Shown here in pieces: positions 1 to 64,000 of a stretch of 64,000 nucleotides of DNA (position 1 is the first letter of the stretch; every line of letters begins with the position of its first letter). The notes beneath the pieces are model-generated. The model was not told where the DNA came from, ran no database searches, and saw only the letters and a program-made list of their open reading frames with translations. This DNA is from Oceanicola sp. Lineage in GTDB: Bacteria; Pseudomonadota; Alphaproteobacteria; Rhodobacterales; Rhodobacteraceae. Location of the stretch: NCBI GenBank assembly GCA_017792405.1, contig CP051231.1, positions 3,852,062-3,916,061 on the forward strand, written 5' to 3'. The position numbers and the translations under genes are program-made.

Positions 1-49
1 AGGGGCTGCCGTCTCCGGGAAGAAGGCCCACGAACTGAAATGCCGCCAT
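1..49 (-). CDS. N-terminal fragment of an unknown protein (runs off the left edge)
   Basis: On the minus strand an ATG at position 49 is preceded by a good Shine-Dalgarno sequence (AGGTGAG, about 8 nt upstream). It opens a frame that stays open to the window edge, beginning MAAFQFVGLLPGDGSP. Only 16 residues are visible, so no family can be assigned. The gene would be divergent from the polysaccharide export lipoprotein. The roughly 275 nt between the two starts holds no other gene that I can support and presumably carries their promoters. Confidence 0.4.
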   Translation of the reverse strand, partial: MAAFQFVGLLPGDGSP

Positions 50-326
50 GATTGCTCACCTGAAAAGCTGCGATGGCGGATTTCTGGCGGCTGCCACGGG
101 CGGGAGCCGGGGCGCGATTGTGGCTGAACGGCGCATCTTGCGAACAAGCTGCTTAAAATGATGGTAAAAATCCGAATGATTCCAAGGGCCCTTGGCCAAG
201 GGTGGCGGGAGGGTGCCGCTGCGCAAGGACCGCAGCATCTTGGTTGACCTGACTGTGCCTGCCCCTCTATTTTGTGCCCAAGGTGCGGCGCAAAGACCGC
301 GTCGAACGGGCGCAAGGGACAGCGGC

Positions 327-1430
327 GTGAAGATTCTCCGGCCATTGATCGTGATGTTGCTTCTGGCGGCTTGTTCGCTTCCGCGGGGGGCCGCGATTTC
401 GAACGAGGTGCTGAAGGAGCAGAATGCGGAGAACCCGCAGATCGCGGTATATCCGGTGACCCGCGCCCTGCTGCCCCGCTTTGCCTCCTGGCCTTATACC
501 GGTAGCGGCATCCGCTCGGACGGTTGGCTGCGTGGCTCCGGGCGCACCGGCGAGCCGCATATCAAGCCCTTCGACCGGGTTGACCTGATCATCTGGGATT
601 CAGAGGACAACTCGCTCATCACCCCGACCGGCGCCAAGCTGGTTGAACTGCGCAACCTCCGGGTCAACCAGAGCGGCCACATCTACGTGCCCTATCTCGG
701 CGAGCAGCGCATTGCCGACAAGACAGCCGATGCCGCGCGCCGCCAGCTGGAAAGCCGGATGATCGAGATTGTCCCCTCGGCGCAAGTGCAGCTCACCGTA
801 CTGCCCGGCACCGCGAGCGCTGTTTCACTGGTGGGCGGGGTCAACGCGCCGGGCACCGTGGCGCTGCCCGATGGCGGATTTACCGTGCTTGGCCTGATCG
901 CTCAGGGTGGTGGGCCGCAGGCAGGGCTGCGCAACCCGCGTGTACGCCTGATCCGCGGCGGCCACACCTATGCCACCTCGCTTCAGCGGCTCTATGACAA
1001 CCCCTCGCTCGACACCACGCTGGTGGGTGGCGACAAGGTGATGCTGTTTGCCGATGATCGTTACTTCCGGGCGCTGGGCGCCAGCGGTACGGAACAGCTG
1101 ATCTACTTCGAGAAAGAGCACATCTCGGCGCTGGATGCGATGTCGCTGATTGGCGGGCTGGAAGATACGCGGGCCAACCCCAAGGGCGTGCTGATTCTGC
1201 GGCACTACAGCCCGCGCGCGGTGCGGGCCGACGGGGTGAAGGGGCCGCAGAACGTGCGGACGGTCTTCACCATCGATCTCACGCGTGCTGATGGCCTGTT
1301 CTCGGCTGAAAAGTTCGCGATCCACCCGCAGGACACGGTGCTTGTGACCGAAAGCCCGGTGACGAACGCGCGCACGATTTTCTCGCTGGTGGGCAGCGCG
1401 GTGGGTGTTGGCAATCAGCTGAGCAACTGA
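327..1430 (+). CDS. Polysaccharide export lipoprotein (Wza/KpsD/BexD-type outer-membrane auxiliary protein)
   Basis: Probable outer-membrane lipoprotein of a capsule or exopolysaccharide export channel. The GTG start follows a GGGAC ribosome site. It gives a 16-residue lipoprotein signal ending in a lipobox (LLLAAC, Cys16), so the longer upstream frame is not used. A polysaccharide-export domain covers roughly residues 75-165 (IKPFDRVDLIIWD onward). Two SLBB-like beta-grasp repeats follow: VSLVGGVNAPGTVALP with LIAQGGGP, and IYFEKEHISALDAMSLIGGL. The 367-residue length fits the family. No glycosyltransferase or ABC partner lies downstream here; partners may lie left of the window. The family assignment is firm, the polymer exported is unknown. 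Confidence 0.85.
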   Translation: MKILRPLIVMLLLAACSLPRGAAISNEVLKEQNAENPQIAVYPVTRALLPRFASWPYTGSGIRSDGWLRGSGRTGEPHIKPFDRVDLIIWDSEDNSLITPTGAKLVELRNLRVNQSGHIYVPYLGEQRIADKTADAARRQLESRMIEIVPSAQVQLTVLPGTASAVSLVGGVNAPGTVALPDGGFTVLGLIAQGGGPQAGLRNPRVRLIRGGHTYATSLQRLYDNPSLDTTLVGGDKVMLFADDRYFRALGASGTEQLIYFEKEHISALDAMSLIGGLEDTRANPKGVLILRHYSPRAVRADGVKGPQNVRTVFTIDLTRADGLFSAEKFAIHPQDTVLVTESPVTNARTIFSLVGSAVGVGNQLSN

Positions 1431-1473
1431 CGGGAGCGGGCCGGCGCCGATGCGGCGCAAACGGCCCCGCCTG

Positions 1474-1674
1474 TCAGACGAAGCCCAGCCGCTCGATGGC
1501 CTGAAGCGCCAGCTCGCGCGAATCGGAATTGCCGCGACGGACCCCGTCATTCAGCAGGTGCAGTTTGGAGCTGAGACGTTTGTGCGATACTTCACACCGA
1601 ATGAAATCAGCGACTTCGACGTCGCCGAGCGACAGGATGTGCTTGGCAACCGCTTGGACACTCTGGTCTGGCAT
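1474..1674 (-). CDS. Small conserved-looking protein of unknown function (66 aa)
   Basis: A 66-residue protein starting MPDQSVQAVAKHILSL and ending LALQAIERLGFV. The ATG has a strong GGGGGA ribosome site 6 nt upstream, which favours it over a longer start inside the divergent neighbour. Composition is that of a soluble helical protein with no membrane segment or signal peptide; one cysteine is present. It lies between the export lipoprotein and the amino-sugar kinase and is transcribed against both. No family recognised. The ribosome site and normal amino-acid balance support a real gene, but only homology would settle it. Confidence 0.55.
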   Translation of the reverse strand: MPDQSVQAVAKHILSLGDVEVADFIRCEVSHKRLSSKLHLLNDGVRRGNSDSRELALQAIERLGFV

Positions 1675-1783
1675 GTGAATCCCCCGATGGCACATGAATC
1701 TCCCCGCCGAAACGCTAGCGAGAACGGCGCTTTTTCGCAACGTGCAGACCGGGTTTGCACGTATGGCGGGAGGTAGCGGCGCG

Positions 1784-2632
1784 ATGGCGGCTGCGCGGGC
1801 GATCGGCTGTGACGGCGGCGGAAGCGGCTCGCGGCTTGTGCTGCTGTGGGACGGTGCCCGCTACGAGGTGATCGGCGGGCCAGCCAATGCGACGAGCGAC
1901 AGGGCGGGCGCGGTGGCTGAGGTCTCGGCACTGCTGGCGCGGGCGGCGGAAGCGGCAGGCGTTGCGGTGGAGGCGTTGAAAGGCCTCCCGGCGCATTACG
2001 CGATTGCGGGTGTTGTCGACGAGGGCATTGCCCAGGCAGTGGCCGAGGGGCTGCCGGTGCGGGGCGTGGTGGAGGAAGATCAGCGCGCTGCGGTGCGGGG
2101 GGCGCTCGGCGCAGAGCCGGGCTTCGTGGCAGGTATCGGCACCGGCTCATACCTTGCGCGGCAGGGAGAGGCAGGATTCGCCACCATCGGCGGGCATGGG
2201 CTGGTGCTGGGCGACGAGGCCTCGGGCGCTTGGCTGGGGCGAGAGCTGTTGCGCGCCGTGCTGGCGGTGGCGGACGGGATGGAGCCTGCCACGCCGCTGA
2301 CGCGGGCGGTGAGCGCGGAGTTTGGTGGCGTCTCTGGCGTTGTGGCCTTTGCCGCCAGCGCGAGGCCGCAGGAGTTTGCCAGCCTTGCGCCGAGGGTGTT
2401 CGAGGCTGAGGGTGACGCGGTGGCACGGCACATGCTGGTGCGCGGCGGCGACTATATCGCGCGCGGCCTGCTGGCGCTGGGCTGGGCGGCGGGCGATGCG
2501 ATTTGCCTGACCGGCGGCGCTGGGCCGCGCTATGCCGGGTTTCTGCCGCAGGAGATGCAGGACGCGCTGGCGCCCGCGCGCGGCACGGCGCTGGATGGGG
2601 CGCTTGCCCTCGCGCTGGAGCAGTGCCCGTGA
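1784..2632 (+). CDS. N-acetylglucosamine kinase-like sugar kinase (BadF/BadG/BcrA/BcrD ATPase family)
   Basis: Predicted cytoplasmic ATP-dependent kinase of an amino sugar, probably N-acetylglucosamine, feeding the next gene nagA. The N-terminus has the actin-like phosphate-1 loop (GCDGGGSGSRLVL), then phosphate-2 (FVAGIGTGSYLA), GHGLVLGDEASGAWLGRELL typical of GlcNAc kinases of this family, and the adenosine loop (ICLTGGAGPRY). The chosen ATG follows GGGAGG at about 8-10 nt; an earlier in-frame ATG at 1763 is possible. Its stop overlaps the GTG of nagA, so the two are translationally coupled. Anhydromuramic acid or glucosamine are alternative substrates. Confidence 0.8.
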   Translation: MAAARAIGCDGGGSGSRLVLLWDGARYEVIGGPANATSDRAGAVAEVSALLARAAEAAGVAVEALKGLPAHYAIAGVVDEGIAQAVAEGLPVRGVVEEDQRAAVRGALGAEPGFVAGIGTGSYLARQGEAGFATIGGHGLVLGDEASGAWLGRELLRAVLAVADGMEPATPLTRAVSAEFGGVSGVVAFAASARPQEFASLAPRVFEAEGDAVARHMLVRGGDYIARGLLALGWAAGDAICLTGGAGPRYAGFLPQEMQDALAPARGTALDGALALALEQCP

Positions 2633-3750
2633 GCGCCGTCGCCTACTCCGCCGGGGCCGTGCATGACGGTGCCGCACTTCGCCGTGGCGTGGCGCTGGTG
2701 GTCGAAGGTCCGGTGGTGCGCGGGCTGGCGGCGCCCGGAGAGTTGCCCGAGGGCTGCGCTTTGGTGGAGACCGGGGCGGCGATCCTCGCGCCGGGCTATG
2801 TGGACTTGCAGGTGAATGGCGGCGGTGGGGTGATGCTGAACGACGGGCCTTCGCCTGAGCGGCTGAGGGTGATGGCGCGCGCCCATGCCGCTTGCGGCAC
2901 CACCTCGATCCTGCCGACGCTCATCACCGCCGCGCCCGATGCCACGGAGCAGGCCATTGCCGCTGTGGAAACGGCGATTCCGGGCGTGATCGGGCTCCAT
3001 CTGGAGGGGCCGCACCTCGACCCGGCGAAGGCGGGGGCGCACAGCCCCGGGCTGATCCGGGCGATGGGGGAGGACGACCTCGCGCGGCTTCTGGCGGTGC
3101 GGGGACGGCTGAAGGTGACGCTGGCGCCTGCGAGCGTGAGCCTTGGCCAGGTCGAGCGGCTGGCGGCGGATGGGGTGCTGGTCTCGCTCGGACATTCGGC
3201 CTGCACCTTCGAACAGGCGAGAGACTATGCGGCGGCGGGCGCGCGTTGTGTGACCCACCTGTTTAACGCGATGAGCCAGATGGAGAGCCGCGCACCGGGG
3301 CTGGCAGGCGCGGCGCTGGCTTGCGGCGAGCTGAGCGCCGGGCTGATCTGCGACGGGGTGCATGTGCATCCGGAGACCATGCGCTTGGCGGCGCGGGCCA
3401 AGCAGGGGCCGGGGCGGCTTTTTCTGGTCAGCGATGCGATGGCCTGCGCGGGCAGCGAGATTGAGAGCTTCACGCTGGACGGACGCGAGATCTTGCGGCG
3501 GGACGGGCGGCTCACGCTGGCCGATGGCACGCTGGCGGGGGCCGATCTGGTGATGGCTCAGGCGGTACAGAACGCTGTGCGGCTGATGGGGCTGAGCGTG
3601 GAGGAGGCGATTGCGATGGCGAGCTGTGTACCTGCCGCGCTGGTGGAGGTCGAGGTGGGGCGGCTCAGGCCCAAGGCGCCGGCCGACTTCATCGCGCTGG
3701 ATGCGGAGCTGAACGTGCAGCGCGTCTGGCAGGCAGGGTCAAAGCTTTAG
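2629..3750 (+). CDS. nagA: N-acetylglucosamine-6-phosphate deacetylase
   Basis: Removes acetate from GlcNAc-6-phosphate to give glucosamine-6-phosphate. It is a TIM-barrel amidohydrolase of 373 residues, standard for NagA. Visible signatures: GYVDLQVNGGGGV near the N-terminus, the metal-site Glu in GLHLEGPHLDPAKAGAH, the His ligands in LVSLGHSACT and VTHLFNAMS, the substrate His in ICDGVHVHPE, and the catalytic Asp in LVSDAMA. The GTG start overlaps the kinase stop (GTGA). With the kinase it forms a two-gene amino-sugar module without nagB or a transporter nearby. Its stop region overlaps the convergent MarR gene by 12 bp. Confidence 0.93.
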   Translation: MSAVAYSAGAVHDGAALRRGVALVVEGPVVRGLAAPGELPEGCALVETGAAILAPGYVDLQVNGGGGVMLNDGPSPERLRVMARAHAACGTTSILPTLITAAPDATEQAIAAVETAIPGVIGLHLEGPHLDPAKAGAHSPGLIRAMGEDDLARLLAVRGRLKVTLAPASVSLGQVERLAADGVLVSLGHSACTFEQARDYAAAGARCVTHLFNAMSQMESRAPGLAGAALACGELSAGLICDGVHVHPETMRLAARAKQGPGRLFLVSDAMACAGSEIESFTLDGREILRRDGRLTLADGTLAGADLVMAQAVQNAVRLMGLSVEEAIAMASCVPAALVEVEVGRLRPKAPADFIALDAELNVQRVWQAGSKL

Positions 3751-4257
3751 CGGCGCCCGGCTGAGCGCATTGCCCGCCTCGGTGGCTTTTTGCAGAAGGC
3801 TCAGGAAGGTTGCCTGCTCGTCGGTGTCGAGACCCGCGAGGATATCGGATTGCAGCGCGGCGACGACCGGCTTGGCCTCGGCCAGCAGGGCGGCCCCTTG
3901 CTCGGTGAGCGAGAGTTCACGGGCGCGACGATCACGCGGGCTGACCCGGCGGGCGACGAGGCCCTTGCTTTCCATCCGGTCGAGCACGCCGCCGATGGTG
4001 ACCTTGTCATAGGCCACGGCCCCGGCGAGCGCCGCCTGCCCCAGCCCCTCGGATTCGCCCAGCGTGGAGAGCACGGCGTATTGCACCGGGGTCAGCTCCA
4101 GCCCGCGCTCGGCCAGCCGCTCGGTGAAGATCGCCACCGCAATCTGGTTCAGCCTGCGGATCAGGTGGCCGGGCATGTTGTGGATGGCGGGCAAGGCGGG
4201 CCTCTTGTGGTGGGGCGGATGGCTTGGCAGGGTAGAGTCGCGGAGGGCAATTGACAA
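3739..4257 (-). CDS. MarR-family transcriptional regulator, probable repressor of the gentisate operon
   Basis: Dimeric winged-helix regulator divergent from the gentisate dioxygenase. The core begins MPGHLIRRLNQIAVAIF and has the MarR helix and wing: LTPVQYAVLSTL, then VTIGGVLDRMESKGLVARRVSPRDRRARELSLTEQG (listed in pieces along residues 55-115). The start is uncertain. The longest frame begins at a TTG that lies inside the palindrome upstream and has no Shine-Dalgarno, so it would need a near-leaderless transcript. The first internal ATG (4176) also lacks a clear site. The extended N-terminus (SHPPHHKRPALPAIHN) looks like genuine MarR leader sequence. Effector unknown; gentisate, 3-hydroxybenzoate or a CoA ester are reasonable guesses. 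Confidence 0.85.
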   Translation of the reverse strand: MSIALRDSTLPSHPPHHKRPALPAIHNMPGHLIRRLNQIAVAIFTERLAERGLELTPVQYAVLSTLGESEGLGQAALAGAVAYDKVTIGGVLDRMESKGLVARRVSPRDRRARELSLTEQGAALLAEAKPVVAALQSDILAGLDTDEQATFLSLLQKATEAGNALSRAPLKL

Positions 4258-4279
4258 GCATGCTTATAGTAAGTATGCA
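4251..4279 (+). promoter_or_regulatory. Predicted sigma-70 promoter of the gentisate operon
   Basis: TTGACA (4251-4256) and TATGCA (4274-4279) are separated by exactly 17 nt, 27 nt before the gentisate dioxygenase ATG. The -35 is a perfect consensus. GGGAGGAAGCG supplies the ribosome site downstream. Confidence 0.6.
4258..4278. promoter_or_regulatory. Predicted MarR operator (inverted repeat)
   Basis: GCATGCTTA-TAG-TAAGTATGC: two 9-bp arms with 8 of 9 positions paired around a 3-nt centre. It fills the spacer and overlaps the -10 of the promoter of the gentisate operon, the expected position for steric repression by the divergent MarR protein. A TTG start of the MarR gene would also lie directly beside it. 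Confidence 0.55.
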
Positions 4280-4306
4280 TACCAATAACGTGACAGGGAG
4301 GAAGCG

Positions 4307-5341
4307 ATGGCTCAGCTCGGAACACTCGAGGAGCTTCCGGAGGACTACCGGGAAGACATGACGGCGGCGGGCGTGGCCCCGCTCTGGCCGATGATGCGCA
4401 ACGTGCTGCCTCATGGCGCGCCCAAGCCGGTGACCAAGCCGGGCCACTGGCGCTACGAGGCGATCCGCCCGCTGCTGCACCGCGCGGGCGAGCTGACGCC
4501 GGTGGAAAAGGCCGAGCGCCGGGTGCTGGTGCTGAGCGATCCGGGGCGTGGGACGGGCGCGATGCAGGCGACCTCCTCGATCTACCTTGGCCTCCAGTTC
4601 CTGCTGCCGGGCGAGACGGCCCCGGCCCATGTTCACACCCCGAGTGCGGTGAGGATCATCGTGGAGGGCGAGGGCGGTTATACGGTGGTGAACGGGGAGA
4701 AGCTGCCAATGCAGGAGGGCGACCTCGTGCTCACCCCCGGCGGCGAGTGGCATGACCACGGGCACGAAGGCAAGGAGCCGGTGGTGTGGCTTGATGCGCT
4801 CGACCTGCCGCTGTTTGTCTACCTCGAAGGCTCCTATGCCGAGGAAGGCCCGCTGCAAAACCAGCGCAACCGGCCCGACCCCAGCCAGATCGACTATCGC
4901 GCCGCCGGTCTCGCCCCCGCCCGCAAGCTGGGCGCGCAGAAAAAGCGCTACCCGATGGCCCGCTACCCCTGGGCGCGGACCCGCGAGGCGCTGGTGGAGA
5001 CGATGAAATACGATGGCGGCCCGGTGGTTGAGCTGGATTACATCAACCCCGAGACCGGGACAGATGTGCTACCCACGATGGGCTTCACCGCTATGATGAT
5101 CGAGGCGAGCGGCACAGAGACTCCGCCGCTGCGCTCCTGCTCCTCGGCCTTTCATGTGATCGAGGGCAAGGGCCACTCCATCGTCAACGGCGAGCGGATC
5201 GACTGGGCGGCGAAAGACACGTTTACTGCCCCCGTCTTTGCAGAAATCACCCATCACGCGGATGAGGAAGCCTTTCTCGTTCGCATCCATGACCGCCCGC
5301 TTCAGGAGAAGCTGGACTACTACGAGGAACGCGCCCGATGA
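4307..5341 (+). CDS. Gentisate 1,2-dioxygenase
   Basis: Fe(II) cupin dioxygenase that opens gentisate (2,5-dihydroxybenzoate) to maleylpyruvate. The 344-residue protein is bicupin. The N-terminal cupin carries the metal-site pattern APAHVHTPSAVRIIVEGEG and a second histidine in GGEWHDHGHEG; the C-terminal cupin half (AFHVIEGKGHSIVNGERI) is more degenerate, as usual in this family. PGRGTGAMQATSSIYLGLQ matches the gentisate dioxygenase core. First gene after the predicted MarR-controlled promoter; its TGA overlaps the next ATG. Salicylate or 1-hydroxy-2-naphthoate dioxygenases are relatives, but the following two genes fit gentisate. Confidence 0.9.
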   Translation: MAQLGTLEELPEDYREDMTAAGVAPLWPMMRNVLPHGAPKPVTKPGHWRYEAIRPLLHRAGELTPVEKAERRVLVLSDPGRGTGAMQATSSIYLGLQFLLPGETAPAHVHTPSAVRIIVEGEGGYTVVNGEKLPMQEGDLVLTPGGEWHDHGHEGKEPVVWLDALDLPLFVYLEGSYAEEGPLQNQRNRPDPSQIDYRAAGLAPARKLGAQKKRYPMARYPWARTREALVETMKYDGGPVVELDYINPETGTDVLPTMGFTAMMIEASGTETPPLRSCSSAFHVIEGKGHSIVNGERIDWAAKDTFTAPVFAEITHHADEEAFLVRIHDRPLQEKLDYYEERAR

Positions 5342-6033
5342 CCGACTACCTGTTTGATGCCCCGGAGGTGAAATCCGTGCCGGTAGAGGGTGAAATCGCG
5401 GAATACCCGATTCATCGGATCTTCTGCGTTGGCCGGAACTACGCCGCCCATGCCGAGGAGATGGGGTTCGAGGTGGATCGGGAGGCGCCGTTCTACTTTT
5501 CGAAGCAACTCCACGCCGTGCTGCCGACCGGAAGCACCCTGCCCTACCCGCCGGGCACCGAGGACTTTCATTACGAGATGGAGCTTGCGGTGGCACTGGG
5601 CGCGGAGGTGTTCAAGGGGACGCCCGAGCAGGGCGCGGCGGCGGTGTATGCCTATGGCTGCGGGCTAGATATGACCCGGCGCGACCAGCAGATCGCCTCG
5701 CGCAACAAGAAACGCCCGTGGATGCTGGGCAAGGATGTGGAAGGCTCCTGCGTGCTCTCGCCGATGACCAAGGCGAGCGGATTCAGCGTGGGGACGCAGC
5801 GGATTCATCTGGAGGTGAACGGGGAACAGAAGCAGGATTCGACCCTCGACCTGCTCATTCACAAGGTGCCCGAGGTGATCGCCCACCTCTCCGGCTTCTA
5901 TCACCTGCGGCCCGGCGACATCATCCTGACCGGCACGCCCGAGGGCGTTGGCCCGGTCGTGGCGGGTGACAAGCTGACCGGCGGGATCGACGGCCTTGCG
6001 CCGATCGCCCTCGATATCGGGCCGGCGGAATGA
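5338..6033 (+). CDS. Fumarylpyruvate hydrolase (fumarylacetoacetate hydrolase family)
   Basis: Cleaves fumarylpyruvate to fumarate and pyruvate, the last step of the gentisate path. FAH-fold signatures: IFCVGRNYAAHAEEMG, the metal-binding Glu pair in FHYEMELAVALG, Asp in GCGLDMTRRDQQ, and the C-terminal DIILTGTPEGVGPV. Length (231 aa) matches the short FAH class. ATGA overlap with the dioxygenase and a 4-nt overlap with the isomerase indicate a single translationally coupled operon. Confidence 0.9.
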   Translation: MTDYLFDAPEVKSVPVEGEIAEYPIHRIFCVGRNYAAHAEEMGFEVDREAPFYFSKQLHAVLPTGSTLPYPPGTEDFHYEMELAVALGAEVFKGTPEQGAAAVYAYGCGLDMTRRDQQIASRNKKRPWMLGKDVEGSCVLSPMTKASGFSVGTQRIHLEVNGEQKQDSTLDLLIHKVPEVIAHLSGFYHLRPGDIILTGTPEGVGPVVAGDKLTGGIDGLAPIALDIGPAE

Positions 6034-6674
6034 AGTTTCACGGCTATTTCCGCTCGTCCAGCAGCTATCGCTGCCGGATTGCCTGCAATCTGAAGGGGGT
6101 GGATTATGACTTCGTGTCCGTTCACCTCACCAAGGATGGCGGCGCGCAGAAAGGGGCGGGCTACAAGGCGTTGAACCCGCAGGGGCTGGTGCCGAGTTTC
6201 GAGCTGGAGGGCGGCGAGGTGCTGACGCAATCGCCCGCCATTCTGGAGTGGCTCGACGAGACTTACACGGAGCCGAAGCTGCTGCCAGATGACCCGATTG
6301 AGCGCGCCCATGTGCGGGCCTTCTGCGCCGCCATCGCCTGCGAGATCCACCCGCTGCAGAACTTGCGGGTGCTGCAATACCTGCGCGGTGAATACGGGCA
6401 GGATCAGGAGGGCGTGGAGGCGTGGTGCCAGCGCTGGATCGGCGATGGGCTGGCGGCCTGCGAGGCGCTGCTGGCCAAGCGGCCGGCGCAGGACTTCTGC
6501 TTTGGCGCCACGCCGGGGATGGCCGATATCTACCTTGTTCCGCAGGTCTTCTCTGCGGCGCGGTTCAAGGTGGACCTGAGCGCCATGCCCAATGTGCGGC
6601 GCATTGCGGAGACCTGCAAGGCGCTGCCGGCCTTTGCCGAGGCGCACCCGAGCAAACAGCCCGATGCCGAATGA
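6030..6674 (+). CDS. Maleylpyruvate isomerase, zeta-class GST family
   Basis: Glutathione-dependent cis-trans isomerase converting maleylpyruvate to fumarylpyruvate. The zeta-class catalytic motif SSSSYRCRIACNLKG (SSxSxRxR type, residues 9-23) is intact, as are NPQGLVPSFELEGG with QSPAILEWLDET for glutathione binding, and CEIHPLQNLRVLQYL, characteristic of MaiA/NagL proteins. Maleylacetoacetate isomerase is the homologue; the dioxygenase and hydrolase beside it favour maleylpyruvate. Confidence 0.9.
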   Translation: MKFHGYFRSSSSYRCRIACNLKGVDYDFVSVHLTKDGGAQKGAGYKALNPQGLVPSFELEGGEVLTQSPAILEWLDETYTEPKLLPDDPIERAHVRAFCAAIACEIHPLQNLRVLQYLRGEYGQDQEGVEAWCQRWIGDGLAACEALLAKRPAQDFCFGATPGMADIYLVPQVFSAARFKVDLSAMPNVRRIAETCKALPAFAEAHPSKQPDAE

Positions 6675-6710
6675 CCGGCGCTGACTAGCCACAACGGGGG
6701 AGGAGACCCG

Positions 6711-7928
6711 ATGAGCAACGACCGTTTCGTGATTGCAGGCGGTGGGATAGGCGGACTCGCCCTCGCCATAGGCCTTGCCCAGAAGGGGCAACGCTCCATC
6801 GTGCTGGAGAAAGCGAGCCAGCTCGGAGAGATCGGCGCGGGCATTCAGCTTGGGCCCAACGCCTTCCATGCCTTCGACTATCTTGGGGTGGGCGACACCG
6901 CGCGGGAGATGGCGGTGTATATCGACAACCTGCGCCTGATGGATGCGATGAGCGGCGACGAGATCACGCGCATTCCGCTGGGCGAGGACTTCAGGGCGCG
7001 GTTCAAGAACCCCTACGCAGTGGTGCATCGGGGCGATCTGCACGGCGTCTTTTTGAAGGCATGCATGGCGCATGATCTGGTCGAGCTGCGCACCTCCTGC
7101 GAGGTGACGGGCTACGAGCAGGACGAAGAGAGCGCCAGCGCCGTGCTGGCCAGCGGCGAGCGTGTCACGGGCAAGGCGCTGATCGGGGCGGAGGGGCTGT
7201 GGAGCAAGATCCGGCAGCAGCTTGTGGGGGACGGGATGCCGCGCGTGTCGGGTCACTCGACCTATCGCTCGGTGATCCCGACCGAAGACATGCCGGAAGA
7301 TCTGCGCTGGAACGCGGCAACGCTCTGGGCCGGGCCGAAGTGCCATATCGTCCACTACCCGCTTCAGGGCGGCAAGACGTGGAACCTTGTGGTGACCTAC
7401 CACAACCATGCGCCCGAGCCGGTGGCGGGTAAGCCGGTGACCCACGAGGAGGTGGCGCGCGGGTTCGAACACATCAGCCCGAAGGCGCGGCAGATCATCG
7501 AGAAGGGCAAGGACTGGAAGGTCTGGGTGCTGTGCGACCGTGACCCGGTGCTGAACTGGGTCGATGGCCGTGTGGCCCTGCTGGGTGATGCGGCCCACCC
7601 GACGATGCAATACTTCGCGCAGGGTGCCTGCATGGCGATGGAGGATGCGGTGGCGCTTTCGCATCTGGCGGAGGAGGGCGGCGAAGTGGGGACGATGCTG
7701 ACCCGCTACAACGAGATGCGCCGCCAGCGCACCGCCCGCATCCAGCTGCAAAGCCGCGAGATCGGCACTCATGTCTACCACCCCGAGGGCGCCCATGCGG
7801 AGCTTCGCAACACCGTGATGAGCGCCAAGAAGCCGGAAGACTGGTATGAGGCCGTTGCTTGGCTTTATGGTTCCACGGGGCTTGAGGGGGCCGTCTCGAG
7901 TGAGACATTGGGCGCAGCGCGGACATAA
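6711..7928 (+). CDS. FAD-dependent monooxygenase, probable 3-hydroxybenzoate 6-hydroxylase
   Basis: Group A flavoprotein monooxygenase (405 aa). Rossmann FAD site GGGIGGLALAIGLAQKG at the N-terminus with the acidic end of beta-2 (IVLEKA), the middle motif GAEGLWSKIR in place of the common DG signature, and the second FAD motif GDAAHPTMQYFAQGACMAMEDA. This is the salicylate/3-hydroxybenzoate hydroxylase class. Salicylate 1-hydroxylase would give catechol, which does not fit the gentisate genes just upstream; para-hydroxylation of 3-hydroxybenzoate to gentisate does. Good GGGGAGGAG ribosome site; 36 nt after the isomerase, so probably the last gene of the operon. Confidence 0.82.
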   Translation: MSNDRFVIAGGGIGGLALAIGLAQKGQRSIVLEKASQLGEIGAGIQLGPNAFHAFDYLGVGDTAREMAVYIDNLRLMDAMSGDEITRIPLGEDFRARFKNPYAVVHRGDLHGVFLKACMAHDLVELRTSCEVTGYEQDEESASAVLASGERVTGKALIGAEGLWSKIRQQLVGDGMPRVSGHSTYRSVIPTEDMPEDLRWNAATLWAGPKCHIVHYPLQGGKTWNLVVTYHNHAPEPVAGKPVTHEEVARGFEHISPKARQIIEKGKDWKVWVLCDRDPVLNWVDGRVALLGDAAHPTMQYFAQGACMAMEDAVALSHLAEEGGEVGTMLTRYNEMRRQRTARIQLQSREIGTHVYHPEGAHAELRNTVMSAKKPEDWYEAVAWLYGSTGLEGAVSSETLGAART

Positions 7929-7957
7929 ACAGGGTTTACAGGTGCGCGTCCAATATA

Positions 7958-7972
7958 GTTATGTGCCATAAC
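7958..7972. promoter_or_regulatory. Inverted repeat, possible operator ahead of the TRAP genes
   Basis: GTTATG-TGC-CATAAC, a perfect 6-bp inverted repeat in an AT-rich patch within the 200-nt gap between the hydroxylase and the TRAP small subunit. The gap is otherwise empty of genes. A similar AGTTAT half-site recurs ahead of the SDR operon. Confidence 0.4.
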
Positions 7973-8129
7973 GAAATTGCAGGGCTTCGGCGGCGGTGGA
8001 TGAATCTTGCGGGAGCATCATTCAAAAACCGAAAGTGAAGCTGGAAATGGCGTGCAACTCAGGCTAGGGGAGCCGCGTCGCCAGCCTTAGGGAAACAAGG
8101 CCGGGCGCGCCCTTGGGGAGGGGGAGACA

Positions 8130-8714
8130 GTGCTTAGATTCATGACAGGTCTTGCAAGAGGCATGGCGTTGGCTGGCGGGGTCGTGCTGGTGGCCCTGAT
8201 CCTCCTCACCTGCATCAGCGTGGTCGGGCGCGGGCTCAACACCTTTGGCCATTCCGACTTTCTGCAGAACGCCGCCGAGGGGCTGGCCAACACGCTGCTG
8301 GGCACCGGGGTCGGCCCGGTGAACGGCGACTTCGAGATCGTGGAAGCGGGCATCGCCTTTGCGATCTTCTCCTTCCTGCCGATCTGCCAGCTCTTCTCGG
8401 CCCATGCGACGGTGGATGTGTTCACCTCCTTCCTGTCCAAGCGGAAGAATGCGGTGATCATCGCCTTCTGGGAAATCGTCTTTACCGTAATCGTGCTGCT
8501 GATCACCTGGCGGCTCTACTACGGCCTCGAAGATAAGATCGGCAACGGGGAGACCTCGCTGCTGCTGCAATTCCCAATCTGGTGGGCCTTCCTCGCCAGC
8601 TTCATCGCCGCCGTCGTCGCTTCGCTGGTGGCGATCTATTGCGCCGTGGGGCGGGTCATGGAGCTGACCACCGATCAGCACTGGCTGCCCAAAGCAGAAG
8701 GAGCGGCACATTGA
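8130..8714 (+). CDS. TRAP transporter small permease subunit (DctQ type)
   Basis: Four-helix membrane subunit of a tripartite ATP-independent periplasmic transporter. GTG start after a long GGGGAGGGGGAGAC ribosome site. Hydrophobic segments at about residues 10-33, 70-90, 105-128 and 145-172; the first loop (DFLQNAAEGLANTLLGTGVGPVNGDFEIVE) and FSFLPICQLFSAHATVDVFTSFL match DctQ. Its stop overlaps the TTG of the large subunit. The position between an aromatic hydroxylase and a CoA-ligase operon suggests uptake of an aromatic or phenylpropanoid acid. Confidence 0.88.
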   Translation: MLRFMTGLARGMALAGGVVLVALILLTCISVVGRGLNTFGHSDFLQNAAEGLANTLLGTGVGPVNGDFEIVEAGIAFAIFSFLPICQLFSAHATVDVFTSFLSKRKNAVIIAFWEIVFTVIVLLITWRLYYGLEDKIGNGETSLLLQFPIWWAFLASFIAAVVASLVAIYCAVGRVMELTTDQHWLPKAEGAAH

Positions 8715-10369
8715 GCGTGCTCGAGCTGGGATACCTCTCGTTCCCGATCCTCCTCATCATGATCTTCCTGCGGGCGCCGATTGGCCTCGCCATGCTCGTC
8801 GTCGGCCTTGGCGGGCTCTACTACGCCACCGGCGGCACGACCGTCTTCCTCGCCAAGCTGAAGAGCGAGGTCTACACGACCTTCTCCAGCTACTCGCTGA
8901 GCATCATCCCGATGTTCCTGCTGATGGGCCAGTTCGCCACGCTCTCGGGCATGTCGACCGCGCTTTTCAAGGCCGCCGAAAGCTGGCTGGGCCACCGCAA
9001 GGGCGGCGTGGCGATGGCCTCGGTGGGCGCCTGTGCGGGCTTCGGCTCGATCTGCGGCTCCTCGCTCGCCACCGCGGCCACCATGAGCCGGGTCGCTCTG
9101 CCCGAGCTGCGGCGCTACGGCTACTCCGGCGGGTTCAGCACCGCCACGCTGGCCGCGGGCGGCACACTGGGCATCCTGATCCCGCCCTCGGTGATCCTTG
9201 TGATCTACGCAATCCTGACCGAGCAGAACATCGCCAAGCTGTTCCTCGCCGCCTTCATTCCCGGCGTGCTTGCGGCCATCGGCTACATGATCACCATCAG
9301 CATCTACGTGCGGCTCTACCCCGACGCCGCCGGCACCCGTGAGCCGGTGCCCTACAGCGAACGCATCCGCGCGCTGCTGGATGTTTGGCCGGTGCTGCTG
9401 GTCTTCGGCCTCGTGGTGGGCGGCATCTATCTTGGCTGGTTCACCCCGACCGAGGGCGCGGCCGTGGGCGCGGCGGGCACCGGGCTGATTGCACTGGTGA
9501 GCGGCCAGCTCGATTGGGCGCGGTTCAAGGAAAGCATCATCAGCACGGCCCAGGCCACAGCGATGATCTTCTTCATCGTGTTGGGCGCGGGCTTTTACAA
9601 CTCGTTCCTTGCGCTGAGCCAAGTGCCGCAGGAACTCTCGAACACAATCGTCGGCCTCGGCTGGAGCCCTTGGATGGTGCTGATCATCATCCTCGCCTTC
9701 TACCTCGTCTTCGGCTGCCTGATGGACAGCCTCAGCATGATCCTGCTGACGATCCCGATCTTCTTTCCGATCATCTCCAACCTCGATTTCGGCCTGATCT
9801 CGCTGCACGCACTGCAAGAGGCCCGGTTCGAAAGCTGGTTCGCCGAGGCGCAGATGTGGTTCGAGGGGCTACAGGCCGGGGCGATTGAGGGTATGCGCGA
9901 AAGCCGCTTTGCCCGCGAGTTGGAAGGCGCCAACAAGCAGATGGCCGTGCTGGGCCTTGGCACCGTGGCCGATGCCGCCAGCCTTGCCCCGATGCAGATT
10001 GCCGCGATTTTCGGTGAGACGACGCCGGACGTGGTGCAGGCCGCCCGTGCGACGCTGGAATCGGGCGCTACGCTGGATGATGAGACGATGAAGGCCATCG
10101 GCTTGCGCGGCGCGAACGAATCCAACCTCGCCCGTGTCTCGCTGGAGCATGTCGCGATCTGGTTCGGCATCCTCGTGCTGATCGTGGTCGAGGTGGGCCT
10201 GATCACGCCGCCGGTGGGGATGAACCTGTTCATCATCAACGCGATGGACCGCAAGACGCCCATGGTGGAGACCTACAAGGCGGTCATGTGGTTCGTGACC
10301 TCCGACATCGTGCGGGTGGCCATCCTCGTGGCTTTCCCGATCATCACGCTCTTTCTCATCCCGGTCTGA
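8711..10369 (+). CDS. TRAP transporter large permease subunit (DctM type) with an insertion of about 110 residues
   Basis: Sodium-coupled TRAP channel subunit. TTG start overlapping the DctQ stop. Typical DctM features: IPMFLLMGQFATLSGMS, ACAGFGSICGSSLATAATMSRVALPE, GTLGILIPPSVILVIYAILTEQN, DSLSMILLTIPIFFPI and GLITPPVGMNLFII. The length is 552 residues against the usual 420-440. The excess is one block at about residues 365-475, between IISNLDFG and HVAIWFGIL. It is helical, polar and Ala/Glu-rich (EARFESWFAEAQMW to ATLDDETMKAIG) and would sit in a loop between two conserved membrane segments. No DctP binding protein is encoded beside it. Confidence 0.9.
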   Translation: MSVLELGYLSFPILLIMIFLRAPIGLAMLVVGLGGLYYATGGTTVFLAKLKSEVYTTFSSYSLSIIPMFLLMGQFATLSGMSTALFKAAESWLGHRKGGVAMASVGACAGFGSICGSSLATAATMSRVALPELRRYGYSGGFSTATLAAGGTLGILIPPSVILVIYAILTEQNIAKLFLAAFIPGVLAAIGYMITISIYVRLYPDAAGTREPVPYSERIRALLDVWPVLLVFGLVVGGIYLGWFTPTEGAAVGAAGTGLIALVSGQLDWARFKESIISTAQATAMIFFIVLGAGFYNSFLALSQVPQELSNTIVGLGWSPWMVLIIILAFYLVFGCLMDSLSMILLTIPIFFPIISNLDFGLISLHALQEARFESWFAEAQMWFEGLQAGAIEGMRESRFARELEGANKQMAVLGLGTVADAASLAPMQIAAIFGETTPDVVQAARATLESGATLDDETMKAIGLRGANESNLARVSLEHVAIWFGILVLIVVEVGLITPPVGMNLFIINAMDRKTPMVETYKAVMWFVTSDIVRVAILVAFPIITLFLIPV

Positions 10370-10417
10370 CACCCGCGCCAAAGCCGTGCGCGGGTGGCTT
10401 GCGCAAATTTAGGTATG

Positions 10418-10427
10418 AGTTATAACT
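10418..10427. promoter_or_regulatory. Palindrome AGTTATAACT ahead of the SDR-ligase operon
   Basis: Perfect 10-bp palindrome in the 80-nt gap before the SDR gene, in an AT-rich stretch. Candidate operator half of the MarR encoded within the same operon; it shares AGTTAT with the repeat in front of the TRAP genes. Confidence 0.35.
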
Positions 10428-10452
10428 GTTTTAAATTCGTCTGGGAGGACTC

Positions 10453-11220
10453 ATGGATATCAGCGGAAACGTAGCCCTCGTGACGGGCGGCGGAAGCGGG
10501 CTTGGCGCGGCGACTGTGCGGCACCTGGCCGGGCTTGGCGCCAAGGTCGCCGTGCTCGATTACAACGCCGAGGCGGCAGAGGCCGTGGCGGCAGAAGTTG
10601 GCGGCGCGGCCTGCCCGGCGGATGTGAGCAACGAGGCGGCGGTGCAGGCGGCGGTCGAGAAGGCCGCTGCCGACTTGGGCGAGGCCCCGCGCATCGCGAT
10701 CAACTGCGCCGGCCTCGGGCTGGCCGCGCGGATCGTGGGACGGGAGGGCAAACTCTCCACCGATCTCTTCGAGAAGGTCATGAAGGTGAACCTCTTTGGC
10801 ACCTACTACGTGATGTCCCATACCGCCCGGCTGATGCAGGACCTGCCCGCAGTGCACGAGGACGGCGAGCGCGGCGTGATCGTCAACACCGCCAGCGCGG
10901 CCTATCAGGACGGACAGCTTGGGCAGGCGGCCTATGCGGCTTCCAAGGGCGGCGTGGCCTCGATGTGCCTGCCAGCGGCGCGTGAGTTCGCCAAGACCGG
11001 CATCCGGGTGAACGCAATCGCCCCCGGCCTTTTCAACACGCCGATGATGGAGAGCCTGCCGGAAGAGACGACGCAGGCGATCATCGCCAACGTGCCCTAC
11101 CCGCACCGCCTCGGCCTGCCGCGCGAATACGCCATGCTGGTGCAGCACATGATCGAAAATGCCTACCTGAACGGCGAGGTGATCCGGCTCGACGGCGCAA
11201 CCCGCCTGCCGCCCCGATAA
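10453..11220 (+). CDS. Short-chain dehydrogenase, 3-hydroxyacyl-CoA dehydrogenase type
   Basis: Classical SDR of 255 residues: cofactor motif TGGGSGLGAATVRHL, acidic residue after beta-2 (VLDYNAE) indicating NAD(H), NCAG, active-site Ser in NTASAAYQDG and catalytic YAASK. The sequence resembles HSD17B10-type 3-hydroxyacyl-CoA dehydrogenases (AYLNGEVIRLDGATRLPPR C-terminus). In the proposed pathway it oxidises the beta-hydroxy aryl-propionyl-CoA to the beta-keto thioester, the role of PhdD/CouN in actinobacterial phenylpropanoid degradation. First gene of a six-gene operon, with GGGAGG ribosome site. Confidence 0.85.
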   Translation: MDISGNVALVTGGGSGLGAATVRHLAGLGAKVAVLDYNAEAAEAVAAEVGGAACPADVSNEAAVQAAVEKAAADLGEAPRIAINCAGLGLAARIVGREGKLSTDLFEKVMKVNLFGTYYVMSHTARLMQDLPAVHEDGERGVIVNTASAAYQDGQLGQAAYAASKGGVASMCLPAAREFAKTGIRVNAIAPGLFNTPMMESLPEETTQAIIANVPYPHRLGLPREYAMLVQHMIENAYLNGEVIRLDGATRLPPR

Positions 11221-11229
11221 GGAAACACG

Positions 11230-11997
11230 ATGAGCGACATGCTGAAAATCGACGTGAGGGACGACGGCATCGCCGTGCTCACCATGAACCGCCCCGGCAA
11301 GCGCAACGCCATGTGCGACGAGCTGCTGGAGGCGATTGACGGGTTCTTCCGAAAGGTGCCCGAGGGCGTGCGCGTGGTGGTGCTGACCGGCACCGAGGGG
11401 CACTTCTGCTCGGGCCTCGACCTGAGCGAGCACAAGGCGCGCGATGCCGAGGGCACGATGCGCCATTCGCGCGGCTGGCACGAAGTGATGGACCGTATCC
11501 AGTTTGGCGGGGTTCCGGTGGTTTCGGCAATGTTCGGCGCGGTAATCGGCGGCGGGCTGGAGCTGGCCACCTCGACCCATGTGCGCATCGCCGAACCCTC
11601 GACGATCTTCCAGCTGCCGGAAGGACGGCGCGGGATCTTCGTAGGCGGCGGGGCAACCGTGCGCGTGGGCCGTATCCTCGGTGCCGACCGGATGATCGAG
11701 ATGATGCTGACTGGCCGGAAGTATGGCCATGAGGAGGGCAAGGCACTTGGCCTCGCGCATTATGCCGTGGGCGAGGGCGAGGCGCTCGATCTGGCGATGG
11801 AGCTGGCGAAAAAGATCGCCTCCAATGCGCCGCTTTCCAACTACATCATGGTGCAAGCCATCTCCCGGATCGAAGACATGGCCAAGGCGGACGGCCTCTT
11901 CACAGAAAGTCTCTGTGCCGCCCTGACTCAAACATCGCCCGACGCGCTGGAGGGGTTGGCGGCCTTCCTCGAAAAGCGCGCGCCGAAGTTCAGCTGA
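11230..11997 (+). CDS. Crotonase-family enoyl-CoA hydratase
   Basis: Predicted hydration of an aryl-enoyl-CoA. Oxyanion-hole strand HFCSGLDLSEH, second loop VIGGGLELATS, and both catalytic glutamates of hydratases appear preserved (Glu in GGGLELAT and Glu in FQLPEGRRGIFVGGGAT). The 255-residue length is normal. Nine nt after the SDR and 1-nt overlap with the MarR gene. Feruloyl-CoA hydratase-lyase is related, but a lyase would release an aldehyde, and no vanillin-type aldehyde dehydrogenase is present. The neighbouring SDR and amidohydrolase fit hydration followed by oxidation. Confidence 0.85.
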   Translation: MSDMLKIDVRDDGIAVLTMNRPGKRNAMCDELLEAIDGFFRKVPEGVRVVVLTGTEGHFCSGLDLSEHKARDAEGTMRHSRGWHEVMDRIQFGGVPVVSAMFGAVIGGGLELATSTHVRIAEPSTIFQLPEGRRGIFVGGGATVRVGRILGADRMIEMMLTGRKYGHEEGKALGLAHYAVGEGEALDLAMELAKKIASNAPLSNYIMVQAISRIEDMAKADGLFTESLCAALTQTSPDALEGLAAFLEKRAPKFS

Positions 11998-12479
11998 TGC
12001 CCACGCCGCGCCCCCAACTCGTGCAGCCTGACCCGGATGACGAGGGGCTGCGCGGCCACGTCGGCTACAACATGAAGCGGGCGTTTCACATGATCCAGAT
12101 GGATGTGAACGCCACGCTCGCGCCCTTCGGCCTGCGGATGGTGACCTTCTCGGCGCTGGTCGTGGTGATGGAGAACCCGGGGCTGCGGCAATCGCAACTG
12201 GCAGAACTGCTGGCCATCGAGCGCCCAAACCTCGTGGTGATTCTCGATGAGCTGGAGCAGGCCGGGCTGCTCACCCGCGACCGCGCGCCCGACGACCGCC
12301 GCGCCTATGCGCTGCACGTCACCGCCAAGGGCCTCGCGCTCTGCGAGGAGGCGCGGATCGCCGTGAGCGCGCATGACAAACGCATGGCCGAAGGGCTGAC
12401 GGACGCCGAACTCGACATGCTGATCACCGCCCTGCGCCGGATCGAGCGCAACGGCAAACTGGGGAGGAGCCCGAAATGA
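11997..12479 (+). CDS. MarR-family transcriptional regulator embedded in the CoA-ligase operon
   Basis: A 160-residue winged-helix regulator: GYNMKRAFHMIQMDVNATLAPFG dimerisation helix, LVVVMENPGLRQSQLAELLAIERPN recognition region and the wing RDRAPDDRRAYALHVTAKG. It lies third in the operon, overlapping the crotonase stop by 1 nt and the ligase start by 4 nt, so it is coexpressed with its likely targets. Comparable MarR regulators (CouR, PhdR) respond to hydroxycinnamoyl-CoA; the same effector class is an inference here. Confidence 0.88.
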   Translation: MPTPRPQLVQPDPDDEGLRGHVGYNMKRAFHMIQMDVNATLAPFGLRMVTFSALVVVMENPGLRQSQLAELLAIERPNLVVILDELEQAGLLTRDRAPDDRRAYALHVTAKGLALCEEARIAVSAHDKRMAEGLTDAELDMLITALRRIERNGKLGRSPK

Positions 12480-14299
12480 CAACCGACAGCCGATATCTGG
12501 CGCATCGGGTCGAGCAAGAGACCCGCGCAGATGGCACCATGCTGCTGCGCTCCGGCTACCAGATGAGCACACCCGCGCGGGTGACAGGCGATTGGCTGCA
12601 CCGCTGGGCCAAGGAGGCGCCCGACCGCGTGTTCATCGCCGAGCGCTCGGGCGCTGGCTGGCGCGAGTTGGCCTATGCCGAGGTGTTGGAGCAGGTTCGC
12701 GCTGTTGGGGCTGCGCTCGTCGGTCGGGGCCTTGGCGCCGACACGCCGATCCTAGTGATGTCGGGCAATGGGGTGGACCACGGGTTGTTGGCACTCGCCG
12801 CGCAATACGTGGGCATTCCGCTGGTACCCGTGGCCGAGCAATACGCGCTGATCCACGGCGCTCACGGGCGGCTGAAGCATGCGGTGGAGTTGGTGAAGCC
12901 GCGGATGATCTACGCCGACGACGCCGCCCGCTACGCGGAGGCGCTGGCGCTCCCAGAGATCGCCGCGCTGGAGCGGCTTGTTTCGGTCAACGCCGAACCG
13001 GGGATGGTTGCGTTCGATGTACTTCTGAAAGGCGACAGTGGCATTGATATCGATACTATCCATGCGGAAATCGGCCCCGATACGGTCGCGAAATACCTAC
13101 TGACGAGCGGCTCCACCTCCAACCCCAAGGCCGTGATCACAACCCATGGCATGATGTGCGCCAATCAGGCCCAGCTGCTCGACGCCCTGCCCTTCCTCGG
13201 CAGCAAGCCGCCCCGGATCGTCGATTGGCTACCGTGGAACCACGTGTTCGGCGGGTCGCACAACTTCAACATGATGCTGGCCAACGGCGGCTCGATCTAC
13301 ATCGACGACGGCAAGCCCACCCACGCGCTGATTGACCGGACGCTCGAGAACCTCAACATGAAGGCCGGGACGATCTGGTTCAACGTGCCGGTCGGCTTTG
13401 GCATGGTCGTGGACGCGATGAAGAGCGACGAGGCCCTGCGCCGCAGCGTGTTCTCGGAACTCGACATGATCTTCTACGCAGGCGCCTCTTTGCCGCAAGA
13501 CGTGTGGACGGCGATGGAAGAGATGGCGATGGAGGTGCGCGGCGCGCACCCGCTTATGACCTCCTCCTGGGGCCTGACCGAAACCGCGCCGGCCACCATG
13601 CTCCAACATGAGCCGACTGACCGTTCGGGCATCGTCGGCGTTCCGCTGACAGGCGTGACCACCAAGCTCATCCCCGATGAGGAGATGCGTTGCGAGGTGC
13701 GCGTTAAGGGGCCGAACATCATGCCCGGTTACTTCGAGGACGCGGCGAAGACGGCAGAGGCGTTTGACGAAGAGGGTTTCTTCATCACCGGCGATGCGAT
13801 GGTCTTCGTAGACGCGGGCGACATCAACAAGGGGATGAAGTTCGACGGCCGGATCTCGGAGGATTTCAAGCTGCAAACCGGCACCTGGGTTCGCGCGGCG
13901 GGTTTGCGGATGGAGGCGCTGAAGCTGCTGGATGGCATCGCCTCCGATCTTGTGATCACAGGCGCCGACCGCAAGGAGATCGGCCTGCTGATCTTCCCGA
14001 ACATGGCGGCGCTCAAAAAGGCCGGTTTCGAGGAAGACGCTGCCGATGGCGCGCTGATCGGCGAGCACCTGAAGCGCGAAATTCGCCACCGCCTTGCCGA
14101 GCGGGCCGGCCAAACATCCGGCTCCGCGTCGCTCATCACCCGCGCCCTCGTGCTCTCCGAACCGCCCTCGATGGGTGACGGCGAGATGACCGCCAAGGGA
14201 AACCTCAACTTCCGCAAGGTGCTGACGCGCCGCGCCGAAATGCTGGAACGGCTCTACGATAACGCCGATCCGGCTGTGATCACATTGAAGGAAAGCTGA
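12476..14299 (+). CDS. Feruloyl-CoA synthase-like aryl-CoA ligase (AMP-forming)
   Basis: Activates an aromatic side-chain acid to its CoA thioester via an adenylate. ANL superfamily, 607 aa: A3 loop LLTSGSTSNPKAVI (about residues 208-221), DWLPWNHVFGG, A5 SSWGLTETAPAT, A7/A8 GFFITGDAMVFV and FDGRISEDFKLQTGTWV, and the C-terminal A10 lysine in MTAKGNLNFRK. The C-terminus (NFRKVLTRRAEMLERLY) matches alphaproteobacterial feruloyl-CoA synthases. The substrate is inferred to be a hydroxycinnamate or hydroxyphenylpropionate; the sequence alone cannot say which ring substitution it prefers. Confidence 0.85.
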   Translation: MTTDSRYLAHRVEQETRADGTMLLRSGYQMSTPARVTGDWLHRWAKEAPDRVFIAERSGAGWRELAYAEVLEQVRAVGAALVGRGLGADTPILVMSGNGVDHGLLALAAQYVGIPLVPVAEQYALIHGAHGRLKHAVELVKPRMIYADDAARYAEALALPEIAALERLVSVNAEPGMVAFDVLLKGDSGIDIDTIHAEIGPDTVAKYLLTSGSTSNPKAVITTHGMMCANQAQLLDALPFLGSKPPRIVDWLPWNHVFGGSHNFNMMLANGGSIYIDDGKPTHALIDRTLENLNMKAGTIWFNVPVGFGMVVDAMKSDEALRRSVFSELDMIFYAGASLPQDVWTAMEEMAMEVRGAHPLMTSSWGLTETAPATMLQHEPTDRSGIVGVPLTGVTTKLIPDEEMRCEVRVKGPNIMPGYFEDAAKTAEAFDEEGFFITGDAMVFVDAGDINKGMKFDGRISEDFKLQTGTWVRAAGLRMEALKLLDGIASDLVITGADRKEIGLLIFPNMAALKKAGFEEDAADGALIGEHLKREIRHRLAERAGQTSGSASLITRALVLSEPPSMGDGEMTAKGNLNFRKVLTRRAEMLERLYDNADPAVITLKES

Positions 14300-14300
14300 C

Positions 14301-15173
14301 ATGGTCGATATCTCCAAGGTCCGCGCGATCGACATTCACACCCACGCCGAGGAGCCCTGCGGCTGCCACACGGATGACGGCTACGACGACCTGCAAAGCA
14401 CCATGGCCAAGTACTTTCGCGCCCCGTGGGAGCATCCGCCGACCATACCCGAGACGGCGGCGCACTTCCGCGAACAGAACATCGCCTCCGTGATCTTCCC
14501 CGTCGATGCCGAGCGCGAGACCGGCTATCGGCGCTATTCCAACGATGAGGTGGCCGAGCTGGTGGCCGAGAACAGCGATGTGCTGATCCAGTTCGCCTCC
14601 ATCGATCCGTGGAAGGGCAAGATGGCCGCCCGCGAGGCGCGCCGGCTGATCCGCGAATACAAGGTGAAAGGCTTCAAGTTTCACCCCACCATGCAGGGCT
14701 TTTTCGCCAATGATCGCATGGCCTACCCGCTCTACGACGTGATTCAGGAAGAGGGCTGCATCGCGCTTTTCCACACTGGCCAGACGGGCGTTGGCAGCGG
14801 GATGCCGGGCGGCAACGGGATGCGGCTGAAGTACTCGAACCCGATGTATATGGATGATGTGGCGGTGGACTTCCCCGACATGAAGATCATCCTCGCGCAC
14901 CCTTCCTTCCCTTGGCAGGAGGAGGCGCTTGCGGTCGCGCAGCACAAGCCGAATGTTTACATCGACCTCAGCGGCTGGTCGCCGAAGTATTTCCCCGAGA
15001 TCCTCGTGCGCTACTGCAACTCGATCCTCCGCAAGAAGGTTCTCTTTGGCTCCGACTGGCCGATGATCACCCCCGAGCGCTGGCTGGCGGATTTTGAGAA
15101 GATCGCGATCAAGGACGAGCTGCGCGAAGACATCATCAAGGGCAATGCCGCGCGGCTCCTTGGGCTGGCATAG
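14301..15173 (+). CDS. Amidohydrolase-fold (PF04909 type) hydrolase, candidate aryl-beta-ketoacyl-CoA hydrolase
   Basis: Metal-dependent TIM-barrel hydrolase, 290 aa. Metal ligands visible: IDIHTHAEEP (HxH), KGFKFHPTMQGF, CIALFHTGQTG, IILAHPSFPWQEEA, and VLFGSDWPMITPERW with the conserved Asp. An unusual Cys-rich patch, EPCGCHTDDGYDD, follows the first His pair. Proteins of this kind (CouO, PhdC) cleave the 4-hydroxyphenyl-beta-keto-propionyl-CoA of actinobacteria to 4-hydroxybenzoate and acetyl-CoA. The operon context with ligase, hydratase and SDR supports that role. ACMSD-like decarboxylases share the fold and are the main alternative. Confidence 0.8.
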   Translation: MVDISKVRAIDIHTHAEEPCGCHTDDGYDDLQSTMAKYFRAPWEHPPTIPETAAHFREQNIASVIFPVDAERETGYRRYSNDEVAELVAENSDVLIQFASIDPWKGKMAAREARRLIREYKVKGFKFHPTMQGFFANDRMAYPLYDVIQEEGCIALFHTGQTGVGSGMPGGNGMRLKYSNPMYMDDVAVDFPDMKIILAHPSFPWQEEALAVAQHKPNVYIDLSGWSPKYFPEILVRYCNSILRKKVLFGSDWPMITPERWLADFEKIAIKDELREDIIKGNAARLLGLA

Positions 15174-15179
15174 AGACTG

Positions 15180-16775
15180 ATGAAGCCGTTCAAAGCGCCG
15201 CTGGAGGACATTCTTTTCAGTCTCGAAGCCGTGGCAGGGGCCAAAGGCCTGCCGGGGTATGACGCCGAGCTGTCCGCCGAGATCGGGGCGCATTTTGCCG
15301 CCTTCGCGGAGGGTGAGCTGGCGCCGCTGGACGAGGCGGGTGATGCCCAAGGCGCGCGGCTGGAGAATGGTAGGGTCCGCCTGCCTGATGGTTTTGTGGC
15401 GGCCTACAAGAGCCTCGCCGAGCAGGGCTGGCAGGGGCTTATGGCGCCCGAGGCCTACGGCGGGCAAGAGATGGGGCGGCCGGTTTTTGCGGTGACCTCC
15501 GAGATCTTCACCGCCGCCAACCATGCGCTGCAGATGCTCACCAGCCTCGCGCATGGGGCGATCGATACGATCCTGCATTTCGGGACCGATGAGCAGAAAG
15601 CGCGCTGCATCGCGCCTCTGGCGTCCGGCGAATGGCTCTCGACGATGGCGCTCACCGAACCGGGCGCTGGCTCTGACCTCAGCCGCATTCGCTGTCGGGC
15701 CGTGCCAGCGGGCGATGGCTGGAAGATCACCGGAGAGAAAATCTTCATCTCCGGTGGCGACCAAGATGCGACGGACACGATACTGCACCTCGTGCTGGCC
15801 CGCAGTTCTGATGACGGGCTGCGCGGCCTTAGTCTCTATCTTTGCCCATCCGTGAAAGCGGATGGCAGCCGCAATGCGGTGAGCGTGACGCGGATCGAGG
15901 AGAAGATGGGGATCCATGCCCAGCCCACCTGCCAGCTTGCGTTCGACGGCGCGGAGGCGGAACTGATTGGGAAGGAGGGCGAGGGGCTGATGGCGATGTT
16001 CACGATGATGAACCACGCGCGGCTCGACGTGGCCTTGCAGGGCGCCGCCCATGCCGCCCGTGCCTGGGACGTGGCCAAGAGTTACGCCGCCGAGCGGGTC
16101 CAAGGGCGCGGGCCAGAGGGCGAGGTGACGCTGGACGTCCATGCCGACGTGCGACGCATGATCGACGAAATCGATGCCCATGCCGTGAGCGCCCGGGCGA
16201 TGGCCCATGTGGCTCTGGTCCTGCTGGAATCGGGCGACAATCCGGCGCTGGTGGAGTTTCTGACACCGCTGGCGAAAGTGTGGTGCACCGAAGCGGGCAT
16301 GCGGGCGACCGAGACCGGGATGCAGGTGCTCGGTGGCTACGGCTACCTCAAGGAATACCGGCTGGAGCAAAGCTACCGCGACGTGCGGATCGCCGCGATC
16401 TACGAGGGTGCGAATGGCATCCACGCGCGGACTCTGGCGGAGCGGTTCGTGCGAGGCAAATATGCCGAGAGCGCGGATGCCTTCGGGGCGTGGTTAGAGA
16501 CTGTTTCAGCCGAAACAGGGTCTGATGCCGTGGCACAGGCTGAGCGGGAATGGGGCGAAGCGCGCGTAGCTTTGGCCGGAGCGGAAGACGCTGCGCCCTT
16601 GGCGCACGACTTCTGCCGCTTGTCCGGCTGCACCATGGCGTTGGCGCTTTGGGCAAAGATCGCAGCAGTCGCAGGCGAGAGCCACGCGCCGGAACGGTTC
16701 GCCCGGCTGGCGGCGATTCAGACCCGCCGCCTCGCCGCCGAAATTGCTATGCTGAAGGGCTTGCTGACCGCTTAG
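15180..16775 (+). CDS. Acyl-CoA dehydrogenase (DmdC/large ACAD type)
   Basis: FAD enzyme that would desaturate an arylpropionyl-CoA to the enoyl-CoA, letting dihydro (saturated side-chain) substrates enter the pathway. Signatures: WLSTMALTEPGAGSDLSRIR flavin/substrate region, ITGEKIFISGGDQDA, MNHARLDVALQGAAHAARAW, QVLGGYGYLKEYRLEQSYRDVRIAAIYEGANGIHA with the catalytic Glu in IYEGANG. Its 531 residues are longer than short-chain dehydrogenases because of a C-terminal helical extension, as in 3-methylmercaptopropionyl-CoA dehydrogenases. It ends the operon and overlaps the convergent flavoprotein gene by 4 bp. Confidence 0.87.
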   Translation: MKPFKAPLEDILFSLEAVAGAKGLPGYDAELSAEIGAHFAAFAEGELAPLDEAGDAQGARLENGRVRLPDGFVAAYKSLAEQGWQGLMAPEAYGGQEMGRPVFAVTSEIFTAANHALQMLTSLAHGAIDTILHFGTDEQKARCIAPLASGEWLSTMALTEPGAGSDLSRIRCRAVPAGDGWKITGEKIFISGGDQDATDTILHLVLARSSDDGLRGLSLYLCPSVKADGSRNAVSVTRIEEKMGIHAQPTCQLAFDGAEAELIGKEGEGLMAMFTMMNHARLDVALQGAAHAARAWDVAKSYAAERVQGRGPEGEVTLDVHADVRRMIDEIDAHAVSARAMAHVALVLLESGDNPALVEFLTPLAKVWCTEAGMRATETGMQVLGGYGYLKEYRLEQSYRDVRIAAIYEGANGIHARTLAERFVRGKYAESADAFGAWLETVSAETGSDAVAQAEREWGEARVALAGAEDAAPLAHDFCRLSGCTMALALWAKIAAVAGESHAPERFARLAAIQTRRLAAEIAMLKGLLTA

Positions 16776-18142
16776 TCCGGAAGAACCTTTCCGGGGTTCA
16801 AGATGCCCTTCGGGTCCATCGCCTGCTTGATTGCGCGCATTGGCACAAGCGCCGGGCCGTGCTCCGCCTCCATGTATTTGCGCTTGCCGAGGCCGATCCC
16901 ATGCTCGCCGGAGACGGTGCCACCGAGGCGTAGGGCCGTTTCGGCGAGATGGGCCGAAAAGGTCTCGATCATGGCCAGTTCAGCGGGATCGTCGCGGTCG
17001 AACCCGATGCCGGTGTGAAAGTTGCCGTCGCCGACATGGCCGACGATGCAGGGCTCCAGCCCGAGTTCTCGGGCCTTGTCCTCGGCTTCGGTGACGGCTT
17101 CGGCCAGCTGAGAAATCGGCACGCAGACATCTGTCGCCAGAATGCGCTTGCCCGGGTAGAGCGCCTTGGAGGCGTGGTGACCGTTGTGGCGCATGGCCCA
17201 GAGCGCGTTGCGCTCCTCCATCCGGGTGGCGCGCTTGAAGTCCTGCGCGTCGAAGTCCGCGGCGATCTCCTCAAACATCGCCGATTGCTCCTCGACCGCC
17301 GTTTCGGAGCCGGAAAACTCAAGGAAGAGATGCGGTTCTTCCGGCAGGCCTGCGTTGCTGGCACGGTTGAAGCCGCGGACCATGGTGCCGTTGACTAACT
17401 CAATCCGGGCCATCGGGATGCCGGTCTGGATCGTTGTGATCACACAGTTCACTGCGTCTTCGACCGTCGGGAAGCGGCAAGTGGCGGCTACGATGCTCTC
17501 GGGCTGGCCATGGAGCTTGAGGGTCAGCTCGGTGATGATGCCCAAGGTGCCTTCGGAGCCGATCAACAGGTGGGTGAGGTCGTAACCAGACGACGATTTA
17601 CGGGCACGGGAGCCGGTGCGGATCACCCGGCCATCGGCGAGCACGGCCTCCAGCGCCAGAACATTCTCGCGCATGGTGCCGTAGCGCACCGCCATCGTGC
17701 CGCTCGCACGGGTCGCGGCCATGCCGCCAAGCGAGGCATCGGCGCCCGGGTCGATCGGAAAGTAGAGGCCGGTGGCGCGAAGCTCATCGTTGAGTTGGGT
17801 CCGGGTGACGCCGGGCTGCACGGTCACATCCATGTCGGCATCGTGCACGGCGAGGATGCGGTTCATCAGCGACAGGTCGATCGTGAGGCCGCCCTGCACG
17901 GGCAGGTGATGACCCTCCAGCGAGGTGCCGGTGCCATAGGCGACCACCGGCATTTCCTCGGCGTGGGCGATGCGCATCACCTCGGCGACCTCCTCAGTGC
18001 TCTTGGGGTAGGCCACCGCGTCGGGCAGCATATCGGGGAAATGTGCCTCGTTCTGGCCGTGAGCCGCGCGCTCGGCATCAGAGCGTTTCAGCCGGTCGCC
18101 GAGGAGCGATTCAAGCTGGATTAGAGCCTTTTCATGCGCCAT
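16772..18142 (-). CDS. FAD-linked oxidase, D-lactate dehydrogenase (cytochrome)/GlcD family
   Basis: Vanillyl-alcohol-oxidase fold flavoprotein, 456 aa. The FAD domain has VVAYGTGTSLEGHHLPVQGGLTIDL (listed along residues 62-86), VTVQPGVTRTQLND, DPGADASLGGMAATRASG and SSGYDLTHLLIGSEGTLGIITE. The C-terminal substrate domain has CIVGHVGDGNFHTGIGFD and GGTVSGEHGIGLGKRKYM with the conserved catalytic histidines. It probably oxidises a D-2-hydroxyacid such as D-lactate to the 2-oxoacid and passes electrons to a quinone or cytochrome. The ATG sits one nt after the aminotransferase stop, so the two genes are coupled. Confidence 0.87.
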   Translation of the reverse strand: MAHEKALIQLESLLGDRLKRSDAERAAHGQNEAHFPDMLPDAVAYPKSTEEVAEVMRIAHAEEMPVVAYGTGTSLEGHHLPVQGGLTIDLSLMNRILAVHDADMDVTVQPGVTRTQLNDELRATGLYFPIDPGADASLGGMAATRASGTMAVRYGTMRENVLALEAVLADGRVIRTGSRARKSSSGYDLTHLLIGSEGTLGIITELTLKLHGQPESIVAATCRFPTVEDAVNCVITTIQTGIPMARIELVNGTMVRGFNRASNAGLPEEPHLFLEFSGSETAVEEQSAMFEEIAADFDAQDFKRATRMEERNALWAMRHNGHHASKALYPGKRILATDVCVPISQLAEAVTEAEDKARELGLEPCIVGHVGDGNFHTGIGFDRDDPAELAMIETFSAHLAETALRLGGTVSGEHGIGLGKRKYMEAEHGPALVPMRAIKQAMDPKGILNPGKVLPD

Positions 18143-18143
18143 T

Positions 18144-19313
18144 TCAGCCCTCCAGAACCTTGCCGATCCGCGACAGCGCCTCGCGGATGTTCTCCTCGCT
18201 GTTGGCATAGGAAAACCGCAGGAAGCCCTCGCCGAAGGCCCCGAAACTGGTGCCCGCAACGGTGGCGACGCCGCATTCTTCAAGGAATCGGTCCTGCGCC
18301 ACGCGGGCCGAAAGGCCAGTGCCTTCGATGTTGGGGAAGGCGTAGAATGCCCCGGCTGCATCGGCGCAGCGCACGCCGGGAAGCGCGTTGAGGCCTTCGA
18401 CGATGGCCTGGCGGCGGCGGTCGAAGGCTTCGACCATCTTCACCACCTCGTCCTGCGGGCCTTCCAGCGCGGCGATACCGGCGAACTGGGTGGGCGCGTT
18501 GACGCAGGAGTGGTCGTTGATGCAGAGGCGTGTCGCATGATCGACCAGAGCATCTGGCCAGACGGCATAGCCAAGGCGCCAGCCGGTCATCGCGTAGGTC
18601 TTGGACCAGCCGTCGAGCATGATGAGGCGATCACGGATTTCGGGGTAGTTCAGCAGGCTCACGTGGGAACGGCCGCCGTAGAGCATGCAGGAGTAGATCT
18701 CGTCCGACATCAGCACCACGTCGGGGTGATCGGCGAGGCCCGCGACCAGTTTGTCGATCTCTTCTTTCGGGGTCACGCCGCCGGTGGGGTTGGCGGGGGA
18801 GTTGATGATGATCAGTCGGGTGCGCTCGGTGATCTGGCCCAGCACCTCCTCGGCGGAGAAGGCAAAGCCCTTGTCTTCGCGCAGCGCGATCGGCACGGGC
18901 GTTGCGCCGGAATACTTGATGACGCTCTCGTAGATCGGGAAGCCGGGGTTGGGATACATGATCTCGGCGCCGGGCTCGCCCAGCAGCATGCAGGCGAAGA
19001 ACATGGTGGGCTTGCCGCCGGGCTGCACAACCACGTTGTCAGGGTTCACCTCGCAGCCGTGCCGCCGGTGCAGGTCGGCGGCTACCGCCTCGCGCAGGGC
19101 CGGGAGGCCGTTGGCAGGGGTGTAGCCGTGATGGCCGTCGCGCAGCGCCTTGATCCCGGCCTCGACGATGTGGGCGGGCGTCTGAAAATCGGGCTGACCG
19201 ATGCCGAGGTTGATGATGCTCTTGCCCTGCGCGGCGAGCTTGCCAGCGCGGGCGAGGACCTCGAAAGCGCTTTCGGTGCCAAGGCGGCCGGTGCGCTGCG
19301 AAACTGTGACCAT
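18144..19313 (-). CDS. Class I/II PLP-dependent aminotransferase
   Basis: Fold-type I aminotransferase, 389 aa, of the aspartate/aromatic aminotransferase subgroup. Seen: NLGIGQPDF, HHGYTPANGLPALREAVA, NSPANPTGG, LMSDEIYSCMLYGG, and the PLP lysine in LDGWSKTYAMTGWRLGYAVWP, with Arg in FLRFSYANSEENI for the substrate carboxylate. A GGAGGAGAC ribosome site fixes the start. Coupled to the flavoprotein downstream, which suggests interconversion of an amino acid, its 2-oxoacid and its D-2-hydroxyacid; substrate not determinable. Confidence 0.88.
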   Translation of the reverse strand: MVTVSQRTGRLGTESAFEVLARAGKLAAQGKSIINLGIGQPDFQTPAHIVEAGIKALRDGHHGYTPANGLPALREAVAADLHRRHGCEVNPDNVVVQPGGKPTMFFACMLLGEPGAEIMYPNPGFPIYESVIKYSGATPVPIALREDKGFAFSAEEVLGQITERTRLIIINSPANPTGGVTPKEEIDKLVAGLADHPDVVLMSDEIYSCMLYGGRSHVSLLNYPEIRDRLIMLDGWSKTYAMTGWRLGYAVWPDALVDHATRLCINDHSCVNAPTQFAGIAALEGPQDEVVKMVEAFDRRRQAIVEGLNALPGVRCADAAGAFYAFPNIEGTGLSARVAQDRFLEECGVATVAGTSFGAFGEGFLRFSYANSEENIREALSRIGKVLEG

Positions 19314-19442
19314 GGGTGTCTCCTCCTTGGCACAGCTTTTGGCCCGTGGGCGCGCAAATGAAAAGGCCCGAGCACCGGCGCACCCTTAAGCTGGGCTTCA
19401 GGATTGATCGACCCGCCCGCGCGGGCTAAACCCGCCCGGCGT

Positions 19443-19519
19443 GGTCCCGTGGCTCAACTGGATAGAGCAGCCCCCTCCTAAGGGGCAGGTTGCAGGTTCG
19501 AATCCTGCCGGGATCACCA
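19443..19519 (+). tRNA. tRNA-Arg (anticodon CCT)
   Basis: Complete cloverleaf of 77 nt with encoded CCA. Acceptor GGTCCCG pairs with CGGGATC (one G-T pair); D-arm GCTC/GAGC; anticodon stem GCCCC/GGGGC around loop CTCCTAA, giving anticodon CCT; T-arm GCAGG-TTCGAAT-CCTGC. Reads the rare AGG codon. Flanked by two minus-strand genes; no integrase follows it. Confidence 0.96.
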
Positions 19520-19523
19520 GCCC

Positions 19524-20477
19524 TCATGCCAGAACCCGCAGCGGCGCGCCATCGAGCCAGCCGCGGATGTTTGCGACCGCCTCGGTGTAGAAGCCTGCGT
19601 AGTTGTCTTGTGAGACATAGCCGAGGTGGGGGGTGAGCACAGTGTTGGGGGCGGTGAGCAGGGGCGAGGTGCCGTTCAGGGGTTCGGGCTCATGCACATC
19701 GACCCCGGCGCCGGCGATCTGGCCACTACGCAGTGCTGCCGCGAGGGCGTCGGTATCGACCACGCCAGCGCGGGAGGTGTTGAGCAGGTAGGCGGCGGGC
19801 TTCATCGTGGCGAGGGCGGCGGCGTTTATCATCTGGCGGGTGCTGTCGTTGAGTGGCACATGAAGGCTGACGACATCGGCCTCGGCGAGCAGGGCGGGTA
19901 GGCCGTTTGCCCGGCGCACGCCTTTCTCGGCGGCGGCCTCGTCGGTGAGACTGCGGCTGAAGGCGAGCACCTCCATCTCGAAGGCGATGCCATAACGGGC
20001 CATGGCCTGGGCCACCCTGCCAAAGCCGATGAGGCCAAGGGTTTTGCCCTTCAGGTCCATCCCGAGTGTGGTTTGCCAGCCGCCGGCGCGCAGGGCGGCA
20101 TCCTCTTGCGGGATGCGGCGGGCGAGGGCGAGGAGCAGGCCCCATGTCAGCTCGGGCGTGGGGTGGCCGAGGCTGGCGGTGCCGCATACGGTGATGCCTT
20201 GGGCCTTGGCGGCCTCCATGTCGATGGAGGCGTTGCGCATGCCGGTGGTGACCAACAGGCGCAGGTTGGGAAGGCTGGCGAGCAGGGCGGCGTCGAACGG
20301 GGTGCGCTCGCGCATGGCAACGATCACCTCGAAGGGCTGGAGCCTGTCCACGAGGGCATCGCCCGCGATCGTGTCGGAAAAGACGACCGGCTCGACCGCG
20401 GGGGCGAGGCCCGACCAGTCGGCGCAGGTGAGCGCCACGCCTTGGTAGTCATCGAGAATTGCGCATTGCATGGCCAT
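19524..20477 (-). CDS. D-isomer-specific 2-hydroxyacid dehydrogenase
   Basis: NAD(P)-dependent reductase/dehydrogenase, 317 aa. Catalytic domain N-terminus LDDYQGVALTCADW; the cofactor domain has LIGFGRVAQAMARYGIAFEMEVLAF; catalytic Arg in LLNTSRAGVVDTDAL, Glu in GAGVDVHEPEPL and His in VLTPHLGYVSQ. It belongs to the phosphoglycerate dehydrogenase-like group acting on small D-2-hydroxyacids; substrate unknown. The start is the ATG at 20477 or, two codons later, 20471. It begins 4 nt after the tRNA on the opposite strand (3' end). Confidence 0.88.
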   Translation of the reverse strand: MAMQCAILDDYQGVALTCADWSGLAPAVEPVVFSDTIAGDALVDRLQPFEVIVAMRERTPFDAALLASLPNLRLLVTTGMRNASIDMEAAKAQGITVCGTASLGHPTPELTWGLLLALARRIPQEDAALRAGGWQTTLGMDLKGKTLGLIGFGRVAQAMARYGIAFEMEVLAFSRSLTDEAAAEKGVRRANGLPALLAEADVVSLHVPLNDSTRQMINAAALATMKPAAYLLNTSRAGVVDTDALAAALRSGQIAGAGVDVHEPEPLNGTSPLLTAPNTVLTPHLGYVSQDNYAGFYTEAVANIRGWLDGAPLRVLA

Positions 20478-20572
20478 GGGCCGGCCTCCCCTTGTCTGCC
20501 GCCCGCTTGAGCTGCGGGCGCTGGGGCTAAGCTACTGCGGACGGGCCGGGGATGGGAGGGGCAAGGGGCGGA

Positions 20573-21898
20573 TCAAGCGGCGGACTTTCTCAGCGCGGGG
20601 CTTTTCTCGACGGCGGGCAGCATCCGTGGGCCGTAGAGCAGTAGATCGGGCAGGTGCGAGCGCTCCGGCCCCTGCATCTCGGCGGCGAGTTCGGCCATGC
20701 GCTCGCTGCGTTCAAGGATGGTGTTGCGGTGCGTATTGGCCCGCTCCTGTGCGGCGGCGAGCTGGGCGATGATATCGCCGATCCCTGCATTGGCCTCGCC
20801 TGAGCGGCTGTCTTCGATCTTGAAGGCGACGCGGAGGGTATCGAGGCCGAGCAGCATGCGCTTCATGTCGCGGCAGGAGGCAACGATACGACCTGCCTCG
20901 CTCGCGACCTGGGCGAAGGCCTCGCGTGACTTGGCCTTGTAGCTGGCCTGCAGCTCGCTCAGCATCGCCCGTTCGGGCAAGATATCGACCCCGCCCAACC
21001 CGCGCCGCTCGGCCAATAGCTGTTTGTCGCAGCGGGCGAGGATCGTGGCGACCGAGCCCACGAGCATGGCGCGTTCGATGGTGCCGCGAATCGAGGAAAA
21101 GCTGGTGTTCTCGCCCACCACATGAGCCTCGAACCACTCCGACATGTCGATCGACATGCCCTCGTAATTGCGGGCCAGCACGCTGAGCGGCCCATCGGTG
21201 CGCTCGACCCGTGCGGCCTTGATCTGGAGGTTGCGGGGGATGCCCTCAAGGTAGGAGAACTCGCCGGACAGCTCCCGCGTGGCCTCGACGATCTGCTTGG
21301 CGAGGTCGACAAGCTCGGTGGCCCCGGTGACGTTGGCGGTAGGCGGAATCCCGAGTTCACGGCATTCGCTCACAAGTTCGGTGCCTAGCGCCTTGAGCAC
21401 GAAACTGTCGTAATCGGCAAAGCCCATTGCGCGCAGCCCTTCCAGCAGCGCGGCGGCGCTGTCATCCACCGAGCTGCCCTGCACCTCGGCCTTGTGCAGC
21501 TTCTGATAGAGCGCCTTGACTGGTTCCAGCAGCTCGCTGGTGGGCTTGATCCGGGCCGAGAGGTAGCCGCCCTTGCAGGGCGCAACGATGGCGAAGACCC
21601 AGTAGTGCAGCCCGTCCTTGGCGCGGTTGTTCACGTAGGCGGCGGTGACCTTGCCAGCCTTCAGCTCATCCCAGAATACGCGGAACACGGCCTTGGGCAT
21701 TTCGGGGTGGCGCACGGTCTTGTGCGGGGCGCCGATCAGCTCATCCCACTCGTAATGGGCGACGCGCTGAAACACGTAGTTGCCGCTCTGGATGATGCCG
21801 CGTTCATCAGTGCGCGAATAGAAAACTTCGCCAAGATCAAACGGCGCTTCGCCCCGTTCCGGGCGCCATTCCTGCCGCCGCTCCTGTTCAACGCTCAT
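20573..21898 (-). CDS. PAS-domain protein with a long helical C-terminus (Aer-like sensor without membrane or MCP signature)
   Basis: Cytoplasmic sensor-like protein, 441 aa; start chosen at the ATG following AGGAGGCGG. An N-terminal PAS domain (about residues 20-115) closely resembles that of aerotaxis receptor Aer: IIQSGNYVFQRVAHYEWDELIGAPHKTVRHPEMPK (in pieces) and AAYVNNRAKDGLHYWVFAIVAP. The remainder is predicted almost entirely helical, with no hydrophobic span, no HAMP and no recognisable methyl-accepting signalling hairpin tip. It may bind a redox ligand and signal through protein contacts. Monocistronic, with no chemotaxis neighbours. Confidence 0.75.
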   Translation of the reverse strand: MSVEQERRQEWRPERGEAPFDLGEVFYSRTDERGIIQSGNYVFQRVAHYEWDELIGAPHKTVRHPEMPKAVFRVFWDELKAGKVTAAYVNNRAKDGLHYWVFAIVAPCKGGYLSARIKPTSELLEPVKALYQKLHKAEVQGSSVDDSAAALLEGLRAMGFADYDSFVLKALGTELVSECRELGIPPTANVTGATELVDLAKQIVEATRELSGEFSYLEGIPRNLQIKAARVERTDGPLSVLARNYEGMSIDMSEWFEAHVVGENTSFSSIRGTIERAMLVGSVATILARCDKQLLAERRGLGGVDILPERAMLSELQASYKAKSREAFAQVASEAGRIVASCRDMKRMLLGLDTLRVAFKIEDSRSGEANAGIGDIIAQLAAAQERANTHRNTILERSERMAELAAEMQGPERSHLPDLLLYGPRMLPAVEKSPALRKSAA

Positions 21899-22001
21899 CC
21901 ACCGCCTCCTTGCGAGTGCGGGCGCGACTGGCCGCGCCCACGCTCTCAAGGTGCTAAGGTGAAAGCCCTATCTTTTCGTTAACCGCGACAGGGCCTTGCG
22001 C

Positions 22002-22673
22002 TCATTCGCCGATCTTCTCGTCGAGGATGGCGGCGAAATCGTCGTAGCTCATGTTGGTGTGCTTTTCGCCGTCGATGATGAAGGACGGCGTGGAGCTGAT
22101 GTCATCGGCCTCGGCGTTCTTCAGGAAGACGGCATAGAGGGCCTGAGCCTTCTCGGCATCGGCGAGGCAGGCATCGACTTGTTCGGCACCGAGGCCAGAC
22201 TTGATCGCCAGTTTGCGCAGGTCACCGTGGATCCCGGCCAGATCGCGGGTTTTGAGCCACTCGGTCTGCTCCTTGTAGATCGCGTCGGAGAGGCCGAAGT
22301 AGCGCACCGGACCGGCGCAGCGGGCGACCATGCCGGCCCAGAGGCCAGGCTTGTCGAAGTAGATCTCACGGTAGGTGAAGTGGACCTTGCCGGTGTCGAT
22401 GTAGTTTTCCTTCAGCTTCTTGAACACGTTCTGGTGGAAGCTGGCGCAATGCGGGCAGGTGAAGGAGGCATATTCGATCACCTTCACCGGGGCGGATTCT
22501 TCGCCCAGCGTCATCTCGGCGATGCCCGAGGTGTCGACATCCGCTGCCGTCTGGGCCTGTGCCGCAAGGTCGAAGCCGGTGCCGGCCGGGGTGCTGGTGC
22601 GGCTGATGGCAAAATACGTCCCGGCGGCGATGGCCACGGCGAAGACGGCGGAATAGAGGATCTTGGAGTTCAT
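22002..22673 (-). CDS. DsbA-family thiol:disulfide oxidoreductase
   Basis: Periplasmic, membrane-anchored thioredoxin-fold protein, 223 aa. Residues 5-25 form a signal/anchor. Active site CPHC in IEYASFTCPHCASFH (about residue 73), helical insertion domain, and the cis-proline loop STPSFIIDG. Resembles the Rhodobacterales DsbA-like proteins that introduce disulfides into exported proteins. Immediately downstream of the DUF721 gene on the same strand (30 nt), a common pairing next to mutY in this group. Confidence 0.88.
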   Translation of the reverse strand: MNSKILYSAVFAVAIAAGTYFAISRTSTPAGTGFDLAAQAQTAADVDTSGIAEMTLGEESAPVKVIEYASFTCPHCASFHQNVFKKLKENYIDTGKVHFTYREIYFDKPGLWAGMVARCAGPVRYFGLSDAIYKEQTEWLKTRDLAGIHGDLRKLAIKSGLGAEQVDACLADAEKAQALYAVFLKNAEADDISSTPSFIIDGEKHTNMSYDDFAAILDEKIGE

Positions 22674-22703
22674 AAAGGGCCTTTCGGACTTCTGCGCGGG
22701 CCT

Positions 22704-23225
22704 TCAGCCGCGTTCGGATTTGTGGATGACATGAGCGCCGAGCCGGCTCAAGGCCGCTTTCAGCGCGGGATCGGTGACGCCCTGCGCCAGCACCTCGGCG
22801 GCCTCGCGCTGGGCGGGGGCGGGCTGTGCGCGGCGTTTGGGGGCGTGGTTGAAATCGGCCTGCCCCTCGGCAAAGCCGGTGGGGGCCGTCTGGGTGAACT
22901 GGATGCGCTGGATCGCGGCAAAGCCATAGACAGCATTGATCCGCTCGCGAATCTGCTCCTTTTGCATTTCGAGCATCGGGGCGTGGGCCCCGGTGGTCAG
23001 CACGCGCAGGGTGGCACCAAAGGCGCCGCGCCCGAATTTCACATCGATCGGGCGGGTGACGGCGGCGGTCTCTTCGCCCACGACCTCGGCCCAATGGGTC
23101 AGCACGCGCATCTCGGCAAAGCCCCGTTTCTCCGTTGCCTTGCGGATATCGCCGGTCACGAACTTCGCCGTCTGGGCGAAGCCGCGCATGTGGCGCTTGA
23201 GAGGTTTTGCAGGTGCCTTGGCCAT
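22704..23225 (-). CDS. DUF721 protein (DciA-like, replicative-helicase-loading family)
   Basis: 173 residues; the ATG at 23225 gives the typical basic start MAKAPAKPLKRHMRGFAQ. The DUF721 core includes VLTHWAEVVGEETAAVTRP, FGRGAFGATLRVLTTGAHAPMLEMQKEQIRERINAVYG (in pieces) and IQRIQFTQTAP, matching the RNA-binding-like fold of DciA. DciA interacts with DnaB helicase in bacteria lacking DnaC. The C-terminal tail (AQREAAEVLAQGVTDPALKAALSRLGAHV) is shared by alphaproteobacterial members. Divergent from mutY. Confidence 0.85.
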   Translation of the reverse strand: MAKAPAKPLKRHMRGFAQTAKFVTGDIRKATEKRGFAEMRVLTHWAEVVGEETAAVTRPIDVKFGRGAFGATLRVLTTGAHAPMLEMQKEQIRERINAVYGFAAIQRIQFTQTAPTGFAEGQADFNHAPKRRAQPAPAQREAAEVLAQGVTDPALKAALSRLGAHVIHKSERG

Positions 23226-23312
23226 GGCCTCGCATTTCAGCTGTGTGACCCCTATCTTACCGCCCGCGGCCACGGCGGGGCCAGCCAAATGCGGGCAGGG
23301 GAGCCATAAACA

Positions 23313-24368
23313 TTGCGTGACGAGTTACAGGCCGGGGAGATGAGTGCTGCGCTGCTGGAGTGGTATGATGCCCACGCTCGCGTGCTGCCGTGGCGTGTGC
23401 CACCGGGCAGCGGCGAGCGGGCCGATCCTTACCGCGTGTGGCTCTCGGAAGTGATGCTGCAGCAGACCACGGTGGCGGCGGTGAAAGACTACTTTCACAC
23501 CTTCACCCGGCTCTGGCCCACCGTGGAGGCGCTGGCGGCGGCGAAGGACGAGGATGTGATGGCCCGTTGGGCGGGCCTCGGGTACTACGCCCGCGCTCGC
23601 AACCTGCTGAAATGCGCCCGTGTGGTGGCTGAGCGCGGCGGCTTTCCCGACACAGTTGAGGGCCTGCGCGATTTGCCGGGCATCGGCCCCTACACGGCGG
23701 CGGCGGTGGCGGCGATTGCCTTTGGCCGGTCCGAGACCGTGGTAGATAGCAATGTGGAGCGGGTGATGGCGCGGCTCCATGCGGTGCAGGAGCCGCTGCC
23801 CGCGAGCAAGCCGGTGCTGGTGGGTCATGCCGCCGCGCTGACGCCCGAGGCGCGGGCGGGGGATTATGCCCAGGCGGTGATGGACCTTGGTGCCACCATT
23901 TGCACTCCTAAGAATCCGGCCTGCGGGATTTGCCCTTGGCGGGAGCCCTGCGCTGCGCGGGCGGAGGGCATCGCGGCGGAGTTGCCGAGGAAAACCCCGA
24001 AAAAGCCCAAACCGGTGCGGCTGGGGCGTATTTACGTGATCCGCCGGGGGGACGGGGCGTTTTTGCTGGAGCGGCGGCCGGAGAAAGGGCTGCTGGGCGG
24101 GATGCTGGGCTGGCCTGGCTCTGGCTGGGCCGAGGAGCCGCCAGAAGGCGCGTCTCCTGTGAGCGCCGCGTTGGAGGAGATCGGGGAAGTGCGCCACACC
24201 TTCACCCATTTCCACCTGATCCTTCGGGTTCATGCCGGGCGGGCGGAGGCCGAGGCGCCGGAGGGGCTGCATTGGGAGCGGCTCTCCCCCGCCGCGCTGC
24301 CCACCGTGATGCGCAAGGCCTACGACCTTGCCGCAACGTCGCAAGCGCTGAATGTCACAGGCGATTGA
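23313..24368 (+). CDS. mutY: A/G-specific adenine DNA glycosylase
   Basis: Removes adenine mispaired with 8-oxoguanine. HhH-GPD fold: SEVMLQQTTVAAV, catalytic Glu region, helix-hairpin-helix LRDLPGIGPYTAAAVAAIAFG with the catalytic Asp in VVDSNVERVMARL, and the [4Fe-4S] cluster loop C-X6-C-X2-C-X5-C (CTPKNPACGICPWREPC). A C-terminal Nudix-like domain for 8-oxoG recognition follows (LEERPEKGLLGGMLGWPG, FTHFHLILRV). The TTG start has GGGAG about 9 nt upstream; an ATG nine codons later (23340) is the alternative but has its purine tract too close. Confidence 0.93.
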   Translation: MRDELQAGEMSAALLEWYDAHARVLPWRVPPGSGERADPYRVWLSEVMLQQTTVAAVKDYFHTFTRLWPTVEALAAAKDEDVMARWAGLGYYARARNLLKCARVVAERGGFPDTVEGLRDLPGIGPYTAAAVAAIAFGRSETVVDSNVERVMARLHAVQEPLPASKPVLVGHAAALTPEARAGDYAQAVMDLGATICTPKNPACGICPWREPCAARAEGIAAELPRKTPKKPKPVRLGRIYVIRRGDGAFLLERRPEKGLLGGMLGWPGSGWAEEPPEGASPVSAALEEIGEVRHTFTHFHLILRVHAGRAEAEAPEGLHWERLSPAALPTVMRKAYDLAATSQALNVTGD

Positions 24369-24428
24369 AACGCCGCCCTGCCCCCGTATGATCTGGCCGG
24401 GGCGCGCATGACCATCGGGAGAGGGCCA

Positions 24429-25559
24429 ATGGCCTCTGCACCTATCTCAAGTTTCCGCGCGGCGGCGCCCTTCTGGGTGTCGCTCCTGACCGTGCCTCTG
24501 GTGATCGCCTCCGCCGCGTGGGGCGGGCTCTGGGTGCTGGGTGTGCCGCTGTTCACACTCGTGGGCTTCACCCTGCTGGATGGGGTCACCGGGCTGAACC
24601 TCGACAATCCAGAGACCGACACCGAGGAGGCACAACTCTTCTGGTACAAGCTGATCACGCTGCTCTGGTGCCCTGTGCAGGTGGGGCTCTTGCTGCTGAT
24701 GCTCGCATGGGTGCCGGGGGCGGATCATCTGAACGTGGTGGAGAAGATCGTGATCTTCTTCGGCATCGGCGTGACCAATGGCGCGATCGGGATCGTCTAT
24801 GCCCACGAGCTGGTGCATCAGCGCAACCGGCTGGAGCGGTGGCTGGGGGATATCCTGCTGGCCTCGGTGCTCTACTCGCATTTTCGCTCGGAACATCTGC
24901 TGGTGCATCACGTGCATGTCGGCACCCGGCGCGATGCGGTGACGGCCCGGTATGGCGAAAACTACTGGCGTTACCTGCTGCGGGTGGTGCGCGAGGAGCC
25001 GGTGAGCGCGTTTCATGCCGAGAACGCGATGCTGGCGCGCAAGGGGCTGCCGTGGTGGCACCGGAGCAATCCGCATTGGCGCTATTGGGGGCTGCAACTG
25101 GCCTTTGTCATTGCGGCCATTGCGCTGGGCGGCTGGGCCGGGCTGCTGCTGTTTCTCTATCAGGCGGGCACGGCGATCTGGCTGCTGGAGCTAACCAATT
25201 ATATCGAGCATTACGGGCTGACCCGGAAGCACCTTGGCAAGGGACGCTACGAGCCGGTGCGGCCGCATCACTCGTGGAACGCGGCGCATAAGGCGACGAA
25301 CTGGCTGCTGATCAACCTGCAGCGCCACTCGGACCATCATTACAAGCCATCGCGGCGGTTTCCGCTTTTGCAGACCTACAATGCAGGCGAGGCCCCGCAG
25401 CTTCCTTTCGGCTACCCGGCGATGGGGTTCATGGCGCTGGTGAGCCCGCTGTGGTTCAGGGCGATGAACCCGAGGGTGCGGAAGTGGCGGGCGATGTATT
25501 ACCCGGAGATCACCGATTGGGGGCCTTACAAGCGGGAGGAGTTGCCGCTGCCGGGGTGA
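24429..25559 (+). CDS. alkB: Alkane 1-monooxygenase (AlkB-type membrane di-iron hydroxylase)
   Basis: Integral-membrane hydroxylase that oxidises medium-chain n-alkanes at the terminal carbon. The histidine boxes are present: HELVHQRN, EHLLVHHVHVG and LQRHSDHHY, plus NYIEHYGLTRK, the AlkB signature between boxes two and three. Six or so hydrophobic helices. The ATG preceded by GGGAGAGG is preferred over one seven codons upstream. 376 aa. No rubredoxin or rubredoxin reductase gene is adjacent, so electron delivery must come from elsewhere. Confidence 0.9.
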   Translation: MASAPISSFRAAAPFWVSLLTVPLVIASAAWGGLWVLGVPLFTLVGFTLLDGVTGLNLDNPETDTEEAQLFWYKLITLLWCPVQVGLLLLMLAWVPGADHLNVVEKIVIFFGIGVTNGAIGIVYAHELVHQRNRLERWLGDILLASVLYSHFRSEHLLVHHVHVGTRRDAVTARYGENYWRYLLRVVREEPVSAFHAENAMLARKGLPWWHRSNPHWRYWGLQLAFVIAAIALGGWAGLLLFLYQAGTAIWLLELTNYIEHYGLTRKHLGKGRYEPVRPHHSWNAAHKATNWLLINLQRHSDHHYKPSRRFPLLQTYNAGEAPQLPFGYPAMGFMALVSPLWFRAMNPRVRKWRAMYYPEITDWGPYKREELPLPG

Positions 25560-25585
25560 GGTGTCGCTCCATATGCAACGGTGAT

Positions 25586-25728
25586 GCGCCGGGCAGCGCC
25601 GACCCGCGGGGTGGCGCAGGCAACGGCTGTGCATGGCGCTTTATGGTGCAGTAGTCATCTTCCCTAAGAGATCTTACCCAACCTCACCCAAGCGCCGCCC
25701 CGGGGGGCGGGTCGGCGCTGCCCGGCGC
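25586..25728. repeat. Long perfect inverted repeat in the alkB downstream gap
   Basis: Two 22-bp arms, 25586-25607 and 25707-25728, are exact reverse complements (left arm begins GCGCCGGGCAGCGCC), separated by 99 nt. They occupy most of the 213-nt space between alkB and the convergent membrane regulator, which holds no gene. No transposase, and no target-site duplication was evident. Confidence 0.8.
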
Positions 25729-25772
25729 CTGCGGCTTGATTCCGGGCAAGGCACTGGCCTGCAACCGGCGCT

Positions 25773-26477
25773 TCACACCATCCGGATCACATCCTTGTCG
25801 ATGGCGAGCATGTAGCCTTTGCGGGCGATGTTCTTCACCAGCAGCTCCGAGACCATCTGATTGCCGAGCGAGTCGCGCAGGCGTTTGATCCGGGTGGCCC
25901 CTGCGGCTTCGTCGCAATCGGCCTCCGGCTTGCCCTGGATCACGCCCTCAATGGCGGCGCCGGAGAGGACATCTTCATCCATCCGGGCCTCGGCCAGCAC
26001 GGCGAGGGTCTCGATGGCGGCCTCGGTGAGCTTGAATTCCATATTGTTCAGCAGAACCACACGCTCTTCGCGAGAGATCACGAGGCTACTCACCTGAATC
26101 CCCTGTTTCTCGATCTCGCCCATCCGCTTGTTCAGCGCGATGATGGTGACGAGAAACACCAGCGCGGCGATCAGCAGGGCGGTGGAGAAGATCAGCAGCA
26201 CGAAAATGACGATCCGGTAGCTGACCAGAACGTCGCTGAAAGCCGTGCCGGATTGGGCCAGAACCTCCAGCAGCTTTACCGCCTCGGAGGTCACCAGCGC
26301 ATCGTTCTCGGTGAAGATCTGCTCCACCCGCTCGTTGAAGGCGTTGCCATCCGGCAGGGTCAGAAACAGGAACACCGCGGCAAGGCCGAGGATCGCGACG
26401 ATCCCGGCGATGCCGAAGGTGACAACACGGTTGCCCGTGCTCCGCAGGTCAGTAGCGAAGGAAGTTTGATCCGGCAT
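25773..26477 (-). CDS. Two-helix membrane protein with C-terminal winged-helix domain
   Basis: 234 aa. Membrane helix at residues 18-41, a periplasmic loop of about 47 residues, a second helix at 89-115, then a cytoplasmic tail. Residues about 137-226 resemble the OmpR/PhoB-type winged helix: a four-strand start (VVLLNNMEFKLTEAAIETLAVLAE), then ATRIKRLRDSLGNQM as the recognition-helix region and LLVKNIARKGYMLAI as the wing hairpin. This would be a membrane-bound one-component regulator with the DNA-binding domain at the C-terminus, the reverse of CadC/ToxR. No phosphoacceptor domain. The start overlaps the upstream secreted-protein gene by 29 nt. Confidence 0.65.
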   Translation of the reverse strand: MPDQTSFATDLRSTGNRVVTFGIAGIVAILGLAAVFLFLTLPDGNAFNERVEQIFTENDALVTSEAVKLLEVLAQSGTAFSDVLVSYRIVIFVLLIFSTALLIAALVFLVTIIALNKRMGEIEKQGIQVSSLVISREERVVLLNNMEFKLTEAAIETLAVLAEARMDEDVLSGAAIEGVIQGKPEADCDEAAGATRIKRLRDSLGNQMVSELLVKNIARKGYMLAIDKDVIRMV

Positions 26478-26754
26478 TCTGCTGCTGCGCCTTGCTGGGG
26501 GTGCCCTCGAAGAGCGAGATGACATTGAGTAGCACCCAACCGCCGCGCTGCAAACGGGCGGCGACCTGGGCCTTGGCATCGCCGCGAGGCGGGCAGGCTG
26601 GCCCGAGCTCCATCACGCCGTAATGGAGCTTGAGCGGATTGTCCTGCTTGGCCTTGTACTCGGCGTAGCAGGTGGCCCCCGCAGGGGCGGCCGCCAGCGC
26701 GAGAGCCAGCGCGGCGGCAGGGAGGGTGAAGAGCGTTTTCATGCGCATAGTCAT
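26449..26754 (-). CDS. Small secreted protein of unknown function
   Basis: About 101 residues with a clear signal peptide (MKTLFTLPAAALALALAAAPAGA) cleaved before TCYAEYKAKQ. The mature part is short, with two cysteines (CYAEY and GPACPPRGD) that could form a disulfide, and ends SKAQQQNAGSNFLRY. Three in-frame ATGs lie within five codons (26754, 26748, 26742) and none has a strong ribosome site. Overlaps the membrane winged-helix gene by 29 nt, so the two are probably cotranscribed; it could modulate or be sensed by that protein, but this is speculation. Confidence 0.65.
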   Translation of the reverse strand: MTMRMKTLFTLPAAALALALAAAPAGATCYAEYKAKQDNPLKLHYGVMELGPACPPRGDAKAQVAARLQRGGWVLLNVISLFEGTPSKAQQQNAGSNFLRY

Positions 26755-26930
26755 GCGGTTACCGGCGCCGATATTCAATAACAACAGCCCGATTTCGGCC
26801 TGATAGCCAATAGCCGGGCGGCGATATTGTTTGTCTGGCCCACCCCCGCCCATCCTCATCTCATCACCGCCCCGGCGCGTCTCGGACAGACGCCCAACCC
26901 GGGCTCCTGAGACGCAAGAAAGGACACGCC

Positions 26931-27380
26931 ATGTTCAAGACCCTGACCGCAACCGCCCTCGCCGCCGCCGTGGCGCTCACCTCCTTCAGCTCGCCCGCAC
27001 AGGCCGAGATGGACCGGGGCGAAACCCTGCGCCTGCTGCTCGGCCTTGGCGCCATCGGCGCGCTGGTGGCCGCAAACGAGCGCAACAAGGACCGCGCCAG
27101 CACCTCGCGCCGCGACAACGGCCGGGTGATCCGGGTCACCCCCGGCTACGGAGGCGACCGCTACAAGGACCGCAACCGCCATGCGCGGCTGCCGCAGCGC
27201 TGCGAAACCGCCGTGCCGACCCGCCGGGGCACGCAGATCTTCTACGGCCAGCCCTGCCTTGAACGCAGTGGCTTTCGGGCCCGGCTGCCGCAGAACTGCT
27301 CTTACACGCTCGATCTCGGTCGCAAGCGGGTGAAGGCCTACGAGCAGCGCTGCCTGCGCCGCGCCGGCTACCGGACCTGA
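26931..27380 (+). CDS. Secreted basic protein with two RLPQxC repeats
   Basis: 149 residues. Signal peptide ends at SSPAQA, then a short hydrophobic stretch (LRLLLGLGAIGALVAAN). The mature part is Arg-rich and carries two related segments: ARLPQRCETAV...GQPCLERSGF and ARLPQNCSYTL...EQRCLRRAGY, each with a cysteine pair about 20-25 residues apart. The duplication suggests two small disulfide-stabilised modules, periplasmic or secreted. AAGAAAGGA supplies the ribosome site. A good terminator follows. Not a family I can name. Confidence 0.7.
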   Translation: MFKTLTATALAAAVALTSFSSPAQAEMDRGETLRLLLGLGAIGALVAANERNKDRASTSRRDNGRVIRVTPGYGGDRYKDRNRHARLPQRCETAVPTRRGTQIFYGQPCLERSGFRARLPQNCSYTLDLGRKRVKAYEQRCLRRAGYRT

Positions 27381-27483
27381 TGCGCCGGAACTGAACACCG
27401 AACAGGCAAGGCGCGTCCCGGTCTCCTGGGGCGCACCGCCGAGCAGGGCGTGGCTGTCATCCCCATGGGGCCACGCTGGACTG

Positions 27484-27517
27484 GGGGCGGAGGGTGAGGC
27501 TCTCCGCCCCATTTTTA
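27484..27517 (+). terminator. Intrinsic terminator after the RLPQxC-repeat gene
   Basis: GGGGCGGAG pairs with CTCCGCCCC (9 bp) around a 9-nt loop and is followed by ATTTTTAT. Confidence 0.8.
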
Positions 27518-27565
27518 TGGCCTCTTCCCCATTGCACCCCGCCGCCTGCCGGGTGATGGGAGGGC

Positions 27566-28196
27566 ATGAAAAGCTTTCCTGATTTCTCGCTTGAAGAAGC
27601 CGCCTTTGCCCGTGGTCTCGCCCGCGTCGCCGGGGTGGACGAGGTGGGGCGCGGCCCGCTGGCCGGGCCGGTGACGGCGGCGGCGGTGGTGCTGGACCCC
27701 GCGAATGTTCCGCCCGGGCTGAACGACAGCAAGAAGCTGACCGAGAAGCGCCGCCTCGCGCTGAACGAAGCGATCCATGCCTCGGCGCAGGTTTGCATCG
27801 TGCATGTGAGCGTGGAGGAGATCGACGAGATCAACATCCTTCAGGCGGCGCTCACCGCGATGACGCGCGCCGTGGCAGGCCTGCCGAACGCCCCCGACCA
27901 CCTGCTCATCGATGGCAACAAACTCCCGCAGGGCTGCGGATCGGCGGAGGCGGTGGTTAAGGGCGACGGCAAATCACTCTCCATCGCGGCGGCTTCGATC
28001 GTGGCCAAGGTGGCCCGTGACGCGCTCATGGTGGATTTGGCGCAACAACACCCCGGCTACGGCTGGGAGAGCAACGCGGGCTACGGAACGAGTGTGCACT
28101 TGAGGGCACTCCAGCAATTGGGGGTCACACAACATCATCGGCGTTCCTTTGCCCCGATACGCAATATCTTGATGCAACAAAAATCTGCAAACCCCT

Positions 28197-28198
<2 letters not shown>
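27566..28198 (+). CDS. rnhB: Ribonuclease HII
   Basis: Degrades RNA in RNA-DNA hybrids and incises at single ribonucleotides. The 210-residue protein has the type 2 RNase H active site: VAGVDEVGRGPLAGPV (Asp and Glu), DHLLIDGN (Asp), and the later acidic residue near DALMVDLAQQHPGYGWESNAGYGTSVH (in pieces), which also carries the tyrosine-glycine motif of HII. Located immediately upstream of ccrM, a conserved alphaproteobacterial neighbourhood. Confidence 0.93.
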
Positions 28199-29397
<1,199 letters not shown>

Positions 29398-29458
29398 AGA
29401 CCTTCGAGTTCACAAAGTTACCGCCGGTGCCTGTGGCCTGACACATGGCACGACCTTC

Positions 29459-29496
29459 GGCCCCGTTTGCCCCAGTGGCAACGGGGCCCCTTTTTT
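29459..29496 (+). terminator. Intrinsic terminator of ccrM
   Basis: GGCCCCGTT-TGCC pairs with GGC-AACGGGGCC (about 12 bp with one bulged T) around a CCAGT loop, followed by CC and six T. Confidence 0.88.
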
Positions 29497-29534
29497 GCCC
29501 GGCGCGGGCCTTGGGCCGGGGCAGCGTGCCTTGT

Positions 29535-29554
29535 GTTAACCCATAGGGGTTAAC
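29535..29554. promoter_or_regulatory. Perfect palindrome GTTAACCC-ATAG-GGGTTAAC
   Basis: Eight-bp arms with a 4-nt centre in the gap between convergent ccrM and lpxK, after the ccrM terminator. No T-tract follows, so it is more like a protein site than a terminator. The spacing between TTAA blocks is 10 nt, not the 7 nt of CtrA sites. Confidence 0.45.
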
Positions 29555-29567
29555 GGCATTTCGGGGC

Positions 29568-29607
29568 ATGCACATCCGATGCACAAGTGATGCACATCCC
29601 ATGCATA
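29568..29607. repeat. Four ATGCAYA motifs at exact 11-bp spacing
   Basis: ATGCACA starts at 29568, 29579 and 29590, and ATGCATA at 29601. The period is exactly 11 bp, about one helical turn, so all four would face the same side of the DNA. Lies in the 305-nt gap between ccrM and lpxK, which otherwise contains the terminator, the palindrome and no gene. Confidence 0.65.
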
Positions 29608-29702
29608 CGCACGTTGGGTTTTGCGCATTAACTAATACAACGCACGCTGGTCGGGGCGCGGTGTTCGGGGTGCGGCCTGCGGCGGAGGAGACGAGTCCCG
29701 GC

Positions 29703-30668
29703 CTAGGGCAGGGCGGCGTCGAGGGCGGACCAGTCGGAGAGTTCGAGGCGGACGGGGAGGGTGAGCACCTTCTGGCGGAAGTCGGGCGGCAGGCGCACGG
29801 CGTCCTTCTCGGTGGTCACAAGCTGTGCGCCGAGGGCTTTGGCCTCCAGCTCCAGCCGGGCCATGAGCGCGGGGGTCAGCGGCTGGTGATCGTCCAGCGC
29901 CTCGCCGCGCAGCACGTTGGCGCCGAGGCCGCGCAGGGTGGCGAAAAACTTCTCGGGGTGGCCGATCCCGGCGAAGGCGAGCGTGGGCAGGCCCTCCCAA
30001 TCCATCCCGGTTTGCAGTGGCTCGAGGTGGCCGGTGAGGTGCGGCACGGTGATGGCATGGCCCCAGTCGGCGGCGAACTTCTGCTGCGCGGGGTCCGGCC
30101 CGATGGAGAGCAGCAGGTCTGCCCGCGCCAGCCCGGCGGCGACCGGTTCGCGCAGCGGCCCGGCGGGCAGGCAGCGGCCATTGCCGAAGCCGCGATGGGC
30201 GTCGACCACCACCAGCGAGAGGTCCTTATGGACCGAAGGGTTCTGGAAGCCGTCGTCGAGGATCACCGCCCGCGCGCCTGCGGCCTCGGCGGCGCGGACT
30301 CCGGCGGCGCGGTCCTTGGCGACCCATGTGGGCGCGAAGGCGGCGGTGAGCAGCGGCTCGTCTCCAACCTCGGCGGCGGTATGGCTGCGCTCGTTCACCT
30401 GCACCGGGCCTTCGAGGCTGCCCCCATGTCCGCGCGAGACGATGTGAACGCCTTCGATGCGCTGGGCCAGCGCGATGGTGGTGGGGGTCTTGCCGGTGCC
30501 GCCCGCGTTGATGTTGCCGATGCAGATCACCGGCACCGAGGCGCGCATGCCGGGGCGGGCGACGCGGCGAGCGGTTGCGCGGGCGTAGAGCCAGCCGAGC
30601 GGGGCGAGGGCGCGGGCCTGCCACGCCGGGGCCTCTGGCGGGGTGTACCAGTAGAGCGGTGCGCGCAT
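29703..30668 (-). CDS. lpxK: Tetraacyldisaccharide 4'-kinase
   Basis: Phosphorylates the 4'-position of the lipid A disaccharide precursor at the inner membrane. N-terminal [29 protein letters not shown] membrane-associated helix (in pieces), Walker [47 protein letters not shown] with the LpxK-typical DDGFQ, and [10 protein letters not shown]. 321 aa. Its ATG overlaps the stop of the upstream transferase (ATGA). Part of the DUF4170-transferase-lpxK block typical of Rhodobacterales. Confidence 0.93.
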
Positions 30669-31879
30669 CAGATCGCGCCCCCGGTTTCGAGCTGGGTGCC
30701 GAGGTGGGTGGCGAGCCGCGAGATGACGGCGGCGCCTTCGGAGATTTCCGTCCATGCGGCGGCGGCCAGTTCGGCGGCGCGGTCGGGGGAGAGCAGCTCT
30801 GAGACGGCGGCGGGCAGCGCGGCGCCATCGGCCAGCGCGCGGGCGGCGCCTGCGCCTGCGAGCCGCGCCAGCGTTGCCGCCTCCGCCCCGCCGTGGGGGC
30901 CGAAGGTGATGGCCGAGCCGAGCGCGGCGGCGGGGGCCGCGGGTTGCACAGGGGTGCCGGTGGTCAGCGTGCCGCCGAGGTAGCAGAGCGGCGCGAGGCG
31001 GAACCAGAGACCATCTTCCTCGGGGGAGAGCCGGTCGGTGATGTAGATTTCGGTGCTGTCGGAGGGCTCGTCGCCCTCTGCGCGGCTGGCGATGGAAAAG
31101 CCCTCGCCGGAGAGCGTGGCGGCGAGGGCATCGTCGTCGGGGCAGTCGTCGCCCGGCATCAGCAGCAGCAGGGCGCGGTGGGCGATGGCCAGCGCGGCGC
31201 GGTGGGCGGCGAGCACATGGGGCAACTCATCGGCGGCAGGGCGGGCGGCGAGCCAGACCGGGCGGGCGGCGAGGCGCTCGGCCAGCTCGGCCCGGTCACT
31301 CTCGATGCAGGGCGGCGGCGCGGGCGGGGCGAAGAGCGCGCCGGTGACGCGGATGCGCGAGGGGCCGATGCCGGTGGCGCGGGCGGCGCCAGCGACGCTG
31401 GTGCTGCCGACCCAGATCTCGGCCACGAGCCGGAGCGCGGCGCGGGTGGCGCGGTCGGCCCCGGCGAGCCGGTCGTCTCCCGCGGCGATCAGCGTGGTCG
31501 GGCAGGCGGTGCCGAGGGTTGTGAGCAGGGGGGCATTGTCGGGCGGGCCGACCCAGAGCCCGGCATCGGGCCGCCATGCCGCGAGAAAGGCGCGGGCCGC
31601 GGTGCGCCCGGCCACGGGCGGCGCGCGAAACAGCAGCACGCCATCGCTCTCATCGTGGATCGCCGCGCGCTCGCCCAGCCCGGTGACCAGCAGGGTGACC
31701 GGGTGGCTCTCGGCCATGTCGCGGGCGAGTTCGATGAGGGTCTCCACATCACAGCCGCCCGCGACGTGGCACCACACCAGCCGCCCCGGCGGGCGCTGCC
31801 CGGCAGGGCTGGGTGCAGGCGCAGTGCGGCTGCGGCCGGTCAGACCGGCGAAGGCCCGGGAGAGCGGCGAGGGGCTCAT
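30668..31879 (-). CDS. 3-deoxy-D-manno-octulosonic acid transferase-like protein (KdtA/WaaA family, divergent)
   Basis: Predicted glycosyltransferase adding KDO to lipid A. 403 aa with GT-B arrangement: N-terminal half [22 protein letters not shown] and [13 protein letters not shown] replace the usual KdtA signatures; the C-terminal half has [28 protein letters not shown], corresponding to the KdtA donor-binding region. Very Ala-rich. Lacks the usual N-terminal membrane helix. Function rests on the operon with lpxK and DUF4170 as much as on sequence; it could be a paralogue of the main WaaA. Confidence 0.7.
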
Positions 31880-31904
31880 GGCAGGCCGGGCGCGGAAAGG
31901 GCGG

Positions 31905-32147
31905 TCAGCCCAGTTCCTCGGTCGGAGAGGCCTCGGCCTCCTCGTCGCGGAGGCGGTGGATATGGGCGATGTAGTAGCGCATGTGGGCGTTATCCACGGT
32001 GCGCTGGGCGGCGGCCTTCCAAGCGTCGAAGGCGGAGGCGTAATCGGGGAACATGCCGACGATGTCGATCGCGTCGACATCCTTGAAGGCACTTTTGGAC
32101 GGGTCGATCAGCTCGCCGCCGAAGACGAGGTGAAGGCGCTGGGTCAT
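31905..32147 (-). CDS. DUF4170 domain protein
   Basis: 80-residue protein starting MTQRLHLVFGGELIDPS with a clear GGGAG ribosome site. Contains AIDIVGMFPDYASAFDAWKAAAQRTVDNAHMRYYIAHIHRL (in pieces), the whole DUF4170 domain, which is small, soluble and found upstream of KDO transferase and lpxK in alphaproteobacteria. Function unknown; a role in lipopolysaccharide assembly is guilt by association. Confidence 0.85.
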   Translation of the reverse strand: MTQRLHLVFGGELIDPSKSAFKDVDAIDIVGMFPDYASAFDAWKAAAQRTVDNAHMRYYIAHIHRLRDEEAEASPTEELG

Positions 32148-32426
32148 CAGGGTCTCCCGTTGTTGGGGTGGGTTGCGGGCAGGGTAGAGGATTATGCCGG
32201 GGGGTTGAAGAAGGGTTGAGCCGGGGGCGGTGCGTGCAGTTTGACTCACTTGGTTCATTTTCTTGCGGCAAATACTCCCGCCGGAGGCTCTGAATCTCTT
32301 CTGGTCAGACGTTTGCCCTTTGGCGCGTTGGGTGGGGAGGCCGGAACGAAGCCGAGCGGGACGCCCTTCCACCCGGCGCAGAAGCGCTTAGGGTGGGGGC
32401 CAGACCTTTGCCGCCCGGAAATGCCG

Positions 32427-33047
32427 ATGCATCCCAACCCGATCTACCGTGACGCGCCCACCGCGCAGAGCCTCGAATTTGCCGCCGAGCGCGGTTTCGG
32501 CACGCTCTGCGCCAATGGCGAGACCCTGCCGCTCACGGCGCATGTGCCCTTCGTGCTCGATGCCGAGAGCGGGGTGGCGCTGTTGCACCTGATGCGCTCC
32601 AACCCGCTGGCCCGGGCCTGCACCGCGCCCCTGCCTGCGCGGCTCTCGGTGATGGGGCCGGACAGTTACATTTCGCCGGACTGGTACGAGATGGACCATC
32701 AGGTGCCCACGTGGAACTACGTGGCTGTGCAACTCGACGGCACGCTCCACCCGATGCCGGATGGCGAGCTGCGGGCGGTGCTCGACACTCTTTCAGAGCA
32801 TTTCGAGGAGCGGCTGTTGCCCAAGCCGCCGTGGACTGCGGACAAGATGCCGGCCGACGCGCTGGCCCGGCTGATGCGGATGATCGTGCCGTTCCGCTTT
32901 GCCGTCGAGAAGGTCGAGAGCACGTGGAAGCTGGCGCAGAACAAGCCGGCGGAGCACAGGATGGCAGCGGCGCGGCAGGTGAAGGGCTATGGCATCGGGC
33001 AGGAGGTGGCGCTGCTGGCGGCGCTGATGATGGGCGCGGAGGACTGA
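32427..33047 (+). CDS. PaiB-family FMN-binding protein
   Basis: 206 aa. MHPNPIYRDAP start (an ATG two codons earlier is possible), LTAHVPFVLDAESGVALLHLMRSNPLAR and YISPDWYEMDHQVPTWNYVAVQLDG (in pieces) match the FMN-binding negative transcriptional regulator family, with KVESTWKLAQNKPAEHR near the C-terminus. Split-barrel flavin-binding fold. PaiB was named from regulation of sporulation and degradative enzymes in Bacillus; its role in alphaproteobacteria is unknown. The 280 nt upstream hold no gene, only a short intergenic repeat-like stretch. Confidence 0.87.
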   Translation: MHPNPIYRDAPTAQSLEFAAERGFGTLCANGETLPLTAHVPFVLDAESGVALLHLMRSNPLARACTAPLPARLSVMGPDSYISPDWYEMDHQVPTWNYVAVQLDGTLHPMPDGELRAVLDTLSEHFEERLLPKPPWTADKMPADALARLMRMIVPFRFAVEKVESTWKLAQNKPAEHRMAAARQVKGYGIGQEVALLAALMMGAED

Positions 33048-33157
33048 GCCTGCGCGGCGATCCGTGGCCGGAAGCGGGCCGCCCATAAGGTTAACTTGCC
33101 AGTGGCGCAAACTTCGGCCAACGTGAATATCTCACAAACACAGCCGGTTGCCCCACC

Positions 33158-33772
33158 ATGCCCTACATTCTCCATCACAGCCCCGCCTCGCCCTTTGTCC
33201 GCATGGTCATGGTGGTGGCCCATGAGGTCGGGCTGGCCGATGAGATCGATTGCGTCGAGGCCGTGGGCACCCCGCTGGAGCCGGGCACCATGCCGGTGGC
33301 ACAGAACCCGCTCGGCAAGATCCCCACGCTGGAGCGGCCCGATGGCCCGGCGATGTTCGACAGCCGGGTGATTTGCCGTTTTCTTGACACGCAGGGCAGC
33401 GGCACGCTCTATCCGGAGAGCCGGATCTGGGAGGTGCTGACGCTGGAGGCGCTGGCCCATGGCTTTACCGAGGCGATTCTGGCGATGACCTACGAGGGCC
33501 GGTTGCGGCCCGAGGCGATGCAGAGTGCCGAGATCGTGGAGGCGCAGTGGGGCAAGGCGCAGAGGGCGGCGACCCATGCCAACGCGCGCTGGATGAGCCA
33601 CCTGTCTGGCCCGCTCGACGTGGCCCAGATCGCGCTGGCCTGTGGTCTTGGCTATGCCGATTTCCGCCATCCGCACCGCGACTGGCGCGCGGGCAACGAG
33701 GCCTTGGCCGAGTGGTACGCCCGCTTTTGCGAGCGCCCCTCGATGCAGGCGACCCGGCCGCCCGAGGCGTAA
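33158..33772 (+). CDS. Glutathione S-transferase family protein
   Basis: 204 aa. N-terminal thioredoxin-like domain with YILHHSPASPFVRMVMVVAHEVG and the cis-Pro segment NPLGKIPTLERPDGPAMFDSRVICRFLD (in pieces), which binds glutathione; C-terminal helical domain with LDVAQIALACGLGYADFRHPHRDW. The catalytic Ser is plausible at SPASPF. Monocistronic; substrate unknown. Confidence 0.88.
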   Translation: MPYILHHSPASPFVRMVMVVAHEVGLADEIDCVEAVGTPLEPGTMPVAQNPLGKIPTLERPDGPAMFDSRVICRFLDTQGSGTLYPESRIWEVLTLEALAHGFTEAILAMTYEGRLRPEAMQSAEIVEAQWGKAQRAATHANARWMSHLSGPLDVAQIALACGLGYADFRHPHRDWRAGNEALAEWYARFCERPSMQATRPPEA

Positions 33773-33817
33773 CCGGCGCTCAACCTGCCGGGCGGGTGCT
33801 GGCACCCACCCCTTTCA

Positions 33818-34498
33818 TCAGAACTTGTAGCTCACACCGATGTTGATGGCGTTGGTGAGGATGTTCGATTCCCACTCGCCGCCACCTGCGAGGTCGCCCT
33901 TGTTGGACGAATAGGTGCCCTGATACTCGCCGAACACCGACCACGTGTCGTTGATCGCGTAGGAGGCACCGGCCAGCCAGCGCGCGGCGGGGCCGGTGAA
34001 CTGGTATTCGAAGGTCTTGGAGCCGCCGGTGGGGGTGATGTCCACATGCGGCACGGCGATGCCGAGGCCCGCGCCCACGTAGGGCGTGACCTTGCCCGAG
34101 GCCCACTGGCCGGGCCAGCGATAGAGCACATTGGCGGTGATGATGTTCAGCCCGTCGGTCAGCTCGAGACGGTCAAAGCCGTTGTCGGAAAGGGTTTCGT
34201 CGGAGGCATAGACCTTGGTGTGGGTGAATTCGGCGCCAAACCCGAGGTTGGCGTTGCGCCACCACGTGGCGCGAATCCCGTAGTAGGGCGGCATCTCAAA
34301 GCTCCGGCCCTCCCATTCGGACAGGAAGGAGAAGTCGGCGGTGCCGTCATTGCCCTCGACCCGGCTGTGCGGCGCGGTCTGGTAACCGGTGTAGACGCTC
34401 AGCTCCATCTCGGCCTGTGCCGGAAGGGTGACGGCCAGCGTGCTGGCGAGGGAAAGGGCGAGGGCCGCGGCGATGCGGGGCAGGGCGGAAATGCGCAT
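33818..34498 (-). CDS. Outer-membrane beta-barrel protein (possibly lipid A oxidase-like)
   Basis: 226 aa, signal peptide ending TLPAQA, then alternating beta-strand sequence: ELSVYTGYQTAPHSRV, GRSFEMPPYYGIRATWW, NIITANVLYRWPG, VTPYVGAGLGIAVPHV, INDTWSVFGEYQGTYSS, and a C-terminal aromatic (GVSYKF) as required by the BAM machinery. An eight-stranded OmpA-like barrel. Related Rhodobacterales proteins are sometimes annotated as lipid A oxidase (LpxQ); I cannot confirm catalytic residues. Confidence 0.8.
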   Translation of the reverse strand: MRISALPRIAAALALSLASTLAVTLPAQAEMELSVYTGYQTAPHSRVEGNDGTADFSFLSEWEGRSFEMPPYYGIRATWWRNANLGFGAEFTHTKVYASDETLSDNGFDRLELTDGLNIITANVLYRWPGQWASGKVTPYVGAGLGIAVPHVDITPTGGSKTFEYQFTGPAARWLAGASYAINDTWSVFGEYQGTYSSNKGDLAGGGEWESNILTNAINIGVSYKF

Positions 34499-34783
34499 GA
34501 GGGCTGTGCTCCGGGGGTCTTCAGGTGCGTTCTCCCTCACCTAGCACGCCGCTGGCGGATTTACAGCCAGCGGCCCCCGCGCCGCTGCAGAACCGGCCTG
34601 CCTGTGCCATTTTTCCGGCAGTTCCGCGATTTTTGCGTCACTTGGCCGCAACTGCGCGGGAATGTCCGCTGGACTGGCGCGGATGGGCCAGCTAATAACC
34701 GCGCGAAATGGCTGGGGTTCACGCCCTTGTCATGCCGCGTCATGGCCCGCCACGCGCCGGGCCGGTGAGAAGGAGAACAACCC

Positions 34784-35344
34784 GTGTCGGACACTCACGA
34801 GCCCGAAGGTACACGCCGGGATTTCATCTATTATGCAACCGCAGCGGCGGGCACCGTCGTTGCTGGCGGTGCAGCATGGGGTCTCATCAACCAGATGAAC
34901 CCCTCTGCCGACGTGCGGGCGCTCAGCTCGATTCGCGTCGATGTTTCGGGTGTCGAGACCGGCACCCAGCTGACCGTGAAGTGGCTCGGCAAGCCGGTGT
35001 TCATCCGCCGCCGCACCGCCGAAGAGATCGAAGAGGCGCGCGCCGTCGAGGTCAGCCAGCTGGTCGACCCCGAGGACCGCAACGCCAACAAGCCCGGCCT
35101 GCCCGCGACCGACGAGAACCGCTCGCTGGACGAGAACGGCGAGTGGCTGGTGATGATGGGGGTCTGCACCCACCTCGGCTGCGTGCCGCTCGGTGACGGT
35201 GCTGGTGAGTTCGGCGGGTGGTTCTGCCCCTGCCACGGCTCGCACTACGACACCTCGGGCCGTATCCGCAAAGGTCCGGCGCCCGAGAACCTTCCGGTGC
35301 CTGTCGCCGAGTTCGTCGACGAAACCACCATTCAGCTCGGCTAA
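34784..35344 (+). CDS. petA: Ubiquinol-cytochrome c reductase, Rieske iron-sulfur subunit
   Basis: High-potential [2Fe-2S] subunit of the bc1 complex. 186 aa from a GTG preceded by AAGGAG. TGTRRDF-like N-terminus with a single membrane anchor ([21 protein letters not shown]). Cluster ligands in CTHLGC and CPCHGSHYD. The GTRRDFI motif resembles a Tat signal, as expected for this subunit. Followed by petB (15 nt) and petC in the standard order. Confidence 0.96.
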
Positions 35345-35358
35345 GGGAGAAAACGCGC

Positions 35359-36687
35359 ATGTCCGGTATCCCGCACGACCATTACGAGCCCAAGACGGGC
35401 ATCGAGAAATGGCTTCACTCGCGCCTCCCCATCGTTGGGCTGGCCTATGACACTCTGATGATCCCAACCCCCAAGAACCTGAACTGGTGGTGGATCTGGG
35501 GCATCGTCCTGACTTTCTGCCTCGTGCTGATGATCGCCACCGGCGTTGTGCTGGTGATGCATTACACCCCGCACGTGGATTACGCCTTTGCCTCCATCGA
35601 GCACATCATGCGCGATGTGAACGGCGGCTACTTCATCCGCTACACCCATATGAACGGCGCTTCGCTGTTCTTCTTCGCGGTTTATATCCACATCTTCCGC
35701 GGCCTGTTCTACGGCTCTTACAAGGCGCCCCGCGAAGTGACCTGGATCGTGGGCATGCTGATCTACCTCGCGATGATGGGCACCGCCTTCATGGGCTACG
35801 TGCTGCCTTGGGGTCAGATGTCTTTCTGGGGTGCCACGGTGATCACCGGCCTGTTCGGCGCGATCCCCTTCATCGGCCCCGACATCCAGACCTGGCTGCT
35901 GGGCGGACCGGCCGTGGACAACGCCACGCTGAACCGCTTCTTCTCGCTGCACTACCTGCTTCCGATGGTCATCGCGGCGCTGGTGGCGGTGCACATCTGG
36001 GCCTTCCACACCACCGGCAACAACAACCCGACGGGTGTTGCCGTGCGGACCGCGACCAAGGAAGAGGCCGAGAAAGACACCCTGCCCTTTTGGCCTTACT
36101 TCGTGATCAAGGACCTGTTCGCGCTGGCGGTGATCCTCGCGGTGTTCTTCGCGGTGGTGGCGTTCATGCCCAACTACCTCGGCCACCCCGACAACTACAT
36201 CGAGGCGAACCCGCTCTCGACGCCTGCGCACATCGTGCCTGAGTGGTACTTCCTGCCGTTCTACGCGATCCTGCGGGCCTTCACCTCCGATGTCTGGGTG
36301 GTGATGTTCGCCGAGTGGATCAGCTTCGGCATCATCGACGCCAAGTTCTTCGGTGTGCTGGCGATGTTCGGCGCGATCGCGGTGATGGCGCTGGCGCCCT
36401 GGCTCGACACCTCCTCGGTGCGCTCCGGTCGCTACCGCCCGATGTTCAAGTGGTGGTTCCTGCTGCTGGTCATCGACTTCGTGGTGCTGATGTGGCTTGG
36501 CGCCATGCCGGCAGAAGAGCCCTACTCGAGCTTCTCGCTCGTCGCCTCGGCCTACTGGTTCGCCTACTTCCTGGTGATCCTGCCGCTGCTCGGCGTCATC
36601 GAAAAGCCGTTGCCGCGCCCGGCGACGATCGAAGACGACTTCAACGCCCACTACGGCAAGGCCAAATCGGCCACGCCCGCCGAATAA
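35359..36687 (+). CDS. petB: Ubiquinol-cytochrome c reductase, cytochrome b subunit
   Basis: 442 aa, eight membrane helices. Haem ligands in helix B ([25 protein letters not shown]) and helix D ([24 protein letters not shown]), cd loop [21 protein letters not shown], and the Qo-site [15 protein letters not shown] signature. Start [14 protein letters not shown] fits Rhodobacterales homologues. Acts with PetA and PetC in ubiquinol oxidation for respiration. Confidence 0.97.
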
Positions 36688-36705
36688 GAGGACGGAGAGA
36701 GAGAC

Positions 36706-37536
36706 ATGATCCGCAAACTCGCACTCACCGCCCTCCTCTCGCTGGCAACGCCGGCCACCTCCGCCCTCGCGGCGGGGGCCGAGGGCCACGTCGAAGACTT
36801 TGCCTTCTCCTTCGAAGGGCCCTTCGGCAAGTATGACCAGAACCAGCTGCAGCGTGGCCTGAAGATCTACACCGAGATCTGCTCGGCCTGTCACGGGCTG
36901 AAGTACGTCTCCTTCCGGTCGATGGCCGAAGAGGGCGGGCTGGGCTATTCCGAAGATCAGGTGCGCGCTTACGCCTCGCAGGTCGCGATCCTAGATGAAG
37001 ACGCCAACCGGGATTACTACGATGCCGAGACGGGCGAGTTCCGCACGCCCACCCCGGCAGACAACTTCCCGGCCGTGACCACCGCCAATGCGCCCGACCT
37101 CAGCCTGATGGCCAAGGCGCGCGCCGGCTTCCACGGGCCTTACGGCACCGGCATCAACCAGTTCTTCAAGGGCATGGGCGGCGCCGAATACATCGCCTCG
37201 CTCCTGACCGGTTACACCGGCGAGGAGAAGACCGAGTATGGCGCGACCCTTTACGAGAACACCGCCTTCCCCGGTGGCTGGATCTCGATGGCCCCGCCGC
37301 TCGCCGGCGAGGACGTGGACTTTGACGATGGTCACAGCAACGACCTGCATCACGAATCCGAGGATATCGCCGCCTTCCTGATGTGGGCCGCCGAACCGAA
37401 GATGATGCAGCGCAAGGAGACGGGCTTCCTGATCGTCGGCTTCCTGATCTTCCTCTCGGTGCTGCTCTACCTGACCAACAAGCGCCTCTGGGCGCCGCAC
37501 AAGGCGAAGGCCAAGGCGCTCAACGCCAAGGACTGA
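36706..37536 (+). CDS. petC: Ubiquinol-cytochrome c reductase, cytochrome c1 subunit
   Basis: 276 aa. Cleavable signal [22 protein letters not shown], haem-binding CSACH in [17 protein letters not shown], distal Met ligand in [15 protein letters not shown], and a C-terminal membrane anchor ([20 protein letters not shown]). 18 nt after petB; a hairpin follows as the operon end. Confidence 0.97.
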
Positions 37537-37557
37537 GCCTTGACGGCAGATTGACAA

Positions 37558-37585
37558 AAGGCGCGGACCGCAAGGTTCGCGCCTT
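37558..37585 (+). terminator. Hairpin at the end of petABC
   Basis: AAGGCGCGGACC pairs with GGTTCGCGCCTT (12 bp, one G-T) around a GCAA (GNRA) tetraloop. The T-rich tract after it is weak (CGTCGTTC), so it may act as an mRNA 3' stabiliser as well as a terminator. Confidence 0.6.
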
Positions 37586-37662
37586 CGTCGTTCAGGGGGT
37601 TGCTCATCCGCCCTTCGAGGCGTCTTCGCATGTGCGAGGAATGGCCAGGGGCCGATGACGAG

Positions 37663-38355
37663 CTACCCCAGATAGGCCCGCAGCGCCTCGGGCGGATCAT
37701 CCAGCAGCGGGCCGGTCTCGACCGGCGGGGCGGCCTGCCCATCGGCGACCACCACGGTTTGCCCGGCGAAGGCGCGGGCATCGGCGGGGTCGTGGGTGAC
37801 CATCAGCACCGTGGCTCTGGATTCGCCCGCGATTTCCTCTACCAGCGCCAGCATCTCCCGCTTCAGCGCAGGCCCCAGCGCCGCGAAGGGCTCATCGAGC
37901 AGCAGCACCGGGCGGGCGCGCAGCAGGACGCGGGCGAGCGCCACACGGCTGCGCTGGCCGCCGCTCAGCTCCCGTGGGAGCCTTCCGCCCTTGCCGCCCA
38001 GCCCGACGCGGTCCAGCGCCGCCTCGACGCGCTGCAGCTCCTCGGCAGAGAGCCGCAGGTCTGGCCGCAGGCCAAGGCCGGTGTTGCGGGCCACGCTGAG
38101 GTGGCCGAAGAGGTTCTCTTCCTGAAACAGCACGCTGACGGGCCGCGCGCCGGGGGGCAGGGCGCTGATCTCGGCGCCGTCCCAGAGCACCCGGCCCGCC
38201 GCAGGCTCAACGAAGCCCGCGATGCCCATCAGCAGGGTCGATTTGCCCGCGCCGGAGGGGCCGATGACCGCCGCGCGGGCGCCGGGGGGCAAGGCCCAAT
38301 CGGCGGTGAGGGTGAAACTGCCCTGCGTGAGCCGCAGCCCTTCAAGCGCCAGCAT
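37663..38355 (-). CDS. thiQ: Thiamine ABC transporter ATP-binding protein
   Basis: 230 aa. Walker A GPSGAGKST, Q-loop VLFQEENLFGHLSV, signature ELSGGQRSRVALAR, Walker B VLLLDEPFAALG and switch His VTHDPADAR. Short ThiQ length without a regulatory C-terminal domain. Overlaps thiP by 14 nt and ends the riboswitch-controlled operon. Confidence 0.93.
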   Translation of the reverse strand: MLALEGLRLTQGSFTLTADWALPPGARAAVIGPSGAGKSTLLMGIAGFVEPAAGRVLWDGAEISALPPGARPVSVLFQEENLFGHLSVARNTGLGLRPDLRLSAEELQRVEAALDRVGLGGKGGRLPRELSGGQRSRVALARVLLRARPVLLLDEPFAALGPALKREMLALVEEIAGESRATVLMVTHDPADARAFAGQTVVVADGQAAPPVETGPLLDDPPEALRAYLG

Positions 38356-39889
38356 TTGCGCGCCCTCCCCGGTCGAATCCCCAGAACAGGCCCAGCGAAA
38401 GAGCCAGAAGCAGAAGCGCCGCGCCTGCCGCCTGATCGATCCGGTAGGAGGCCATCAGGCGGTAGAGTTGCAGCGGCAGCGTGGCGGTGTCGCCATCGGC
38501 GAAGAGCGCGATAACCCCGAGGTCGCCCATCGAGAGCGCGGCGGCGAGGCCGAGGGCAAAGCCGATGGGGCGGCGCAGCGCGGGGAGGGTGACCAGCCGC
38601 ATCCGCGGCCAGCCACTCATGCCGAGGCTGTCTGCCAGCCGCCCGGAGCCTGCGCGCATCTCGCGGGTAGCGGGCACCAGCGCGGCGAGGGCGAAGGGCA
38701 GGGCCAGCACCGCGTTGACGAGGGCGGTCACCGCCAGCGCGATCTCATCGGGGCGGACCCAGCGGTAGCTGAGGATGAAGAGGCCGGTGCCGATCACGAG
38801 CGGCGAGGCGGCGATGGGCAGCACGCCGACAAGCTGCACCCAGAGCCCGCGCCGGGCGGCGAGCGCCATTGGCAGGGCGAGGGCAAGGCAGAGCGCGGCG
38901 GAGGCGAGGGCCACGAGAAGGGAGCGCAGGGCGGCCCACCAAACGGTGGCGGGCATCTCGGCGAGGCCGGTAATGCCACGCAGACCAACGGCCAGCAGCG
39001 GTGCGAGCAGGAAGAGCGCGGCCAGCGCGATCACCGTGGCATCCTGCAGGCGCAGCCAGCCGCCGCCATCCCACCGGCGCACCACGCCGCCCAGCCCGCC
39101 GGCAAAGACTGCAGGCCGCGCGAGGCCCCACGCTAGGGCGGCGGCGACGCCTGCGAGGGCGAATTGCACGAGGCCGAGCACCGAGGCGGCGCCAAGGTCA
39201 TAGTCGAACCGGAAGGCCTGGTAGATTGCCAGCTCGACGGTGGTGGCGCCCGGCCCGCCGCCCAAGGCCAGCGCCACGGCAAAGCTGGTGAGGCAGAGGG
39301 CGAAGATCAGCAGCCATGCGCCGGGCAGCACGCTGCGGAGCATGGGCCACTCGAGCGCCCTCTGCACCGCGCCTGCCTCCATGCCGAGCGAGGCGGCGAG
39401 GCGGAAGCGTTCGGCCGGGATCGAGAGCCAGCCTTGCAGCACCAACCGCACGGCCAAAGGCAGGTTGAAGAAGACATGGGCCAGAATCACCCCCTGCGGG
39501 CCATAGGGGCTGACCTCGGGCAGACCGAGCGCCCGGAGCGCCACGTTGACCACGCCGGAGCGCCCGAAGACGGCGACGAGGCCCAGCACGGCGACGATGG
39601 TGGGGAGGATGAAGGGGGCGCCCATGAGGGTGATCACCGCCCCCCGGCCACGAAAGCGCCGCCGGGCGAGGGCGCGGGCCACCGGGACGGCGAGAACTAC
39701 GCTGAGGCTGGCCGAAACCACGGCCTGCCAGAGTGTGAACCAGAGCGCATCGCGCGCCGCAGGGCCAACCCCGGCAAAACCCTCGGCCCGCCATGCCACG
39801 GCGGCGAGCGTGCCCAGCGTGACCGCCAGCACGAGCGCCGCCGCGAGCGCGGCGAGGCTGCGGGTTACTGGCTGAGACCCTGCCGCCAC
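38342..39889 (-). CDS. thiP: Thiamine/thiamine pyrophosphate ABC transporter permease
   Basis: 515 aa with two fused BPD-transp-1 units (about 12 helices), each with an EAA loop (ASLGMEAGAVQRALEWPMLRS and DSLGMSGWPRMRLVTLPALR). Fused permeases of this type are typical of ThiP. Overlaps thiB by 25 nt, indicating translational coupling. Confidence 0.93.
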   Translation of the reverse strand: MAAGSQPVTRSLAALAAALVLAVTLGTLAAVAWRAEGFAGVGPAARDALWFTLWQAVVSASLSVVLAVPVARALARRRFRGRGAVITLMGAPFILPTIVAVLGLVAVFGRSGVVNVALRALGLPEVSPYGPQGVILAHVFFNLPLAVRLVLQGWLSIPAERFRLAASLGMEAGAVQRALEWPMLRSVLPGAWLLIFALCLTSFAVALALGGGPGATTVELAIYQAFRFDYDLGAASVLGLVQFALAGVAAALAWGLARPAVFAGGLGGVVRRWDGGGWLRLQDATVIALAALFLLAPLLAVGLRGITGLAEMPATVWWAALRSLLVALASAALCLALALPMALAARRGLWVQLVGVLPIAASPLVIGTGLFILSYRWVRPDEIALAVTALVNAVLALPFALAALVPATREMRAGSGRLADSLGMSGWPRMRLVTLPALRRPIGFALGLAAALSMGDLGVIALFADGDTATLPLQLYRLMASYRIDQAAGAALLLLALSLGLFWGFDRGGRANAGA

Positions 39890-40839
39890 GTTTCGATGGC
39901 CTCATCGCGCATGGCCTCTGCCGTTTTGGCATCGACGTAGAGCGCCTTGTCCGGCACCGGGAGGGTGCGGAAGGTTTCAGGCAGTTTCTCGGCGTCCAGC
40001 TTGGCGGGGAAACTCCAGTTGCCTTCGGGGATCGCCGTCTGGAAACCGTCGCTCAGGATGAAATCCATGAAGCGCTGCGCAAGGTCGGGCTGGTCGGTGC
40101 CGGCAAGCTGGGCGGCCAGTTCGACGTAGAGGTAGTTGCCCTCTTCGAAGATGGCGGCCTTCTTGCTTTCATCGCCCTCGGCCATGATGTGATAGGCGGG
40201 CGAGGTGGTGTAGCTCAGCACCATGTCGGCCTCGCCCTCGGTGAACATGCCGTAGGCCTCGCTCCAGCCCTTGGTGACGGTGAGGATCTTCGGCGCCAGC
40301 CGGGCCCAGGCCCCGCCCGCCTTGTCGCCGTAAAGCTCCTCCACCCACATCACCAGCGCCAGCCCGGCGGCAGAGGCGCGCGGGTCTTGAATGACGATGC
40401 GGGTCTCGTCGGGCATGGCCAGTAGCGCCTCGAAGCTGGTGGGCGGGGTCTCGGTGCGCTGGTCGTAGATGAAGGCGAGGTGGCTCCAGTCGAATGGCAG
40501 GAAGGTGTCATCCTCCCACGAAACCGGCATGGTCAGGGTCGAAACATCCTGCCCGTGGGCGGCGAAGAGGCCGGAGGCGGCGGCGCGGGCCATTTCATCC
40601 TGGCTCAGGCCGATGGCGACATCGGCGTCGCTGCGGGCGCCCTCCAGCAGGATGCGCGGCAGCACGTCGCCGGTGACGAACTCAAGCTCGCAGCTGCACT
40701 CGGCCTCGAAGGCGGTTTTGATCGCGGGGCCGGGGCCCCACTCGCTCGCGAAGTAGTCAGGGGCATAGACCGTCAGGGTTTCCGCCGTCGCCATGTGAGC
40801 GACAAGGGCAAATCCCGCGGCGATGAGGGGGGTCTTCAT
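39865..40839 (-). CDS. thiB: Thiamine-binding periplasmic protein
   Basis: 324 aa with a signal peptide (MKTPLIAAGFALVAHMATA). Class D solute-binding protein: LTVYAPDYFASEWGPGPAIKTAFE, DVAIGLSQDEMARA, TFLPFDWSHLAFIYD, RIVIQDPRASAAGLALVMW and the thiamine-site YTTSPAYHI. First gene behind a TPP riboswitch, which confirms the substrate class. Confidence 0.94.
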   Translation of the reverse strand: MKTPLIAAGFALVAHMATAETLTVYAPDYFASEWGPGPAIKTAFEAECSCELEFVTGDVLPRILLEGARSDADVAIGLSQDEMARAAASGLFAAHGQDVSTLTMPVSWEDDTFLPFDWSHLAFIYDQRTETPPTSFEALLAMPDETRIVIQDPRASAAGLALVMWVEELYGDKAGGAWARLAPKILTVTKGWSEAYGMFTEGEADMVLSYTTSPAYHIMAEGDESKKAAIFEEGNYLYVELAAQLAGTDQPDLAQRFMDFILSDGFQTAIPEGNWSFPAKLDAEKLPETFRTLPVPDKALYVDAKTAEAMRDEAIETWRQGLSQ

Positions 40840-40889
40840 GGGTATCCTCCATTGCATGCGGGCGGAGCGGGCAATCGAGGGGACTCGAA

Positions 40890-40985
40890 ACCTTCCCTCC
40901 GCCGGTTCTAGCCGGTTCAGGTTCGACGGGTTCGCGGGCGCATGGCCGGCATCTCAGCCCCACTGCTGGGGCACCCCGAGGTGAG
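40890..40985 (-). promoter_or_regulatory. TPP (THI element) riboswitch controlling thiBPQ
   Basis: Read on the minus strand, the conserved blocks are all present: GGGGTGCC, then CTGAGATGCCGGCC (the CUGAGA pyrimidine-sensing core), ACCCGTCGAACCTGA (pyrophosphate-sensing arm) and the closing CCGGCGGAGGGA. Its 3' end is about 50 nt before the thiB start, so translational or early transcriptional control is likely. Binding of TPP would switch off thiamine uptake. Confidence 0.96.
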
Positions 40986-41107
40986 GCGCAGCATAGAGCG
41001 GTGCGGTGCAATGGCAAGGAGGTCACAGATGCTGCGCTGCGGCACGCCCGGGTCTTCCCTTTTGATGCGCGCGGCCTAGCATTTGTGACTGTTCAATGGA
41101 GACCGAC

Positions 41108-41866
41108 ATGATCCGCCCAATCGCCCTCGCACTGGCCTGTCTTCTGCCGCTGCCCGCCGCAGCGCAGCAGGCCACTGGCTTTGAGACCTTCGGCCTGACG
41201 CTGGAGGGCGGCGGCCATCCGGCGGGGGATTACCTTGGCCTGACCGGCGAGGCCCGCGCGATCTATGGGCTGGGCTGGGGCGAACTGGCGGTGGATCTCA
41301 CGCTCTCCACCACCGAGGCCGGGTCTGAGAGCCTGACAGCCGCCGGGGTGCTGGTGCATGCCTCGGCGCGGCCCGCAAGCTGGGTGGCGCTTGGCCCCTA
41401 TCTCTGGCTCGGCAGCCAGAACGAGGGTGGCGGTGCCTATGCGCTGGGGGTCGAGGCCGCAGTGCAGACCGCCTCCGGCTGGGGCGGCGAGATGTGGTTT
41501 GGCGAAACCCGGGGCGGCTTGCTGGGCGATGATGGCTATGCCACCAATAAGGGCCTGCGGGTGGGCTACACCGGGCAGGGGCCGGTTACGGCCTATGGCG
41601 CCTTTCTGAAAGACACCGCCAACCTCGCCTCGGGAGATCAGGATTTCTACCGCCTCGCCCTCGGGGTCGACACATGGCTGGAGATGCCCGGCTCGGGGCG
41701 CGAGATACAGCTCTCTGTTGCCGCCGGGCAGCATCATTTCGACCTGCTGGACGAGCGCGAAAACTGGGTTGCGGTGGGCATCACCATTCCGCTCGACGGG
41801 CGGCGTGCGGCGCGGCCTGAGTTCTCCTCACGCCGCGGGGTGCTTCACAACCTTCCGTTGCCGTAA
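41108..41866 (+). CDS. Exported protein, probable outer-membrane barrel, unknown function
   Basis: 252 aa. Signal peptide MIRPIALALACLLPLPAAA then QQATGFETFGLTLEGGG. Glycine-rich alternating strands (YGLGWGELAVDLTLSTT, WVALGPYLWLGSQNEGGGAYALGVEAA in pieces, FYRLALGVDTWLEM, IQLSVAAGQHHFDLL) suggest a porin-like barrel. The C-terminus (RRGVLHNLPLP) lacks the terminal aromatic, so this is not certain. GGAG 7 nt before this ATG decides the start over an ATG four codons upstream. Confidence 0.65.
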   Translation: MIRPIALALACLLPLPAAAQQATGFETFGLTLEGGGHPAGDYLGLTGEARAIYGLGWGELAVDLTLSTTEAGSESLTAAGVLVHASARPASWVALGPYLWLGSQNEGGGAYALGVEAAVQTASGWGGEMWFGETRGGLLGDDGYATNKGLRVGYTGQGPVTAYGAFLKDTANLASGDQDFYRLALGVDTWLEMPGSGREIQLSVAAGQHHFDLLDERENWVAVGITIPLDGRRAARPEFSSRRGVLHNLPLP

Positions 41867-42007
41867 GAAAAATCACTCGCTTTTATAGGGTGTTACCCGA
41901 AGTTAACCCAGCGTAACTCATCTGCAACATTCCCAGAGCCGCGTGCGGATTGGCGCGAAATGCGAAACGGTTCGCGCCGGGTTGTGATATGTTCTCTGAC
42001 ATAACGA

Positions 42008-42240
42008 AGGCGCTCCAAGCGCCTCGCAACGACCAGTGTAGTTACGATGCCCCCATGGTTACCGGGGGTTCGTTGCTGAACTGAATCGGCAGGAGCTCGG
42101 GCCCCCCAATATGCCACCGGGGGCCTCTGAAAGAGCTGGGCGGTGGCATTGTCATCATTGATTGTCCCGGGCTCCTGCCGGTTTGTTTCTCCTTGGCACC
42201 GCGCCGCGCCTTGGGTAACTCCTTGCTGCCAAAGGAGCCC
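42008..42240 (+). ncRNA. Structured leader RNA upstream of aroC (candidate cis-regulatory element)
   Basis: The 380-nt gap before aroC has no gene but a chain of strong inverted repeats: AGGCGCT-CCA-AGCGCCT (42008-42024); GCAACGA/TCGTTGC (42026/42070) enclosing CCCCC/GGGGG; a 15-bp helix 42087-42101 with 42166-42180 (one G-U in RNA) enclosing ATGCCACCG/CGGTGGCAT (42111/42141) and a CTCT/AGAG tip; and CTCCTTGGCA (42189-42198) pairing with TGCCAAAGGAG (42227-42237), which covers the aroC ribosome site. A second CTCCTT at 42219 could compete. Matches none of the riboswitch, 6S, SRP or tmRNA consensus blocks I know. Confidence 0.55.
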
Positions 42241-42245
42241 TGCCC

Positions 42246-43349
42246 ATGAGCCTCAACACATTCGGCCACCTCTTCCGCGTCACCACTTGGGGCGAGAGCC
42301 ACGGGCCTGCCCTTGGCTGCACCGTCGATGGCTGCCCGCCGGGCGTGCCGGTGACAGCGGAGCAGCTGCAGGTCTGGCTCGACAAGCGCAAGCCGGGGCA
42401 GAACAAATACACCACCCAGCGGCGGGAGCCGGATCAGGTGGAGATCCTTTCGGGCGTGTTCGAGGGTGTCACCACTGGGACGCCGGTGCAGTTGATGATC
42501 CGCAACACCGACCAGCGCTCGAAGGACTATGGCGACATTGCCGAGAAGTTCCGGCCGGGCCATGCCGACATCACCTATTGGCAGAAGTACGGGATCAGGG
42601 ACTATCGCGGCGGCGGGCGTTCATCGGCGCGGGAAACCGCGGCACGGGTGGCGGCGGGCGGGCTGGCCCGGAATGCGCTGGCCAAGCTGGCACCCTCGCT
42701 TTCGATCAAGGGGTTCATGGTGAGCATGGGCGACCGCGCCGCCGACCCGGCCCGCTACGACATGGCCCAGATCGACCAGAACCCCTTTTGGACCCCCGAT
42801 GCGCAGGCGGCGGAGGAGTGGGCCGGATACCTCGACGAGCTGCGCAAGAGCGGCAACTCTGTGGGCGCGGTGATCGAGGTTGTGGCCTCGGGCGCGCCTG
42901 CGGGGCTTGGCGCGCCGGTTTATGGCAAGCTCGACACCGACCTTGCCGCCGCGATGATGAGCATCAACGCGGTGAAGGGCGTGGAGATCGGCGATGGTTT
43001 CGCCGCTGCCCGCCTTACTGGTGAGGCCAATGCCGACGAGATCAGTATGAGCCAGGGCGGGGCTGTCTATAGCTCGAACCACGCGGGGGGCATCCTAGGC
43101 GGCATCTCGACCGGGCAGGACATTGTGGTGCGGTTTGCGGTGAAGCCGACCAGCTCGATCCTCAAGCCCCGGCGGACGATCAACACGGCGGGTGAGGAGA
43201 CCGAGATCATCACCAAGGGCCGGCATGACCCCTGCGTGGGCATCCGCGCGGTGCCGGTGGGTGAGGCGATGATGGCCTGCGTGCTGCTCGATCACATCCT
43301 GCTCCACCGCGGGCAGGTGGGCGAAGGATTGCCCGGCAAGATCGGCTGA
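42246..43349 (+). CDS. aroC: Chorismate synthase
   Basis: Converts EPSP to chorismate with reduced FMN, the last common step to aromatic amino acids. 367 aa. Signatures: [24 protein letters not shown], the second motif [21 protein letters not shown] and the third [22 protein letters not shown] 8 nt before ATG, but inside a predicted hairpin of the leader. Confidence 0.97.
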
Positions 43350-43379
43350 CTGCCTCCTGTCGCCGATCCTGCCAGCGCT

Positions 43380-43399
43380 CCTGACACAACCCTGTCAGG
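43380..43399. promoter_or_regulatory. Inverted repeat ahead of a GST gene
   Basis: CCTGACA-CAACCC-TGTCAGG, perfect 7-bp arms, 40 nt before the GST start. Candidate operator in an 89-nt intergenic gap. Confidence 0.4.
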
Positions 43400-43438
43400 G
43401 GGGCTCTGCTAGGGAGGCGGCAGACACAGGAGACAGTC

Positions 43439-44038
43439 ATGATCAGATTCTACCATTCAGCACATTCACGCAGCGGCACCGTTGCCATGGCAATCGAAGA
43501 AATGGGCCTTTCCGCAGAAATAGAGACGAAAATCGTCTCTGTTGCGCGGAAGGATGGCTCCGGCGGGCCGGACGCCGACAACCCCCACCCCGAAAAGAAG
43601 GTGCCTGCACTGGAGGTGGACGGAACGCTGGTGACGGAACGCGCCGCGATCCTCGCGCTGCTCTCCGAACTGTTCCCCGATGCGCCCACGGCGGTGCCGC
43701 CCGGCCACCCCGAGCGGGGGCCGTTCCTGATGTGGCTGGCCTATTACGCGGGGGTGGTCGAGCCGCTCATCATGGGAATGGTCTGCGAGGTGGCGGACAA
43801 TCCGATCTGGGTGACGACCTATCGCGATATGGGGGCCATGACCGCGCGCATGGAAGCGGCGCTGGAAGGGCAGGACTACCTGCTCGAAAGCGGCTTTTCG
43901 GCGGCCGACCTGATCATGGCCTCGCCCTACCAGTGGAACCGCGACTGGTTGCCCAAGGTTCCGGTGATCGAAGCGTGGTTCGACCGGGTCAACGCCCGCC
44001 CGGCGGTGCAGGCCGTGGTGGCGCGCGAGACCGCCTAG
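43439..44038 (+). CDS. Glutathione S-transferase family protein
   Basis: 199 aa. Thioredoxin-like N-terminus MIRFYHSAHSRSGTVAMAIEEMG (in pieces) with Ser/Arg at the glutathione site, the NPHPEKKVPALEVDGTLVTERAAILALL segment (in pieces) with cis-Pro, and a helical C-domain with GFSAADLIMASPYQW. AGGAGACAGTC gives the ribosome site. Substrate unknown. Confidence 0.87.
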   Translation: MIRFYHSAHSRSGTVAMAIEEMGLSAEIETKIVSVARKDGSGGPDADNPHPEKKVPALEVDGTLVTERAAILALLSELFPDAPTAVPPGHPERGPFLMWLAYYAGVVEPLIMGMVCEVADNPIWVTTYRDMGAMTARMEAALEGQDYLLESGFSAADLIMASPYQWNRDWLPKVPVIEAWFDRVNARPAVQAVVARETA

Positions 44039-44039
44039 G

Positions 44040-44921
44040 TTAGCCCTCGGCCTTCTTGGCGACCTTGGCGAGTTGCACCAGCAGGATGCCCACGGCGATG
44101 ATGGCGACGCCCGCAATGTCGAGTGGGCCGATGCGCTCATCGAGGAAGATCCAGGCGACCAGCACGCCGAAGAACGGGTTCAAAAAGTGGAACGTGGCGG
44201 CCTTCACCGCCCCGATCCGCCCCACCAGCAGGAACCAGATCCAGGTCGCCAGCAGGCCGGGGACGAAGACGGTATAGAGGAAGGCCAGCAGCAGCGAGGT
44301 GCTTGGGGTATATTCCCACGTCTCGAAAAGGGCGGAGGGCAGGATCAGGCAGGCCCCGCCGATGAGCATCTGGTAGCCGACAACGACCATCAGGTTGCCG
44401 CCGCCGCCGGAGGCACCACGCAGGGCCAGCGTGGCCACGGCCAGCGCGAGGGCTGCCACCACGCAAAGCGCCACGCCGGGCAGGCTGACGCCCGCCTCAA
44501 GCCGGGCGCCCATGATCAGCAGCACCCCGCCGAAGCCGAGCACGAGGCCCAGCACGCCGATACGCGGCAGGCGGTCACCCAGCGCGACCCAGCCAATCAG
44601 GCCCACGAGCAGCGGCATGGAGGAGGCGATGATCGCCGCCAGCCCGGCCTCGACCCATTGCATGGCGATGAAGTTCAGGCCGAGATAGAGCGCATTCTGG
44701 CAGACACCGAAGATGATCGTCGCCCGCCATTGTCCGCGCGTGAGGTTGAAGCTCTGCCCCAGCGCACGCGCGATCAGCAGCGCGATGCAGCCTGCCAGAA
44801 AGAACCGGATCGAGCTGACCGCCAGCGGCGGGGCGGCGGTGACGATGATCCGCGCCGAGGTAAAGGCCGACGACCAGATGAAGGCAAAGGTCAGCCCCAT
44901 GAAGATTGCGCGGATATCCAT
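44040..44921 (-). CDS. EamA-family (DMT superfamily) transporter
   Basis: 293 aa, ten predicted helices in two EamA repeats: FAFIWSSAFTSARIIV, LNFIAMQWVEAGLAAIIASSMPLLVGLIGW (in pieces), and ATFHFLNPFFGVLVAWIFLDERIGPLDIAGVAIIAVGI (in pieces). Probable metabolite or amino-acid exporter. The internal ATG (MDIRAIFMG) is preferred to a longer hydrophilic extension. Confidence 0.88.
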   Translation of the reverse strand: MDIRAIFMGLTFAFIWSSAFTSARIIVTAAPPLAVSSIRFFLAGCIALLIARALGQSFNLTRGQWRATIIFGVCQNALYLGLNFIAMQWVEAGLAAIIASSMPLLVGLIGWVALGDRLPRIGVLGLVLGFGGVLLIMGARLEAGVSLPGVALCVVAALALAVATLALRGASGGGGNLMVVVGYQMLIGGACLILPSALFETWEYTPSTSLLLAFLYTVFVPGLLATWIWFLLVGRIGAVKAATFHFLNPFFGVLVAWIFLDERIGPLDIAGVAIIAVGILLVQLAKVAKKAEG

Positions 44922-45040
44922 ATTCAGCCCCTTGTCGTCGCCCAACCGCCCTACGCCTCCCGCGCGGAAGGGTCCAGCCGATTTGTATGACGGGAGCAAG
45001 CATGTTGGCGGGTGCCGCGCTGCCGTGGGCCCGGCTCCCC

Positions 45041-45070
45041 AAAGTAAAAGGCCGCCCGGATGGGGCGGCC
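45041..45070 (-). terminator. Intrinsic terminator of the HU gene
   Basis: On the minus strand GGCCGCCC-CATCC-GGGCGGCC followed by TTTTACTTT: 8-bp GC stem, 5-nt loop, T-rich tract. Confidence 0.85.
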
Positions 45071-45101
45071 TCGAAAGCCTTGGCAGCTTTTAGCGGTCGG
45101 C

Positions 45102-45392
45102 TCAGCCGTTCACGCTGTCTTTCAGAGCCTTGGCGATGGTCATCTTCACCACCTTGTCGGCCTCTTTCTTGATCTGCTCGCCGGTGGCGGGGTTGCGCAC
45201 CATGCGCTCGGGGCGCTCACGGCAGTAGATCTTGCCCACACCGGGGAGGGTCACGGCGCCGCCGCCGGAAACTTCCTTGGTGATGATCGCAGTGATCGCT
45301 TCGAGCGCGGCACCGGCGGACTTCTTGTCGCTGTCCAGCTCTTCGGCGATGGCGGCGACCAGTTGAGTCTTGGTCATCGGTTTGGTTGCCAT
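45102..45392 (-). CDS. HU-family DNA-binding protein
   Basis: 96 aa nucleoid protein: MTKTQLVAAIAEELDSDKKSAGAALEAI helical dimer region, VTLPGVGKIYCRERPERMVRNPATGEQI DNA-binding arm (in pieces) and KEADKVVKMTIAKALKDSV. The arm has RNPATGEQI in the canonical place and a less common Cys in KIYCRERPE. Confidence 0.93.
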   Translation of the reverse strand: MATKPMTKTQLVAAIAEELDSDKKSAGAALEAITAIITKEVSGGGAVTLPGVGKIYCRERPERMVRNPATGEQIKKEADKVVKMTIAKALKDSVNG

Positions 45393-45522
45393 GTACTTGT
45401 CTCCTCGTAAGTGACCCAAGTCTGGGTCTTATGTTTGGCAAATCTACGCCATCTTGCGGCGTCCCACAACGTTTAGTGGCCCTTCGCCCAGTAAATCAAG
45501 GCGTTTTCTGCGATTTTCGGGA

Positions 45523-47007
45523 TCAGAGGAAGGCAGTTTCGTCAAAACTGCGCAATTTCCGGCTGTGCAGCCGCTCCAGCGGCATTGTCCGCAGGTGTTC
45601 CATCGCTCGTATCCCGATCAGAAGATGGTTTGCAACCTGTGATTTATAGAACTCCGAGGCCATCCCGGGCAGTTTCAGCTCGCCATGCAGCGGCTTGTCG
45701 CTCACGCAGAGCAGCGTGCCGTAGGGCACCCGGAAGCGGAAGCCGTTGGCGGCGATGGTCGCGCTCTCCATGTCCAGGGCCACGGCGCGGGACTGGCTGA
45801 GGCGTTGCACCGGGCCGGACTGGTCGCGCAGCTCCCAGTTGCGGTTGTCGATGGTGGCGACGGTGCCTGTGCGCATGATGCGCTTGAGCTCGAAGCCCTC
45901 GAGCTGGGTCACATCGGCCACCCCCTTCTCGAGTGCGATCTGGATCTCGGCCAGCGGCGGGATCGGCACCCAGACCGGCAGGTCATCATCCAGCACGTGA
46001 TCTTCGCGCAGGTATGCGTGGGCGAGCACGAAATCGCCAAGGCTCTGGCTGTTCCGCAGCCCGGCGCAATGGCCCACCATCAGCCAGGCGTGGGGCCGGA
46101 GCACGGCGATATGGTCGGTCGCCGTCTTGGCGTTGGAGGGGCCGACGCCGATGTTGACGAGGGTGATCCCCGCGCCGTTCTCGGCCTTGAGGTGATAGGT
46201 CGGCATCTGCGGCATCTTCGCCGGCGTCAGGATCTCGGCCTCGGGATCGGTGATCTCGACGTTGCCGGTGCTGACGAAGCTCGTGTAGCCGCTCTTCGGA
46301 TCGGCCAGCACGTGCCGGGCGTAGGCCTCGAACTCTTCGACGTAGAACTGGTAGTTGGTGAAGAGCACGTGGTTCTGGAAGTGGTCCGCCGCGGTGGCGG
46401 TGTAATGGCTGAGCCGGGCGAGCGAATAGTCGATCCGCTGGGCGCTGAAGGGCGCGAGCGGGTGGCTGCCATCTTCATGGACATAGCCAAAGTCATCCAC
46501 GATCGCGTCATTCGTGGTGGAGAGGTCCGGCACATCGAATACGTCGCGCAGCGGGTAGCTGAGCGCGCCGTCTTGCGGGACGGAAACCTTGGCGTCGTTA
46601 GCCACGGCAAAATGCACCGGGATCGGCGTGGCAGAGGGGCCGATCAGCACCGGCTGGTTGTGATTGTGGATCAGCAGGCCGATTTGCTGCTTGAGGTAGG
46701 ACCGGAACAGATCGGGCCGCGTGACCGTGGTGCTGTAGGTGCCCGGCCCGGCGACATGGCCAAAGGCAAGGCGGCTGTCGGTCTTGGCGTGGCTCGTGGT
46801 GGTGAGGCGGATCTCGGGGTAGTAGGCGCGGTAGCGCACGGTCGGGGCATCGCCGGTGACCGCCTCGCTGAAGTGCTTGGCCAGAAAGCGGGTGCTGTCG
46901 TGATACAGTTCCTCCAGCCGCTCCACCGCCTTGGCCGGATCATCAAACAGCTCGGCCCGCTGGCCCTCTGGCGTGACGACCGGGGTGATTTGCTCGTTCG
47001 CGTTCAT
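45523..47007 (-). CDS. amn: AMP nucleosidase
   Basis: Hydrolyses AMP to adenine and ribose-5-phosphate. 494 aa with the N-terminal AMP-nucleosidase domain (AVERLEELYHDSTRFLAKHF, RAYYPEIRLTTT) and a C-terminal nucleoside-phosphorylase-like domain (VNIGVGPSNAKTATDHIAVLRPHAWLMVGHCAGLR in pieces, and VALDMESATIAANGFRFRVPYGTLLCVSDKP in pieces with the acidic ribose-site residues). The ATG overlaps the stop of ade, coupling the two enzymes that lead from AMP to hypoxanthine. Confidence 0.93.
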   Translation of the reverse strand: MNANEQITPVVTPEGQRAELFDDPAKAVERLEELYHDSTRFLAKHFSEAVTGDAPTVRYRAYYPEIRLTTTSHAKTDSRLAFGHVAGPGTYSTTVTRPDLFRSYLKQQIGLLIHNHNQPVLIGPSATPIPVHFAVANDAKVSVPQDGALSYPLRDVFDVPDLSTTNDAIVDDFGYVHEDGSHPLAPFSAQRIDYSLARLSHYTATAADHFQNHVLFTNYQFYVEEFEAYARHVLADPKSGYTSFVSTGNVEITDPEAEILTPAKMPQMPTYHLKAENGAGITLVNIGVGPSNAKTATDHIAVLRPHAWLMVGHCAGLRNSQSLGDFVLAHAYLREDHVLDDDLPVWVPIPPLAEIQIALEKGVADVTQLEGFELKRIMRTGTVATIDNRNWELRDQSGPVQRLSQSRAVALDMESATIAANGFRFRVPYGTLLCVSDKPLHGELKLPGMASEFYKSQVANHLLIGIRAMEHLRTMPLERLHSRKLRSFDETAFL

Positions 47008-48806
47008 CCTGCCCCCTCCTCGAACAGCTCGGTCAGCTCGAACTTGGTGACATCGACAAGCCCGAGATCCGAAATCCTGAGTTCGGGTATCACGACCAGC
47101 GCGAGGAGAGAATGCTGCATGTAGGCATTGTTCAGCGTGCAGCCGCAGGCCTCCATCGCGCTCACCATCTGAGCGGCCTTCTCGGCGACCTCGCTGGCGG
47201 GGCTGTCGCTCATCAGCCCGGCGATGGGCAGCTCGACCAGCGCCAGCTCGGCGCCGTCCTTCCAAACGGTCACGCCGCCGCCCACCTCGCCCAGCCGGTT
47301 GGCGGCCTTCGCCATCATCTCGCGGTCGGTGCCGACGACGATCATGTGGTGGCTGTCATGGGCGACGGTGGAGGCCATCGCCATGCGCCCCTCGTAGCCA
47401 AAGCCCTTGACGAAGCCGTTGGTCACGCCCCCGGTGCCGCGATGCCGCTCGACCAGCGCGATCTGGCAGGTGCCTTCCGCGCCCTCGGCCACGCCATCGA
47501 CCACCGGCAGATCCTCGACCAGCGCCTTGGTAGGTGCTTGATTTTCGACCACCCCGATGACGCGGGCGCGGACGGAATTGGCCCCCTCCGGAGCCTCGAT
47601 GATGAAATCGGGCGCCGTGAGGGACTTGCCGAGATGCATCGTGTTGCGGGCCTTCTCGGGCCAGTCGAGATGCGGGAAATCGACACTGATCTTGCCGGAA
47701 TCGGCCACAAGCACGCCTTTGGCCCAGACCTTCTCGATCGGCAGGGTCTTGAGATCGGAGGTCAGGATCACATCCGCCCGCCGCCCCGGCGCGATGGAGC
47801 CAAGCTCCCGCTCTAGGCCGAAGTGGGTGGCGGTGTTCACCGTGGCCATCTGGAGCGCGATCAGCGGGTCGCATCCGCAGTCGATGGCATGGCGGACCAC
47901 CCGGTTCATGTGGCCATCGTTCACCAGCGTGCCGGAGTGGCAATCATCGGTACAGAGGATGAAGTTGCGCGGGTCGAGGCCCTTTTCGGTTACCGCGGTG
48001 ATCTGGCTTTCCACGTCATACCAGGCCGAGCCGAGGCGCATCATCGAGCGCATCCCCTGCCGCACGCGCATCACCGCATCGGCCTCGCCGGTGCCCTCGT
48101 GATCATCCGCCGGGCCGCCGGCGACATAGGCGTGAAAGGCGGGGCCGAGATCGGGCGAGGCGTAGTGGCCGCCTACCGTTTTGCCGGCCCGCTGGGTGGC
48201 GGCGATCTCGGCCAGCATCTTGGGGTCGCCGGCGCTGACACCGGGAAAGTTCATCATCTCGCCCAGCCCAATGATGCCGGGCCAGCCCATCGCCTCGGCC
48301 ACATCCTCGGGGCTGATCTCGAAGCCTGTGGTCTCGAGCCCCGGCGCGGAGGGGGCGCAGCTTGGCATCTGGGTGAAGATCGAAACCGGCTGTAGCAGAG
48401 CCTCATCGTGCATCAGCCGCACGCCCTCCAGCCCCAGCACATTGGCAATCTCGTGCGGGTCGGTGAACATGACGGTCGTGCCGTGGGGCGTGACCGCGCG
48501 GGCGAACTCGGCCGGGGTCAACATGCCGCTCTCGATATGCATATGCCCGTCGCAAAGCCCGGGGATCAGGTAGCGCCCTTCGGCCTCCACCACCTCGGTC
48601 GCATCGCCGATGCAATGGGAGGCATCCGGCCCGACATAGGCAAACCGCCCCGCCTTCACCGCCACCTGCCAGCCGTCCAGCACCTCGCGGCTCTGAACGT
48701 TCACCAGCTTGCCGCCACGGATCACCAGATCCGCCGCCTCGCGCCCTGCGGCCACGGCCACCAGCTCGGGTGCCGCCTCCGCCCATGTTTTGAAATCAGC
48801 CGTCAT
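47004..48806 (-). CDS. ade: Adenine deaminase
   Basis: Deaminates adenine to hypoxanthine. 600-residue amidohydrolase of the AdeC type: LIPGLCDGHMHIESGMLTPAEFARA (in pieces) with the HxH metal ligands and Glu, VMFTDPHEIANVLG, ILCTDDCHSGTLVNDGHMNRVVRHAI (in pieces), and GRRADVILTSDL. The C-terminal domain has VAHDSHHMIVVGTD. The ATG at 48806 is favoured by comparison with typical N-termini (MTADFKTWAEAAPELVAVAAG); 48821 is an alternative. Confidence 0.93.
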   Translation of the reverse strand: MTADFKTWAEAAPELVAVAAGREAADLVIRGGKLVNVQSREVLDGWQVAVKAGRFAYVGPDASHCIGDATEVVEAEGRYLIPGLCDGHMHIESGMLTPAEFARAVTPHGTTVMFTDPHEIANVLGLEGVRLMHDEALLQPVSIFTQMPSCAPSAPGLETTGFEISPEDVAEAMGWPGIIGLGEMMNFPGVSAGDPKMLAEIAATQRAGKTVGGHYASPDLGPAFHAYVAGGPADDHEGTGEADAVMRVRQGMRSMMRLGSAWYDVESQITAVTEKGLDPRNFILCTDDCHSGTLVNDGHMNRVVRHAIDCGCDPLIALQMATVNTATHFGLERELGSIAPGRRADVILTSDLKTLPIEKVWAKGVLVADSGKISVDFPHLDWPEKARNTMHLGKSLTAPDFIIEAPEGANSVRARVIGVVENQAPTKALVEDLPVVDGVAEGAEGTCQIALVERHRGTGGVTNGFVKGFGYEGRMAMASTVAHDSHHMIVVGTDREMMAKAANRLGEVGGGVTVWKDGAELALVELPIAGLMSDSPASEVAEKAAQMVSAMEACGCTLNNAYMQHSLLALVVIPELRISDLGLVDVTKFELTELFEEGAG

Positions 48807-48882
48807 GGCGCAATTGTCCATGCGCCGCCCGGCTGCGCAACCCCCGGCGGAACCGCCGTGGCGGCAGATGCGTTTTCTGGCC

Positions 48883-49866
48883 ATGAACGCCGCGCCCGCC
48901 TCCCTCGTGTACTACCCCGACAGCCGCCCCGGCATCGCCCGGCGCCGCTGCGGCCGGGGCTTCACCTACACCGCGCCAGACGGCACCACGATCGACGACC
49001 GCACGGAGCGCGCACGGCTCAAGGCGCTGGCGGTGCCGCCCGCCTATGAGGATGTGTGGATTTCGCCCAAGCAAAACGGCCACCTGCAGGCCACCGGGGT
49101 CGATGCGCGGGCGCGCAAGCAATACCGCTACCATCCTGATTGGACGGCCTTTCGCGCGGCGACGAAATACTCCGAGCTGCCCGCCTTCGGAGAGGCCCTT
49201 CCCGCGATCCGCCGCCGCGTGGCCCGCGACCTGAACCTCGATGCGGGAGAGGAGGCCTTCGCCCTCGCCGCTGTCATCGCGATGATCGACAGGCTCTCGC
49301 TGCGGGTCGGAAACAGTGACTATGCAAGCGAAAACGGCACCTACGGCGCCACCACGCTCCGCTCTCGCCACCTGCGGCTGAAGGACGGTGACCTGCACCT
49401 TGGCTACACCTCAAAGGGCGGCAAGAAGGTGCGGCGGAAGATTGGCAACAAGCGGATGCAGCAGACCCTGCAGAAGCTTGATGATCTGCCCGGCGCCGAG
49501 CTGGTGACATGGGTGGATGAAGAGGGCGAGGCGCGCACCGTCAGCTCCTCTCGAGTGAACGCATGGCTGGCGGACCTCACCGGCACACCGCGCATCACAG
49601 CCAAGACCTTCCGCACATGGTCGGGCTCGGTGGCGGCCCTTGAGGCGGCGTGTTCGGCAGAAACAGTCACGATCAAGGCCATGTCGGAGGCCGCGGCGCA
49701 GCGGCTCGGCAACACCGCCACCATCGCCCGCAACAGCTACATCCACCCCGCCGTGATCGACCTTGCCGAAGACCCCTCCGCCCTGCCCGAGACCGCGCCC
49801 GACTGCCCCGGCCTGCGCCTGCCCGAGCGGCGGTTGCTGAAGCTGATCGCACGCTGGCAGCCCTAG
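48883..49866 (+). CDS. Type IB DNA topoisomerase (poxvirus/eukaryote-like)
   Basis: Single-subunit topoisomerase relaxing supercoils through a 3'-phosphotyrosine. 327 aa. N-terminal domain RRRCGRGFTYTAPDGTTIDD, KALAVPPAYEDVWISPKQNGHLQATGVDARARKQYRYHP (in pieces), catalytic core LRVGNSDYASENGTYGATTLRSRHL, Arg in ITAKTFRTWSGS and the active-site Tyr in IARNSYIHPAVID. An upstream in-frame ATG at 48868 is possible. Divergent from ade with 76 nt between. Confidence 0.92.
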   Translation: MNAAPASLVYYPDSRPGIARRRCGRGFTYTAPDGTTIDDRTERARLKALAVPPAYEDVWISPKQNGHLQATGVDARARKQYRYHPDWTAFRAATKYSELPAFGEALPAIRRRVARDLNLDAGEEAFALAAVIAMIDRLSLRVGNSDYASENGTYGATTLRSRHLRLKDGDLHLGYTSKGGKKVRRKIGNKRMQQTLQKLDDLPGAELVTWVDEEGEARTVSSSRVNAWLADLTGTPRITAKTFRTWSGSVAALEAACSAETVTIKAMSEAAAQRLGNTATIARNSYIHPAVIDLAEDPSALPETAPDCPGLRLPERRLLKLIARWQP

Positions 49867-49932
49867 GCGAAGGCCCGCTCTGCGCCGCAGCAGGGCCTTG
49901 ACCCGCCAGCCCACCTGACTATTCAGGATTTC

Positions 49933-50595
49933 ATGCAAAAAGGCCTCTTTTCCAGCCTGCCAAGCATCAGCAACTGGCCCGATCGCACCGACCTCTCGGC
50001 GGCGAGCGGCTGGGCGTTGCGCCACGGGCTGGGCGAACCGGGGGACTTTCTGGCGCTGTTGAAGGCCGATGGCGACACGATGCTCGTGGCGGGCGGCGCG
50101 GGCGCCGGGCCGGATGCCATTGGCACCGAGGCCCCGCACGGGAAGGGCGCCGCATTGGCCGCCGCGCTGGCGCAGGTGGACGCCCGCTGCCTGATCTTCG
50201 CCCGCCCTCAGAACGCCCTTGCGCTGGCCGCGCTTTCCGAAAGCCTGCTGCCGCCGATCTGCCCGGACTCCGCGCTCTTTCATCACCGCCACGTCGTCGA
50301 CCCCGATTTCGGCGGCCGCCCGGCGGAGGAGGAAGGCCCGCGCCTTGCCGCACTCCTCGCCGCGCCCGGCACCCGTGCTGCGGTAATCGGCAACCAGGGC
50401 GTGCTGACCCTCGGCAGCCGGGTGTCTCACGCACTGTCGAACCTGCACCGCTTTGAGCGGGCCGCCGGCACCTACCTGCGGGCGCTGGCCACCGGCCACG
50501 CGCTGCGGATCCTGCCTGACGAGCTGGCCGCCGCTCAGCCTGAGCCGGATGCCGAGGCCTTCTTTGCCGCCGTCAAAGCGGTGACCGGTGACTGA
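49933..50595 (+). CDS. Class II aldolase/adducin-like protein with altered metal site
   Basis: 220 aa. Fold indicators: the C-terminal VIGNQGVLTLGSRVSHALSNLHRFERAAGTYLRAL (in pieces) corresponds to the NHGV(L)xxG...A...LE block of class II aldolases, and LFHHRHVVD lies where metal histidines occur. The usual NHG histidine is Gln here (NQG), so the zinc site is probably incomplete and aldolase activity doubtful. First of three coupled genes with the epimerase and ExoD-like protein. Function unknown. Confidence 0.6.
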   Translation: MQKGLFSSLPSISNWPDRTDLSAASGWALRHGLGEPGDFLALLKADGDTMLVAGGAGAGPDAIGTEAPHGKGAALAAALAQVDARCLIFARPQNALALAALSESLLPPICPDSALFHHRHVVDPDFGGRPAEEEGPRLAALLAAPGTRAAVIGNQGVLTLGSRVSHALSNLHRFERAAGTYLRALATGHALRILPDELAAAQPEPDAEAFFAAVKAVTGD

Positions 50596-51445
50596 CGCGC
50601 CGGGCAAAACCCTTCTGTCGCTCGGTCACGGCTACTCCGCCCGCGCCCTCGCCGCACGTATCGCCCTTGAGGGGTGGACAGTGATCGGCACCACGCGCAG
50701 CGCCGAGAAGCTGGAGGTCGATCACGCCGAGATGCACCTCTGGCCCGGCACCGATCTCGCCCCGCTTGCCGCCCGCGCCTCGCACGTGCTGCTGAACGCC
50801 GGGCCGACGGAGGAGGGCGACCCGTTTCTGCCAGAAATCGGCTCTATCCTTGCTGAAACGCGGCCTGAGTGGATCGGCTACCTATCCACCACCGGGGTGT
50901 ATGGCGACCATTCTGGCGAGTGGGTGGATGAGGAGACGCCGCTCACCCCCTCGACCCGCCGGGGCGAGATGCGGCTTCAAGCCGAATCCGCTTGGCAAGG
51001 CCTCGCCGCCACCCATGACCTGCCGCTGCACATCTTCCGGCTTGCGGGCATCTACGGCCCCGGGCGTGGCCCGTTCGCCAAGGTGCGGGCCGGCAAGGCG
51101 CGGCGGATCATCAAGCCCGGGCAGGTGTTTTCGCGCATCCATGTCGAGGACATCGCCCAAGCGCTCGCGGCCTCGATGGCGCGGCCCGACCCCGGCGCGA
51201 TCTACAATCTTTGCGATGATGACCCGGCCCCGCCGCAGGATGTGATCGCCCATGCCGCCGAACTGCTCGGCCTGCCGGTGCCCGAGGCGATTCCCTTCGA
51301 AGAGGCGGAACTTACCCCCATGGCCCGCAGTTTCTATGCAGAGAGCAAGCGGGTGAGGAATGACCGGATCAAGCGAGACCTTGGAGTGGAACTCCTCTTC
51401 CCGACCTACCGGGAAGGGCTCGCCGCGCTCCTCCGCGACGCATGA
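50588..51445 (+). CDS. NAD-dependent epimerase/dehydratase-like SDR (YeeZ type)
   Basis: 285 aa extended SDR. Modified cofactor motif [22 protein letters not shown] (GxGYxxxxxA), VLLNAGPTEEGDPFL, STTGVYGDHSGEWVDEETPL, FRLAGIYGPGRGPFAKVR and FSRIHVEDIAQAL. This class is YeeZ/ActC-like, of uncertain substrate. The GTG start overlaps the preceding gene by 8 nt; its 3' end overlaps the ExoD-like frame by 86 nt. Confidence 0.82.
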   Translation: MTDAPGKTLLSLGHGYSARALAARIALEGWTVIGTTRSAEKLEVDHAEMHLWPGTDLAPLAARASHVLLNAGPTEEGDPFLPEIGSILAETRPEWIGYLSTTGVYGDHSGEWVDEETPLTPSTRRGEMRLQAESAWQGLAATHDLPLHIFRLAGIYGPGRGPFAKVRAGKARRIIKPGQVFSRIHVEDIAQALAASMARPDPGAIYNLCDDDPAPPQDVIAHAAELLGLPVPEAIPFEEAELTPMARSFYAESKRVRNDRIKRDLGVELLFPTYREGLAALLRDA

Positions 51446-52016
51446 GATTCGCTCGCTGAGCGACGTGCTGGAGGCGCTCGACCGGCTTTCGGAGGCCGAA
51501 ACAGTCTCTATCAAGGACCTGCTGGAAGAGATCGGGATGCGCGCATTCGCGCCGCTGGTGCTGATTCCGGCGCTGATTCTCGTCACGCCGCTTTCAGGCA
51601 TCCCCGGACTGCCGACCATCGGGGCCACGCTGATTGCGCTGGTGATCGTGCAAAAGCTGATGGGTCGCACCTACCTTTGGCTGCCCGGGTGGCTGACCCG
51701 CCGCAATGTGGCAGGCGAGCGGCTGGCGGGGGCGGTGGACTGGATGCGCAAGCCCTGCCGTTGGATCGACGATCACTCGCGCAAGCGGCTCAGCCCCTTG
51801 GTCTCGCGCCCGGCCAACCTGATCACCGCGCTTGTGATCACGCTGATCTGTGTGGTGATCCCCTTCCTCGAACTTCTGCCAATGGTCACATCGCTCTTTG
51901 CGGTCGCCATCAGCTTGCTGGCCATCGGCCTGCTGGTGCGCGACGGGCTCTATACCCTGCTCGGCTACCTCTGGATCGGTGTGGCCGGTGGAGCGATTTA
52001 CTGGCTGGTGAGCTGA
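51360..52016 (+). CDS. ExoD-like exopolysaccharide synthesis membrane protein
   Basis: Up to 218 aa. Helical N-terminus LSDVLEALDRLSEAETVSIKDLLEEIGMRAFAPLVLIPALI (in pieces), VTPLSGIPGLPTIGATLIALVIVQKLMGR, PCRWIDDHSRKRLSPL and two further hydrophobic segments match ExoD. ExoD is needed for normal exopolysaccharide and alkaline tolerance in rhizobia; its biochemical role is unknown. The ATG at 51360 has GAGGA nearby but creates an 86-nt overlap with the SDR; the domain starts only after the overlap, so a shorter non-ATG start cannot be excluded. Confidence 0.78.
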   Translation: MTGSSETLEWNSSSRPTGKGSPRSSATHEIRSLSDVLEALDRLSEAETVSIKDLLEEIGMRAFAPLVLIPALILVTPLSGIPGLPTIGATLIALVIVQKLMGRTYLWLPGWLTRRNVAGERLAGAVDWMRKPCRWIDDHSRKRLSPLVSRPANLITALVITLICVVIPFLELLPMVTSLFAVAISLLAIGLLVRDGLYTLLGYLWIGVAGGAIYWLVS

Positions 52017-52028
52017 AACAGGCTCTAA

Positions 52029-53957
52029 CTAGGCCCGTTTCGAGCCAATCTTCGCCACGTCGAGCACGCTGAGCACCTTGGCCTCGATGTCCTCGGCGTT
52101 GAGCGCCGCAACCGACCACATGTCGCGCGGGCTGGCCTGATCGATGAAGATATCGGGCAGGACCATCGAGCGGAACTTCAGCCCGTGGTCGAACACACCT
52201 TCTTCTGCGTAGAGCTGGGCGACATGGCTGCCGAAGCCGCCCACCGCGCCCTCCTCGATCGTGATCACGGCCTCATGCTCGGCGGCGAGCCGCAGGCACA
52301 GCTCGCGGTCCAGCGGTTTGGCAAAGCGGGCATCGGCAATCGTCGGCGTGATGCCCTTGGCGGCCAGTGCCTCGGCGGCGGTGATCACCTCGGAGAGCCG
52401 CGCGCCGAAGGACAGCAGCGCCACGCGCTTGCCTTCCTGAATGATCCGGCCCTTGCCGATTTCGAGCGGCATGCCGCGCTCAGGCATGTCTACGCCCGTG
52501 CCCTCGCCGCGCGGATAGCGGAAGGCGATGGGCCCCTCGTCATGCGCGGCGGCGGTGGCAACCATGTGGCGCAGCTCGGCCTCGTCGGCGGCGGCCATGA
52601 CCACCATGCCGGGCAGGTTGGCCATGAAGGCCACGTCGAAGGCGCCCGCGTGGGTGGCGCCATCGGCCCCCACCAGCCCGGCGCGGTCGATTGCGAAGCG
52701 GACAGGAAGGCGCTGGATCGCCACGTCATGCACCACTTGGTCGTAGCCGCGCTGCAGGAATGTGGAGTAGATCGCGCAAAAGGGTTTGAGCCCGCCAGCG
52801 GCCTGACCGGCGGCGAAAGTGACGGCGTGCTGCTCGGCAATGCCCACGTCGAACACGCGGGTCGGAAAGCGCTTGCCGACAAGGTCCAGCCCGGTGCCAT
52901 CTGGCATGGCGGCCGTGACGGCGGTGATCAGCGGGTCGTCCTCGGCCTCTTGGATCAGGCTCTGGGCGAAGACCTTGGTGTAGCTCGGCGCATTGCTCGG
53001 CGCCTTCTTCTGCTCGCCTGTGATCACATCGAACCGGGCGACGCCGTGGCCCTTGTCTGCCGCCGTCTCCGCGGGCGCATAGCCCTTGCCCTTCTTTGTG
53101 ATCACATGGATCAACACCGGCCCGTCCGCCCGCGCCTTGACCGTGCGCAGGACCGGCAGAAGCTGCTCCATATCGTGCCCGTCAATCGGGCCAACGTAGG
53201 AAAAGCCGAGCTCCTCGAACATGGTGCCGCCCACGGTGACGCTCTTCAGCAGCTCCTTGGCCCGCCGCGCGCCCTCCTGAAACGGGCTGGGCAGCAGCGA
53301 GACAGCGCCCTTGGCGGCGGCCTTGAACTCCTGAAACGGCGCGCCGGCATAAAGACGGCTGAGGTAGGCGCTCATCGCGCCGGTGGGCGGGGCAATGCTC
53401 ATCTCGTTGTCGTTCAGCACCACGAAGAGCCGCTTGCCGAGGTGGCCGGCATTGTTCATCGCCTCATAGGCCATGCCCGCGCTCATCGCGCCGTCGCCGA
53501 TGACGGCAATCGCATCGCCCAGCGGAGGGTCGGCGGGCGCGCCGAGATCATGCGCCACGGCAAAGCCGAGGGCGGCGCTGATGGAAGTGGAGCTATGGGC
53601 GGCGCCGAAGGGGTCGTAGGGGCTTTCGGTCCGCTTGGTGAAGCCGCTCAGCCCGTCTTTCTGGCGCAGGGTGCGGATGCGGTCGCGGCGGCCGGTGAGG
53701 ATCTTGTGGGGGTAGCACTGGTGGCTCACGTCCCAGATCAGGCGGTCGCGGGGCGTGTCGAACACCGCGTGCAGCGCCACTGTCAGCTCCACCACGCCGA
53801 GGCCCGCGCCAAGGTGGCCGCCGGTCTGGCTGACGGCGTCGATGGTTTCGGCCCGCAGCTCCCCGGCGACCTGTCTCAGCTCGGCGTCGCTCATCTGGCG
53901 CAGGGCGGCGGGCTCGTTCACACGGTCGAGCGTTGGCGTGGCTGGGCTTTGGCTCAT
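52029..53957 (-). CDS. dxs: 1-deoxy-D-xylulose-5-phosphate synthase
   Basis: Condenses pyruvate and glyceraldehyde-3-phosphate, first step of the MEP isoprenoid route. 642 aa TPP enzyme: [40 protein letters not shown] motif [18 protein letters not shown] ending [27 protein letters not shown] and [19 protein letters not shown]. Nine nt after ispA in a four-gene operon. Confidence 0.97.
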
Positions 53958-53966
53958 CGGGGCCTC

Positions 53967-54818
53967 CTAACTGCGGCGGGCAATAACGAAACGCGCAAGC
54001 TCCCGCAACGTTTCGGCCTCCTGCCCGTAGGGCTCTAGCGCCGCGATGGCTTCCTCGACCAGATCGGCGGCACGCTTGCGCGCGGGCTCCAGCCCGAGGA
54101 GAGACACGAAGGTCGCCTTGCCCCGGGCCGCATCCTTGCCGACCGCCTTGCCGACGGCCTCGGCGCTGCCCTCTACATCCAATATGTCATCAAAGATCTG
54201 AAAAGCCCGTCCAACCGCATCGCCATAGTGTCGCAGCCCGGCGGAGTCCTGCCCTGCCATGCGCGGCCCGGCGAGCGCCGACCAGGTGATGAGCGCGCCG
54301 GTCTTGCCCGCTTGCAGGGCCTCAATCTGGGGAAGGGTCAGCGGGGTTGCGGCGGTTTCGGCGGCGATATCGGCAGCCTGCCCGCCGACCATGCCGCGCA
54401 CGCCTGCGGCCTCGGAAAGGCTCTGCACCAGCGCAATACGGGCCTCGGCGGGCAGGTCGGCCTCCGCGATGAGTTGAAAGGCGAGCGATTGCAGCGCGTC
54501 CCCCGCCAGCACGGCGGTGGCCTCATCCCACTTGCGGTGCACGGTGGGCTGGCCGCGGCGCAGATCGTCGTCATCCATGCAGGGAAGGTCATCGTGGATG
54601 AGGGAGTAGGCGTGCAGCGCCTCGATGGCCCCCGCGACCGGCCCGGCCTTGGCGGCCATGCCGTGCAGCCGCGCCGATTCGACCACCAGAAGCGCCCGCA
54701 GCCCCTTGCCGCCGGCGCAGGCATATCCCATCGCCTCGGCCACGGTACCGCCCTTGGGCAGCGCGGCAGAAATCGCGGCGCTGGCGAGTTGCTGCGCCTC
54801 GGAAAGTCTCTGTTTCAC
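53967..54818 (-). CDS. ispA: Polyprenyl synthetase, probable (2E,6E)-farnesyl diphosphate synthase
   Basis: 283 aa. First aspartate-rich motif [34 protein letters not shown] (in pieces) and second [20 protein letters not shown] (FDDILD). Helical prenyltransferase fold that builds C15 from IPP and DMAPP. Between xseB and dxs, as in many proteobacteria. Confidence 0.93.
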
Positions 54819-54830
54819 GGCAAAACGGCC

Positions 54831-55073
54831 TCAGTCGACATCCAGCGGGGCGGTGCCCGCCGCATTGCCATCGGCGTCGGTGGTGATTTTGGCGACCTTC
54901 TCCTCGGCGGCCTTCAGCAGCGCATCGCATTTCGCGCGTAGCTCAGAGCCGCGCTGGTAGAGGGCAATCGAATCCTCCAGCGGCACCTCGCCGCCCTCGA
55001 GGCGGCTCACCACCGCCTCCAGCTCGCGGATTGCCTCCTCGAAGCTCATCTCTGCCACCGGCTTGTCGTTCAT
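54831..55073 (-). CDS. xseB: Exodeoxyribonuclease VII small subunit
   Basis: 80 aa: MSFEEAIRELEAVVSRLEGGEVPLEDSIALYQRGSEL (in pieces) and CDALLKAAEEKVAKI are the standard XseB helices. Start overlaps the upstream stop (ATGA). The large subunit xseA is not in the window. Confidence 0.94.
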   Translation of the reverse strand: MNDKPVAEMSFEEAIRELEAVVSRLEGGEVPLEDSIALYQRGSELRAKCDALLKAAEEKVAKITTDADGNAAGTAPLDVD

Positions 55074-56014
55074 CTTGCGCCCCGTTTCATCAGCACTTTC
55101 ACATGCGCCGCCGTGCTCGCGGCCAGCGCCTCCAGATCATATCCGCCCTCGAGGGTCGAGACCACCCGGCCCCCGGCGTGCGCATCGGCCACATCGCAGA
55201 GCCGCTCGGTCGCCCATGCGAAATCTTCTTCCACGAGGTTCAGCTGGGCCAGCGGGTCGGCGCGGTGGGCATCGAATCCGGCGGAGATCAGCAGCAGCTC
55301 GGGCGCGAAGTCATCGAGCGCGGGCAGAACCTCGGCCTCCATCACCCGGCGAAAGCCCTGGCTCCCTGTTTCGGGCGGGAGGGGCACGTTCATCACGTTG
55401 TTGTCGGCACCAGTCTCGTGCTGGGCGCCCGTGCCGGGGTAGAGCGGCGACTGGTGGGTGGAGATGAAGAGGCAGCGGGTCTCGTCCCACAGCAAGTCCT
55501 GCGTGCCGTTGCCGTGGTGGACATCGAAATCCATCACGGCGACGCGGGAGAGCCCATGCGCATCGAGCGCGTTTTTGGCTGCAATAGAGACGTTTCCGAA
55601 GAGGCAGAAGCCCATCGGTGTGGTCTTTTCGGCGTGGTGCCCCGGCGGCCTTGCGGCGATGAAGGCGTTTTGTGCCGCGCCGCTCATCACCCGCTCCACG
55701 GCGGCCACGCAGCCGCCCGCGCCGCGCAGGGCGGCGTTGAGGGAGCCGGCCATCACGTGGGTGTCGGCGTCGATCGAGGCCCAGCCATCACCCGCGGCCT
55801 CCACCGCCCGCTCCACCGCGACCACATGGGCCTCGGGGTGGACGCGCAGCAGCTCGTCGCGGTCCGCGAGCGGGCAATCGTGCCAGTCCAGCGCGGCGAA
55901 TTCGGGGGTTTCGAGCACTTCGAGAATCGCCTCCAGCCGCGCCACCCGCTCGGGGTGGCCGGGGGGCGTGAGGTGCCGGAGGCAATCGTCATGGGTAAAG
56001 AGGGCCGTGGTCAT
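55070..56014 (-). CDS. Histone deacetylase-family (arginase/deacetylase fold) protein
   Basis: 314 aa zinc hydrolase: RPPGHHAEKTTPMGFCLFGNVSIAAKNAL (in pieces), VAVMDFDVHHGNGTQDLLWDETRCLFISTHQ (in pieces) with the Asp-His zinc ligands, LLISAGFDAHRADPLAQLNL, and LEGGYDLEALAAS. Acts on acetylated polyamines, lysines or similar amides; acetylpolyamine amidohydrolases and bacterial HDAC-like enzymes share this. First gene of the operon with xseB, ispA and dxs. Confidence 0.9.
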   Translation of the reverse strand: MTTALFTHDDCLRHLTPPGHPERVARLEAILEVLETPEFAALDWHDCPLADRDELLRVHPEAHVVAVERAVEAAGDGWASIDADTHVMAGSLNAALRGAGGCVAAVERVMSGAAQNAFIAARPPGHHAEKTTPMGFCLFGNVSIAAKNALDAHGLSRVAVMDFDVHHGNGTQDLLWDETRCLFISTHQSPLYPGTGAQHETGADNNVMNVPLPPETGSQGFRRVMEAEVLPALDDFAPELLLISAGFDAHRADPLAQLNLVEEDFAWATERLCDVADAHAGGRVVSTLEGGYDLEALAASTAAHVKVLMKRGAR

Positions 56015-56050
56015 GGCGCTACCCTGCCGCGCCGGGCGCGCGCCCGCAAG

Positions 56051-56851
56051 CTACTCGGGGACGCGAAAGGTGAGCGAGGCCCAGAGCGAGCGCCAGACGG
56101 GCCCGGCCTCAACATCGTCGTTCGGCTCGGCCCGCACCACGACGCTATCGACGAGGTATTCATGCCCCGGCGTGACCCGAAACACCGCACGCCCAGTAGC
56201 ATCGGTGCGGATCTGGCTGACCTCGACTGTGCCGTCGGGGGCCTTGTCGAGAATCTCCACCTGCGCATCGGCCCGCGCAGCGCCATCGTAGATGACATCG
56301 ACCACCATGCCGCCAGAAAGATCGTCGACATAGGGGTTCTTCACCGCGACGATCTCGATCTCGAGGCCCATCGCGCGGTCAGTCCCTTCGGCATTGCCCA
56401 CGGCGATCAGGCTCTTGGCGTAGCGGCGGTAGGCCTCCTTGAAGCGTTCTTCCGGCAGGCCGCGCTCGCGGTGAACCCTCTCTAACCCAGCCCAATCCTT
56501 GTGTTCGATGAACCTGCGGAACTGAGCCATGTCCTTGTAGGTGAGGCTCAGCTCGCCAGTTTGATGGACCACCACGTTGAGCCCCTCCGCCGGCGCGGGG
56601 ATGTTGAGCGCGGGGCGGTCGCCCACGCGCGGCGTCACCTCTACCACGCCTTCGGGCGTGACCATCTCGAAGCGCTCCGAGCGGCCGGGCACAAAGACGT
56701 ATCCGGCACCCTTGAACTCTTGCCCTACCCGGAACTCCGCCGATAGCGTGCCGCCAACCGGGACCGCATAGGCATCGGGCGAAATCCAGAACTCATGGGC
56801 CGCAGCAGGCAGCGCGGCGCTGAGGCACATGGCGAGTGAGGCGAGACGCAT
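56051..56851 (-). CDS. DUF4198 periplasmic protein
   Basis: 266 aa. Signal peptide MRLASLAMCLSAALPAAA then HEFWISPDAYAVPVGGTLSAEFRVGQEF (in pieces), the DUF4198 N-terminus; a later IgG-like beta domain (GGMVVDVIYDGAARADAQVEILDKAPDG, TDATGRAVFRVTPGHEYLVDSVVVRAE in pieces). Such proteins often accompany nickel or cobalt uptake genes. The start ATG shares its CATG with the divergent HupE gene; its ribosome site (AGGA) lies in the neighbour's signal-peptide codons. Confidence 0.85.
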   Translation of the reverse strand: MRLASLAMCLSAALPAAAHEFWISPDAYAVPVGGTLSAEFRVGQEFKGAGYVFVPGRSERFEMVTPEGVVEVTPRVGDRPALNIPAPAEGLNVVVHQTGELSLTYKDMAQFRRFIEHKDWAGLERVHRERGLPEERFKEAYRRYAKSLIAVGNAEGTDRAMGLEIEIVAVKNPYVDDLSGGMVVDVIYDGAARADAQVEILDKAPDGTVEVSQIRTDATGRAVFRVTPGHEYLVDSVVVRAEPNDDVEAGPVWRSLWASLTFRVPE

Positions 56852-57974
56852 GAACATCCTACGGACACTGGCACTTGCCCTTCTGCTGTCAACCCACGCC
56901 TCCGCGAGCGCTGCCCACGAGTTGAACCCCTCGGTGGCGGATGTGACGGTTTCGGCCGAAACAGTGAAACTGGAACTCTCGCTGAACACGGAGGCCTTGC
57001 TCGCGGGGATCGACCAATCCACCGGCGAGAACACCGATGATGCGCCCGAAGCGGCGGAATATGACGCGCTGCGCGCCCTGCCCGCCGAGGAGTTGGCCCA
57101 GCGGTTCTTTGAGGCCTGGCCCACCCTGCGGGCGGATTTTGACGTGCGGGCGGGCGACGCGCCGGTGACGCTGGAGCTGACCGACATCACCATTGCCGAC
57201 GTGCCTGACGAAAGCCTGCCGCGCGATGGTCGCGCCGTGATTACAGGCACCCTGCCGCCCGGCGATGCGCCGGTGACGGTGGGCTGGTCCTCGGGCTTTG
57301 GCCCGCTGATCCTGCGACAGGTCGGCGGCGGGGAAGATGCCTATTCGGACTTTCTCAACCCAGGCACGGTTAGCCAGCCGCTGCCCCGAAGCGGCGAGAT
57401 CGTGACCGAGGGCTGGGCGGCTCTGTTCACCCGTTACATCGTTGTGGGCTTCGAGCACATCATCCCCAAGGGGCTGGATCACATCCTCTTCGTGCTCGGG
57501 CTGTTCTTCTTTTCGCTCAAGATGCGCCCGCTGGTTTGGCAGATTTCGGCCTTCACGCTGGCCCATACGGTCACCCTCGCGCTGGCGAGCTTGAAGATCG
57601 TGGTGATCCCTGCGGCGGTGGTGGAGCCGCTGATTGCCGCCTCCATCGTTTATGTCGCAGTCGAAAACATTATTGGCGGGCGCCTCGGCTGGTGGCGGGT
57701 GGCAGTGGTCACAGCCTTCGGCCTGCTGCACGGGCTGGGCTTTGCCTATGTGCTGGGCGATGTCGGGCTGGAGCCTGCGCGGTTTTTGACCGGGCTGATC
57801 GGCTTCAACGTCGGGGTCGAGATCGGGCAACTGACGGTGATTGCCGTGGCCTTCCTGACGGTCGGCTACTGGTTTGGCCGCAAGCCGTGGTTTCGCCGGT
57901 TCATCGCCATCCCGGCCTCGCTGGCGATTGCCGCCGTGGCCGCCTTCTGGGTGGTAGAGCGCACGCTGCTCTGA
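56850..57974 (+). CDS. HupE/UreJ-family membrane protein
   Basis: 374 aa. Signal peptide MNILRTLALALLLSTHASASA, an N-terminal periplasmic beta domain of about 180 residues, then membrane helices with the family motifs FEHIIPKGLDHILFVLGLFFFSL, FTLAHTVTLALASL, EPLIAASIVYVAVENI and AFGLLHGLGFAYVL. These His/Asp-rich helices are linked to nickel or cobalt permeation in HupE/UreJ. No urease or hydrogenase genes are adjacent. Its ribosome site (GTGAGG) lies inside the divergent DUF4198 gene. Confidence 0.85.
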   Translation: MNILRTLALALLLSTHASASAAHELNPSVADVTVSAETVKLELSLNTEALLAGIDQSTGENTDDAPEAAEYDALRALPAEELAQRFFEAWPTLRADFDVRAGDAPVTLELTDITIADVPDESLPRDGRAVITGTLPPGDAPVTVGWSSGFGPLILRQVGGGEDAYSDFLNPGTVSQPLPRSGEIVTEGWAALFTRYIVVGFEHIIPKGLDHILFVLGLFFFSLKMRPLVWQISAFTLAHTVTLALASLKIVVIPAAVVEPLIAASIVYVAVENIIGGRLGWWRVAVVTAFGLLHGLGFAYVLGDVGLEPARFLTGLIGFNVGVEIGQLTVIAVAFLTVGYWFGRKPWFRRFIAIPASLAIAAVAAFWVVERTLL

Positions 57975-57977
57975 GCG

Positions 57978-58886
57978 TTACTTCATCGTCGCGTTGATCT
58001 TGCCGCGCGCGGCCCGGTCCTTGCCGAGCTGTTGCTCGCGCCAGACGATGAAGGCGCCCGCACAGATCACCAGCGCCGCACCGGCCAGCATTTGCAGGGT
58101 CGGCACTTCGTTGAACACGAAGAAGCCGATCACAATCGCCCAGATCATCGAACTGTAGGTATAGGGCGCGAGCAGCGAGGCATCGGCGAAGCGGTAAGAG
58201 GAGGTGACGAGGATCTGCCCCGCGCCGCCGGTCAGCCCCGCGCCGATGAGCAGGGCCCATTCCAGCGGTGTCGGCCAGACCCAGCCCCACGGGATCGTCA
58301 GCAGCGAGAGGGTGGTGGCGGTGGCGGAGAAGTAGAAGACGATGGCGGCGGTGCTCTCTTTCGAGGCCATCGCCTTGACGAAGATCTGCGCCAGCGAGGC
58401 GAGCAGAGCGGAGGAGAGGATCATCACCGTGCCGATGAACTCCCGCTCCCCGCCATCGAGCGAGAGGCGGGGCCACATGATGATGAGCACGCCCACCAGC
58501 CCCACGGCGACGGCAGTGATCCGCAGCAGGCGCACCCGCTCGCGCAGGAGGATGGCGGCAAAGATCACGATAAGGATCGGGGTGATGAAGCGCAGTGCCG
58601 TGACCTCGGGCAGCGGCAGGTAGCGCAGCCCCAGAAAGCCCAGCCCCATTGCGCCCGAGCCGACGATTGCGCGAATCGCGTGGCTCCTGACGCTTTGCAC
58701 CTTGAGCCCTTCGGGCATGTCGCCGCGCAGCCAGAGCCATGCGACGATCACCGGCAGGCCGCAGCCCGCGCGGAAAAACACCGTCTGGCCGACCGGCACG
58801 CCTTCGGCCGCTTTCACGAGGGCGCCCATGATGGAAAAGAGAAAGATCGCGCCCAGCGTGAGCGAGATTCCGACGAGGGGTTTCAT
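57978..58886 (-). CDS. EamA-family (DMT superfamily) transporter
   Basis: 302 aa, ten helices in two EamA repeats: GAIFLFSIMGALVKAAEG, LRYLPLPEVTALRFITPILIVIFAAILLRERV (in pieces), SSYRFADASLLAPYTYSSMIWAIVIGFFVFNEVP (in pieces). Resembles RarD/S-adenosylmethionine-uptake-like DMT transporters. Polar C-terminus (REQQLGKDRAARG). Confidence 0.88.
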   Translation of the reverse strand: MKPLVGISLTLGAIFLFSIMGALVKAAEGVPVGQTVFFRAGCGLPVIVAWLWLRGDMPEGLKVQSVRSHAIRAIVGSGAMGLGFLGLRYLPLPEVTALRFITPILIVIFAAILLRERVRLLRITAVAVGLVGVLIIMWPRLSLDGGEREFIGTVMILSSALLASLAQIFVKAMASKESTAAIVFYFSATATTLSLLTIPWGWVWPTPLEWALLIGAGLTGGAGQILVTSSYRFADASLLAPYTYSSMIWAIVIGFFVFNEVPTLQMLAGAALVICAGAFIVWREQQLGKDRAARGKINATMK

Positions 58887-58949
58887 ACTGCAAATCTGTT
58901 CGGGTCTGCCGCCCTTAGATCACGTCCGCCCGGCGGGTGCGACCGCAAA

Positions 58950-59375
58950 TCACTCCGCCGCGCGCCCGACCGTCATGTGATAGGCCGAGACCGCCGCCTG
59001 GATGCCATCGGAGGCGCGTGACAGCGGGAAGGGGCCGATCCGGTTGCGGTGGACGACGAAGGCCACATTGGCCGGCTCGCCCGCCGCGGCGCTGATGACA
59101 AACACCTGCGCGTCGATCCCCTTGGCGGTAAAGCTGCGCTGAATCTGCCGCGCCATCCTGAACCCGCGCTCCTGCGAGGGGGTATGCAGACGCAGCTCGA
59201 CCTTGAGATCGCGGGTCTCGCCCAGCGTGCCGCCAAAGACGACCGACTCGATGCTCTGCGCCAGTGGGCGCAGGGAGGGGTCGCCGGTGATCTTGTAATA
59301 GCCAAGCGCAAGCGCCGAGGGCAGGGCGACCACGGCGGCAAGAAAGATCCCGTAAAGAAGCTGCTTGGCCCACAT
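58950..59375 (-). CDS. Membrane-anchored protein of unknown function (141 aa)
   Basis: Start chosen at MWAKQLLYG, giving one N-terminal membrane helix (LLYGIFLAAVVALPSALALGYY) and a roughly 115-residue extracytoplasmic domain (VELRLHTPSQERGFRMARQIQRSFTAKGIDAQVFVIS in pieces, then VAFVVHRNRIGPFPLSRASDGIQAAVSAYHM). The soluble part looks alpha/beta. No family recognised. Alone between a transporter and ilvE. Confidence 0.65.
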   Translation of the reverse strand: MWAKQLLYGIFLAAVVALPSALALGYYKITGDPSLRPLAQSIESVVFGGTLGETRDLKVELRLHTPSQERGFRMARQIQRSFTAKGIDAQVFVISAAAGEPANVAFVVHRNRIGPFPLSRASDGIQAAVSAYHMTVGRAAE

Positions 59376-59469
59376 GAGGGCGCTCCGGCATGAGAAAGGC
59401 GGTGCCAGTCTCCCAGCACCGCCTTTCAATCCGGTTAAGAGCGGCCCGCGTTGCGCGCCGCTGCCAGCC

Positions 59470-60339
59470 TCAGCTCCGCACCAGCTTCTCGTAGCTGTCG
59501 CTCATCTCGCGGCAGAGCGCGCCGACCTCGAACTTCCAGTCGCCGATCTGGCCCACGGGGGTGACCTCGGCGGCGGTGCCGGTGAGCCAGCACTGCTCGA
59601 AGCCTTCCAGCTCCTCGGGCATGATGTGTCGCTCGTGGACCTTGATCTGGCGGTCCTCCAGCATGCCGATCACGGTCTGCCGGGTGATGCCGTTGAGGAA
59701 GCAATCGGGCTTGGGCGTGTGCACCTCGCCGTCCTTCACGAAGAAGATGTTGGCGCCGGTCGCCTCGGCCACATAGCCGCGGTAATCCATGAACAGCGCG
59801 TCCGAGCAGCCCTTGGCCTCGGCCTCGTGCTTGCTCATGGTGCAGATCATGTAGAGCCCGGCAGCCTTGGCGTGCACCGGGATCGTCTCCGGCGAGGGGC
59901 GCTTCCACTTGGCGACATCGAGCTTGGCGCCCTTCATCTTGGCGTCGCCGTAGTAATTGCCCCACTCCCAGCCGGCCACGGCCACGCGGACGGGGTTGCG
60001 GATCGACGACACGCCCATGTCTTCGCCCGACCCGCGCCATGCGACGGCGCGTACGTAGGCGTCGGTCCAGCCATTGGCCTTGAGCATCTCGTATTTCGCC
60101 GCTTCCAGCTCATCCACTGTGTAGGGGATCTCGAAATCGAGCCATTTGGCCGAGGCGATCAGCCGTTCGGAGTGCTTGCGGCTCTCGAAGATCTTGCCGT
60201 TGTAGCAGCGCTCGCCCTCGAACACGCTGGAGGCGTAATGCAGCCCGTGAGTGAGCAGATGTACGTTGGCGCTGCGCCAGTCCACCAGCTTGCCATCCAT
60301 CCAGATCTTGCCGTCGCGGTCGTCGTAGGATCCAGCCAT
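59470..60339 (-). CDS. ilvE: Branched-chain amino-acid aminotransferase
   Basis: Fold-type IV PLP enzyme, 289 aa. WMDGKLVDWRSANVHLLTHGLHYASSVFEGERCY (in pieces), AYVRAVAWRGSGEDMGV, the PLP-lysine region ICTMSKHEAEAKG, YVAEATGANIFFVKDG and the loop CWLTGTAAEVTPVGQI. Ribosome site GGAGGGAGCG directly before MAGSYDDRDG decides the start. Interconverts Leu, Ile, Val and their 2-oxoacids. Confidence 0.93.
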   Translation of the reverse strand: MAGSYDDRDGKIWMDGKLVDWRSANVHLLTHGLHYASSVFEGERCYNGKIFESRKHSERLIASAKWLDFEIPYTVDELEAAKYEMLKANGWTDAYVRAVAWRGSGEDMGVSSIRNPVRVAVAGWEWGNYYGDAKMKGAKLDVAKWKRPSPETIPVHAKAAGLYMICTMSKHEAEAKGCSDALFMDYRGYVAEATGANIFFVKDGEVHTPKPDCFLNGITRQTVIGMLEDRQIKVHERHIMPEELEGFEQCWLTGTAAEVTPVGQIGDWKFEVGALCREMSDSYEKLVRS

Positions 60340-60430
60340 CTCGCTCCCTCCAATTTGCATTTGTTGCGCCAGTTACGTCCGCATCGGACATTTTCTTGCG
60401 CAAAACCTGCGACTCACTACCGATCCGCGC

Positions 60431-60459
60431 TTGGAAAGTCAACAAGGCTGACGTATTGT
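60431..60459 (+). promoter_or_regulatory. Predicted sigma-70 promoter of petP-petR
   Basis: TTGGAA (60431-60436), 17-nt spacer, TATTGT (60454-60459), 37 nt before the MarR-type ATG. A GACTC (GANTC) site lies 20 nt upstream. Confidence 0.5.
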
Positions 60460-60496
60460 CTCGCCCCAAGAGGAGAAATCCAGCAAGGACAACACT

Positions 60497-61003
60497 ATGG
60501 CCGACGGCCCCGGCAATCCGGCGACAAGCGAAAGCCTGCTGTTTCTGACCGACGAGCAGCTGCGGAAGGGAATCGAGGCGATGTTCTTCGCCTATCGTGG
60601 TTTTACCGCCGATCCTGACCGCATCCTCGAAGAGCTGGGCTATGGCCGGGCGCATCACCGGGCGGTGCATTTCATCCATCGCTCGCCGGGCACCACTGTC
60701 AACAACCTGCTGTCGATCCTGGGCGTGACCAAGCAATCGCTCAACCGGGTGCTGCGCACGCTGATCGAGGACGGGCTGGTGGAAAGCCGGGTGGGCCGGC
60801 AGGACCGGCGCGAGCGCCACCTGCACCTGACCGAGGCGGGCACGCAGCTGGAGCGCCGCCTCTCGGATGCCCAGCGCGACCGGATGCGCCACGCCTTCCG
60901 GCAGGCCGGTCCCGAAGCCGTGATTGGCTTTCGCGCCGTGCTGGAGGCCATGATGGACCCCGAGCTGCGGCACCATTATACCGCGCTCAAGGAGGGGAAT
61001 TGA
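60497..61003 (+). CDS. petP: MarR-family regulator, PetP-like
   Basis: 168 aa winged-helix protein: FFAYRGFTADPDRILEELGYGRAHHRAVHFIHRSPG (in pieces), VNNLLSILGVTKQSLNRVLRTLIEDGLVESRVGRQDRRERHLHLTEAG (in pieces). Its last codons overlap the response-regulator start. A MarR gene coupled to an OmpR-type response regulator matches the petP-petR arrangement of Rhodobacter, where PetR is required for expression of cytochrome bc1. The symbol rests on that arrangement and resemblance. Confidence 0.8.
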   Translation: MADGPGNPATSESLLFLTDEQLRKGIEAMFFAYRGFTADPDRILEELGYGRAHHRAVHFIHRSPGTTVNNLLSILGVTKQSLNRVLRTLIEDGLVESRVGRQDRRERHLHLTEAGTQLERRLSDAQRDRMRHAFRQAGPEAVIGFRAVLEAMMDPELRHHYTALKEGN

Positions 61004-61713
61004 TGACTCCAGTCGACCAGTGTGATGCCCATCTGCTGATCGTGGATGATGACGAGCGTATTCGCGGCCTGCTGCAAAAGTTCCTCCTGCGCCACGGGTT
61101 CATCACCACCTCCGCCCGCGATGCCGCCCACGCCCGCCGCCTTCTGGCCGGGCTGGAGTTTGACCTGATCGTGATGGACGTGATGATGCCGGGCGAAACC
61201 GGGGTCGAGCTGACCCGCAGCCTGCGCGAGAGCCTCGCCACCCCGATCCTGCTGCTTACTGCCAAGGGCGAAACCGAAGATCGCATCGCCGGGCTGGAGG
61301 CCGGGGCGGATGACTACCTGCCCAAGCCCTTCGAGCCCAAGGAACTTCTGCTGCGGATCAACGCCATCCTGCGCCGGGTGCCGAGCGAGGTGGCGGTGGA
61401 TACCGGCCCCAAGGTGCTCTCGCTCGGCCCGGTCCGCTACGATGTGGCCCGCGGCGAGATGTGGAAGGGCGAAGAGATGGTGCGGCTGACGGCGACCGAG
61501 AGTGCCCTCATGCGGATTTTCTCCACCCAGCCCGGAAGCGCCGTGACCCGCTCCAAACTGGTGGAAGACCTCGGCCGCGATGGTGGACAGGCACAGGAAC
61601 GCGCGGTGGACGTGCAGATCACCCGGCTGCGGCGAAAGATCGAGGCCGATCCCAAGCAGCCGCGCTACCTGCAAACGGTGCGTGGTGAAGGGTATATGCT
61701 GGCGCCGGATTGA
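61003..61713 (+). CDS. petR: OmpR-family response regulator, PetR-like
   Basis: 236 aa. Receiver domain: acidic pair in LLIVDDDERIR, phosphoacceptor Asp59 in LIVMDVMMPGETG, Thr/Ser in ILLLTAKGE and Lys in DDYLPKPFEP. C-terminal winged helix ending RAVDVQITRLRRKIE and YLQTVRGEGYMLAPD. No histidine kinase is adjacent. The ATG at 61003 follows GGAGGGGAATTG. In this window petABC is about 24 kb away, unlike the adjacent arrangement in Rhodobacter capsulatus. Confidence 0.87.
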   Translation: MTPVDQCDAHLLIVDDDERIRGLLQKFLLRHGFITTSARDAAHARRLLAGLEFDLIVMDVMMPGETGVELTRSLRESLATPILLLTAKGETEDRIAGLEAGADDYLPKPFEPKELLLRINAILRRVPSEVAVDTGPKVLSLGPVRYDVARGEMWKGEEMVRLTATESALMRIFSTQPGSAVTRSKLVEDLGRDGGQAQERAVDVQITRLRRKIEADPKQPRYLQTVRGEGYMLAPD

Positions 61714-61731
61714 GGCGGGAAAAGCCCCGCC

Positions 61732-62751
61732 CTACGACAGCTCTGCCACCGCCCAGCGCGCCGCATCGGCAACCACCGGGTCTTCATCCTCACACAGCCC
61801 CTGCGCCACCGGCCTGAGCCGCGCCGCGCCCGAGTTGCCGATCGCATAGAGCACATTACGCACAAACCGCCCCCGCCCGATCCGCTTGATCGGGGAGCCG
61901 GAAAACCGCGCCCTAAAGGCCGCATCATCCAGCGCGGCCAGCTCCTCCAGCGCGGGCAAATCCGTCTCTGATCCACCGTGATACCGCAGGTCCGCCGCCT
62001 CCACTGCGAACTTGTTCCACGGGCAGACGGCGAGGCAATCGTCGCAGCCATAAATCCGGTTGCCCAGCTTGCCGCGCAACGCCTCGTCCACCGGCCCGGC
62101 ATGCTCGATGGTCAGGTAAGAGATGCAGCGCCGCGCATCGAGCTGGTAGGGCGCGGGAAAGGCGCTTGTCGGGCAGATGTCGAGACACCGCCTGCACCCG
62201 CCGCAATGGTCGGTTTCCGCAGGATCAGGCTCGATCTCCAGCGTTGTAAAGACCGAGCCGATAAAGAACCACGAGCCCATGTCGCGGCTCACAAGATTGG
62301 TGTGCTTACCCTGCCAGCCCAGCCCCGCCGCCTGCGCCAGCGGTTTCTCCGCCACCGGCGCGGTATCGACGAAGACCTTGATCTCGCCGCCGAACTCTTC
62401 GATCAGCCAGCGCCCCAGCCGCTTCAGCCGCTTCTTGACGATATCGTGGTAGTCGCGCCCCCTTGCATAGGCCGAGATCAGCCCGCGCTCGCGCTCCCCC
62501 AGCGCCGCCAGCGGGTCGAACTCCGGCCCGTAGCTCTCGCCCAGCACAAGAATGCTCCGCGCTTCGGGCCAAAGCGCCGTGGGGTCCTCGCGCCACTCAA
62601 GGCGCTTTTCCATCCACGTCATCTCGCCATGGCGGCCCTCACGCAAGAAGGCCCTCAGCCACTCCGGCACCCGGTCAAAGGGCGCCGCCCGCGCCACGCG
62701 GCAGAGCGAGAACCCCTCTTCCAGCGCCCGTGCAACAATGGCGTCCTTCAC
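61732..62751 (-). CDS. queG: Epoxyqueuosine reductase
   Basis: Cobalamin-dependent iron-sulfur enzyme for the last step of queuosine synthesis in tRNA. 339 aa from a GTG. Seen: [24 protein letters not shown] (in pieces), [44 protein letters not shown] (in pieces), and two [4Fe-4S] clusters, [13 protein letters not shown] and [17 protein letters not shown]-like C-terminal repeats ([25 protein letters not shown]). Confidence 0.93.
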
Positions 62752-62850
62752 CAGCCCGCACCATGCTCTTGCTGAAAATATCTCCGGGGGGTGTCGCACC
62801 AATGGTGCGCCTTCGGCGCAACGGGCTGGCCCCCACTCCAACGCCTGTTC

Positions 62851-63519
62851 CTAAAAATCCAGATCGGCATAATGTGGCGGCGGCGGGAAGCCCGGCACCT
62901 GGTCGGCCAGAAGCCCGCGGAAGGCGGGGCGCGATTTGATCTTGGCGTACCAGTCCTTGACGTTTTCGCTGCGGTTCCAGTCCACGTCGGAGATGTAATC
63001 GAGCGCGCTCAGATGCGCGGCGGCGGCAAAATCGGCGAGGCTCAGGGAGTCGCCCGCCAGCCAGCGGCGTTGGTCGAGCAGCCAGCTCATGTAATCGAGG
63101 TGATACTTGATCGCCTTGGCCCCGGCCTTCACGTTGCGGCTTTCGGGGTAGCCTTGCCCTGTCACCTTCTTGTTCACGCGCTCGTAGAGCAGGTTGGCGG
63201 TGACCTCGTGGTGAAACTTGTCGTCGAACCACGCGCAAATGCGGCGCACCTCGTAGCGGCCTTCGGCGTCCTTGGGCATCAGCGGCGGCTCGGGGTGGCG
63301 CTCTTCGAGGTACTCGCAGATCGGTTGGCTCTCGGCCATCATCTGCCCGTCCAGCCGCAGCACGGGCACCTTGCCCGCCGGGTTGCGGCGGAGAAAGTCG
63401 GGCTCCGCCTCCCAGTAGCGCTCTTCGACCAGCTCCACCTCCAGCCGCTTTTCCGCCATCACAAGGCGCACCTTGCGGCAGAAGGGTGAGAGTGGAACGT
63501 GGTAAAGGCGGCTGCTCAT
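62851..63519 (-). CDS. Glutathione S-transferase family protein
   Basis: 222 aa. N-terminus LYHVPLSPFCRKVRLVMAEK with the SPFCRK catalytic Ser/Cys motif, NPAGKVPVLRLDG with cis-Pro, ESQPICEYLEE, and helical domain with SLSLADFAAAAHLSALDYI. Beta/omega-like bacterial GST. Begins 72 nt before (3' to) mtgA on the same strand. Confidence 0.9.
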   Translation of the reverse strand: MSSRLYHVPLSPFCRKVRLVMAEKRLEVELVEERYWEAEPDFLRRNPAGKVPVLRLDGQMMAESQPICEYLEERHPEPPLMPKDAEGRYEVRRICAWFDDKFHHEVTANLLYERVNKKVTGQGYPESRNVKAGAKAIKYHLDYMSWLLDQRRWLAGDSLSLADFAAAAHLSALDYISDVDWNRSENVKDWYAKIKSRPAFRGLLADQVPGFPPPPHYADLDF

Positions 63520-63591
63520 GGGCTCCCCCGGGAACTTGGTGAATTGCCCCGTGATAACGCGGCCAAGGCCCCGCCTTCAATCAAAGAACCT

Positions 63592-64000
63592 TCAATCCTC
63601 GAAACAGGCGGCCCGCCCGTCGGCGGCGATGGTGGCAGCGCCATCGACGATCCGCGCCGCGCGTTTGCGCTGGCTGGTCGAGGGGCGCGAGGCCGAGCGG
63701 CCCTTGGGATTGGGCAGCACGCTGGCGAGCAGGGCGCCCTGCATCGGCGAGAGCTTGCCGGGGGGCACCCCGAAGTAGTGATGCGAGGCCGCGTCGATGC
63801 CAAAGACCCCTTCATCGAACTCGGCCACGTTGATGTAAATCTCGAGTATCCGCCGCTTGCTCCAGACGGCCTCGGCCGCCGGGGTGATCAGCGCCTCCAG
63901 TGCCTTGCGCAGCCAGCTGCGGCCCTGCCAGAGGAACACGTTCTTCACCGTCTGCTGGCTGATGGTCGAGGCGCCGCGCGTGCCGCCGTCTTCCAGTGCA
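63592..64000 (-). CDS. mtgA: Monofunctional peptidoglycan glycosyltransferase, C-terminal part (runs off the right edge)
   Basis: The reading frame is open to the window edge. Visible: GGTRGASTISQQTVKNVFLW (GT51 motif 2, starting at the edge), LRKALEALITPAAEAVWSKRRILEIYINVAEFDEGVFGI (motifs 3 and 4, in pieces) and ASHHYFGVPPGKLSPMQGALLASVLPNP. The glycosyltransferase N-terminus with the catalytic Glu of motif 1 lies outside the window. Absence of a transpeptidase domain after motif 5 shows the monofunctional MtgA type. Confidence 0.92.
   Translation of the reverse strand, partial: ALEDGGTRGASTISQQTVKNVFLWQGRSWLRKALEALITPAAEAVWSKRRILEIYINVAEFDEGVFGIDAASHHYFGVPPGKLSPMQGALLASVLPNPKGRSASRPSTSQRKRAARIVDGAATIAADGRAACFED

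Follow-up and report, generated by a model that had tools for sequence, protein, structure and literature searches.

The gene aroC, coding for chorismate synthase, lies on the forward strand of the window, as we call the whole stretch of 64,000 nucleotides that was analysed (Table 1). The gene ahead of it in the same orientation (41096-41866) codes for a fast-diverging protein of 256 amino acids whose start, judged by eye, is like a signal peptide. This protein has no Pfam match. Its homologue precedes aroC in all seven genomes of the genus; the remaining aroC loci compared, covering at most 1.5-3 kb to each side, gave no match at E <= 1e-3. Divergent from the aroC side are a TPP riboswitch (40877-40988, minus strand, 67.2 bits), the gene for a solute-binding protein before which it stands (39865-40857, minus strand) and a permease-like gene (38342-39889, minus strand) with a Pfam match below the cut-off. 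A TPP-like sequence can also be recognised by eye close before aroC in several relatives, e.g. L015, L024 and L026.

Table 1. Features observed or predicted between the upstream gene and the end of aroC (positions in the window)
Feature	Position	Strand	Basis or remark
Conserved block TTAACNNNNCGTMACNNNNNTGCAACA, possible regulator site	41903..41929	+	about 71-97 nt ahead of the predicted small-RNA start; conserved in the 5 element-bearing genomes
Extended -10 predicted for the small RNA (TGATATGTT)	41985..41993	+	TGnTAT[GT]T[TC] aligned in 5/5 genomes
Predicted small RNA, about 193 nt	42000..42192	+	fold z -5.60, conservation above neutral sites, structure counts; putative ends
Hairpin 1, GGCGCU CCA AGCGCC	42005..42026	+	no pair varies; outermost pair in a gap in 2/5 rows
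Hairpin 2, CAGU...CCCC loop GGGG...ACUG	42034..42083	+	3 changes of wobble type; mismatched cells in 2 pairs
Hairpin 3, outer helix, internal loop and 9-pair inner helix	42084..42183	+	changes on both sides in 3 pairs; outer helix with 4 wobble-type changes
C-rich part of hairpin 3's internal loop, best candidate seed for target pairing	42102..42106	+	putative function
aroC -35 box TTGGCA	42193..42198	+	TTGV-N17-TA in 95/104 distinct family upstreams; overlaps the proposed anti-RBS arm
aroC -10 box TAACTC, last position not T	42216..42221	+	family pattern; promoter class of PMC8407463
5' untranslated region predicted for aroC, about 18 nt; contains AAGGAG (42232-42237)	42228..42245	+	start set 6 bp past the -10
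aroC, chorismate synthase	42246..43349	+	PF01264, E 1.2e-136

The sequence before aroC folds far better than chance. The stretch 42000-42260 has a fold z of -4.13 and 42000-42192 alone has one of -5.60; in both cases none of 200 dinucleotide shuffles was as good. The arms named in the original prediction could all be located: AGGCGCT/AGCGCCT at 42008-42024, GCAACGA/TCGTTGC at 42026-42076, the long arms at 42084-42110 and 42157-42183 (27 nt, 78% complementary) and those of the inner helix, ATGCCACCG and CGGTGGCAT, at 42111-42149. One of these helices has to be revised. The 7-bp GCAACGA stem is present in the window, but it is not kept in the related genomes G003, G005 and G006, where the fifth base gives an A.G mismatch; in G005 and G006 the third pair fails as well. 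The consensus fold takes another register at this place, namely the CAGU...ACUG stem of hairpin 2. The outer helix of hairpin 3 has 18 pairs in the window and 19 in the consensus.

This folded element (42000-42192) is present in five of the seven genomes of the genus (G000, G002, G003, G005 and G006). G004 is without it, and G001 is unsequenced at this place. Compared to G000, the element is 86.3% identical in G003, 82.1% in G005 and 85.6% in G006. The corresponding values (in the same order) are 58.2%, 59.0% and 58.1% for the four-fold sites of aroC, 69.0%, 65.5% and 69.9% for a stretch of about 480 nt in the upstream gene, and 58.8%, 51.9% and 60.3% for the 130 nt ahead of the element, a stretch that in G005 extends into the end of the gene. 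A covariance model (R1) was built from the five element sequences; its match to the window sequence, 227 bits, holds by construction, the sequence being part of the model. Under strict filters it matched 2 of 394 genomes of the family, both of the same genus, in a search that scored six candidates per genome in the 22 genomes listed and that weak relatives could escape. Apart from the window, 14 selected aroC loci gave no match at E <= 1. A DNA search gave matches in 6 of 61 genomes, all of the same genus, and in G004 the match covers only part 176-251, which holds the aroC promoter. According to the aroC tree G004 stands at a three-way fork, which is compatible with a loss in G004 as well as with a gain after it. 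In the place of the element G004 (L011) has a short G+C-rich hairpin, seen by eye, directly before a conserved TTTCTCC and the aroC promoter.

Is the structure itself conserved? With 59 pairs, 98.0% of the cells of the alignment are paired, versus 33-45% with slid partners, and mismatched cells occur in 4 of the 59 pairs. Three pairs, all in the long hairpin 3, are changed on both sides; shuffled alignments give 1.1, and 21 out of 500 reach that count. The covariation score of the element is reached by 6 of 500 shuffles, and with 10 pair types the element does not exceed shuffles (10.6). All these counts come from five sequences, four of them clearly distinct, and they lean towards the structure, which was derived from the same alignment. 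The changes on one side of a pair tell us more about the strand. All seven remain paired only by way of G.U on the plus strand, an indication that the RNA is read in the direction of aroC. What is found at 42000-42192 is a conserved RNA structure on one strand.

Substitutions sorted by position modulo three (10/7/6, 8/12/9 and 13/5/9) have no three-base rhythm, the element of G005 and G006 contains insertions or deletions of 1-2 bases, and no plus frame is free of stops in all five sequences. Four of five sequences leave minus frame 0 open across the element; it is shifted mid-way in G005 and stopped in G006. Hence the element does not look coding.

Both ends of a transcript can be predicted. 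A TGnTAT[GT]T[TC] box, which we take to be an extended -10, ends 7 nt ahead of 42000, inside the 130-nt stretch over which G003, G005 and G006 otherwise share 52-60% identity with G000. This predicted promoter was judged by eye and no -35 was recognised. A consensus sigma-70 scan of 41850-42300 found no promoter; it demands a final T in the -10, and the aroC box is therefore invisible to it. At the other end, the tail TGTTTCTCC (42184-42192) comes right after the outer helix of hairpin 3 and is kept in all five genomes, with a single T-to-A change in G003. Together, the G+C-rich outer helix and the U-rich tail look like an intrinsic terminator, of a kind that our terminator scan, being limited to loops of 3-8, could not report. 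Further upstream is the conserved block TTAACNNNNCGTMACNNNNNTGCAACA. Its pattern was built from the five genomes, where exact matches hold by construction; allowing at most two mismatches, four of them have no second place and G003 has one (with two mismatches); the pattern has no place in G004 and in G001 (unsequenced here), and there are two control places. In G003 and G006 (L009 and L012) a TTAA-N7-TTAA stands at or beside this block, and we presume that it resembles a CtrA site.

The sequence that follows the tail most likely belongs to a different unit. The promoter pattern of aroC in the window is TTGGCA-N17-TAACTC (42193-42221, plus strand). We compared 109 regions upstream of aroC, that is, 29 loci (L007-L036 without L030, whose orientation was not resolved) and 80 more (L037-L116); with L014 set aside for its unsequenced bases and repeats of the same 100-nt stretch removed, 104 distinct Rhodobacteraceae rows remain. 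The pattern searched was TTG[ACG]-N16-18-TA ending 12-45 nt ahead of the start codon, and it was fixed after viewing the nearer loci. It occurs in 95 of the 104 rows, always with a 17-nt spacer (95/95), versus 3.5 +/- 1.9 and at most 8 in 100 shuffles; these rows are from related species, many of them Ruegeria, and not independent draws, and the shuffles do not correct for kinship. Rows that were uninspected before the pattern was set have it in 70 of 77 cases and previously inspected ones in 25 of 27, while a control stretch 200-300 nt upstream has it in 3 of 102. Among the 95 rows with the pattern, C precedes TTG in 85, and the -10 never ends in T. This agrees with what is reported in PMC8407463 for alphaproteobacteria, where most sigma-70 promoters are without the -7 T (the last -10 position), and where the commonest spacing is 17 bp and the commonest distance between the -10 and the start is 6 bp. 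As far as that description goes, with a TTG -35, 17-bp spacing and a -10 not ending in T, we see no difference between the aroC promoter and this class. If the 6-bp distance, an assumption taken from PMC8407463, applies here, aroC transcription is predicted to start near 42228, about 18 nt ahead of the ATG. The main text of PMC7471390, on start sites of R. sphaeroides, does not name aroC. The region 42228-42280 has no structure beyond chance (z +0.69), so that the aroC leader is predicted to be short and unstructured. G004 keeps the aroC promoter block without the folded element, meaning that the two are separable.

These observations bear directly on the idea, put forward in the original prediction, that the sequence before aroC is a translational riboswitch or a protein-controlled leader hiding AAGGAG. 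The complementarity on which that idea was based does exist: the arm CTCCTTGGCA at 42189-42198 can pair with TGCCAAAGGAG, and the second CTCCTT, suggested as an alternative partner, is located at 42219-42224. However, the minimum-energy fold pairs AAGGAG with this nearer CTCCTT, and the arm CTCCTTGGCA includes the -35 box of aroC. Since the box lies within the arm, the arm should be outside the aroC mRNA; a transcription start downstream of 42200, which had been named as fatal to the leader, is just what the promoter pattern predicts. Neither does the helix behave as a conserved one in the genus. In seven genomes (six distinct rows) none of its ten pairs is changed on both sides, although covariation of the arms had been expected. 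Of its cells 76.7% are paired, which is above slid partners (30-55%) but equal to the mean of shuffles; five of the six rows have lost the two inner pairs and one keeps them. The part that stays constant is mostly, we infer, what a -35 box, a Shine-Dalgarno sequence and a terminator tail would hold constant anyway. At gathering score Rfam has no family for the element, nothing credible appears at E <= 5, and the window matches only TPP (40877-40988, minus strand) and a tRNA. We took a mir-617 match (24.9 bits versus a cut-off of 80) as a chance hairpin match. For 6S RNA (RF00013) the genome has one candidate at E <= 0.001, which lies elsewhere (C1:859718-859875) and whose 42.5 bits are below the cut-off of 46.4. 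We regard a leader that hides the ribosome-binding site as very improbable. It seems that a -35 box complementary to a ribosome-binding site can mimic such a leader, though it is probably outside the mRNA.

Several other suggestions can be made regarding the element. It might act as DNA and not as RNA at all, being an inverted repeat, a protein site or a mobile repeat. Its patchy occurrence in the genus, in five of seven genomes and not in G004, would fit this. However, each genome has it at a single place; weak opposite-strand matches (20-31 bits) lie at that same place and are the palindromic hairpin viewed from the other side. The wobble-type changes fit an RNA of the plus strand, and a mobile or phage origin was rejected, since plasmids and phages gave no match and a 21-base pattern had none in viral contigs. 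We give a DNA-level role hardly any credence. It is easier to imagine that the mRNA of the upstream gene ends in the element, which would be its 3' end and terminator, either released by cleavage or remaining as a stable tail. A homologous gene precedes aroC in all seven genomes of the genus, no other terminator was recognised by eye from its stop to the element (the scan gave a weak candidate at 41967-41985), and the short hairpin of G004 occupies the same place. Nevertheless, 133 nt separate the gene stop from the element, the conserved TGnTATKT box and the upstream block precede it, and the upstream gene diverges faster (65.5-69.9% nucleotide identity) than the element does. An RNA derived from a 3' untranslated region is, in our opinion, quite unlikely.

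The element could also be one half of a dual unit, with the RNA arising by termination in a long aroC leader and conditional read-through giving a share of the aroC mRNA; the terminator could then be switched by a ligand or a protein. Such a case is described for UpsM of Rhodobacter sphaeroides, a 206-nt sRNA that results from termination in the mraZ leader before the dcw cluster, with about one read-through per 100 events (PMC5089854). The likeness is in size, strand and terminator layout: both are structured RNAs of about 200 nt that end, in the case of the element by prediction, at an intrinsic terminator just ahead of a core housekeeping gene. According to the same description (PMC5089854), however, mraZ has no separate start, whereas aroC has a predicted promoter, conserved through the family, past the terminator. 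G004, moreover, keeps aroC and this promoter without the element. The parts R2-R4 of UpsM are reported to be conserved in Rhodobacteraceae (PMC5089854), whereas the element, compared with them by description, is found in one genus only. Read-through into aroC is possible, though it would be unneeded if aroC's own promoter works, and we consider a dual unit of the UpsM kind unlikely.

The element at 42000-42192 is most likely an independent small RNA gene of about 190 nt and not a riboswitch. The original prediction, we suggest, had merged two neighbours on the plus strand, the small RNA and the aroC promoter. Its alternative of a separate small RNA at 42087-42180 is supported as regards a separate RNA but is too narrow in extent, the unit being about 42000-42192 with all three hairpins. 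Two transcription units would adjoin here. The small RNA would start at about 42000 from the extended -10 promoter and end at about 42190 at its own terminator hairpin; aroC would start from its own, family-wide promoter, whose -35 box begins directly past the terminator tail. The terminator would also shield the aroC promoter from upstream transcription. The small RNA itself would most likely act in trans by base pairing. As a whole, this explanation, a trans-acting small RNA next to an aroC gene with its own promoter, appears to us probable. A suspected riboswitch becomes a well-bounded and testable small RNA gene without an Rfam match, and a family-wide promoter is supplied for aroC.

The element is, hence, a new candidate small RNA, restricted to one genus and standing beside an ordinary aroC promoter, whose expression, ends and mode of action we infer. 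Intergenic trans-encoded sRNAs of comparable size are described for a related marine bacterium, Ruegeria pomeroyi DSS-3, with targets that are only predicted (PMC4809877); they were compared by description, and our covariance model has no match outside the genus in the 394 family genomes. The main text of PMC4809877 mentions neither aroC nor chorismate, and a search for papers on small RNAs and aroC in Rhodobacter listed none on this element. A bolder suggestion, and rather an improbable one, would be a novel small-RNA family, confined to this genus, whose transcription and terminator set the firing of the adjoining aroC promoter, by interference or conditional read-through. If correct, this would couple a signal at 41903-41929 to chorismate synthesis, the RNA acting also in trans via its C-rich loop.

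What might a trans-acting small RNA use for pairing? Its pairing with the 5' end of aroC is no better than that of shuffles, by a method that ignores accessibility. Two stretches are predicted to be unpaired and are alike in all five genomes. One is a run of at least five C within the internal loop of hairpin 3; the other, UCAU, lies across that loop. Unpaired C-rich stretches are favoured as seeds by analogy with other bacterial sRNAs, and the C-rich loop would be a likelier seed than UCAU. The same C-rich stretch could instead pair with the G run at 42119-42125.
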